From NCBI GenBank assembly GCA_945864225.1, contig CAMBAL010000021.1, forward strand, positions 1 to 37,687: a DNA stretch of 37,687 nucleotides. Direction: 5' to 3'. The DNA comes from an uncultured Blautia sp. (GTDB lineage Bacteria > Bacillota > Clostridia > Lachnospirales > Lachnospiraceae). Position numbers and translations under genes: made by a program. Of this stretch, positions 1 through 37,687 are shown piece after piece; within the stretch, counting starts at the first letter, position 1, and each line of letters starts with the position of its first letter. The notes beneath the pieces are model-generated. The model had not been told where the DNA came from, did not search any database, and saw only the letters and a program-made list of their open reading frames with translations.

Positions 1-55
1 GTATACAGGTAAATCCACGTTATTACAAATGTGAGGTCACTTCATATTATCTAAA

Positions 56-99
56 TCCTATGGCATTCAGGTTATCTATGATATCGGAATGCCATAGGA
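56..99 (+). terminator. Hairpin, probable terminator of an upstream gene
   Basis: A perfect 13-bp inverted repeat (56-68 with 87-99, core CTATGGCATTC/GAATGCCATAG) encloses an 18-nt loop and is followed by CTTTTG. The T tract is short, so termination is likely but not certain. The gene it would end lies outside the window. Confidence 0.5.
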
Positions 100-136
100 C
101 TTTTGAAATTCGAGATAGATATTTTGTCCTCGTGAT

Positions 137-165
137 TTGGTTGAAAACCGCAATATATATATAAT
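137..165 (+). promoter_or_regulatory. Possible promoter of the metallophosphoesterase gene
   Basis: TTGGTT at 137-142 and a perfect TATAAT at 160-165 are 17 bp apart. The -35 is poor but the spacing is ideal, and it lies 60 bp before the start codon. Confidence 0.4.
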
Positions 166-225
166 TGACAATGAAAATAACGAGCGAAAGCTTCTTTTCT
201 ATAGATAGAAATAGTGAGAGATTTC

Positions 226-960
226 ATGATTTACATTACTGGAGATACTCACGGAAATCAATATAAGTGGGTAGAACAAATAGAACCTGTTCTCTCCCCT
301 TCTGACATTATTCTTGTGTGCGGAGATTTCGGGGTTGGGTTTTGGAACGGACGTTATTGGTCTGAAGAAACGTTTTATGATTTTCTAAACGAACAAGAGT
401 ATACTGTGTTGTTCATAGATGGTAATCATGAAAACTTTGATAAGCTGAACAGCTATTCAGTTGAAACATGGTGCGGCGGAAAGGTGCATAAAATCCGCAA
501 TAATGTAATCCACCTTATGCGTGGCGAAGTATACTGCATTGAAGGTTATTTGATTTTTGTTATGGGCGGTGGTTATTCCATTGATAAGTATCGCCGCACA
601 GAAGGAGTCTCATGGTGGTCACATGAAATGCCATCAGAGGAAGAATACCATAATGCCCTTGTAAATCTTGAAGATGTCGGCAATCATGTCGATTACATCA
701 TCACCCATACTGCACCATCTGAAACCATTTATTATCTTTCCACTCTGCGAAACTTAGGTATCAAGAATGATGTTGTACAAGAACAGCGGCTGACGAGTTT
801 TTTCGATGAGATTCAAAGGCTGGTCACATATAAGCATTGGTACTTTGGTCATTTCCACGTTGATTTGGAATTGTGGAGAAATCAAACTGCTGTACTCAGT
901 TGTGTTCGAGAGCTAGAAACAGGAAAAGTTGTCCGGCAGTGGGACTCATATGAAGGCTGA
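226..960 (+). CDS. Calcineurin-like metallophosphoesterase
   Basis: A 244-residue protein with the metallophosphoesterase motifs in order: GDTHGN (Asp7, His9), GDFG (Asp34), GNHE (Asn67, His68), a later H-x-A-P histidine, and GHFH near residue 213. These ligate the two metals of the family. No signal peptide is seen, so it is probably cytosolic. A GTG at 214 is in frame, but ATG 226 is preferred: GAGAG sits just upstream, and the family starts directly at the first strand (MIYITGD). The substrate cannot be told; phage and plasmid relatives act on phosphoproteins, nucleotides or nucleic acid ends. The gene is AT-rich compared with what follows 1343 and is probably laterally acquired. Confidence 0.85.
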   Translation: MIYITGDTHGNQYKWVEQIEPVLSPSDIILVCGDFGVGFWNGRYWSEETFYDFLNEQEYTVLFIDGNHENFDKLNSYSVETWCGGKVHKIRNNVIHLMRGEVYCIEGYLIFVMGGGYSIDKYRRTEGVSWWSHEMPSEEEYHNALVNLEDVGNHVDYIITHTAPSETIYYLSTLRNLGIKNDVVQEQRLTSFFDEIQRLVTYKHWYFGHFHVDLELWRNQTAVLSCVRELETGKVVRQWDSYEG

Positions 961-983
961 GAATAGAATGGAGTGTTTAAGAA

Positions 984-1343
984 ATGATACAAACATATAA
1001 GTTTTTTGGAGAGAACTCATCACTGGAGTTTGATGATTCTAAAACGGTGAAGGAATTGCTTCAGTATGCTTTTGAGCGGTTTGATTATTATGAACCGTTT
1101 GGAATGGATACAGTTACGATTTATCAGTCAGGTCATGCACATTTCACTTTGGATACAAGTCGAAAATGTTATGAGGAGATAAAGGACCCAAAAGGCCTTT
1201 GTTTTGCTTATTATATTCCAGGCTTCTTATACTATGCAGAAGGCGGCTGGGGACATCATATGTCTGAACTATCAAACCATCCTGTATTCAGCCATCCAAT
1301 ATCGTTGAAATTGAAATTTGAAGAGTTTTCGCTTTTTGAATAG
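984..1343 (+). CDS. Hypothetical protein of 119 residues
   Basis: Not recognised. It starts 23 bp after the phosphoesterase gene, with GGAG about 10 nt upstream of the ATG, and shares its AT-rich composition, so the two probably form one transcript. The product is acidic and rich in aromatic residues (FDYYEPF, YYIPGFLYY), with no signal peptide or membrane segment. Its last 26 bp overlap the first codons of nspC in another frame. Its C-terminus may therefore be an artefact of a recombination junction, and the native protein may have ended differently. Confidence 0.6.
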   Translation: MIQTYKFFGENSSLEFDDSKTVKELLQYAFERFDYYEPFGMDTVTIYQSGHAHFTLDTSRKCYEEIKDPKGLCFAYYIPGFLYYAEGGWGHHMSELSNHPVFSHPISLKLKFEEFSLFE

Positions 1344-2526
1344 ACAAACCCCGGAAAAGTTGTTTGGAGATTTGCCGACACCCTGTTATATTATCGATGA
1401 AGCAGTCCTGCGTCATAACGGGGAAATCCTGGCAGGAGTGATAAGACGTACCGGATGCAAGATACTTCTGGCACAGAAGGCATTTTCCAATTATGATTTT
1501 TATCCGCTCCTTTCCGAATATCTGTCCGGGACAGAGGCCAGCGGTCTTTATGAGGCACAGCTTGGCAAAGAATGTATGCCGGGGAAGGAAGTCCATGTAT
1601 TCTGCGGAGCTTATCAGGAAACGGATTTTGAACAGATCCTGGCCTGCGCAGACCATATTGTCTTTAACTCACCGGGTCAGCTGAAAAAATATGGAAAACG
1701 GGCAAAGGAAGAGAACCGAAGCATCGGGCTTCGGATCAATCCGGAGTGTTCCACGCAGGAAGGTCATGAGATCTATGACCCCTGCGCACCCGGAAGCAGG
1801 CTGGGGGTCACTCGTGCTGCCTGGGACAGGGAGATGACTCCGGAACTTGTTTCTATGCTGGATGGAATCCATTTCCACACACTTTGTGAACAGGACGCAG
1901 ATGCACTGGAAATAACGCTTCTGGCTGTAGAGGAGAAGTTTGGAGATATTCTGCCCCGTATGCAGTGGCTGAATATGGGAGGTGGTCATCACATCACAAG
2001 AAAGGGCTATGACATAACCCGGTTGGAAAAATGGATCACTTATGCACAGAAAAAATGGAAACTGCGGGTTTATCTGGAACCGGGGGAAGCGGCAGCACTA
2101 AATGCAGGTTATCTTGCCAGCAGAGTTTTGGATGTGACAGAGAACCATGGCATACAAAATGCGATTCTGGATGCCAGCGCAGCCTGTCATATGCCGGATG
2201 TCATTGAGATGCCGTATCTTCCTCCGCTGTACGGAGCAGTTTCCGGCACAGAGGGAAAGTATACTTACCGGCTGGGCGGCCCGACCTGCCTGTCAGGAGA
2301 TGTGATTGGAGATTACGGATTCGACCATGCTTTGACGGAAGGAGAGGTGCTGTTATTTGGCGATATGGCAATCTATACCACCTGTAAAAATAATACGTTT
2401 AACGGTATGGCACTGCCATCGATATGGAAAAGAACTGCTGGAGGAAAACTGGAACTATTAAGAGAATTCGGATACGAAGATTTTAAAATTCGCCTTGGAA
2501 GAAATATTGTGCGTCAGACTGTGTGA
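1318..2526 (+). CDS. nspC: Carboxynorspermidine/carboxyspermidine decarboxylase, start codon possibly lost
   Basis: A PLP-dependent decarboxylase of the alanine-racemase fold, making norspermidine or spermidine from the carboxy precursor in the cytosol. Family marks are LPTPCYIIDE near the N-terminus, LAQKAFSN carrying the PLP lysine, GLRINPE, HFHTLCEQ, NMGGGHH, LEPGEA, and a late CLSGD with the catalytic cysteine. The frame is open only from 1315, after a TGA at 1312. No ATG precedes the first conserved motif: only TTG codons at 1318, 1336, 1360 and 1372 exist, none with a good ribosome site. The C-terminal tail after GYEDFK also looks a few residues longer than usual. The expected partner, carboxynorspermidine dehydrogenase, is not upstream. 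The enzyme core is intact, but expression is doubtful. Confidence 0.82.
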   Translation: MKSFRFLNRQTPEKLFGDLPTPCYIIDEAVLRHNGEILAGVIRRTGCKILLAQKAFSNYDFYPLLSEYLSGTEASGLYEAQLGKECMPGKEVHVFCGAYQETDFEQILACADHIVFNSPGQLKKYGKRAKEENRSIGLRINPECSTQEGHEIYDPCAPGSRLGVTRAAWDREMTPELVSMLDGIHFHTLCEQDADALEITLLAVEEKFGDILPRMQWLNMGGGHHITRKGYDITRLEKWITYAQKKWKLRVYLEPGEAAALNAGYLASRVLDVTENHGIQNAILDASAACHMPDVIEMPYLPPLYGAVSGTEGKYTYRLGGPTCLSGDVIGDYGFDHALTEGEVLLFGDMAIYTTCKNNTFNGMALPSIWKRTAGGKLELLREFGYEDFKIRLGRNIVRQTV

Positions 2527-2638
2527 TAGTCTGGTGCACAATGCTGTAAGAAGAGAAACTCCATTCCTGTTTCCCTGCCTGAAGGCAATGAGTTAAGGCT
2601 TCCTGGCCAAAGGCAATGACCCTAAAAAATAAACACAT

Positions 2639-2666
2639 TTGTATACAAAATTCACCTATATAAAAT
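2639..2666 (+). promoter_or_regulatory. Possible promoter of the two-component/ABC exporter operon
   Basis: TTGTAT (2639-2644) and TAAAAT (2661-2666) are separated by 16 bp, about 100 bp before the kinase start. The rest of the 237-nt gap after nspC holds nothing else I recognise. Confidence 0.35.
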
Positions 2667-2763
2667 GAGCATCCTTTTGTAGAATAACAGATAAAAATAA
2701 GATTGTTTTGTACAACATAGAGCGTGGCTGGTCTATCATTAAGAACAAAAGGGAGGGACAATC

Positions 2764-3704
2764 ATGCTGCGGATGGAAATTGCTTTGTTTTTAGTGGTGA
2801 CACTTGTCGCCTATATGTATTTCTCGACAGAAAAGGAGAACTCGGCTTTGCACCGGAGCTTCTGTTGGTAAACCGAAAGGCCATCGACCGGAAAAAGAAA
2901 TCTGCCATCGGTGCGGCACTGGTGATCGAATTTGTGGTCTGTGTTTTGCAGGGGCTGCATCATACCTGGCTCATCAGCGGCATGGGCATTACCCTGATGA
3001 CGCTTTCTTTCTACCTGACTCTGGAAAATCCGGAGGCTCTCCGTGCGGAACTGGTAGAGCAGAAGATGTCCATGTTATATCTGAAAAGCCAGGTCAACCC
3101 TCATTTTCTCTACAACACCCTGGATACTATCCGAATTCAGGCGCAATTAAACGGAGATAAAAAAGTTGCTGACCTGCTCATGTGCCTGGTGGATTTTTTT
3201 CGCCTCAGCGTGAAAGTGGACCGGCCTCTGGTCACGTTGGATGACGAGATGGAATTGCTGGAAGCTTATATGGAACTGATGTGTTACCGCTACCCGGAGC
3301 TGAAATGCGAGTACGATATTCATCCCGATCTGGGCGGCACTCAGGTACCAAACTTTCTTTTGCAGCCCATCGTGGAAAACAGTCTACTCCACGGTTTGAA
3401 AAACCGCGGTTATCGTGGTGAGGTAGAGATTTCGGCGAAAAGAACGGCGGACAGCTGTATGGAAATTTGCGTTCGTGATACAGGCAGCGGCTTTGCGGAA
3501 GGCAAAAAAGCTGTCATTGATGAGATGCTGCAAAGCTATGATAAGCAGACGCCAAAACTCACCGGCAACAGCATCGGTATCTTAAATGTGCAAAAGCGCA
3601 TCAAGCTGCTTTGCGGTCGGGAATATGGACTTTCGTACACAGAAAACCCGGGTGGCGGAGTAACGGCTCACATCCTGCTGCCGCTGAAGGAGGAGATAAA
3701 ATGA
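2764..3704 (+). pseudogene. LytS/YesM-type sensor histidine kinase, membrane domain deleted and frameshifted
   Basis: The start with a strong ribosome site (GGGAGG before ATG 2764) encodes a hydrophobic segment (IALFLVVTLVAYMYF) and stops at 2869 after 35 codons. A different frame then supplies the end of a membrane region, the His-kinase domain with the phospho-acceptor histidine in NPHFLYNTLDTIR (codon near 3100), and the HATPase domain with QPIVENSLLHGL and DTGSGF. The simplest reading is a frameshifting deletion near 2855-2875 that removed most of the multi-pass sensor region. The catalytic part could only be made from an unmarked internal start and would not sense a membrane signal. TGA 3702 overlaps the next ATG, a leftover of the operon with the response regulator. 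Confidence 0.8.
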
Positions 3705-4117
3705 AGAAGCTGCGAGTACTTTTGGTGGATGACGAGATTATGATTCGGGAGGGATTTAAGCGCCTGTTTGACTGGGAGACACACGACTGTGAGGTGGTGG
3801 GCGAAGCCGCAGACGGAATGGAAGCACTTGCGAAAATCGACACACTCCGTCCGGACATCGCTATTATGGATATCAACATCCCCATTATGAACGGGTTAAA
3901 GGTTATCCAGATGCCGGTGATGAACGGATATGATGCCGCGAGAGCAATCCGTGCCATGAATCGGAATTACTGCAAAAAGATACCGATCGTTGCCATGACG
4001 GCAAATGCATTTGCAGAGGATGTGCTTGCTGCCAAAACAGTCGGTATGAACGAACATATTGCCAAACCATTGGATCTGAAGAATCTTGCACGGACACTGA
4101 ACAGGTGGCTGCGCTGA
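3701..4117 (+). CDS. Chimeric stand-alone receiver domain; DNA-binding domain missing
   Basis: 138 residues, ATG overlapping the kinase stop (ATGA). Residues 1-70 are a YesN-type receiver (Asp10/Asp11, phospho-acceptor Asp57, then PIMNG). Residues 71-138 begin with a second copy of that turn (MPVMNG) and continue as the C-terminal half of a hybrid-kinase receiver, with Thr100 (VAMTANAF) and Lys122 (AKPLD). The join is in frame and leaves an 11-residue duplication just after the phosphorylation loop. The AraC-type output domain expected next to a LytS/YesM kinase is absent. A deletion running from inside one receiver to the matching point in another explains this. The fold may be disturbed and no output is evident, so treat it as a probable pseudogene that still has an open frame. 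Confidence 0.72.
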   Translation: MKKLRVLLVDDEIMIREGFKRLFDWETHDCEVVGEAADGMEALAKIDTLRPDIAIMDINIPIMNGLKVIQMPVMNGYDAARAIRAMNRNYCKKIPIVAMTANAFAEDVLAAKTVGMNEHIAKPLDLKNLARTLNRWLR

Positions 4118-4177
4118 AAAATGTCGGCTCCTGTCCAGTACACTCGGGCTATCAGAAAAAATGATGGAGAAGGATAT

Positions 4178-5965
4178 ATGAAAAAACACAGACGATTACA
4201 ATTGATTTTACGCTTTTTTGAGGGAACAAGAGGGGCTTTTGCGGCAGCCGTCGCAGCCTCTTTTGTTACGACGATATTGAATTCTTTGACACCGCAGATA
4301 TTCCGGTTCACCATCGATTCGGTGCTGGGAAGTGACGATTATCCATATCTGTCCGGACATTTATGGGTGATGGGGCTGGTACTGACAGGAGTAGCCCTGC
4401 TGTCCGGGCTGGCGATGTTTATCTGCCGGTATCATACCGCGAAGGCCGGGGAGAATTTTGCAAAGAACATGAGAGATACGTTATTTATCCATGTGCAGAA
4501 ACTACCTATGAGCTGGCACGACAAAAATCAGACGGGAGATATTATCCAGCGCTGCACGTCGGATGTGGAGGTGATCCGGAATTTTGTAGTGACACAGCTT
4601 CTGGAGGTATTCCGGACTGTTTTTCTGGTTGCAGTATCTTTCGGGATGATGGTATCCATGAATGTAAAGCTTTCGATGGTGGTCCTTTTGTTTGTGCCTC
4701 TGGTGGTGGCTTATTCCGCCATATTTTATCGTCTGATCGCCAGGCGGTTTACAGATGCTGATGAGGCAGAGGGGGAATTATCCACGGTAGTACAGGAAAA
4801 TGCCACAGGTGTCCGTGTGGTTCGTGCTTTTGGGCAGGAAAAATACGAAATGGATCGATTTCTGGAAAAAAATAATGCGTTTGCAGAACTGTGGATCCGG
4901 CTCGGAACTCTTTCCGGTCTTTACTGGGGCGTTGGTGATCTGATCACTGGTCTTCAGGTGATTACCATTATTGTGCTGGGTGCAGTGGAAGCGGTACATG
5001 GAAATATCTCTGTCGGAGAATTTGTAGCCTTTGCTTCTTATAACACTACACTGGTCTGGCCTGTTCGGGGGCTTGGAAGAATTTTATCCGATATGAGCAA
5101 AGCAGGAGTGTCTTTTGACCGTGTGGATTACATACTGGGAAGTTTGGAAGAAACATATGCAAAATCGGAAGAAACGGAAAAAGCTATGCCGGGTTCTTTT
5201 GACATTGATTTCAAACATGTGGATTTCAGGTACGAAGAAGGAAAACAGGTATTGACCAATGTGAACCTTCATATTCCGCAGGGAACCACATTTGGAATCC
5301 TTGGAGGTACAGGCAGCGGAAAATCTACGCTTGTGCAGCTTCTTGACCGGCTTTATGAACTTGACGGGCAGAATGGCTCCGTGATGATCGGCGGCAGGGA
5401 TATCCGGGAAATTCCACTGCAGGAACTTCGCCGGAATATCGGGATGGTGCTGCAGGAGCCGTTTCTTTATTCCAGAACGATTCGGGAGAATATTGCCGCA
5501 TCCAGGCCTGAGGCTTCCATGGAAGAAATCCGTGAGGCGGCCAGAATTGCTTGTATAGACGATGCCATCATGAGTTTTCCGGATGGATATGAAACTCTGG
5601 TAGGAGAAAGAGGAGTGACTCTTTCCGGCGGCCAGCGGCAGCGTGTTGCCATTGCGCGGATGCTTTTACAGAAAGCACCGGTCATGGTGTTTGATGATTC
5701 TCTTTCTGCCGTTGACGCGGAAACAGATTACAGAATCCGCCGGGCATTGAAGACGCGTATGAAAGATACGACAGTGATTCTGATTTCCCACCGCATCAAT
5801 ACTCTTATGGGCGCTTCTCAGATTCTGGTGCTGAACCAGGGCAGGATCGCGGAGACAGGAACTCATCAGGAACTGCTGGAAAAAAATGGGATTTATCGGA
5901 AGATTTATGATATACAGATGAGTCATGATGACAGAAAAGGGGGGAAGGAACATGGCAGCTTATGA
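4178..5965 (+). CDS. ABC exporter half-transporter with degenerate ATPase site (BmrC/TM287-like)
   Basis: 595 residues: an N-terminal ABC type-1 membrane domain (about 1-330), then the nucleotide-binding domain with Walker A GGTGSGKST near 376, signature LSGGQRQ near 482, Walker B ending VFDD, and the switch histidine in SHR. Asp507 stands where the catalytic glutamate is expected, which is the mark of the non-hydrolysing site in heterodimeric exporters. ATG 4178 is chosen over the in-frame ATG at 4121 because GGAGAAGG precedes it and the family begins there. It overlaps the next half-transporter by 14 nt. The pair probably exports drugs, lipids or peptides; the substrate cannot be read from sequence. 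The upstream two-component genes that may have controlled it are broken. Confidence 0.9.
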   Translation: MKKHRRLQLILRFFEGTRGAFAAAVAASFVTTILNSLTPQIFRFTIDSVLGSDDYPYLSGHLWVMGLVLTGVALLSGLAMFICRYHTAKAGENFAKNMRDTLFIHVQKLPMSWHDKNQTGDIIQRCTSDVEVIRNFVVTQLLEVFRTVFLVAVSFGMMVSMNVKLSMVVLLFVPLVVAYSAIFYRLIARRFTDADEAEGELSTVVQENATGVRVVRAFGQEKYEMDRFLEKNNAFAELWIRLGTLSGLYWGVGDLITGLQVITIIVLGAVEAVHGNISVGEFVAFASYNTTLVWPVRGLGRILSDMSKAGVSFDRVDYILGSLEETYAKSEETEKAMPGSFDIDFKHVDFRYEEGKQVLTNVNLHIPQGTTFGILGGTGSGKSTLVQLLDRLYELDGQNGSVMIGGRDIREIPLQELRRNIGMVLQEPFLYSRTIRENIAASRPEASMEEIREAARIACIDDAIMSFPDGYETLVGERGVTLSGGQRQRVAIARMLLQKAPVMVFDDSLSAVDAETDYRIRRALKTRMKDTTVILISHRINTLMGASQILVLNQGRIAETGTHQELLEKNGIYRKIYDIQMSHDDRKGGKEHGSL

Positions 5966-7796
5966 AGAACAGGAATATAATAAACCTTTTCAGTTAAAAG
6001 TCTGGGCAAAGATGTTTCCCTTTTTCAAACCGTATAAGAAGTATTTTTTTATTACCTTCAGTCTCAATATTCTGCTGGCAGCAGTGGATGTACTTGTTCC
6101 GTTGTTTCAGAGTTACGCCATTGATCACTTCATCATTCCGGATACTCTGAATGGGATTCAGATGTTTGCTTTTGTCTATGTGGCTGTGATCGTGGCGCAG
6201 ACGGTGAGCGTATATTTGTCTGTTCATGCAGCCACCACTATTGAAATGAATGTGGGGAAGGAACTGAAATGGGCACAGTTTCAGCATTTACAGACTTTAT
6301 CGTTTTCCTATTACAATACTACACCGGTAGGTTATATTCATGCCCGCGTGATGAGTGACACCCTTCGTATTGCCGGAATGATTGCCTGGGGGCTGGTGGA
6401 TATGTTCTGGGCACTGATTTATGTGGTGGGTGTGTTTGTCATCATGTTTATGCTGAATGTACGGCTGGCATTTCTGCTTTTGCTGATCGTACCGTGTATT
6501 GCAGTGCTGACAGTTGTTTTTCAGAATCGTATTCTGCACTGGAATCGTAAAGTGCGTAAGATCAATTCTCAGATCACCAGTGCATATAATGAGGGAATTA
6601 CGGGAGTAAAAACATCCAAGAGCATGGTGATTGAGAAAGATAATGAACAGTCATTTTTTAAACTTACGGAGGATATGCGCCATGCCGGCTGCAGTGCGGC
6701 GAAACTGAATGCCTTTTTTATCTCATCCATTCTGTTTTTCAGTTCTGTGGCGTCTGCTCTGGTTCTGTACAGAGGCGGATATTTGGTACAGAACGATCTG
6801 CTGCAGCTGGGAACGCTGTCGGTATTCATTTCCTATGCAGTGGCTATTTTTGAACCGATCCAGCAGCTTGCAAGACTTCTCGCAGATCTGATCTCATGTC
6901 AGGCAAATATTGAGAGGGTTATGGGTCTGTTAAGCCAGGAACCGAATGTCGTAGACAGTGAAGCAGTAAAGGAGAAATATGGCGATAATTTTCATCCCAA
7001 AAAAGAAAACTGGGAAAAAATCAAAGGAGATATTGTGTTTGAGGATGTTTCCTTTATGTATCCTGATGGAAAGGAATATGTACTGGAACATTTCAATCTG
7101 CATGTTCCGGCAGGAATGAATGTTGCCATTGTAGGGGAGACAGGAGCAGGAAAATCTACGCTTGTGAATCTGGCAGGACGTTTTTTTGAGCCTACCAGCG
7201 GCAGGATTCTCATAGATGGTGTAGATTACCGGGAACGGTCTCAGCTCTGGCTGCACAGCCAGATCGGATATGTACTGCAGAATCCCCATCTCTTCAGTGG
7301 AACGGTGAAAGAAAATATCCGTTACGGCAAACCGGATGCCACGGATGAAGAAATCATTCAGGCAGCCAGAAGTGTGTCTGCAGATGTGGTAGTGAGTAAG
7401 CTGGAAAAGGGTTATGACAGTGATGTGGGAGAAAGCGGCGGCAGACTTTCTACAGGTGAGAAGCAGCTAATCTCTTTTGCCCGGGCAATTCTGGCAGAAC
7501 CTGCAATTTTTGTACTGGACGAAGCGACTTCGTCTATTGATACGGGGACAGAGCAGTTGATTCAGCAGGCTACCGGGAAATTACTGAAAGGACATACCTC
7601 TTTTATCATAGCTCATCGTCTTTCGACCATCCGGAATGCTGACTTGATTCTTGTGGTAAAAGACGGAAAAATTATCGAACAGGGAACGCACGGGGAACTG
7701 ATGGCAGAAAATGGATATTATCATGATCTGTATTCTATGCAGTTTGAGGAAGAATCTGCCAGGAAAGTGTTTACAGATTCCATGGAAGTACCCTGA
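5952..7796 (+). CDS. ABC exporter half-transporter with consensus ATPase site (BmrD/TM288-like)
   Basis: 614 residues, six-helix membrane domain followed by a nucleotide-binding domain. Walker A is GETGAGKST (395-403), Walker B LDEAT has the catalytic Glu524, and the switch histidine lies in AHRLST. The signature is LSTGEKQ (499-505) rather than LSGGQ, the complementary non-consensus feature expected when the partner carries the Walker B Asp. The degenerate site would thus form from the first subunit's Walker motifs and this subunit's signature. ATG 5952 has GGGGGAAGG upstream and overlaps the first gene, so translation is coupled. An earlier in-frame ATG at 5925 lacks a site. Confidence 0.9.
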   Translation: MAAYEEQEYNKPFQLKVWAKMFPFFKPYKKYFFITFSLNILLAAVDVLVPLFQSYAIDHFIIPDTLNGIQMFAFVYVAVIVAQTVSVYLSVHAATTIEMNVGKELKWAQFQHLQTLSFSYYNTTPVGYIHARVMSDTLRIAGMIAWGLVDMFWALIYVVGVFVIMFMLNVRLAFLLLLIVPCIAVLTVVFQNRILHWNRKVRKINSQITSAYNEGITGVKTSKSMVIEKDNEQSFFKLTEDMRHAGCSAAKLNAFFISSILFFSSVASALVLYRGGYLVQNDLLQLGTLSVFISYAVAIFEPIQQLARLLADLISCQANIERVMGLLSQEPNVVDSEAVKEKYGDNFHPKKENWEKIKGDIVFEDVSFMYPDGKEYVLEHFNLHVPAGMNVAIVGETGAGKSTLVNLAGRFFEPTSGRILIDGVDYRERSQLWLHSQIGYVLQNPHLFSGTVKENIRYGKPDATDEEIIQAARSVSADVVVSKLEKGYDSDVGESGGRLSTGEKQLISFARAILAEPAIFVLDEATSSIDTGTEQLIQQATGKLLKGHTSFIIAHRLSTIRNADLILVVKDGKIIEQGTHGELMAENGYYHDLYSMQFEEESARKVFTDSMEVP

Positions 7797-7931
7797 CTTT
7801 TGTGCTGGCGAAAAAGCATTTTCCGTGAACCGGTTTTAAAATAAACTTTAGCTTTTTATTGTTTTTGGATTATCTTTTGCCATATTTTGGTTTATAATGT
7901 CAGAAGAACTGTAGAACGGGGGATGAAAGAA

Positions 7932-8798
7932 ATGTGGATATTATTTGCAGTTGGTTCGGCTTTTTTTGCAGGAGTTACTTCCATATTGGCAAAATGCGGA
8001 ATTGAAAGAACAGATTCCAATGTGGCTACGGCAGTCCGAACAATCGTCGTAATGCTTTTTTCCTGGCTGATGGTATTCGTGTCCGGGTCACAGAATGGAA
8101 TTATGGAAGTAGAGGGAAGAACTCTGCTGTTTCTGGTTTTGTCGGGACTGGCAACAGGGGCTTCCTGGCTGTGCTATTTTCGGGCACTTCAGATCGGCAA
8201 TATCAATAAGGTGGTACCGATTGATAAGTCCAGCACGGTACTGACGATTTTGCTGGCACTGATTTTTCTTCGTGAAGGCATCACGTGGACAAAAGGAATT
8301 GCAGTTGCAGTGATTGCATTGGGAATTCTTCTGATGATCCAGAAGAAGGAAAATGCTGAGGAGAATCCGGAACAAGGCAGGGGCTGGCTGTTGTATGCGG
8401 TTTTATCAGCTGTTTTTGCCAGTCTTACGGCAATTCTTGGAAAGATTGGAATTTCCGGCGTGGAGTCGAATCTCGGCACCGCGATCAGAACAACCGTTGT
8501 GCTTCTGATGGCATGGATGATGGTGTTCATAACCGGAAAACAAAAAGAAGTAAGCGAGATCCGCAAAAAGGAATTGGTCTTTATCTGTTGTTCGGGTCTG
8601 GCAACAGGGGCATCATGGCTTTGTTATTACCGGGCTTTGCAGGATGGACCCGCCAGTGTGGTAGTCCCGATCGATAAGCTGAGTATTCTGGTTACTGTAG
8701 CATTTTCTTATGTTGTGTTTCATGAAAAACTGGACAGGAAATCAGCGGTCGGCCTGCTGTTCCTTACCGCAGGTACTGTTGCAATGGCTTTTCTGTAA
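7932..8798 (+). CDS. EamA/DMT-family transporter with two very similar halves
   Basis: 288 residues, about ten predicted membrane helices, drug/metabolite transporter superfamily. The two EamA repeats are unusually alike: SGLATGASWLCY[FY]RALQ and VPIDK occur in both halves at matching positions. ATG 7932 is chosen because the GGGGG run lies about 8 nt upstream; the in-frame ATG at 7923 touches that run, and 7887 lies before the likely -10 (TATAAT 7893-7898). The substrate is unknown. It is monocistronic: the preceding ABC gene ends 135 nt upstream and an unrelated gene scar follows immediately. Confidence 0.88.
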   Translation: MWILFAVGSAFFAGVTSILAKCGIERTDSNVATAVRTIVVMLFSWLMVFVSGSQNGIMEVEGRTLLFLVLSGLATGASWLCYFRALQIGNINKVVPIDKSSTVLTILLALIFLREGITWTKGIAVAVIALGILLMIQKKENAEENPEQGRGWLLYAVLSAVFASLTAILGKIGISGVESNLGTAIRTTVVLLMAWMMVFITGKQKEVSEIRKKELVFICCSGLATGASWLCYYRALQDGPASVVVPIDKLSILVTVAFSYVVFHEKLDRKSAVGLLFLTAGTVAMAFL

Positions 8799-8800
8799 TT

Positions 8801-8896
8801 GGAAACACAATTGTAATGATCACGCATGATTTTTCTGTCACTCAAAATGCACAGCGCATTGTGCGTATTGTAGACGGCGATCTTTCTTATGAATAG
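8801..8896 (+). pseudogene. C-terminal scrap of a MacB/LolD-type ABC ATPase
   Basis: Immediately after the EamA stop the frame from 8801 reads GNTIVMITHDFSVTQNAQRI and then ends RIVDGDLSYE before TAG 8894. ITHD with the switch histidine followed by a DG-G/D-L tail is the end of an ABC ATPase of the lipoprotein/antimicrobial-peptide type. Everything upstream of the H-loop is missing and there is no start codon, so this is a gene remnant left by deletion up to the EamA stop. Confidence 0.75.
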
Positions 8897-8922
8897 ATCA
8901 AAAAATGAATAGATCAAAAAAA
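8891..8922 (+). repeat. Short tandem duplication, 16 bp twice
   Basis: GAATAGATCAAAAAA plus one base is repeated back to back (8891-8906, 8907-8922), starting at the last codons of the ABC ATPase scrap. It looks like slippage or a target duplication, but no insertion sequence is present. Confidence 0.7.
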
Positions 8923-9013
8923 GGAAAGCATACTAATATAGCGTCAGGCAACTGTAAAAGTTCTGATCGGATAATGTATATGCCCGATCGGAACGAAAAT
9001 TCAAGGAGGTCTT

Positions 9014-9724
9014 ATGCGGGAAATTTTATATATTATTATGCTTTCTTTGGGGTCTATTATTGTAATCTTTATCCTGACAAAACTGATGGGGTATCGTCAG
9101 ATGTCACAGATGAGTATGTTTGATTATGTGAATGGGATCACGATTGGATCAATCGCAGCGGAAATGGCGACTTCGCTGGAAGAAAACTTTGTGCAGCCGC
9201 TGACGGCTATGATTGTTTACGCAATCGCAGCGATTCTGTTGTCCTGGTTCAGTTCAAAATCGATAAAAGCACGCAGGGTGATAGAAGGAAAACCGCTGGT
9301 ACTTATGAATCATGGAGAACTTTACAGAGAGAATCTGAAAAAAGCCAAGATCGATGTGACAGAGTTTCTGACACAATGCAGAATCAGCGGATATTTTGAT
9401 GTATCGAAGCTGGAGACTGCAATTCTGGAGGAAAACGGAAAGATTAGTTTCCTTCCGAAAGTTTCTGATCGTCCGGTAACCCCTTCTGACATGAATTTGT
9501 CCCCGGAACAGGATTTTATGGTGGCAAATGTGATTCTTGACGGGCGGATTATGGAAGAGAATCTCCGGCATACGGGAAATGATGAAAAATGGCTGATGAA
9601 CCAGATTCGGGGACAGGGCGCTGGTAAAGTCTCGGATGTTCTTCTGGCAACCTGTGATATTTCCAATCAGGTGACCGTATTTCTGAAAAACAGCAGGAAA
9701 GAACCGAAGGATATTCTGATGTGA
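9014..9724 (+). CDS. DUF421/YetF-like membrane protein
   Basis: 236 residues with an ideal AAGGAGG 7 nt before the ATG. About three membrane helices occupy residues 1-80, including the conserved GYRQMSQMSMFDYVNGITIG stretch. A cytosolic domain follows (GKPLVLMNHG, then LRISGYFD-like and SFLPK motifs), matching the DUF421 family of Firmicutes. Biochemical function is not established; B. subtilis relatives (YetF, YrbG, YkjA and others) are linked to spore or stress physiology. The gene stands alone, with a 357-nt hairpin-rich gap after it. Confidence 0.85.
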   Translation: MREILYIIMLSLGSIIVIFILTKLMGYRQMSQMSMFDYVNGITIGSIAAEMATSLEENFVQPLTAMIVYAIAAILLSWFSSKSIKARRVIEGKPLVLMNHGELYRENLKKAKIDVTEFLTQCRISGYFDVSKLETAILEENGKISFLPKVSDRPVTPSDMNLSPEQDFMVANVILDGRIMEENLRHTGNDEKWLMNQIRGQGAGKVSDVLLATCDISNQVTVFLKNSRKEPKDILM

Positions 9725-9821
9725 AATATCTCAGACAATTTGCTTTATTCAGGGTATTCAAAAAGGATGATAAGGTGGGGATAAAACCGTACGGATCTGG
9801 CTCATTTGTGTAAGTTATGTT

Positions 9822-9978
9822 GCATCGGAAAAGCAAATTTTTACATTTCCGATGCCCGCTCTATTGATTTTGGGACATATTGGACATCGGAAAAGTGAAT
9901 TATTAGATTTCCGATGCCAGGTCCATTGATTTTGGGACATATTGGACATCGGGAAAATGTATTTTTATATTCCCGATG
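9822..9978 (+). repeat. Three tandem hairpins in a repeated 62-63 bp unit
   Basis: Perfect inverted repeats at 9822-9831/9846-9855, 9885-9893/9908-9916 and 9947-9955/9970-9978, all built on CATCGGAAA/TTTCCGATG. The spacer ATTGATTTTGGGACATATTG occurs identically between units 1-2 and 2-3. In unit 3 both arms changed together (CGGGAA/TTCCCG), so pairing is preserved. This fills most of the 357-nt gap between the DUF421 gene and pepF; 9725-9821 shows nothing else. Confidence 0.8.
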
Positions 9979-9987
9979 CTTTTTTTA
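9947..9987 (+). terminator. Rho-independent terminator (third hairpin)
   Basis: The 9-bp stem CATCGGGAA/TTCCCGATG is followed by C and a run of T (9980-9986), ending transcription from the DUF421 gene. Confidence 0.75.
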
Positions 9988-10029
9988 TTTTACAGGCAAG
10001 TGAGTCGCATTTTTATCAAATGATGACAG

Positions 10030-10058
10030 TTGTATGTAGAGGAATAATCTGTTATGAT
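10030..10058 (+). promoter_or_regulatory. Probable pepF promoter
   Basis: TTGTAT (10030-10035) and TATGAT (10053-10058) are 17 bp apart, 23 bp before the ribosome site AAGGAGG of the next gene. Confidence 0.55.
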
Positions 10059-10081
10059 AATCTACAGCAAGGAGGCAGAAA

Positions 10082-11893
10082 ATGGAAGAACAGAAAATTT
10101 TGACAAGACAGGAACAAAAAGCAGAGAATACATGGAACATGCAGGATCTGTACGCGAACGAAGAATTATTCAGCGAAGACGGAGAAAAGCTCGAAAAAAT
10201 GATGGAAGAGTTTGCTTCGTATAAAGGAACTCTTGCAGAAGGCGCAGAGCAGATGCGGAAGGTTCTGAAGCTTTATGAAGATATGAACCTGGTTTTTGAA
10301 CGGATGTATGTATATGCGAACCAGAAATATCATGAAGATACGGCAAATGCCCGTTATCAGCAGATGAGCGGGGAAATGCAGATTATTATGACCAGACTTG
10401 GACAGACGCAGGCATGGCTGGAACCGGAAATTCTGAATCTGCCGGAGAAAGTACTGAACGCTTATTTTACTCAAACCGACGGAAAAAATGGACTGGAACC
10501 GTATCGACGTTTTGTACAGCAGATTACCAGGAGAAAAGAGCATGTACTGGATGCAGGAACAGAAGCACTTCTTTCCAGAGTAAATGAACTGGGACAGGCA
10601 CCTTCGAATATTTATTCCATGTTCAATAATGCGGACATACAGTTTCCGGATGTGGAAGACAGTGAGGGCAAAAAATATCCTCTCACCCAGGGAACTTTTA
10701 TTCCATACCTGCAGAGCAGTGACAGAATACTCCGGAAAAATGCATTCCAGGCACTTTATTCGGTATATGGGCAATTTCGGAATACACTGGCTTCCCTTTA
10801 CTATGCCAACGCAAAACAGGCGGATTTTTTTGCAAAAGAACGCCATTATAAAAATGCAATGGAAGAGTCTCTGGATGGAAGCTGCATTCCGGTGTCAGTT
10901 TACCAGAATCTGATAGAAGCGGTTCATGAGGCACTGCCTCTGATGTATCGTTATGCAGAAATCCGAAAGAAATTTCTCGGGCTGTCGGAACTTCATATGT
11001 ATGATGTATATGTACCAATGGTAAAATCTCCGGAAAGGAAATATACGTTTGAAGAAGCGAAAGCAATCGTAAAACGCGGGCTTGCTCCTCTGGGAGAAGA
11101 TTATCTGGGGCTGCTGCAGGAAGGGTTTGACAATCGCTGGATCGATGTTTACGAAAATAAAGGAAAACGGACAGGAGCCTATTCCTGGGGCGCTTATGGA
11201 ACACATCCCTATGTTTTGCTGAATTTTCATGGATCTCTGAATGATGTGTTTACATTGGCTCACGAAATGGGTCATGCACTCCATTCCTGGTATTCCGATC
11301 ATACACAGCCTTATCTGTATGCCGGTTACCGGATTTTTGTGGCAGAAGTTGCATCCACCTGTAATGAAGCACTTCTGATTCATGATCTGATGGAAAGAAC
11401 AGAGGATGAAACAGAAAAACGGTATCTGATCAATTATTTTCTGGATCAGTTTAAAGGAACGATGTTCCGTCAGACCATGTTTGCCGAGTTTGAGATGCTG
11501 ACGCACAGCGTTGTAGAACAGGGCGGTATGCTTACTGCGGAACAGATCGATGAAATTTATCTGAATCTGAATAAGAAGTATTTTGGGCCGGATATGGTGT
11601 GTGATCCGGAAATTGCTCATGAGTGGGCACGTATTCCTCATTTTTATACACCGTTTTATGTGTATCAGTATGCGACCGGATTTGCTGCAGCGATTGCGAT
11701 CAGCAGTAAAATTCTGAACGGAGAGCCTGGAGTTGTTGAGAATTACAAAAAATTCCTGAGCGGAGGTTCTTCTATGGATCCCATTGATCTTTTGAAGCTC
11801 TGTGGCGTGGACATGTCTTCCCCGGAACCAGTAAAAGAGGCATTTGCTGTATTTGAGGAATACCTGGAAAGAATGGAAAGAAGAAGTAAATGA
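10082..11893 (+). CDS. pepF: Oligoendopeptidase F, M3 zinc metallopeptidase
   Basis: 603 residues, the normal length for the family. The zinc site is HEMGH (His394, Glu395, His398), with the third ligand Glu422 in EVASTCNEALL. The C-terminal part carries the substrate-binding tyrosines (HFYTPFYVYQYATG) seen in PepF. It degrades short peptides in the cytosol, with no signal peptide. It has its own promoter and AAGGAGG site. Its TGA overlaps the ATG of a MATE gene (ATGA), so the two were one operon. This gene is intact while the coupled transporter is cut. Confidence 0.93.
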   Translation: MEEQKILTRQEQKAENTWNMQDLYANEELFSEDGEKLEKMMEEFASYKGTLAEGAEQMRKVLKLYEDMNLVFERMYVYANQKYHEDTANARYQQMSGEMQIIMTRLGQTQAWLEPEILNLPEKVLNAYFTQTDGKNGLEPYRRFVQQITRRKEHVLDAGTEALLSRVNELGQAPSNIYSMFNNADIQFPDVEDSEGKKYPLTQGTFIPYLQSSDRILRKNAFQALYSVYGQFRNTLASLYYANAKQADFFAKERHYKNAMEESLDGSCIPVSVYQNLIEAVHEALPLMYRYAEIRKKFLGLSELHMYDVYVPMVKSPERKYTFEEAKAIVKRGLAPLGEDYLGLLQEGFDNRWIDVYENKGKRTGAYSWGAYGTHPYVLLNFHGSLNDVFTLAHEMGHALHSWYSDHTQPYLYAGYRIFVAEVASTCNEALLIHDLMERTEDETEKRYLINYFLDQFKGTMFRQTMFAEFEMLTHSVVEQGGMLTAEQIDEIYLNLNKKYFGPDMVCDPEIAHEWARIPHFYTPFYVYQYATGFAAAIAISSKILNGEPGVVENYKKFLSGGSSMDPIDLLKLCGVDMSSPEPVKEAFAVFEEYLERMERRSK

Positions 11894-12576
11894 CAAGAGA
11901 AAATCAATCAGAAAAAAAGATGATGAATAAGGATAACGCTGATAAAAAATCAGAGAAAGAGGGATTGGAGAATCAGAAACAGGAACTTTCGTTTACAGAA
12001 GGTTCTGTATTTGGTTCTATGATACGGTTTGCACTTCCGGTTTTGGGGGCGCTGATTCTGCAGGCTGCCTATGGTGCAGTGGATCTGCTTGTGGTCGGAC
12101 AGTTCGGGGATGCATCCAGTATTTCTGCAGTCGGTACGGGAAGTGCTTTTATGCAGATGGTTACGTTTATCATTACAAGTCTGGCAATGGGATCGACAGT
12201 CATTATTGGACAGCATATCGGAGAGAAAAAACCGAAAGAGGCCGGTGACACAGTAGGAACAACCATTATCCTGTTTGCCATGATCGGAATTGCGGCAACC
12301 ATCCTTCTGGAAATATTTGCCGGAAGCGTTCTGCATATTCTTCAGGTTCCGGAAGCTTCATTGGAAAAAGCAATTATTTATATGCGGATCTGCTCTGCCG
12401 GAATTCTGATCATTATTGCATATAATGTGATCAGTGGTGTGCTGCGAGGCGTCGGTAATGCAAATCTGCCATTTATCTTTGTGGGAATTGCATGTGTAGT
12501 AAACATTATCGGGGATCTGCTCTTTGTTGCAGTGTTCCGAATGGATGCGAGAAGTCAATATCTCGTGCCTGAATGA
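11890..12576 (+). pseudogene. MATE-family efflux transporter, C-terminal half missing
   Basis: 228 residues against about 450 for the family. A charged N-terminal extension (1-36) leads into MATE helices 1-6: RFALPVLGALILQAAYGAVD, VGQFGDASSISAVGTG, then GNANLPF. After VFRMDA (near 12546) the sequence turns unrelated (RSQYLVPE) and stops. The second six-helix bundle is absent, so no working transporter is expected. The break is abrupt and followed at once by intergenic sequence, as with a deletion that removed the 3' half. Confidence 0.8.
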
Positions 12577-12643
12577 ATTATCAAACACGCTCTAGATAAC
12601 GTGTCTATTGTTCTGACTGATAAATTGACACATTTCCCTATAA

Positions 12644-12672
12644 AATACACCTGTCCAGCAGGTGTATTTTTT
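12644..12672 (+). terminator. Rho-independent terminator
   Basis: AATACACCTG (12644-12653) pairs with CAGGTGTATT (12659-12668) over a 5-nt loop and is followed by TTTT. It separates the cut MATE gene from the ABC operon. The 175-nt gap also has a TATAAT at 12715-12720 that may be the -10 of that operon. Confidence 0.8.
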
Positions 12673-12751
12673 GATATGATAAGCACAAAACCGCAGACAT
12701 GAATAGATAGGAAATATAATAATCCATACTCAAAAATAAAGGAGGAAAATC

Positions 12752-13477
12752 ATGCTGAAAATTGAGCATTTGACAAAAATTTATGGAGAGAAAAAAGCGG
12801 TGGATGATCTGTCGCTGCATATATTGCCCGGAGAAATCTATGGCTTTATCGGACACAACGGTGCAGGAAAAACAACAACCATAAAATCCTGCTGCGGACT
12901 TTTGAAGTTTGACAGCGGAGAAGTTCTGGTGAATGGAATTTCCATTCGAAAAGATCCGCTTGCGTGTAAATCCCAGATCGCATATATTCCGGATAATCCG
13001 GATCTTTATGAGTTTATGACAGGAATTCAGTTTTTGAATTTTATTGCAGATATTTTTTCCGTCAGTGCCGGTGACAGGCAGGAACGGATCCGGAAATATG
13101 CAGATGCATTTGAACTTACCTCTGATCTTGCACAGCCGATTTCTGCTTATTCTCATGGCATGAAACAGAAACTGGCCATTATTTCGGCACTGATCCATGA
13201 TCCGAAACTGATCATTATGGATGAACCTTTTGTGGGACTTGATCCCAAAGCATCACATTTACTGAAACAGCTGATGCGTGAGATCTGTGATCGTCAGGGT
13301 GCCATCTTTTTTTCCACCCATGTGCTGGAGGTTGCCGAAAAACTCTGCGATAAAGTAGCGATTATCAAGGGCGGAAAGCTGATTCGCTCAGGTACCATGG
13401 AGGAAGTAAAAGGAGATACTTCCCTGGAAGATGTATTTCTGGAACTGGAGGACGATCATGACAAAGGTATTGCTTAA
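12752..13477 (+). CDS. ABC transporter ATP-binding protein (ABC-2 type exporter)
   Basis: 241 residues with an AAGGAGG site. Walker A GHNGAGKTT lies near residue 34, signature SHGMKQK near 133 (a His replaces the first Gly of SGGM, tolerated in this subfamily), Walker B LIIMDEP and the D-loop GLD follow, and the switch histidine is in STHVLE. This is the CcmA/YtrB-like ATPase of ABC-2 exporters. The stop overlaps the permease start by 20 nt. Substrate unknown; relatives serve bacteriocin, lipid or drug export. Confidence 0.9.
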   Translation: MLKIEHLTKIYGEKKAVDDLSLHILPGEIYGFIGHNGAGKTTTIKSCCGLLKFDSGEVLVNGISIRKDPLACKSQIAYIPDNPDLYEFMTGIQFLNFIADIFSVSAGDRQERIRKYADAFELTSDLAQPISAYSHGMKQKLAIISALIHDPKLIIMDEPFVGLDPKASHLLKQLMREICDRQGAIFFSTHVLEVAEKLCDKVAIIKGGKLIRSGTMEEVKGDTSLEDVFLELEDDHDKGIA

Positions 13478-15053
13478 AAAGCAGATAATGGAGTTGTTTT
13501 CATTTATCTGGCAGGACAAAAAGAAAAATAAAAACAGGACTGGTATCCGGCTGCTTATGATGATCCTGTTGTATGTTATCTTGTTTGGAATTCTTGGTGC
13601 CATGTTTTATTTTGTTGCGGATCCACTGTGCGGACCGCTGCATCAGGCTGGTATGGGATGGCTTTATTTTGCATTGATGGGATTGATGGGAACCGCATTC
13701 GGGGCATTTGGAAGTGTTTTTAATACATATGCCAGTCTGTATCTGGCAAAGGATAATGAACTTTTGCTTTCCATGCCGATCCCTGCATCCCGGATCCTGA
13801 ATGTGCGTCTGGCAGGGGTGTATCTGATGGGACTTCTGTATGAACTGTTGGTGATGGTTCCTGTGCTGATCAAATACTATTTGACGGCTGCACCGGGATT
13901 TCTGACGGTTCTCTGTTCTGTAATCGCGACATTGGAAATTTCCATTGTGGTACTGATCATTTCGGCAATACTCGGATGGGCGGTAGCGCTGATCAGCAAA
14001 AAAACAAAACATAAAAGCCTCATTACGGTAGTACTTTCTCTGGGATTTATCATCGGATATTATTATGTTTATCTGAAAGCGATGAGATTCCTGGAGGATA
14101 TCATAAGTAATCCGCAGATTGCAGGAAATTTTCTGAAGAACAGCCTGTCGCCGGTTTATCATATGGGAATGGCAGCAGCGGGGAATCTGAGTTCCCTCGG
14201 GATGTTTACTGTGATGACGCTTGCGGTATTTCTGGCAGTATATCTGGTGCTGGCAGCAAGCTATACCAGGATTATTACCACGAACCGGGGTGCTTCCAGA
14301 CGCATTTATAAAGTACAGAAGGTTACTGTACACTCCCGGGAACGCGCTCTTCTGGGAAAGGAATTTCGCCGTTTTCTTGGATGCCCCAATTATATCCTGA
14401 ACTGCGGGCTTGGAATTATTTTGATGATTGCAGGAGCGGTGATGATTCTGGTTAAAAGAAATATGATCATGGATATGATGATGCTTTTCTTTGCCGGTGA
14501 TCAGGATATGATGAGTATGGCTGCGGCAGCTGCTGTCTGCATGATCACCACGATGAATGACATCACGGCACCTTCTGTATCTCTGGAAGGCCGGAACATC
14601 TGGCTTGTGCAGTCTCTTCCGGTAAGCGGTTTTCAGGTATTGATGGCGAAACTTAAACTCCATTTGATCCTGACGCTGATTCCGGCAGCGATACTGGTAA
14701 TGAGTGTGGAAATTGTGCTCAAGCCCTCCGCTGTATTTGCAGTTCTGATCCCGCTGACAGTCCTCGCTTTTATTATCTTTATGGCGCTGACGGGGCTGGT
14801 TTTGAATCTGAAAATGCCGAATCTTACCTGGACCAATGAAATTGTTCCGATTAAGCAGAGTCTGAATGTGATGATCGCGTTATTTGGAGGCTGGGTAGTG
14901 GTTGTGGGAGCCGGAGCTCTTTATATGCTTCTGATGGATATACTTTCGCCTGCTGTGTATCTTGGGTGTACAGCAGCAGTGATTTTTGCCGGAGCAATTG
15001 GTCTGCTTTTCTGGTTACGAAAGAAAGGTGCTGTCATATTTGAAACCCTGTAG
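13458..15053 (+). CDS. ABC exporter permease, large multi-pass membrane protein
   Basis: 531 residues with about 12 predicted membrane helices and no ATPase motifs. ATG 13458 is preferred over an in-frame ATG at 13431 because GGAGG lies at 13447-13451 and the hydrophilic leader TKVLLKKQIMEL fits better. It overlaps the ATPase gene, so the two are made together. Central motifs include LGKEFRRFLGCPNYILNCG, typical of the large Clostridia ABC permease family. Probably pairs with the upstream ATPase as a two-gene exporter. Confidence 0.85.
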   Translation: MTKVLLKKQIMELFSFIWQDKKKNKNRTGIRLLMMILLYVILFGILGAMFYFVADPLCGPLHQAGMGWLYFALMGLMGTAFGAFGSVFNTYASLYLAKDNELLLSMPIPASRILNVRLAGVYLMGLLYELLVMVPVLIKYYLTAAPGFLTVLCSVIATLEISIVVLIISAILGWAVALISKKTKHKSLITVVLSLGFIIGYYYVYLKAMRFLEDIISNPQIAGNFLKNSLSPVYHMGMAAAGNLSSLGMFTVMTLAVFLAVYLVLAASYTRIITTNRGASRRIYKVQKVTVHSRERALLGKEFRRFLGCPNYILNCGLGIILMIAGAVMILVKRNMIMDMMMLFFAGDQDMMSMAAAAAVCMITTMNDITAPSVSLEGRNIWLVQSLPVSGFQVLMAKLKLHLILTLIPAAILVMSVEIVLKPSAVFAVLIPLTVLAFIIFMALTGLVLNLKMPNLTWTNEIVPIKQSLNVMIALFGGWVVVVGAGALYMLLMDILSPAVYLGCTAAVIFAGAIGLLFWLRKKGAVIFETL

Positions 15054-15192
15054 ATGCAAGATCTTTTTTTGAATATGATAAAGTTTGCAGTGTTTTTGAT
15101 AAAAAACAGGAAAATATGAAAAACAGGATGGCAACCGGGCATTGACTAAGGTATAATAAAAGCATGATTTTACAGGAAAGAAGGTAGAATTC

Positions 15193-15813
15193 ATGATAAA
15201 AGTAAATGCTCTGGGAGAGGCGTGTCCTATTCCTGTTGTAAAAACTATCCAGGCAATCAAAGAATTAAAATCGCCGGATTCCGTGGAAGTTCTTGTGGAC
15301 AACGAAATTGCTGTGCAGAATCTGACGAAGCTCGCGAAGCAGAAGAATTACGGCGTCCGTTCACAGAAACTGGAAGAAAAGAAATATCAGGTGATTCTGG
15401 AAGTGGGTGAAACAGACACTCCATCAGGAAAAGAAAAGGAACAGGAAGAAATCTCCTGTATTCCGGATACAAGAAGAAAAAATATGGTAGTAGTAATTTC
15501 TTCGGAATGTATGGGTACCGGTGATCAGGAACTGGGTGCAGTTCTGATGAAAGGATTTATATATGCACTGACCCAGCAGGAGATTCTTCCTTCCACGATT
15601 CTGTTCTATAACGGCGGTGCAAAGCTTACCTGTGAAGATGCACCGACGCTGGAAGATCTGAAATTTCTGGAAGCGCAGGGAGTGGAGATCCTGACCTGCG
15701 GTACCTGTCTGAATCATTATGGCCTGTTGGAAAAGCTTCAGGTAGGAAATGTCACAAATATGTATGTGATCACAGAGAAAATGACACAGGCTGACTGTAT
15801 TGTAAAGCCATAA
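15193..15813 (+). CDS. yedF: YedF, sulfurtransferase-like selenium metabolism protein
   Basis: 206 residues: a TusA-like domain (1-70) with CPIP at Cys11-Pro14, a charged linker, and a DsrE/DsrF-like domain (about 95-200) with the paired cysteines of TCGTCLNHY. This two-domain form is the YedF family, found mostly in selenium-using anaerobes and thought to handle reactive selenium or sulfur; its biochemical role is not proven. A GAAGG site precedes the ATG, and TATAAT at 15152-15157 is a likely -10 without a good -35. No selD, selA or selB is in the window, so the link to selenium is by family only. Confidence 0.88.
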   Translation: MIKVNALGEACPIPVVKTIQAIKELKSPDSVEVLVDNEIAVQNLTKLAKQKNYGVRSQKLEEKKYQVILEVGETDTPSGKEKEQEEISCIPDTRRKNMVVVISSECMGTGDQELGAVLMKGFIYALTQQEILPSTILFYNGGAKLTCEDAPTLEDLKFLEAQGVEILTCGTCLNHYGLLEKLQVGNVTNMYVITEKMTQADCIVKP

Positions 15814-15864
15814 ATCAGGAAAGTGTAAACTAGACTAAAAGTGTATGTTTTCTTTTCAAAAAAG

Positions 15865-15875
15865 TATGATATAAT
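15865..15875 (+). promoter_or_regulatory. Extended -10 promoter of the flavodiiron gene
   Basis: TATGATATAAT gives TGnTATAAT with the -10 at 15870-15875 and only a weak TTTTCT-like -35. It lies 52 bp before the start codon. Confidence 0.6.
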
Positions 15876-15927
15876 GAGATGACAGATTTACAAAAATAAA
15901 GAAATTAAACTAAAGGAGATGATTGTC

Positions 15928-17715
15928 ATGGTAATTACTAATGATATCAAGTATGTAGGTGTAAACGACCATAATGTTGATTTATTTGAGGGTCAGTACG
16001 TTGTAGAAAATGGAATGTCCTACAACTCTTATGTGATTCTGGATGATAAAATCGCGGTTATGGATACGGTTGATGCACATTTTACCCATGAATGGCTGGA
16101 CAATATTCAGGCGGTTCTTGGAGACAGAAAGCCCGATTATCTGATCATTCAGCACATGGAACCGGATCATTCCGCAAATATTGCCAATTTCATGAAAATC
16201 TTTGAGGATACCGTTATCGTTTCTTCCGCAAAAGCATTTGTCATGATGGAACAGTTCTTCGGAACCGATTTTGCAGACAGACAGCTGGTTGTAAAAGAAG
16301 GGGATACTCTTTCTCTCGGAAAGCATACACTGGCATTTGTGGCAGCTCCGATGGTTCACTGGCCGGAAGTAATCGTAACATATGACACCTGTGACAAAGT
16401 GCTGTTTTCCGCAGACGGCTTCGGTAAATTCGGTGCGCTGGATGTGGAAGAGGAATGGGACTGCGAGGCTCGCCGCTATTATATCGGTATTGTCGGCAAA
16501 TATGGCGCTCAGGTACAGAACCTTCTGAAAAAAGCTGCAGGACTGGATATTCAGACCATCTGCCCGCTCCATGGACCGGTACTGAAAGAAGATCTTGGTC
16601 ACTATCTCAATCTGTACAATATCTGGTCTTCTTATTCTGTTGAAACAGAGGGTGTTGTGATTGCCTATACTTCTGTTTACGGACATACGAAAAAAGCGGT
16701 AGAACTTCTGGAAAGCAAACTTCTGGCAAAGGGCTGTCCGAAAGTGGAAGTATTTGACCTTGCCCGTGACGATATGGCAGAAGCAGTAGAGAGTGCATTC
16801 CGTTATGGCAAACTGGTACTTGCCACAACTACTTATAATGCAGATATTTTCCCGTTCATGAAGGAATTCATCCATCATCTGACAGAAAGAAATTTCCAGA
16901 ACCGTACAGTTGCTTTTGTTGAGAACGGTACATGGGCTCCGCTGGCAGCCAAAGTTATGAAACAGATGCTGGAAGGATCCAAGAAACTGACATTTGCAGA
17001 TACTACTGTCCACATCAAATCTGCACTCAATGAGGAGAGCACCGCACAGATTGAAGCTCTGTCAGATGAACTCTGCCGTGATTATGTGGCACAGAGCGAA
17101 AAGGCTGATAAGAACGATCTTACTGCACTCTTTAACATCGGCTATGGTCTCTATGTAGTTACAAGCAATGATGGAAAGAAAGATAACGGTCTGATTGTGA
17201 ATACGGTAACACAGCTTACCAATACACCGAATCGTGTGGCAGTAGCAATCAATAAGGCAAATTATTCACATCATGTTATCAAACAGACCGGTATTATGAA
17301 TGTAAACTGTCTGTCTACCGATGCTCCGTTCAGTGTGTTTGAGCGATTCGGTTTCCAGAGCGGAAGAACTGCCGATAAGTTTGCGGGACTGGCACCGCTT
17401 CGTTCTGACAATGGTCTGGCTTTCCTTCCGAGATATATCAATTCCTTTATGTCTCTGAAAGTAGAGCAGTATCTGGATTTTGACACACACGGATTATTTG
17501 TCTGCAGCATTACAGAAGCTCGTGTGATCTCCAGTGTGGAAACCATGACCTACACCTACTATCAGAATAATGTGAAACCAAAGCCGCAGACAGAAGGCAA
17601 AAAAGGATTTGTCTGCAAGGTATGCGGATATATTTATGAAGGAGAGGAACTTCCGGAGGATTACATCTGCCCGCTTTGCAAGCATGGCGCAGCAGATTTT
17701 GAACCTATTTCATAA
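15928..17715 (+). CDS. Flavodiiron protein fused to flavin reductase and rubredoxin domains
   Basis: 595 residues in four domains. A beta-lactamase-like diiron domain (1-240) has HMEPDH (His76, Glu78, Asp80, His81), HWPE and HGP ligands. Flavodoxin follows (about 243-395, TSVYGHT), then a flavin-reductase domain (about 400-550, GLYVVTS, NTVTQLTN), then a rubredoxin (Cys563, Cys566, Cys581, Cys584; CxxCGYIY...CPLC). This class reduces oxygen to water, or NO to N2O, in the cytosol of anaerobes; the fused domains let it take electrons from NAD(P)H or reduced flavin. ATG 15928 is chosen because AAAGGAG is about 9 nt upstream, while ATG 15919 sits too close. It lies downstream of yedF with its own promoter. 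Confidence 0.93.
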   Translation: MVITNDIKYVGVNDHNVDLFEGQYVVENGMSYNSYVILDDKIAVMDTVDAHFTHEWLDNIQAVLGDRKPDYLIIQHMEPDHSANIANFMKIFEDTVIVSSAKAFVMMEQFFGTDFADRQLVVKEGDTLSLGKHTLAFVAAPMVHWPEVIVTYDTCDKVLFSADGFGKFGALDVEEEWDCEARRYYIGIVGKYGAQVQNLLKKAAGLDIQTICPLHGPVLKEDLGHYLNLYNIWSSYSVETEGVVIAYTSVYGHTKKAVELLESKLLAKGCPKVEVFDLARDDMAEAVESAFRYGKLVLATTTYNADIFPFMKEFIHHLTERNFQNRTVAFVENGTWAPLAAKVMKQMLEGSKKLTFADTTVHIKSALNEESTAQIEALSDELCRDYVAQSEKADKNDLTALFNIGYGLYVVTSNDGKKDNGLIVNTVTQLTNTPNRVAVAINKANYSHHVIKQTGIMNVNCLSTDAPFSVFERFGFQSGRTADKFAGLAPLRSDNGLAFLPRYINSFMSLKVEQYLDFDTHGLFVCSITEARVISSVETMTYTYYQNNVKPKPQTEGKKGFVCKVCGYIYEGEELPEDYICPLCKHGAADFEPIS

Positions 17716-17745
17716 AACATAACAAAAGAGAAGGAGGGTTTTTGA

Positions 17746-19356
17746 ATGAAAAGAAAAATAAGCCGGACACTGAAGAAAGCTGCGGCAGCAGCATCTGCAT
17801 CTGTATTGGTTTTTTCAATGCCTGCGACGGCTTCGGCGGAAGGAGTTACCTACTGTGACAGGGAGAAAGAAGCTCTGAAAGCTGCCAGTGCATATCTGGC
17901 AGAAGACTGGGACCAGAGCCTGGAAACCAGTCTGACACAGTCCGGTTCCCTTGCTTCCAATGCAGTGATGGATCTGAATCTGACAGTAGATGAAGCAGGT
18001 CGTTCCATGTTGGGTATGCTGACAGGAATGGATCTTTCCTGGCTGCAGGATGTGGCGCTTCATATGGATGCATCGGTTGCTGACAGTAAGGAAGCAGTCA
18101 TGCTGAGCGCTCTTGTGAATGATTCTACGATTTGCAGTATGTATGCGATGATGGATTATCTGGCAGGTATGGAATATATTCAGATTCCGGAAATGTCTCC
18201 GGCTTATCTGAAGGCATCTCTTGAGGAGGCAGGAGCAGAGGCAGTTTCCGGATATATGACAGCTATATCGGATATTCTGGAAGACCCCAAAGCTGTTTTG
18301 CCGGAGGGGGCTGTTCTTGGAGAAATTCTGGATCGTTACGGAATGATTGTGATCGATCACATGCAGGAAGGCGCGTCAGTGGAAGAAACGATTTCCATTG
18401 ACGGAATCGGAGAGGACTGTACACTTCTGGAAGGTCAGATTTTCCAGGAGGAGATGACGACGATTGCCAGAGAAATTCTGACAACTGCTCAGACAGACGA
18501 ACAGATAAAAGAAATTCTGACGAAATGCACGGAAATCAATCCGGAATCCGGAGATCTGAATGCACAGTTCCAGGAGTTCCTTGCAAATACACTTGCGGAT
18601 CTGGATGGTGCAGCAGAGGAAACAGCAGAAGATGCTGCAAATGAATATCTTGCGTCCAGAATCTGGATCAACAGTGACAACAGAATCGTCGGTAGAGAAA
18701 TTGCTTTGTGCGAAGGGGTAGATTCTCAGGTATCCCTTACCTGGAAGAATCCGCAGAATGGAGATACGTCCGGCTTCCTGCTTTCCATGTATTCCGAGGG
18801 AAGTGAACTTGCCCTTACTGGAAACGGACAGTCTGCAGATGGTGTCCTGAATGGAACCTACAGCCTGGTTGCAGATGGTGCGGTCATGATGGATATTTCC
18901 GTAGAGAATTACAACAGCAATGCCAATGGAGAAGGATATCCGGCAGGAACCTTTACCATGACCTTCCCGTCCGGTGAGTCTGAGGAGGAGTATAATCCGC
19001 TCAGCGCGTTCAGTCTTGTTGCGGATTTATCGTCCGACAGTGCAGATCAGAGTGTGGATCTGAAGCTGAGTGTACTGAGTTCCGGTGCTTCTCTTTGTTC
19101 CCTGACGCTCCATGTTGCCGCCAGCGGAGATGATGTTGAGGCTGTTGCAGAAGAGGATATGGGAACCGTTTATGATCTGACCAGTGAAGAAGATATGAGT
19201 GCTTATGAGGCTGAGATGAACTTTGATACCATTCGTGCCAATGCAGAAAATGCCGGTGTTCCTGCAGAAGTTATTGATATGATCGCAGAATCCATGTCAG
19301 AAACAGAAGGGGAAGTCGAAGTACTGGAAGATGTTCCCGCAGATGATGCAGCATAA
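17746..19356 (+). CDS. Secreted acidic protein of unknown function
   Basis: 536 residues. The N-terminus is a Sec signal peptide: KRK, KK, then a hydrophobic stretch with Ala-rich AAAAASASVLVFSM and a cleavage site around ATASA-EG. The mature part is strongly acidic, rich in Asp, Glu, Ser and Met, with no lipobox, LPXTG or membrane anchor seen. The first half (to about 290) looks helical; the second has beta-rich stretches (SDNRIVGREIALCEG, NPQNGDTSGFLLSM) like proteins of the Clostridia cell envelope. It starts 30 nt after the flavodiiron stop with AAGGAGGG, so it may be cotranscribed. Domain family not recognised. Confidence 0.8.
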   Translation: MKRKISRTLKKAAAAASASVLVFSMPATASAEGVTYCDREKEALKAASAYLAEDWDQSLETSLTQSGSLASNAVMDLNLTVDEAGRSMLGMLTGMDLSWLQDVALHMDASVADSKEAVMLSALVNDSTICSMYAMMDYLAGMEYIQIPEMSPAYLKASLEEAGAEAVSGYMTAISDILEDPKAVLPEGAVLGEILDRYGMIVIDHMQEGASVEETISIDGIGEDCTLLEGQIFQEEMTTIAREILTTAQTDEQIKEILTKCTEINPESGDLNAQFQEFLANTLADLDGAAEETAEDAANEYLASRIWINSDNRIVGREIALCEGVDSQVSLTWKNPQNGDTSGFLLSMYSEGSELALTGNGQSADGVLNGTYSLVADGAVMMDISVENYNSNANGEGYPAGTFTMTFPSGESEEEYNPLSAFSLVADLSSDSADQSVDLKLSVLSSGASLCSLTLHVAASGDDVEAVAEEDMGTVYDLTSEEDMSAYEAEMNFDTIRANAENAGVPAEVIDMIAESMSETEGEVEVLEDVPADDAA

Positions 19357-19430
19357 TATCGGATATGTTCAGCTGATAAAATGAGAAGTAAAGTAAAGAA
19401 AATTTTCAACTGAAAGAGATGAAATAGGAG

Positions 19431-19487
19431 ATCCCGTTTCTGGAAATGTATGGAAGAACCGTATATTCCGGAAACGGGATTCTATTA
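19431..19487 (+). terminator. Rho-independent terminator after the secreted protein gene
   Basis: ATCCCGTTTC (19431-19440) pairs with GAAACGGGAT (19471-19480); TGGAA and TTCCG extend the stem with one wobble. A T-rich stretch (TCTATTATT) follows. It is long for a terminator, with a 20-nt loop, but well placed. Confidence 0.7.
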
Positions 19488-19528
19488 TTATATCATAGGA
19501 AAGTGCTTTACATTTTCCTGTGATATAA
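19488..19528 (+). repeat. Second inverted repeat in the same gap
   Basis: TTATATCATAGGAAA (19488-19502) and TTTCCTGTGATATAA (19514-19528) pair over nearly their full length with one G-U. It directly follows the terminator and precedes the DUF445 gene by 150 nt. It could be a second terminator or a regulatory RNA structure. Confidence 0.55.
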
Positions 19529-19591
19529 TAAAGCCTTCCGGGCAGGACGGCATTGTCTAATAAATAAATGAAAAGTTTAAAATTGTACTGG

Positions 19592-19613
19592 TATCACAGA
19601 CATAGTTGTGATA
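19592..19613 (+). promoter_or_regulatory. Operator-like dyad upstream of the DUF445 gene
   Basis: TATCACA (19592-19598) and TGTGATA (19607-19613) form a perfect 7-bp dyad with an 8-bp spacer, about 70 bp before the start codon. The size suits a dimeric repressor or activator; its protein is unknown. Confidence 0.4.
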
Positions 19614-19680
19614 GAATAGAAATCCGGATGGCTCTAAACAGAGCAGTCATGCCGAAAAACACTATGATGGAGATGAAAAG

Positions 19681-20580
19681 ATGGAATTATTACATTACAT
19701 AAGCGGACCTCTGATCGGTGCGGTGATTGGATACTGTACCAATTATATTGCTGTAAAAATGCTGTTTCGGCCGCATAAGCCGATCCAAATTGGTCGTTTT
19801 ACCCTCCCGTTTACTCCGGGAATCATCCCGAAACGGAAGAATGATCTGGCATCTGCTGTTGGAAAAGCCGTTGGTAATGCACTTCTGACGGAAGAGGATC
19901 TGACAGAAATGCTTCTTTCTGAGGATGTGGAAAACTCGGTAACGGATATCCTGGTTTCACAGATTCAGGATTATCTGGGAAAGGAGCAGGCTCTCAGTGA
20001 AGTGCTTCCGGAACTTATGGGACAGGATGCCTATCATACAGGCAAAGAACAGCTGCAGCAGGTTCTGTGTGAAAAAATCATGAATGGTATCAAAGAGATG
20101 GAACCGGGCAGACTCATTGCAGAAGAAGGAAAAAAGGCGGTTCGTCTGAAACTGGAAGGAAGTATGTTTTCTATGTTTTTGACGGATAAATTACTGGATT
20201 CCCTTGCAGGTGAAATTGGAGAGTATGCAGAAAATTATATCATGGAGAATGGTCCTGCTTATGTGGAAACACAGATTGAAAAAGAAATTACCGGTATCGA
20301 GGGAAAAACGCTGGCAGATGTGAGAAGCTGGGTTCCTGCAGATAAAGAAACCATCTGCGGGAAAATCCGGGATGTTTACCGTGTATGCATCCGCAGATTT
20401 GCAGGCTCGATTGTGAAGCAGTTCCATATTGCTGATATTGTAGAAAATAAGATCAGAGAAATGGATGTTGCGGAACTTGAGAATTTGGTGATGTCTGTTA
20501 TGCAACATGAGCTGGGAATGATCGTAAATCTTGGGGCTCTGATCGGTCTGCTCCTGGGTATTTTCAATCTCTTTTTCTAA
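19681..20580 (+). CDS. DUF445 (YheB-like) membrane-associated protein
   Basis: 299 residues. The N-terminus has a membrane segment with the family mark GYCTNYIAVKMLFRP and FTPGIIPKRKNDLA. A long, mostly helical, charged middle follows, then a C-terminal membrane helix (NLGALIGLLLGIFNLFF). This layout is DUF445, related to B. subtilis YheB. Function is not known; relatives are linked to sporulation or envelope work. GGAG lies 8-9 nt before ATG 19681. It is monocistronic and convergent with the GGDEF/EAL gene. Confidence 0.85.
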   Translation: MELLHYISGPLIGAVIGYCTNYIAVKMLFRPHKPIQIGRFTLPFTPGIIPKRKNDLASAVGKAVGNALLTEEDLTEMLLSEDVENSVTDILVSQIQDYLGKEQALSEVLPELMGQDAYHTGKEQLQQVLCEKIMNGIKEMEPGRLIAEEGKKAVRLKLEGSMFSMFLTDKLLDSLAGEIGEYAENYIMENGPAYVETQIEKEITGIEGKTLADVRSWVPADKETICGKIRDVYRVCIRRFAGSIVKQFHIADIVENKIREMDVAELENLVMSVMQHELGMIVNLGALIGLLLGIFNLFF

Positions 20581-20635
20581 AAAACAGAATGATTGTGCTG
20601 AACGGGTATGGATGTACAGATAAGGATGTACAAAG

Positions 20636-20683
20636 TGTCCCGGGATTTTCATATATGAAGGTATGAAGTCCCGGGACATTTTT
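20636..20683. terminator. Bidirectional terminator between convergent genes
   Basis: TGTCCCGGGA (20636-20645) pairs with TCCCGGGACA (20669-20678), extended by TTTCATA/TATGAAG, and ends in TTTTT. It separates the DUF445 gene from the oppositely oriented GGDEF/EAL gene and could serve both. Confidence 0.8.
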
Positions 20684-20790
20684 GTGAACATTCACTGTCA
20701 CGATACAGTTATGGAATTTATTTTATGGATACACGGCAACTGTTTTTGGTTGCAGACATGTTATTTTTGATTTTGTTATCATAACGATTT

Positions 20791-23631
20791 CTACTGCCTG
20801 TGCGCATCGCCGTACACGAATTTTTCATATTCCTCGATCGGAAGAGGAGGACAGAACCAGATACCCTGCCCCGTTTCACAGCCGATCTTTCTGAGGATTT
20901 CAAGCTGTTCTTCTGTTTCCACTCCTTCACAGAGAACATGATAGCCAAGGCCTCTGACCATGGTCACGATTTCTTTGAGAAAATAAATTCCCCGTTTGGT
21001 GGAAGTGCATTTTTCAATAAACAGTCGGTCGATTTTAATTGTGTTGACCGGAATATCAATCACTGTATTTAATACGGAATACCCGGCTCCAAAATCGTCC
21101 ACAGAAGTCTGAATCTGTACAGACTGCAGATGCTGGAAGAGAGAACGTACACTGTCAAATTTTGCTACAGTGGCTGTTTCTGTAAGCTCTATTTCCGTCA
21201 GGGAAGGATCCACATGGTATTTATTCAGAATATCGAGATAATTCTGCACAGTCATCGGATTGGAGGCGTGAAGGATGGAGGCATTGATGGAAATCGGTAT
21301 CTGTTTTCTGCCAAGTGTGTCGTTTTTGGCAAGGAATTCCACGACTTTTTCAAATACATAATAATCCAGTTCTGTGATCCGGCCATTCTGTTCAAAGGTT
21401 GGAATGAAAGCGCCGGGAGAGAGAACGGTTCCATCCGGCTTATGCCATCGAACAAGTGCTTCTGCTCCTGTAATGGAAAGATCCTCCATGGAAAATTTGG
21501 GCTGCAGATAAATCTGGAACTGTCCCTGAGCCATAGCTTCTGTCATATCATTTTTGATTTCATTTTCCAGATGGCGTTTGCGGGAAAGTGCTTCATCATA
21601 AAGGATTACAGATTGTCCCTTCCCCTGTTTGGTCTGCTGACGGGCATAGTTAGCACAGTCCAGTGCAGAGGAAGCACTGGTACAGCCGGGTTTTACTATA
21701 TAAATACCGGTACGGATCCGCAGCGGAACATTTGGATATATTTTTTTCTGCTGCTCAATAAAAAGATGATTGATCTGTTCTACATGTTCCACTGCATGGC
21801 CCTGATCGATATACGGCATAAAGAGCGCAAACTGATCCGCAACGATTCGCGTAAAATATACATTATTGCCAGGCTTCAGTGTACTGATGATATAACTGCT
21901 GAAATCTTTCAGGAGCTGATCTCCCATGCGATAGCCGCATTTCTGATTAAAGTACTTAAAATCTTCCAGATCTGTATAAACCATGGCATATGTCTGATGC
22001 TCGTTGCCAACGATAATCCGCTCTGTTTCATCACGAAATCTGGCAAAAGAAAGAAGACCTGTGAGATGGTCATATTCCGGAACAGAAATAATCCCTTTGT
22101 GAGAGGCATTCAGTGCATGAGTTTTGGCCAGATGAGCAGAAATCAGTTTCGTAAGCTCTCCAAGCTGGCTCAGCTGATCTTTGGACCAGAAGCGCTTTGT
22201 TTTACATACTACATAGGAGATTGCACCGACATACATTCCTTCACAATACATGGCGGAATAGACGACTGTTTTGGCATTTCCCTGCATAAGAAGAGAAGCT
22301 GCAGATGCAGAGTACATTTCCATATTGTCATATTGAAGAACAGCAGTACCGTTTTCGTCATAGCTGTGGAACAGTTTCAGAAAATCATCTTTGGTAAAAC
22401 TTCCCGGATTTTCCAGTACTTTTGGGATTCCGGGTGCAGACCACTGCCGGTAGCTGCTGCATACAGAATTTTTGATGTCTGTTTCAATAATAGAAATGCG
22501 GTCCAGTCCGAAACGGATTCCAATGATCTCAAGAAGCATTTTTATGGCAGAATCAAAGCTGTTTTTCTTTTCAAATATTTCAAATGCGCAGGAGATGATG
22601 TCGTTTCGGAAATATCGTGCATCAATATCTGGATGAATATTTTCAAAATCCGGGGAGGAATATTCAAAACGTTTCAGACTGTCGCAGAACATATAACGGT
22701 TGCGGCCGCTTCTTTTTGCATTGTATAAAGCCCAGTCAGCATTTTCAAAAAGCTGTTCATAAGTATAACCTGACATATTTTCCGGCAGAAAGCAGATTCC
22801 GACACTGCAGGTGGGTGAATAATCACATTCTGTAAAAGCCATATTGCGGACGGAAGCAAGCAGTTTATCTCCCTTGTTCAGAAGTTCCGTATGGCGGATG
22901 TCTTTCAGGAAAATGACAAATTCATCTCCGCCTGCACGGATCAGAATATTATCATTTCCGAAAACAGAGAGAAGAAGCCGGGAAAATTCTGAAAGAACTT
23001 TGTCCCCAAAGAGATGACCATAGTTGTCATTTACGTTTTTGAAATAATCGATGTCAATCAGCATCAATGCACAGGAGGAATAGGGATTTTTTTTGTTCAG
23101 ATATTCATTGATCAGCTGTGTTCCTGCTGTGTGATTATATAATGTGGTCAAAGGGTCACGCATGGCCTGTGCCTTGAGAAGCTCCACACGTCTGCGTTCC
23201 ATAGTAACATCACGGATAATACCAATAATGACTGAGTCCGGGTCATCCAGAGACCCTGTCGGGGCTGAATCCAGAATATTATGAAAGACGCGCCCGTTCT
23301 TGTTGATGGTGCGTATTTCAATAGGGGAATTATGATTCTCATGATGAAATTCCAGCAGTTTCCCAAAGTCATCAGGATGAATATGGGATGCCATATCCAG
23401 GTTTTTAAAGTAATCAGGAACCCGGATGACTGGCTGGAAATATTCATTGTATTTCAGAAGAACATCTTCTGCTGGATAATATTCAAAAATAGTAATGTTG
23501 GCGCGGCTCAGGACAGTGGCCAGTTTTTGAAGCCGTATCGGGTCAGATACGAAAGCTTCCAGTGATGAAATGACGTCTTGTTTCTGGTCAGCAATTGTGC
23601 TGTTTTGTATCTGTTCAGAGGCATATTTCAT
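20791..23631 (-). CDS. PAS-GGDEF-GAF-like-GGDEF-EAL cyclic di-GMP protein
   Basis: 946 residues on the minus strand. Order: PAS-like fold (about 50-150), GGDEF with intact AGGDEF (about 155-315), a GAF-like sensory region (about 340-500), a second GGDEF-like domain whose signature is VADQF and so is inactive (about 515-670), and an EAL domain (about 680-940) with EALVRW, SINAS, ELTET, DDFGAGYS, KIDRLF and EGVET, all needed for phosphodiesterase activity. It may both make and degrade c-di-GMP, with the degenerate GGDEF as a GTP sensor. The start at 23631 (MKYASEQ) has GAGG 8 nt upstream; the longer frame to 23700 would start at a TTG with no site. No membrane helix, so it is cytosolic. Confidence 0.92.
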   Translation of the reverse strand: MKYASEQIQNSTIADQKQDVISSLEAFVSDPIRLQKLATVLSRANITIFEYYPAEDVLLKYNEYFQPVIRVPDYFKNLDMASHIHPDDFGKLLEFHHENHNSPIEIRTINKNGRVFHNILDSAPTGSLDDPDSVIIGIIRDVTMERRRVELLKAQAMRDPLTTLYNHTAGTQLINEYLNKKNPYSSCALMLIDIDYFKNVNDNYGHLFGDKVLSEFSRLLLSVFGNDNILIRAGGDEFVIFLKDIRHTELLNKGDKLLASVRNMAFTECDYSPTCSVGICFLPENMSGYTYEQLFENADWALYNAKRSGRNRYMFCDSLKRFEYSSPDFENIHPDIDARYFRNDIISCAFEIFEKKNSFDSAIKMLLEIIGIRFGLDRISIIETDIKNSVCSSYRQWSAPGIPKVLENPGSFTKDDFLKLFHSYDENGTAVLQYDNMEMYSASAASLLMQGNAKTVVYSAMYCEGMYVGAISYVVCKTKRFWSKDQLSQLGELTKLISAHLAKTHALNASHKGIISVPEYDHLTGLLSFARFRDETERIIVGNEHQTYAMVYTDLEDFKYFNQKCGYRMGDQLLKDFSSYIISTLKPGNNVYFTRIVADQFALFMPYIDQGHAVEHVEQINHLFIEQQKKIYPNVPLRIRTGIYIVKPGCTSASSALDCANYARQQTKQGKGQSVILYDEALSRKRHLENEIKNDMTEAMAQGQFQIYLQPKFSMEDLSITGAEALVRWHKPDGTVLSPGAFIPTFEQNGRITELDYYVFEKVVEFLAKNDTLGRKQIPISINASILHASNPMTVQNYLDILNKYHVDPSLTEIELTETATVAKFDSVRSLFQHLQSVQIQTSVDDFGAGYSVLNTVIDIPVNTIKIDRLFIEKCTSTKRGIYFLKEIVTMVRGLGYHVLCEGVETEEQLEILRKIGCETGQGIWFCPPLPIEEYEKFVYGDAHRQ

Positions 23632-23867
23632 TCCTGCCACCTCGCTTTCTTTTGAATTCCGGATTATCGACCGGTTGTGTTCTGAAAATAAACAGAACAA
23701 ATCTGTGTATATACAGAATTTTTGCAGCAGATAATATTTTGTTAAAAAAAATACATGGATATGTTAATAATATATCATATTTACAAAGGTGAATCAATGA
23801 AATAGTGGGAAAAGTAATAATTGTATCATTTTGGTACTGTTCACTGGTAATATCCCGCGAGGTGTTC

Positions 23868-23885
23868 CCATGCATTTATGCATGG
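23868..23885. promoter_or_regulatory. Palindrome in the GGDEF/EAL-larB divergent region
   Basis: CCATGCA TTTA TGCATGG is a perfect dyad with 7-bp arms. The following A run (on the plus strand) puts the U tract on the wrong side for a terminator in either direction, so a protein-binding site is more likely. It lies in the 418-nt gap between the divergent starts at 23631 and 24050; the rest of the gap is AT-rich with only the larB promoter. Confidence 0.4.
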
Positions 23886-23970
23886 AAAAAATGATATGAA
23901 AATAAGAAAAACAATCAGACAAATATCAAATAAAATGACAGATTTCAGGAGAGTGTCTGGCGGTGAGCAG

Positions 23971-24000
23971 TTGCAGAGAATGAAGAAAATGTGATATAAT
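23971..24000 (+). promoter_or_regulatory. larB promoter
   Basis: TTGCAG (23971-23976) and perfect TATAAT (23995-24000) with an 18-bp spacer, 49 bp before the larB start. Confidence 0.6.
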
Positions 24001-24049
24001 AAACAAACTCGCGAAGACAAAGATGGAAAGAACCGGGGTGTTAAATTTT

Positions 24050-24820
24050 ATGGAAGCAAGAGAAATTCTCAGGAGATTTAAAGAGGGGGAGATTTCTTTG
24101 GAGGAAGCGGAGCATTATTTCCGCAAACAGCCTTTTGAAGAAATGGATTATGCAAAACTTGATACACACAGGGAAATCCGTTCCGGTTTTCCGGAAGTAA
24201 TCTACTGCAGCGGCAAGGCAGATGTCCATTTCGAAAAGATTTTCCGGAAACTCTATGAGGAAAATGGAGAAGTGCTGGGAACAAGGGCAACCACACACCA
24301 GTATGAGCTTGTGAAAGATTTATCTCCGGATGTGGTATATGATGAAATTTCCCATATCATAAAAATTGAAAAGAAGAACAAAAAGAGAATCGGCAGGATC
24401 GCCGTCTGCACAGCGGGAACGGCAGATATTCCTGTGGCTGAGGAAGCGGCTCAGGTTGCGGAATACTTCGGGTCAAATGTGGTGCGCATTTATGATGTGG
24501 GTGTGAGCGGCATTCACAGACTGTTTTCCAGACTGGAAATGATTCAGGATGCGAACTGCATCATTGCAGTGGCAGGAATGGAAGGGGCGCTTGCCAGTGT
24601 ACTTGGAGGTCTGGTGGACAAGCCGGTGATCGCAGTGCCGACATCTGTCGGATATGGAGCAAGCATGAATGGATTGTCCGCTTTATTGACGATGATCAAT
24701 TCCTGTGCCAATGGAATTGCGGTCGTAAATATTGATAATGGATACGGGGCAGGGTATATTGCCACACAGATCAACCGGATGGGATGCCGGGGACAGGAAG
24801 AAGAGGAAGAAGGAAAATGA
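24050..24820 (+). CDS. larB: LarB, nickel-pincer nucleotide cofactor carboxylase/hydrolase
   Basis: 256 residues. LarB carboxylates the nicotinate ring of NaAD and cleaves the dinucleotide, giving pyridinium-3,5-biscarboxylate mononucleotide, the first step in the nickel-pincer cofactor of lactate racemase and related enzymes. Family marks: SGFPEVIYCSGK, GTRATTHQYE, AVCTAGTADIPVAEEAA, GVSGIHR, VAGMEGALASVLGGL, VPTSVGYGAS and GYGAGYIA. ATG 24050 is preferred (GGGGTG upstream, family-like N-terminus) over ATG 24023. Its stop overlaps larC (ATGA), so translation is coupled. Confidence 0.93.
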   Translation: MEAREILRRFKEGEISLEEAEHYFRKQPFEEMDYAKLDTHREIRSGFPEVIYCSGKADVHFEKIFRKLYEENGEVLGTRATTHQYELVKDLSPDVVYDEISHIIKIEKKNKKRIGRIAVCTAGTADIPVAEEAAQVAEYFGSNVVRIYDVGVSGIHRLFSRLEMIQDANCIIAVAGMEGALASVLGGLVDKPVIAVPTSVGYGASMNGLSALLTMINSCANGIAVVNIDNGYGAGYIATQINRMGCRGQEEEEEGK

Positions 24821-26130
24821 AAAAAATTTTGTATCTGGAATGTACTTCCGGAATCAGCGGTGATATGACAGTTGCAGCGTTGCTGGATCTTGGCGCTGAT
24901 CAGAAGAAAATGGAGCAGGCACTTGCCAGTCTTCCTGTTGATGGCTTTCATACCGTTATCAGCAGAGTGAAAAAGGCAGGGCTGGATGCCTGTGATTTTG
25001 CAGTGATCCTTGATGAAGCTCATGAAAATCATGACCATGACATGAACTATCTGCATGGGCATGAGCATGCGGAAGGAGAATGCAATCACGTACATAGCCA
25101 CCATGAGTCAACTCATGGTCACGGAGCGGAAGGTTACCATCACGAACACCGGGGAATGCGTGAAATTGAGGAGATCATTAACAGAGCACAAATGACGGAG
25201 GGAGCACGAAGTCTTGCTCTGAAAATTTTTCACATTCTTGCATCAGCTGAGGCAAAGGCTCATGGAGTACCGGTTGATGAGGTCCATTTTCATGAGGTCG
25301 GGGCGGTGGATTCTATTGCGGATATTGCAGCTGCAGCGGTATGTCTGGATGATCTCGGGATAACGGAGATTGCAGTACCTGAGCTCTGTGAAGGCAGAGG
25401 AACGGTTCGCTGCCAGCACGGAATACTGCCCATTCCTGTTCCGGCAGTGACCAATATTGTTCAGGAACATGGAATCCGACTTCATATGACGGAAACAAAG
25501 GGAGAACTGGTAACACCTACAGGTGCAGCAATTGCAGCGGCAGTCCGGACAACGGATCAGATTCCTGAGCGTTTTACTATCCTAAAGACAGGACTTGGAG
25601 CAGGGAAACGCAATTATGACCGTCCGAGCCTCCTTCGCGCGATGATTCTCGGTGTGGAAGAGGAATCTGAAACCGTCAGCAAACAGGATTTTCCACACAG
25701 CGACAGAATCTGTTGTCTGGAAACCAATCTGGATGACTGCAGCGCAGAGGTACTGGGATATGTGATGGACCGTCTTCTGGAGGCAGGAGCCAGAGATGTA
25801 AGCTATACTCCTGTTTATATGAAAAAGAACAGACCGGCCTATCAGCTGAATGTCATCTGTATGCCGGAAGATGTGAAAAAAATGGAGGATATTGTGTTTC
25901 ACGAAACAACCACCATCGGTATCCGAAGAACAGAGATGGACCGCACGATACTTCCGCGGGAAATCCGAACTGTTCATACCGAATATGGAGAGGCAGTGAT
26001 AAAAGAATGTGTACTTCCGGACGGAACCATCCGACGTTATCCGGAATACAGATCTGTTTCAGATCTTGCAGAAAAGAACGGGATTTCCTTTCAGGAAGCA
26101 TTTCAAAAGATACAGTATGCAGCTGAGTAG
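24817..26130 (+). CDS. larC: LarC, nickel-pincer cofactor nickel-insertion enzyme
   Basis: 437 residues. LarC inserts nickel into the bisthiocarboxylate precursor in a CTP-dependent reaction. The N-terminal part carries LECTSGISGDM, FHEVGAVDSIADI and EGRGTVRCQHG; the C-terminal part has ETNLDDCSAE, YTPVYMKKNRP and ETTTIGIRR. A His-rich stretch at about residues 67-117 (many HxH and HGH) probably stores or collects nickel. The reading frame is continuous, unlike the L. plantarum gene, where larC1 and larC2 are joined by programmed frameshifting. LarE, the sulfur donor, and the target enzyme are not in the window. Confidence 0.93.
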   Translation: MKKILYLECTSGISGDMTVAALLDLGADQKKMEQALASLPVDGFHTVISRVKKAGLDACDFAVILDEAHENHDHDMNYLHGHEHAEGECNHVHSHHESTHGHGAEGYHHEHRGMREIEEIINRAQMTEGARSLALKIFHILASAEAKAHGVPVDEVHFHEVGAVDSIADIAAAAVCLDDLGITEIAVPELCEGRGTVRCQHGILPIPVPAVTNIVQEHGIRLHMTETKGELVTPTGAAIAAAVRTTDQIPERFTILKTGLGAGKRNYDRPSLLRAMILGVEEESETVSKQDFPHSDRICCLETNLDDCSAEVLGYVMDRLLEAGARDVSYTPVYMKKNRPAYQLNVICMPEDVKKMEDIVFHETTTIGIRRTEMDRTILPREIRTVHTEYGEAVIKECVLPDGTIRRYPEYRSVSDLAEKNGISFQEAFQKIQYAAE

Positions 26131-26229
26131 GAGGAAAAATTATATATAGTCTGCAGATCATCAGGTGTATACAATTATTTTGCAGGAAGAAGTTGACGGA
26201 AAGAAGTTTGCAGAAAGAAGTGAGAATCA

Positions 26230-27087
26230 ATGAGTAAAGAAAAGACAGGACTGGTTCTGGAAGGCGGTGCCATGCGCGGGATTTATACGGCAGGCGTGCT
26301 GGACGAATTTATGGAAGCTGGAATTACGTTTGACGGTGTGATCGGAGTATCCGCAGGGGCACTTCATGGCTGTTCATTTGTGTCGGAACAGAAGGGAAGG
26401 AGTCTGCGGTATTATATGAAATACCGCAGTGACAGGCATTTTATGAGCTTTTGGAATCTTTTGCGTACAGGAGATGTAGTGGATAAGAAATTTTGTTACC
26501 ATGATATTCCGGAACGTCTGGATCCCTATGATTATGAAGCGTTTCTCAAGTCCAGAATCAGATTCTATGCAGTCTGCACCAATCTGGAAACAGGAAAAGC
26601 AGAATATCTTCCGGTCAAAAATATGAGAAGTCAGGTAGATATTATGCGCGCTTCTGCTTCTATGCCTTATGTATCCAGGATTGTTGAGTACCGCGGAATG
26701 AAACTGCTGGATGGCGGATGTGCGGACAGTATTCCGGTAATGGCGTTCCGGCGTATGGGATATAAGAAAAATGTGGTAGTACTGACCAGACATGACGGTT
26801 ATGTGAAGAAACCGGAGAATCCGAAACTGATCCGGGCATTTTATCATAAATATCCGAATTTTGTCAGAACACTGACCAGACGGCATCTGGTCTATAACCG
26901 GACCATTGAGAATATACACAGACTGGAAAAAGAGGGAAGTGTTTTTGTGATCCGTCCCAGTGTGGAGCTTACCATTGGAAGGATGGAAAAAGACCCTGAG
27001 AAAATTCGTGAAGTGTATGAAATCGGTCGGAAGGATGCAAAAAGCAGGATGGAAGCATTAAAGAAGTGGATGGAGAAAAATGAATAA
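26230..27087 (+). CDS. Patatin-like phospholipase
   Basis: 285 residues. The oxyanion motif LEGGAMRGIYTAGVLD, nucleophile elbow GVSAG (Ser41) and catalytic DGG (Asp161) form the Ser-Asp dyad of bacterial patatins. It is probably a cytosolic or membrane-surface lipid acyl hydrolase; no signal peptide is seen. It lies 99 nt after larC and may be cotranscribed. The gap holds three loose copies of GGAAAGAAGTT (26184-26220), one of which runs into the ribosome-binding region. Confidence 0.9.
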   Translation: MSKEKTGLVLEGGAMRGIYTAGVLDEFMEAGITFDGVIGVSAGALHGCSFVSEQKGRSLRYYMKYRSDRHFMSFWNLLRTGDVVDKKFCYHDIPERLDPYDYEAFLKSRIRFYAVCTNLETGKAEYLPVKNMRSQVDIMRASASMPYVSRIVEYRGMKLLDGGCADSIPVMAFRRMGYKKNVVVLTRHDGYVKKPENPKLIRAFYHKYPNFVRTLTRRHLVYNRTIENIHRLEKEGSVFVIRPSVELTIGRMEKDPEKIREVYEIGRKDAKSRMEALKKWMEKNE

Positions 27088-27114
27088 ACAGAATCTTCCC
27101 GGGAGGACAGGACC

Positions 27115-27891
27115 ATGCTCAGAGTATTTGTAGTGGATGATGAATGCCTTGTAATAGAGGGAATCCGGCTATTGATGGAAGAAGCACTGCGCAAAGCGGA
27201 GGAAATTTATTTTAAGAGTACTCTGGAAGAAATGCACAGGAAACATGTTTCCGGCAGCGTGGATAAAATGATCGAAAAACTTCTGAAATCAGATTATGAC
27301 AGTGCTTTGGCTATTTTTGAAGAACTGAAAACGGAATTTGAATCAGAGAACCCGACCATTGAAGAGTATCGGTGGAATGTGTTCATGGTCTGCACATCGG
27401 TGGTAAGCTGTTATTATGATAATACAAAAGTAAATCTGTCAGAAAAGCACTTTCCTTCTTACAAAAATTTTAAAATTCTGAATACCTGTCAGGAAGTGAA
27501 CCAATACGTTGATGAAATTATTTTGAATATCATAAATAAGATGAAGAGAGAACAGGACGGAATTACGCATGATTCTATCAGAAATCTGATCGGATATATC
27601 GAAGAACATTATAATGAGGATATCAGCCTGAACCAGCTTGCGGAAATGCTGAATATGAGCCCGGTTTACCTGAGCGCACTGTTCAAAGAGGAAACAGGGA
27701 TCAGTTATGTGAAATATCTGACTGAAATCCGAATGAAGAAAGCGAAGGAACTGCTTTCCCAGGGGCATCTTGTGTATGAAGTGTGTGAGATGGTGGGATA
27801 TCCGAATTACCGGTACTTCTGCGATCTGTTTAAAAAAAGGACAGGAATGACACCAAATGAATATAAGGGTACGGTGCGTAAAAACAGATGA
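27115..27891 (+). pseudogene. YesN-type response regulator with most of the receiver deleted in frame
   Basis: 258 residues. Residues 1-23 are the first strand and helix of a receiver (VVDDECLVIEGIRLLMEE, Asp8 and Asp9). Residue 24 on is the linker that normally follows the receiver (ALRKAEEIYFKST). The phospho-acceptor aspartate, the Thr/Ser and the Lys of a receiver are all missing, about 90-100 residues. The C-terminal AraC domain (about 155-255) is intact, with two helix-turn-helix motifs (SLNQLAEMLNMSPVYLSALF; VYEVCEMVGYPNYRYFCDLF). If expressed it would bind DNA without phosphorylation control. It lies next to the broken kinase 27907 and sugar ABC genes, its expected partners. Confidence 0.75.
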
Positions 27892-27906
27892 TGGAAGAGG
27901 TGCTGC

Positions 27907-28506
27907 ATGAAAAAAATAAAACTGCGGTGGCAGATTATTATCGCCATCATCATTGTCTCCTTTCTTTCTGTTACGGTTTCTGTTTTTTCTGTATACCGGA
28001 TTTCCATACAGACGATCCGGGAACAATATATCAAACAGTCGGAAGAAAAACTGTCCGCTCTGAATGTTCTTGCGGATAAGGAACTGAGTAATCTGGTCAA
28101 TATCATCCGAAATTGTATGCTGGATGATGATTTGATCAGCGTGATCAGTGAGGAGCCTCTTGTAGAAGGCTCTTCTTATTATGATTCGAAAAGCAAAACC
28201 AGTATATCGGAACAGGTAGCGGATATGGTCAGCCAGCTGAGCAAAGTAGAGGGAGTCTTTCTGTTTGATGATTACAATCGGTATATTATGTATCTGGGAA
28301 ACGGGGAGAAAACAGCTCCGTATCTGACCTATTATACAACAGGACCGGATAAGGATGCGGACTGGTATCAGGCAGTGGAGCAGAGCAAAGGAAAAGAGAT
28401 TTTCTGGAATGGAGATGTATTGAATCCTGAAAACCGGCGATGCTTTTCTGTGGTAAAAATATTAAATGATACGTCAAAATATAAGCCCATGGTATTCTGG
28501 TCGTGA
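27907..28506 (+). pseudogene. Sensor histidine kinase (YesM-type), only membrane and sensor part left
   Basis: 199 residues. An N-terminal membrane helix (IIIAIIIVSFLSVTVSVFSVY) is followed by the extracytoplasmic dCache-like sensor region. The gene ends after KPMVFWS at TGA 28504; the second helix, HAMP, His-kinase and ATPase domains are missing. AGAGG precedes ATG 27907, which is 15 nt after the regulator gene. The same frame continues beyond the TGA directly into the tail of a solute-binding protein, so one large deletion joins the two genes. Confidence 0.8.
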
Positions 28507-28767
28507 CGGTTTCCACAAGCTTATAACAGTGAGGGATTTATCCAGGCAGCACAGATGATCCAGGATATGAATGCAAAAGGTTACTTTGGTGAAGGTGCTA
28601 CCACCGAAATGAACAAAGTTACCGGTACAGGAAACTGGTTTGAAGCACTTATGAATTCTGAACTGTCAACAATCGCACAGGATAATGTTCAGTCTCTGCT
28701 GAACGGAGATATGAGTGCTCAGGAATACTGTGATATGATGGCAGAAACTTATGAGGCTACCAAATAA
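28507..28767 (+). pseudogene. C-terminal fragment of a sugar ABC solute-binding protein
   Basis: 86 codons starting RFPQAYNSEGFIQAAQMIQD and ending MSAQEYCDMMAETYEATK with TAA 28765. This is the tail of a family-1 extracellular solute-binding protein, where GDMSAQEY marks the last helix. The signal peptide, lipobox and ligand-binding lobes are absent. It is in frame with the kinase scrap upstream, separated only by TGA. Confidence 0.78.
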
Positions 28768-28818
28768 ATACTTGCTTGAACGATGAGACATAAAGAGTCA
28801 GGATAAAATAATATGCAC

Positions 28819-28853
28819 AAAAGGCAGGCAGGTTCTCTGTCTGCCTTTTCTTA
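28819..28853 (+). terminator. Attenuator-type terminator between binding protein and permease
   Basis: AAAAGGCAG (28819-28827) pairs with CTGCCTTTT (28841-28849), followed by CTT. Such a hairpin after the binding-protein gene is usual in sugar ABC operons, where it lowers permease expression. Confidence 0.65.
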
Positions 28854-28869
28854 AAGAGGAGTGACTGGA

Positions 28870-29300
28870 TTGAACAAAGTATTAAGTAATAAAAAAGCAA
28901 TTGCTCTGTATATGGTGCCGGGACTTCTGTTATATACCTGTTAAAAGCGTTAACTGTAAATATCAAATATATCATCATTGTAATGGCTGGACAGATTATT
29001 CTGGGTCTTCTGCTTGCCCTGATGTTCCGTTTCTGGCTGAAACATTTCAAATCTCTGGTAAGAACGATTGTATTCTTCCCGGTTGTGCTTCCGGTTGTAG
29101 CAGTGGCACAGCTTTTTACAAAGATTTATGAAATACAGCCGCATTACGGTCTGCTGAACAGTATCCTGGCAGCTGTGGGGCTTGATAATCTGGTACATCC
29201 CTGGCTCGGACAGGCCAGCACTGCACTGGGGTCTCTGTGTGCAATGGATATCTGGACTTCCATCGGATTTTATGCAATCATCCTTTTTAGCTTGCCATGA
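28870..29300 (+). pseudogene. MalF-type sugar ABC permease, internal deletion and cut 3' end
   Basis: A TTG start at 28870 with GAGGAG 8 nt upstream reads NKVLSNKKAIALYMVPGLLL and then stops at TAA 28942 after YTC. The frame from about 28944 resumes as LKALTVNIKYIIIVMAGQII and runs to FPVVLPVVAVAQLFTKIYE and WTSIGFYAIILF, stopping at 29298. Helix 1's end, the following loop and helix 2 are lost at the first join. The EAA loop and last helices are lost at the second, which leads into the next permease in another frame. Confidence 0.8.
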
Positions 29301-29491
29301 CTTTTGTGAGCAGTAAAAATCTCAAGACCGTACAGACGGGACTTCTGTATTTTACAGATGAATTTGGAACGAAAAACTGGGGAGCAATTTTTGCGTCGGT
29401 ATCCATCTGTGTCATTCCGATGCTGATTATGTACCTGTTTCTGAATAAACGTGTCATTGAAGGTATGACGGCAGGATCAACGAAAGGATAA
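29291..29491 (+). pseudogene. C-terminal fragment of a MalG-type sugar ABC permease
   Basis: The frame from 29291 reads LAMTFVSSKNLKTVQTGLLY, then FTDEFGTKNWGAIFASVSIC, a hydrophobic helix, and ends RVIEGMTAGSTKG. That C-terminus (VIxGMTAGAxKG) is diagnostic of MalG-type permeases. All earlier helices and the EAA loop are missing. It is fused by deletion to the MalF-type gene, in a different frame. Confidence 0.8.
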
Positions 29492-29497
29492 GAGACT

Positions 29498-30676
29498 ATG
29501 GAATATGAAAAGAAAGAACAGATGAAACATTATGAAGAACTTCTGAGAACATTTTTTACGGATCATACGAAAGATGTTATGAAACAGCCGCGGAGCTTTA
29601 TCCGTTATCCGTTTATCGATCCGGGCTCGATCTATGATGGAAATGTATGGAACTTTTTTGACCATCAACTGGAAGACGGGTATATTCCCATGATGATCGA
29701 AGTGGCTGACTGGCCGGAACCGTATCTGAATATGAGACATAAAGAAGGTGTGCTGATGAATATGCACAAGCCGTTTCTCTGCACACAGATCTGTCTGATC
29801 AGTGATTACGTGAAGGATTATACCTGGATGGAGGAGAATCTGGAGGGGATTCGGAAATATTTTGCCTGCTACGATAGGAATTATTATTATGAAAACTGTG
29901 GTCTGTATGTGTGGCGGGATGATATTATGATCGGAATGGACAATGATCCGGCTACTTTTGGAAGGCCTCCGTTTTCTACAGCCAATATTTTCCTGAACAG
30001 TTTTATGTGCGTGGAACTGGCAGCTGCTGCGAAAATCTTCCGGACTTTTGGACAGAAGGAAGAGGCAGCCGAACTGCTGAAAAAACGGGAAGCGCTGATT
30101 CAGTCCATTCAGTCGGAATGCTGGGACAAAAGAGATCAGTTTTTCTATTCTGTGGATGTGGATATCAAAACCAGAAAGTACGACTGGTTTCACCAGGGAC
30201 TTGGTGTTTTCTGGAAAACCCTTCCCATCAAGGTGCGTGTATGGTCCGGTTTTATTCCCATGTATGCGGGAATTGCGACAGAAGAACAGGCAGCAGCAAT
30301 GGTAAAGCATATCTTTGATGATACAACATTTGGTTCCGATTATGGTCTGACGACTCTGGCAAAAGACGAAAAAATGTTTGATCTTTCGGTGACAAACAAT
30401 CCGTCCAACTGGCTCGGACCAATCTGGCTGGTGGCAAATTATGTGGTATTCCGCGGCCTTATGAATTATGGCTACCGGGATGAAGCAGAAATCATCTGCG
30501 AGAGAACTCTGACTCTTCTGGGAAGAGATCTGGAAAAAAGCGGATGTCTGTATGAATACTATGATCCGTTTACCGGAGAACCGATTATGAATGGAGGATT
30601 TATCAACTGGAATGTTCTTGCAGTGAACATGGCAGATGAACTGAGGGGAAAGAAGCCAATGAGCTTTTCTGACTGA
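29498..30676 (+). CDS. Trehalase/MGH1-like glycoside hydrolase with probable small internal deletion
   Basis: 392 residues, (alpha/alpha)6-barrel glycosidase of the GH63/GH37-related MGH1 type, cytosolic. Clear motifs: GLYVWRDDIMIGMDNDPATF with the acidic catalytic pair region, NNPSNWLGPIWLVANY, and EYYDPFTGEP near the C-terminus. At residues 46-53 YDGNVW runs straight into NFFDHQLEDGY; relatives carry a conserved WDWDS/T segment and about 35-40 more residues here. An in-frame deletion is likely and would remove part of the substrate pocket, so activity is doubtful. It begins 7 nt after the MalG scrap and was the enzyme of this sugar operon. Confidence 0.78.
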   Translation: MEYEKKEQMKHYEELLRTFFTDHTKDVMKQPRSFIRYPFIDPGSIYDGNVWNFFDHQLEDGYIPMMIEVADWPEPYLNMRHKEGVLMNMHKPFLCTQICLISDYVKDYTWMEENLEGIRKYFACYDRNYYYENCGLYVWRDDIMIGMDNDPATFGRPPFSTANIFLNSFMCVELAAAAKIFRTFGQKEEAAELLKKREALIQSIQSECWDKRDQFFYSVDVDIKTRKYDWFHQGLGVFWKTLPIKVRVWSGFIPMYAGIATEEQAAAMVKHIFDDTTFGSDYGLTTLAKDEKMFDLSVTNNPSNWLGPIWLVANYVVFRGLMNYGYRDEAEIICERTLTLLGRDLEKSGCLYEYYDPFTGEPIMNGGFINWNVLAVNMADELRGKKPMSFSD

Positions 30677-30735
30677 TGAAGTCAGGTTTCAGACATAAGT
30701 TTACAGTTTTTTTTCCCCTTTTTGCCAGTTAGACC

Positions 30736-30764
30736 TTGACTATTTGAGCAGAACTCTATAAAAT
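30736..30764 (+). promoter_or_regulatory. ppdK promoter
   Basis: TTGACT (30736-30741), 17-bp spacer, TAAAAT (30759-30764), 65 bp before the start codon and followed by a strong AGGAGG ribosome site. Confidence 0.65.
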
Positions 30765-30828
30765 AATTGTGTGCGTATAAAACATATTTCTATGTTTAAA
30801 GAACAAATTAATAGGAGGAAAATGTAAA

Positions 30829-33453
30829 ATGGCAAAATGGGTTTACATGTTTACAGAAGGTAACGCTAATATGAGAAACCTTCTGGGTGGTAAAGGTGCC
30901 AACCTTGCTGAAATGACAAGCCTTGGTCTTCCGGTACCGCAGGGCTTCACAATCACAACAGAAGCTTGTACGCAGTACTATGAAGACGGAAGACAGATCA
31001 ATGAGGAAATCATGGGTCAGATCATGGAAGCAATCACCAAGATGGAAGGAGTTACCGGCAAAAAATTCGGTGACAAAGAAAATCCTCTGCTTGTTTCCGT
31101 ACGTTCTGGTGCAAGAGCTTCTATGCCTGGTATGATGGATACCATCCTGAACCTTGGCTTAAATGAAGAAGTAGTTCATACATTGGCTGAAAAATCCGGA
31201 AACCCACGTTGGGCTTGGGACTGCTACAGAAGATTCATTCAGATGTATTCTGACGTAGTAATGGAAGTTGGTAAAAAATACTTTGAAGAGCTGATCGACA
31301 AGATGAAAGCTGAAAAAGGTGTAAAACAGGACGTTGAGCTTACTGCTGAAGACCTTGAGACACTTGCAAATCAGTTCAAAGCTGAATACAAAGAAAAGAT
31401 CGGTTCTGATTTCCCGACTGATCCGAAGGAACAGTTAATGGGCGCAATCAAAGCTGTATTCCGTTCCTGGGATAACCCGCGTGCAAATGTATATCGTCGT
31501 GACAACGATATCCCGTACTCCTGGGGTACTGCTGTAAACGTACAGATGATGGCATTTGGTAACATGGGTGATGACTGTGGTACAGGTGTTGCTTTCACTC
31601 GTGACCCTGCTACAGGTGAGAATGGTCTGTTTGGTGAATTCCTGACAAATGCACAGGGTGAAGACGTTGTTGCCGGTGTTCGTACACCTATGCACATTTC
31701 CGAAATGGAAGAGAAATTCCCGGAAGCATTCGTTCAGTTCAAAGAAGTATGCAGCATTCTTGAAAAACACTACAGAGATATGCAGGATATGGAGTTTACT
31801 GTTGAACATGGTAAACTGTATATGCTTCAGACACGTAATGGTAAGAGAACCGCTCAGGCTGCTCTGAAGATCGCTTGTGACCTTGTTGATGAAGGCATGA
31901 GAACAGAAGAAGAAGCAGTTGCAATGATCGATCCTCGTAACCTGGATACACTTCTTCATCCTCAGTTCGACGCTAAGGCTCTGAAAGAAGCTGCTCCGAT
32001 CGCAAAAGCACTTGGCGCTTCTCCGGGAGCTGCGTGCGGTAAGATTGTATTTACAGCAGACGATGCTGTTGAATGGGCTGCAAGAGGCGAAAAAGTTGTT
32101 CTTGTTCGTCTTGAAACTTCTCCGGAAGACATTACCGGTATGAAATCTGCTCAGGGTATCCTGACTGTTCGTGGTGGTATGACTTCTCACGCAGCCGTTG
32201 TTGCACGTGGTATGGGTACCTGCTGTGTATCCGGTTGCGGCGACATCGCTATGGATGAAGAAAATAAGAAATTCACTCTTGCTGGAAAAGAATATCATGA
32301 AGGAGACTGCATCTCCCTTGATGGTTCCACAGGTAACATTTATGACGGAATCATCCCGACTGTAGATGCTACAATCGCTGGTGAGTTCGGCAGAATCATG
32401 GCATGGGCTGACAAATACAGAACTCTGAAGGTTCGTACAAATGCAGATACTCCGGCTGACGCTAAAAAAGCTCGTGAGCTTGGTGCAGAAGGTATCGGTC
32501 TCTGCCGTACAGAGCATATGTTCTTCGAAGGCAACAGAATCGATGCATTCCGTGAAATGATCTGTGCTGAAACTGTTGAAGAAAGAGAAGCAGCTCTTGA
32601 GAAGATCCTTCCGGAACAGCAGGGAGACTTCGAGAAACTGTATGAAGCTCTTGAAGGAAATCCTGTAACAATCCGTTTCCTGGATCCGCCTCTTCATGAG
32701 TTCGTTCCTACTACAGAAGAAGATATCAAGAAACTTGCAGATGCTCAGGGCAAGACTGTTGAGCAGATCAAGACAATCATTGATTCTCTCCATGAGTTCA
32801 ACCCGATGATGGGTCATCGTGGATGCCGTCTGGCAGTTACTTATCCGGAAATCGCTAAGATGCAGACAAAAGCAGTTATCCGTGCAGCTATCAATGTGAA
32901 GAAAGCACACGCTGACTGGAATGTTTGCCCGGAAATCATGATTCCGTTAGTAGGCGATGTAAAAGAGTTGAAATATGTGAAGAAAGTTGTTGTTGAGACA
33001 GCTGACGCTGAAATCGCAGCAGCAGGCGCTGACCTGAAATATGAAGTTGGTACCATGATCGAGATCCCGAGAGCTGCTCTTACAGCTGACGATATCGCTA
33101 AAGAAGCTGACTTCTTCTGCTTCGGTACAAACGACTTAACACAGATGACATACGGATTCTCCCGTGATGACGCTGGTAAATTCCTTAATGCATACTATGA
33201 CGCTAAGATCTTCGAGAACGATCCATTCGCTAAACTCGACCAGACAGGCGTTGGTAAATTAATGGAAATGGCTATTAAGTTAGGAAAACCGGTTAACCCG
33301 AACCTGCACATCGGTATCTGCGGTGAGCACGGCGGCGACCCGACATCCGTAGAATTCTGCCATAAGATTGGTCTGGACTACGTTTCCTGCTCACCATTCC
33401 GTGTTCCGATCGCTCGTCTTGCAGCAGCACAGGCAGCAATCGCTGAAAAATAA
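30829..33453 (+). CDS. ppdK: Pyruvate, phosphate dikinase
   Basis: 874 residues, the same length as the C. symbiosum enzyme. It interconverts pyruvate, ATP and phosphate with PEP, AMP and PPi in the cytosol, serving PPi-linked glycolysis or gluconeogenesis. An N-terminal ATP-grasp domain (GGKGANLAEM, SVRSGARASMPGMMDT) leads to the swivelling domain with phosphohistidine His454 in GGMTSHAAVVARG and the C-terminal PEP-binding barrel with catalytic Cys831 in GICGEHGGDP. Codon choice (frequent GCT, GTT, GGT, CGT) differs from neighbours and suggests high expression. It is monocistronic, with its own promoter and terminator, and undamaged beside the decayed sugar locus. Confidence 0.97.
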   Translation: MAKWVYMFTEGNANMRNLLGGKGANLAEMTSLGLPVPQGFTITTEACTQYYEDGRQINEEIMGQIMEAITKMEGVTGKKFGDKENPLLVSVRSGARASMPGMMDTILNLGLNEEVVHTLAEKSGNPRWAWDCYRRFIQMYSDVVMEVGKKYFEELIDKMKAEKGVKQDVELTAEDLETLANQFKAEYKEKIGSDFPTDPKEQLMGAIKAVFRSWDNPRANVYRRDNDIPYSWGTAVNVQMMAFGNMGDDCGTGVAFTRDPATGENGLFGEFLTNAQGEDVVAGVRTPMHISEMEEKFPEAFVQFKEVCSILEKHYRDMQDMEFTVEHGKLYMLQTRNGKRTAQAALKIACDLVDEGMRTEEEAVAMIDPRNLDTLLHPQFDAKALKEAAPIAKALGASPGAACGKIVFTADDAVEWAARGEKVVLVRLETSPEDITGMKSAQGILTVRGGMTSHAAVVARGMGTCCVSGCGDIAMDEENKKFTLAGKEYHEGDCISLDGSTGNIYDGIIPTVDATIAGEFGRIMAWADKYRTLKVRTNADTPADAKKARELGAEGIGLCRTEHMFFEGNRIDAFREMICAETVEEREAALEKILPEQQGDFEKLYEALEGNPVTIRFLDPPLHEFVPTTEEDIKKLADAQGKTVEQIKTIIDSLHEFNPMMGHRGCRLAVTYPEIAKMQTKAVIRAAINVKKAHADWNVCPEIMIPLVGDVKELKYVKKVVVETADAEIAAAGADLKYEVGTMIEIPRAALTADDIAKEADFFCFGTNDLTQMTYGFSRDDAGKFLNAYYDAKIFENDPFAKLDQTGVGKLMEMAIKLGKPVNPNLHIGICGEHGGDPTSVEFCHKIGLDYVSCSPFRVPIARLAAAQAAIAEK

Positions 33454-33487
33454 TTAAAATAATTTCAATTAAGAAATTGTAAGAATT

Positions 33488-33532
33488 GACCTTGTTGGTC
33501 TGATCTTTTTTCAGACCTTCAAGGTCTTTTTT
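33488..33532 (+). terminator. ppdK terminator
   Basis: GACCTTG (33488-33494) with CAAGGTC (33520-33526), and inside it GGTCTGA with TCAGACC, form a strong stem followed by TTTTTT. Confidence 0.9.
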
Positions 33533-33588
33533 GTTACAGCAAGGGTAAGTATATCCTCTTGTTTTTTTGATTATGCTTCAACATCTAC

Positions 33589-33617
33589 ATGACAACTACA
33601 TGGAGAGATGTTATAAT
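33589..33617 (+). promoter_or_regulatory. Promoter of the DUF4160 pair
   Basis: ATGACA (33589-33594), 17-bp spacer and TATAAT (33612-33617) with TGn before it, an extended -10. It is 31 bp before the first ATG. Confidence 0.7.
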
Positions 33618-33647
33618 ATGGCTAAAGCAGAAATGAGGTGAAGCTAT

Positions 33648-33917
33648 ATGATGTATCCATATATGACGTTGGCAGATGAGACTGAAATAGTGCATTCTCA
33701 AATTATCGAAAAAGATGGGATGAGAAAGGTTATAGTAAATTTTGAACGTCCGACAGAAGATGGATTTGATTCGGCAAGATGTGAATTACCAGACTATAAG
33801 TGGACAGACAGACAGGGATATTCGGATGAAGAAATAGCAATGTTTGAAGAACTCCTACACAGCAATGCACATTTGCTGTATAGATATGCGGAGAATGGAG
33901 GGATTCAGATTGCCTAA
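33648..33917 (+). CDS. Small protein partner of a DUF4160 protein
   Basis: 89 residues, acidic, cytosolic, no recognised domain. It begins MMYPYMTLADETEIVHSQII and ends NAHLLYRYAENGGIQIA. GAGGTGA lies 8 nt before ATG 33648. Its stop overlaps the TTG start of the DUF4160 gene by 8 nt, so the two are made together. DUF4160 genes are commonly paired with a small upstream gene in mobile or accessory regions, sometimes DUF2442. This protein does not look like DUF2442. Whether the pair is toxin-antitoxin-like is not known. Confidence 0.75.
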   Translation: MMYPYMTLADETEIVHSQIIEKDGMRKVIVNFERPTEDGFDSARCELPDYKWTDRQGYSDEEIAMFEELLHSNAHLLYRYAENGGIQIA

Positions 33918-34188
33918 ACTATTTACAGTAAGTGGATATACGGTATATTTCTGGTCTAGTGAGAATGGTGAACCAATTCATGTTCATGTGTCAAAGGGAA
34001 AGCCTACTCCTAATGCAACTAAAATCTGGCTTACAAAGTCGGGAGGATGTATTTTGGCAAGTAATGGAAGTAAGATTTCAACTAAAGAATTGAATGAATT
34101 AATGGAGTTTATATCAGCTCAGTTCTTTCTTATTTGTTTAAAATGGAAACAAGCGTTTGTGATAGAAGAGATAAAATTCTATTGTTAA
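33910..34188 (+). CDS. DUF4160 family protein
   Basis: 92 residues from a TTG start at 33910 (PKLFTVSGYTVYFW), with GGAGGG about 9 nt upstream. The core WSSENGEPIHVHVSKGKP matches the DUF4160 pattern (W..E..P.HVHV), then a TKE-LNELM helix and a W-K near the end. An in-frame ATG at 33844 lies inside the previous gene and is not needed. Function is unknown; the family is common in accessory DNA. Confidence 0.75.
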   Translation: MPKLFTVSGYTVYFWSSENGEPIHVHVSKGKPTPNATKIWLTKSGGCILASNGSKISTKELNELMEFISAQFFLICLKWKQAFVIEEIKFYC

Positions 34189-34241
34189 GAACCTTTGCCC
34201 CAAAAGAGGATAATTCTATTTGCTCTGTGATATAAATTGTG

Positions 34242-34272
34242 GCCCCATCCATAATGGATGGGGCTATTTATA
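34242..34272 (+). terminator. Terminator-like hairpin after the DUF4160 gene
   Basis: GCCCCATCCAT (34242-34252) and ATGGATGGGGC (34254-34264) form a near-perfect palindrome followed by TATTTATAT. The T run is interrupted, so it is a moderate terminator. Confidence 0.65.
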
Positions 34273-34334
34273 TGGAACGTATTGTGTTTTATCGTCTGTG
34301 CAATGCCGGAAACAGAATATCAGCACGGATGTTA

Positions 34335-34363
34335 TTGACTTAATTTTTTCTGTAGTTTATAAT
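34335..34363 (+). promoter_or_regulatory. Promoter of the TetR-LuxR operon
   Basis: TTGACT (34335-34340), 17-bp spacer and perfect TATAAT (34358-34363), 59 bp before the regulator start. This is the best sigma-A promoter in the window. Confidence 0.8.
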
Positions 34364-34374
34364 ATTATATACAA

Positions 34375-34400
34375 TAGACCATAAAACGAATCATGGTCTA
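34375..34400 (+). promoter_or_regulatory. Dyad operator for the TetR-type regulator
   Basis: TAGACCAT (34375-34382) and ATGGTCTA (34393-34400) form a perfect 8-bp dyad with a 10-bp spacer, just downstream of the -10 and before the ribosome site. Position and size fit autorepression by the TetR protein. No second copy was noticed upstream of the secreted gene. Confidence 0.6.
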
Positions 34401-34421
34401 CTTTTCTCGGGGAGGAATCAG

Positions 34422-35153
34422 ATGAGACAGGGGAAGCGCTATCAGCGCATGGAAGAGACACGGGCGCAGGTGCTGCGGTGTGCGGTTGAACTATTTATGG
34501 AACAGGGTTATCGGGAGACGACCCTCGACCAGATCGCAAGTCGGATCGACCGCACAAAGAGCTCCGTACTACGGGCATATCATGATAAAGAAGCTATTTT
34601 GTACACACTGGTGACTTACATGTTCGGTGTACAGTTTTCCTGTATACGGTCAATATTAGGGGAAAAAGCGGATCCACTTTTGATCTACGGCGCTGAAACG
34701 GCACTGCAGCTGCATATCTGCGAGATCAGCGAACCGCTGCGGGATCTGTATACCGCGGCTTACACCCTGCCCACCACAATGGATTACATTAACAGAAACA
34801 CTGCGAAGGAACTGCAGAAGATCTTCGGCAAATATCTCCCGGATGCGGCAGAAAGTGATTTTTATGAACTCGAGCTGATCTCCAGCAGCGTGATGCGGGG
34901 ACTGATGACCCGCAGATGTGACATGTATTTTACAATAGATAAGAAGATTGCGCTGTTTCTGCGGTGTGCGCTGAAAATCTTTGATGTACCGGCAGTGGAG
35001 CGTGAAGCGCTGATCCCCAGGGTACTGAAAATGGAAATTGCTGCTCTGGCACGCAGTACGGTGGAGAACACGATACGGCTTGCCAGAGCGGGCTTTGATA
35101 AGGACACGCTCCGGGCTTCGGCTGAAGAGGACAGGGAGGTGGATGAATCGTGA
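34422..35153 (+). CDS. TetR/AcrR-family regulator
   Basis: 243 residues. The N-terminal HTH (about 10-57) has ELFMEQGYRETTLDQIASRI, then TKSSVLRAYHDKEAI, the TetR recognition helix pattern. The long helical C-terminal domain has no known ligand. GGGGAGGAA precedes the ATG. The stop overlaps the next start as GTGA, so it is coupled to the dual-HTH regulator. The dyad at 34375 suggests autoregulation. Codon use differs from the metabolic genes to the left (more CGG, CTG, GCG), suggesting different origin. Confidence 0.88.
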   Translation: MRQGKRYQRMEETRAQVLRCAVELFMEQGYRETTLDQIASRIDRTKSSVLRAYHDKEAILYTLVTYMFGVQFSCIRSILGEKADPLLIYGAETALQLHICEISEPLRDLYTAAYTLPTTMDYINRNTAKELQKIFGKYLPDAAESDFYELELISSSVMRGLMTRRCDMYFTIDKKIALFLRCALKIFDVPAVEREALIPRVLKMEIAALARSTVENTIRLARAGFDKDTLRASAEEDREVDES

Positions 35154-36379
35154 ATTATGAATCATCTCAGCGTGCGGCAGACCGTCTTGGAGTAAGCGTA
35201 CGCTCTATTCAGAAGTGGGCGAAGGAGGACCGGATTCCCGGGGCCGTGCGTCACGGACGTTCATGGATGATCCCGACGGATTTTGTCCCTGTGGAACAGC
35301 CGGAAGAACAAGCGAAGACTGCAGGTCAGCCGGAAGAACAAGCGAGGCCTGCAGAACAGCAATGCAGCAGCGACAGCCGGGCGGCCCGCATTGCCATGCC
35401 TCTCCTGAACAGCGCCTATCCTGTGGGAAAGTGCCGCGAATTCATTGATTCGATACGGGATGAGGATGACAGGGCGATTGCGTGGGGAGAGTATTATTAT
35501 TTCAGCGGTCAGCAGGAGCTTGCTGCAAAGATGATGGAACCCTACAAGGACAGCGACGACCCCGTACTTCGCTATTCTGCCAACCTTGTGGAATTCTTTT
35601 CCGGTTTTACTCTGGGGCAAATCGATCAGGCCATGCGCGCTTTCAGACAGCTGCATGAGGATATGGAGGCGGCTTTTCAGGCGGAGCCTGCACCTTTGCT
35701 TCAGGCGATGGGTGCATTTACATTCACGGCAGCCTCGGTTCTTCTGCACCTTCCCATGGCCTATGAGGTGGATCTTCAGCAGCAGATTTCTTATCTGCCG
35801 GAAGGCCTGAAGCTGTGGTCATGCTATTTACTGGCCCATAAGGCTTATCTGGAGGAAAACTACAGCGGTTCCCTGGCAATCGCGGAACTGGCGATGTCCA
35901 TGAGCCGGAAGCTGTATCCGATTGCTTCGATTTACGTACATCTTGTGGCGGCCATGGATCTGATGAGCCTTAAGAGAGTGGAAGAAGCAAAGCAGCACAT
36001 CGCACAGGCATGGACGCTTGCCCGCAGCGACGGCTTAATCGAGCCTTTTGGAGAACATCACGGGCTTTTGCAGGGCCTGATCGAGCTTTTCTTCCAGAAG
36101 GATTATCCCGAAGAGTTCGAAAAGATTATTGCCATAACTTATTCTTTCAGCGCAGGATGGCGCAAAATTCACCTCATGATTTCCGATCATGAGGTGGCTG
36201 ACAATCTGACTACTACCGAATTCACCATCTCCATGCTGTACAACCGCGGCTGGACAGCCAAGGAAATCGCCGCGTATATGAACGTGGCTCCCCGCACCAT
36301 TACCAATACTATTCAGATAATTTATCAGAAGCTGGGCATCTCCAGCAAGCGGGAGCTGGGACAGTTCATGCTTACATAA
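35150..36379 (+). CDS. Regulator with N-terminal MerR-like HTH, TPR-like middle and C-terminal LuxR HTH
   Basis: 409 residues from a GTG start with AGGGAGGTGG upstream. Residues 4-45 resemble an excisionase/MerR-type HTH (SSQRAADRLGVSVRSIQKW, then GRSWMIP). Residues 48-72 are a linker made of two near-identical QPEEQA units, duplicated at DNA level (about 35296-35360). The middle (about 80-340) is helical and TPR-like (MAYEVDLQQQISYLPEGLKL, LAHKAYLEENYSGSLAIAEL). Residues 350-409 are a LuxR-type HTH (WTAKEIAAYMNVAPRTITNT, then IYQKLGISSKREL). Two DNA-binding domains at opposite ends are unusual. It is coupled to the TetR gene and precedes the small Cys protein and the secreted protein, its likely targets. 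Confidence 0.82.
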   Translation: MNYESSQRAADRLGVSVRSIQKWAKEDRIPGAVRHGRSWMIPTDFVPVEQPEEQAKTAGQPEEQARPAEQQCSSDSRAARIAMPLLNSAYPVGKCREFIDSIRDEDDRAIAWGEYYYFSGQQELAAKMMEPYKDSDDPVLRYSANLVEFFSGFTLGQIDQAMRAFRQLHEDMEAAFQAEPAPLLQAMGAFTFTAASVLLHLPMAYEVDLQQQISYLPEGLKLWSCYLLAHKAYLEENYSGSLAIAELAMSMSRKLYPIASIYVHLVAAMDLMSLKRVEEAKQHIAQAWTLARSDGLIEPFGEHHGLLQGLIELFFQKDYPEEFEKIIAITYSFSAGWRKIHLMISDHEVADNLTTTEFTISMLYNRGWTAKEIAAYMNVAPRTITNTIQIIYQKLGISSKRELGQFMLT

Positions 36380-36399
36380 AACATCATTTTTTCTAAAAG

Positions 36400-36427
36400 C
36401 CGTTCGCTTTCGCGAACGGTTTTTTTA
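36400..36427 (+). terminator. Terminator of the TetR-LuxR operon
   Basis: CCGTTCG (36400-36406) and CGAACGG (36413-36419) with a 6-nt loop, followed by TTTTTTT. Confidence 0.9.
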
Positions 36428-36493
36428 CTATTGATGAATGTACAATGCTCAAATAGCTGTTAAATAAGTGTCAAATGTGTGATTAATGCTTTT

Positions 36494-36564
36494 CTGTGCA
36501 GCTTTTTAATAGTAAAAACAGCATCAAAATTACTCTGTGCAGATGGCAGATCATCCTGTATAAT
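36494..36564 (+). promoter_or_regulatory. Promoter of the small Cys protein with direct repeats
   Basis: TATAAT at 36559-36564 lacks a recognisable -35. Instead CTGTGCAG occurs at 36494-36501 and 36535-36542, 41 bp apart (about four turns), the second copy at the -35 position. This layout suits an activator of the LuxR type. Confidence 0.5.
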
Positions 36565-36595
36565 ACTGCCATAAATTGGCGGAGGAGGCGATTTT

Positions 36596-36928
36596 ATGGA
36601 AAAAGAGAGACTGAGACCCTTTTTTATTGACGGTGATCAGCTCACAGTGAAGTACCATTATGATGAGAAGGCAGAGATTTTCATCGGCCAGTTCCCTGAG
36701 TTCGAGGAGGAACCCAGGTACACACCCAACGGAAGACCGTGGAAGAGCGCCGTCAGCATCGGTTGTCCCTTTGCCGAAGGCAGATATGATGACTGCGGCT
36801 CCTGTCCCTGGCTGATCAAGGCGGAACCCCGGGACATCATAGGCGTCTGTTTTCACGAACGATTGCGCAGCAGGGCTTCACCGGAAAAGAAACCGGTAAG
36901 CGATATAGCAGCATCAACCGGAAATTGA
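36596..36928 (+). CDS. Small protein with four cysteines, unknown
   Basis: 110 residues with GGAGGAGG upstream. The N-terminal half has beta-like alternation (LTVKYHYDEKAEIFIGQFPE); the second half holds Cys57, Cys67, Cys70 and Cys85 (CPF, CGSCPW, GVCFHE), which could bind zinc or form disulfides. No signal peptide. It starts 216 nt after the LuxR-type gene, with its own promoter, and is followed 16 nt later by the secreted gene, so the two form one operon. Family not recognised. Confidence 0.75.
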   Translation: MEKERLRPFFIDGDQLTVKYHYDEKAEIFIGQFPEFEEEPRYTPNGRPWKSAVSIGCPFAEGRYDDCGSCPWLIKAEPRDIIGVCFHERLRSRASPEKKPVSDIAASTGN

Positions 36929-36944
36929 CAACAGGAGGAGAGAG

Positions 36945-37687
36945 ATGAAAGATTATATGAAACGATTGATTTCGGTGCTCCTTGTGATTGCCATGACCAC
37001 AACCAGCACCTTTACGGTCTTCGCAGAGTCCGGCGGCAGCGTGCAGAAGTCTGCCGGTGATGTGTTTTCCTTAGAGAAAGAAGACACAAAAAAGGAAATC
37101 ACATGGGCACAGGCCGGCAGACAGATCGCCGGCATGCTGAGCTATATTGTCGAAGACGCGGCCAACATCGATCTGACCGTGCATTCGGAGCGGATCAAGG
37201 ATCTGAGCCTTGAGGATGACAGCATTTATCTTGCGATCCTCGCAGAGGAAGGATATCTGCCCGAAGAACCCGAGAAGATCGATCCTGAAGCCGTCATCAC
37301 GGAAGAGGAGTATCTGAGCCTGCTGGAAACAGCGTTCCCGACAGTGCTTGATTCGCAGACAGCGATCGATACTCTGCAGGGGGAGATGGATCCGGGCAAC
37401 CTTGTCCTTATGGGAGATGATCTTTCCATCAGCACACTGCTTCCGGAACGGGTTGCAGTCGCGGAAGCGCAGCAGCTGTCCATGACCGCAGTCAAATCAG
37501 ATGCACTTTCCCTGAATGCTGTAAGCAGTGTCGAACTGAGCGAATGCGAGATCGAACGCGTACATATCAGTGATACTGCGGTAGACGAAGAAGAAAGTGA
37601 TTCGGAAGAAGAAGCAGATTCAGATAAAGAATCAGATTCAGAAGAAGCAGATTCAGAAGAAGCAGATTCAAATGAAGAAGCAGATTC
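36945..37687 (+). CDS. Secreted protein with acidic repeats, 3' end outside window
   Basis: At least 247 codons, open to the window edge. AGGAGG lies 6 nt before the ATG. Residues 1-28 are a Sec signal peptide (MKRLISVLLVIAMTTTSTFT, cleavage near VFA-ES). The following 190 residues are acidic without a known domain. From about residue 219 the sequence becomes low-complexity Ser-Glu-Ala-Asp repeats, as in surface-protein stalks or linkers. A large adhesin or exported repeat protein is likely. It is in the operon with the four-cysteine protein and probably under the upstream regulators. Confidence 0.8.
   Translation, partial: MKDYMKRLISVLLVIAMTTTSTFTVFAESGGSVQKSAGDVFSLEKEDTKKEITWAQAGRQIAGMLSYIVEDAANIDLTVHSERIKDLSLEDDSIYLAILAEEGYLPEEPEKIDPEAVITEEEYLSLLETAFPTVLDSQTAIDTLQGEMDPGNLVLMGDDLSISTLLPERVAVAEAQQLSMTAVKSDALSLNAVSSVELSECEIERVHISDTAVDEEESDSEEEADSDKESDSEEADSEEADSNEEAD
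37599..37687 (+). repeat. 15-bp coding tandem repeat at the window edge
   Basis: GATTCAGAAGAAGCA and close variants are repeated in frame, giving DSEEA units. All units keep the reading frame; copy number cannot be known because the window ends inside the array. Confidence 0.8.

Follow-up and report, generated by a model that had tools for sequence, protein, structure and literature searches.

The window analysed here is the whole of a 37,687-bp contig (C21) from the draft genome of a Blautia-like member of the Lachnospiraceae (2.67 Mb in 115 contigs, 84 % complete). Two intact genes on its forward strand, one encoding a patatin-like protein (26230..27087; orthologues in the related genomes G013, G024, G028 and G067) and the other pyruvate phosphate dikinase (ppdK, 30829..33453), flank the remnants of an operon that occupy positions 27115–30676 in the order AraC-type regulator, sensor kinase, solute-binding protein, MalF, MalG and MGH1/GH63-like glycosidase. 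The other genes of the window that have an orthologue are collinear and full length, the exception being a MATE gene at 11890–12576, and no RNA families or tRNAs were reported within the window. Coding density (0.868 in the window and 0.879 in the sample from the same genome, compared with 0.877–0.887 in three relatives) gave no signal of genome-wide decay.

All six remnants are on the forward strand. The AraC-type (YesN-like) response regulator (27115..27888) is an open frame of 258 amino acids that retains the AraC helix–turn–helix; its first 20–33 or so residues are joined, at 27175–27183, to sequence lying about 91 residues downstream in the 367-residue reference. The sensor kinase (27907..28510) is reduced to approximately the first 200 of 578 residues, carries a 1-bp frameshift near 28487 and has lost its kinase and ATPase domains. 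The solute-binding protein (28511..28764) survives as two pieces, corresponding to about residues 232–263 and 384–436 of 436, which meet in frame at about 28604–28606, its N-terminal half having been lost in the kinase join. The MalF-type permease (28870..29287) comprises residues 1–24 and approximately 65–180 of 298, with an out-of-frame join between them at 28940|28941, and is fused to the last 65 or so of the 282 residues of the MalG-type permease (29288..29491). The MGH1-like/GH63-like glycosidase (29498..30676) is affected by an in-frame loss of 35–36 residues at about 29636–29650 and is otherwise open, with 392 amino acids.

The loss per gene across these six adjacent genes ranges from less than one-tenth to about four-fifths of the length, leaving about 140 residues of MalF, 65 of MalG and 85 of the binding protein. 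The essential protein parts that are missing include the kinase and ATPase domains, much of the transport domain of both permeases and the N-terminal half of the binding protein, and the mark of a working carbohydrate ABC importer operon, a complete permease pair with a binding protein, is absent. Since no complete permease or binding protein remains, the transporter is presumably dead.

The losses were measured against three intact operons of the same gene order (L031/L067 in G024, L066 and L098), using a DNA alignment of the window with L031 in which long gaps carry a constant cost. A first-pass annotation of this DNA had described a normal gene order in which each gene lacks a part and in which the kinase is fused to the binding protein and MalF to MalG, and had called for alignment to an intact operon and a listing of the deletion end points. 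The three references bear out this description, and the alignment with L031 resolves six joins: 27183|27184 (273 bp lost), 28510|28511 (1,946 bp), 28605|28606 (360 bp), 28940|28941 (121 bp), 29287|29288 (1,000 bp) and 29648|29649 (105 bp). Together, these deletions account for 3,805 bp of the 7,438-bp L031 operon, or about half. The first five are also given by L066 and L098, with sizes of 273/279, 2072/2079, 360/360, 121/121 and 1018/1041 bp, respectively; the regulator join is placed 8 bp further left (after 27175) by both, and the other four joins shift by at most 2 bases. L098 alone shows an extra 92-bp gap after 28773, in the spacer between the binding-protein and MalF genes, which was left out of the six. 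For the glycosidase, five references of a closer type give a deletion of 108 bp (L032, L040, L042 and L050) or 183 bp (L046), and locate the join at 29648–29650 (three references) or 29636 (L042 and L046). Over the references, leaving aside the 183 bp of L046, the ranges are about 273–279, 1,946–2,079, 360, 121, 1,000–1,041 and 105–108 bp.

Every gene of the operon is affected and the binding-protein gene was struck twice, while the kinase/binding-protein and MalF/MalG deletions span gene boundaries, which accounts for the two fusions. Compared with L031, 1-bp indels occur at or near two joins (about 28487, the kinase frameshift, and about 29292, at the MalG join), other small alignment gaps fall in the poorly matching regulator linker, in spacers and in the glycosidase, and a 39-base stretch in a spacer is the one sizeable addition. 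Three of the four purely intragenic deletions (273, 360 and 105 bp) preserve the reading frame, for which a binomial reckoning gives a chance of about 1 in 9, and selection may therefore be holding some of the frames open. The first-pass annotation had also considered that relatives might carry the same compact gene forms. The MalF and MalG pieces span 545 bp here, compared with 1,400–1,700 bp in 71 and 1,259–1,391 bp in three of the 74 loci at which MalF and MalG were both matched (a count that includes overlapping copies); none of the 74 is so closely spaced, and compact gene forms as a normal variant were rejected.

The extent of point change was assessed by counting window changes at residues that are invariant in the three or four aligned relatives, with the same count made for each intact lineage. 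In the binding protein, 1 of 36 such residues is changed (0/35–5/40 in intact lineages), in MalF 4 of 84 (3/83–9/89), in MalG none of 61 (0/61–1/62) and in the glycosidase 4 of 211 (3/210–33/240). The regulator, with 21 changes at 102 residues, exceeds all three relatives (3/84, 8/89 and 18/99), and the kinase, with 12 of 71, exceeds two of three (5/64, 10/69 and 26/85). There are no stop codons in the aligned remnant pieces, the kinase piece having been cut before its frameshift. Because the binding-protein, permease and glycosidase remnants fall within the range of the intact lineages, the deletions in the transporter and the glycosidase, at any rate, look recent relative to species divergence, and the lack of excess change in these remnants fits a recent death. 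The proposal that many discrete deletions accumulated without matching point decay is thus upheld by the six aligned joins and the invariant-residue counts, with some adjustment of its parts: point decay is almost, but not entirely, absent, given the 1-bp kinase frameshift and the 1-bp difference at the MalG join; the transporter and glycosidase segments are conserved like intact copies, whereas the regulator and kinase are less so; and the 'short time' suggested for the deletions holds in a relative sense for the binding protein, permeases and glycosidase, the regulator and kinase having changed faster.

The remnants differ in their affinities. From 28870 to 30676 the locus may be of mosaic origin: the MalF and MalG pieces are 78–97 % identical to the same-order operons and 66–85 % identical to the other listed loci, and the glycosidase is 76–82 % identical to L032 and L046, which belong to another operon type, and 61–64 % identical to the three same-order operons. 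The C-terminal piece of the binding protein also shows 78–97 % identity to L031, L066 and L098.

The fate of the same place in related genomes provides a context for these losses. Over positions 4134–30952, the window is matched collinearly by the sister genome G013 at about 75–93 % DNA identity. G013 lacks 27083–30640, such that the last dozen codons of the glycosidase gene remain beside the patatin gene as a scar; a glycosidase of this operon was therefore present here in the common ancestor, and G013 shows the end state of operon loss. In G024 and G067, the interval between the patatin gene and ppdK contains two other genes, which we take to be those of an AgcS-like symporter and an RluD-like protein, and no operon, while in G028 the same two genes share the interval with an intact operon of a different type, which includes GH43 and rhamnosidase genes. 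The operon thus forms a series: it is intact in some relatives, half removed in the window and reduced to a dozen codons in G013.

Further stretches are absent at this place in G013, namely 9733–12642, 19750–20808 and the pair 15075–15434 and 15462–15812, in which the intervening 27-bp island may be due to chance. A wider comparison of this genome with G013, covering 50,887 aligned bases and with the window part extended to 19353, revealed seven losses in G013 and one in the genome studied here, the site of the latter being that of a MarR–ABC remnant in G013; the sampled stretches of G072 yielded one aligned block. In the remnant (L246:17681–18393), a MarR domain leads directly into the terminal part of an ABC ATPase, apparently the result of a large deletion in a MarR–ABC operon; nothing comparable was found at that site in the genome studied here.

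Comparable decay is encountered elsewhere. The EAL/GGDEF gene of G028 (L119, about 7900–8920) has lost 1053, 566 and approximately 500–600 bp relative to the window copy, which is intact at 20791–23700 and encodes 969 residues. Besides the operon, the window contains two deletion-truncated loci, a two-component pair (2724–4117) and the MATE-family gene. In the former, comparison with G072 shows the kinase (2724–3704) to be 357 bp short. The regulator that follows has a receiver that looks chimeric, its first half being YesN-like and its second resembling that of a hybrid kinase. The MATE-family gene is cut to about its first half, and it and its neighbour are absent at this place in G013. A short intergenic motif at 23835–23866, preceding a hairpin-like stretch, has many matches, mostly at 85–100 %, in several genomes of the genus; a search of the sampled stretches allowing up to four substitutions did not find it.

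DNA searches of the 84 % complete draft with the G024 and G028 operons as queries, in which 40 of 59 and 40 of 62 initial candidates were scored, recovered the remnants at this locus but not the lost pieces; outside the locus, only matches of about 35–130 bp were obtained, and the possibility that the missing pieces had moved to another contig was rejected. As a control for general truncation, 126 orthologue-like comparisons (48 with G028, 49 with G024 and 29 with G011) were made for the window and 20 other stretches of the same genome, keeping best hits of at least 60 % identity, so that mainly conserved genes are represented and accessory genes are under-represented. Truncation in this genome was indicated in three of them, two concerning the MalF of this operon and one the MATE gene at 11890; the regulator, kinase and binding-protein losses of the operon were not flagged. 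In the reverse direction, in which the genome's own proteins were set against those of relatives, the three cases were the EAL/GGDEF gene of G028 (two) and an N-terminal loss in G011 (one).

Inspection by eye of the relatives' flanking sequences revealed no clear repeats between the two flanks at five of the six joins, while the glycosidase deletion is flanked by an imperfect direct repeat, and no long sequence is shared by the two sides of the joins. These ancestral flanks are known only via relatives at about 65–80 % DNA identity, a divergence that is too great for assessing short microhomology. Repeats within the locus do not account for the joins either. A Ku gene (PF02735) was not found in the 84 % complete genome at E ≤ 0.001; the control match came from one of 14 genomes, that of Bacillus subtilis.

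Taken together, the locus is very probably a real carbohydrate ABC-transporter operon (two-component regulator, binding protein, two permeases and glycosidase) that was recently inactivated and is being removed by successive illegitimate deletions of 0.1–2 kb, and the reality of the deletions is supported by three independent intact operons giving the same joins. The operon would have become dispensable, with relaxed selection preceding its loss, and the deletions would have followed one after another, arising via end joining or slippage without long homology. Given the near-complete loss of this operon in the sister genome, the locus looks like ordinary gene loss caught part-way, and the specific deletion process entertained in the first-pass annotation is not needed. 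Another reading, in which deletions dominate the mutation process throughout this Blautia-like clade, with frequent deletions of 0.1–2 kb that depend on little or no homology and occur without Ku, carving up dead operons before point mutations gather, is unlikely; the dead operons that it would produce would differ from Salmonella pseudogenes, which are mostly single-hit.

The collapsed assembly offered as the other explanation, in which parts of an intact operon would have been omitted or bridged over during assembly, could draw on the draft status of the genome, on the odd density of the joins (six within 3.6 kb, with point decay nearly absent) and on the 1-bp differences at or near two joins. 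It is nevertheless quite improbable, since the relatives have no long repeat shared by the join sides that could fold a short-read graph, the missing pieces were not found on other contigs of the draft, the conserved genes sampled are intact and the window's other genes with orthologues, save the MATE gene, are collinear and full length; an assembler fault sparing conserved genes yet striking accessory ones would be odd. The scar in the sister genome and the comparable pattern in G028 also argue against it. Little point mutation across six joins might equally be expected had a single complex rearrangement made all of them at once, but the order and orientation of the pieces are kept and a 39-base spacer stretch is the one sizeable addition relative to L031, an outcome rarely given by one shattering event, which makes this reading very unlikely. 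It is extremely improbable that a compact operon is still at work, with shortened proteins kept by selection, for example a receiver-less AraC activator driving the glycosidase: the open frames of the regulator and the glycosidase, together with three in-frame intragenic deletions, would favour this, but the lack of a complete permease or binding protein, the spacing unmatched among two-permease loci and the loss of the operon in the sister genome all speak against it.

The simplest account is a reductive process, known in kind and here still ongoing, in which illegitimate deletions remove genes that are dispensable. As in this locus, dispensable bacterial genes go mainly by deletions, and young pseudogenes vanish quickly (PMC2916853, PMC5447742). 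In the Salmonella survey, a single inactivating mutation is present in 346 of 378 pseudogenes, and losses of more than 20 % of the length are confined to a small fraction (PMC2916853); here, unlike in Salmonella, six adjacent genes are each shortened with almost no point mutation. Because the Salmonella pseudogenes reported there are mostly one-hit and few are shortened by more than 20 %, the density of large deletions relative to point mutations is notable by comparison. In insect endosymbionts, losses are mostly of small blocks in otherwise syntenic regions (PMC1544356), as between G013 and the window; unlike a minimal endosymbiont genome, this is a 2.7-Mb Blautia-like draft with a coding density like that of its relatives. 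The locus has the gene order of the intact carbohydrate ABC importer operons that include a YesMN-type two-component system (L031, L066 and L098), and about half of the DNA is deleted. Among the literature matches listed, none dealt with deletional gene loss in either Blautia or Lachnospiraceae.

The locus offers a well-resolved snapshot of operon loss under way, and serves as a warning that short open frames in draft genomes may be deletion remnants rather than genes. Series of this kind, in which the same operon is found intact, partly removed and almost gone, make it possible to examine what deletions and point mutations each contribute to gene loss in gut-type bacteria.
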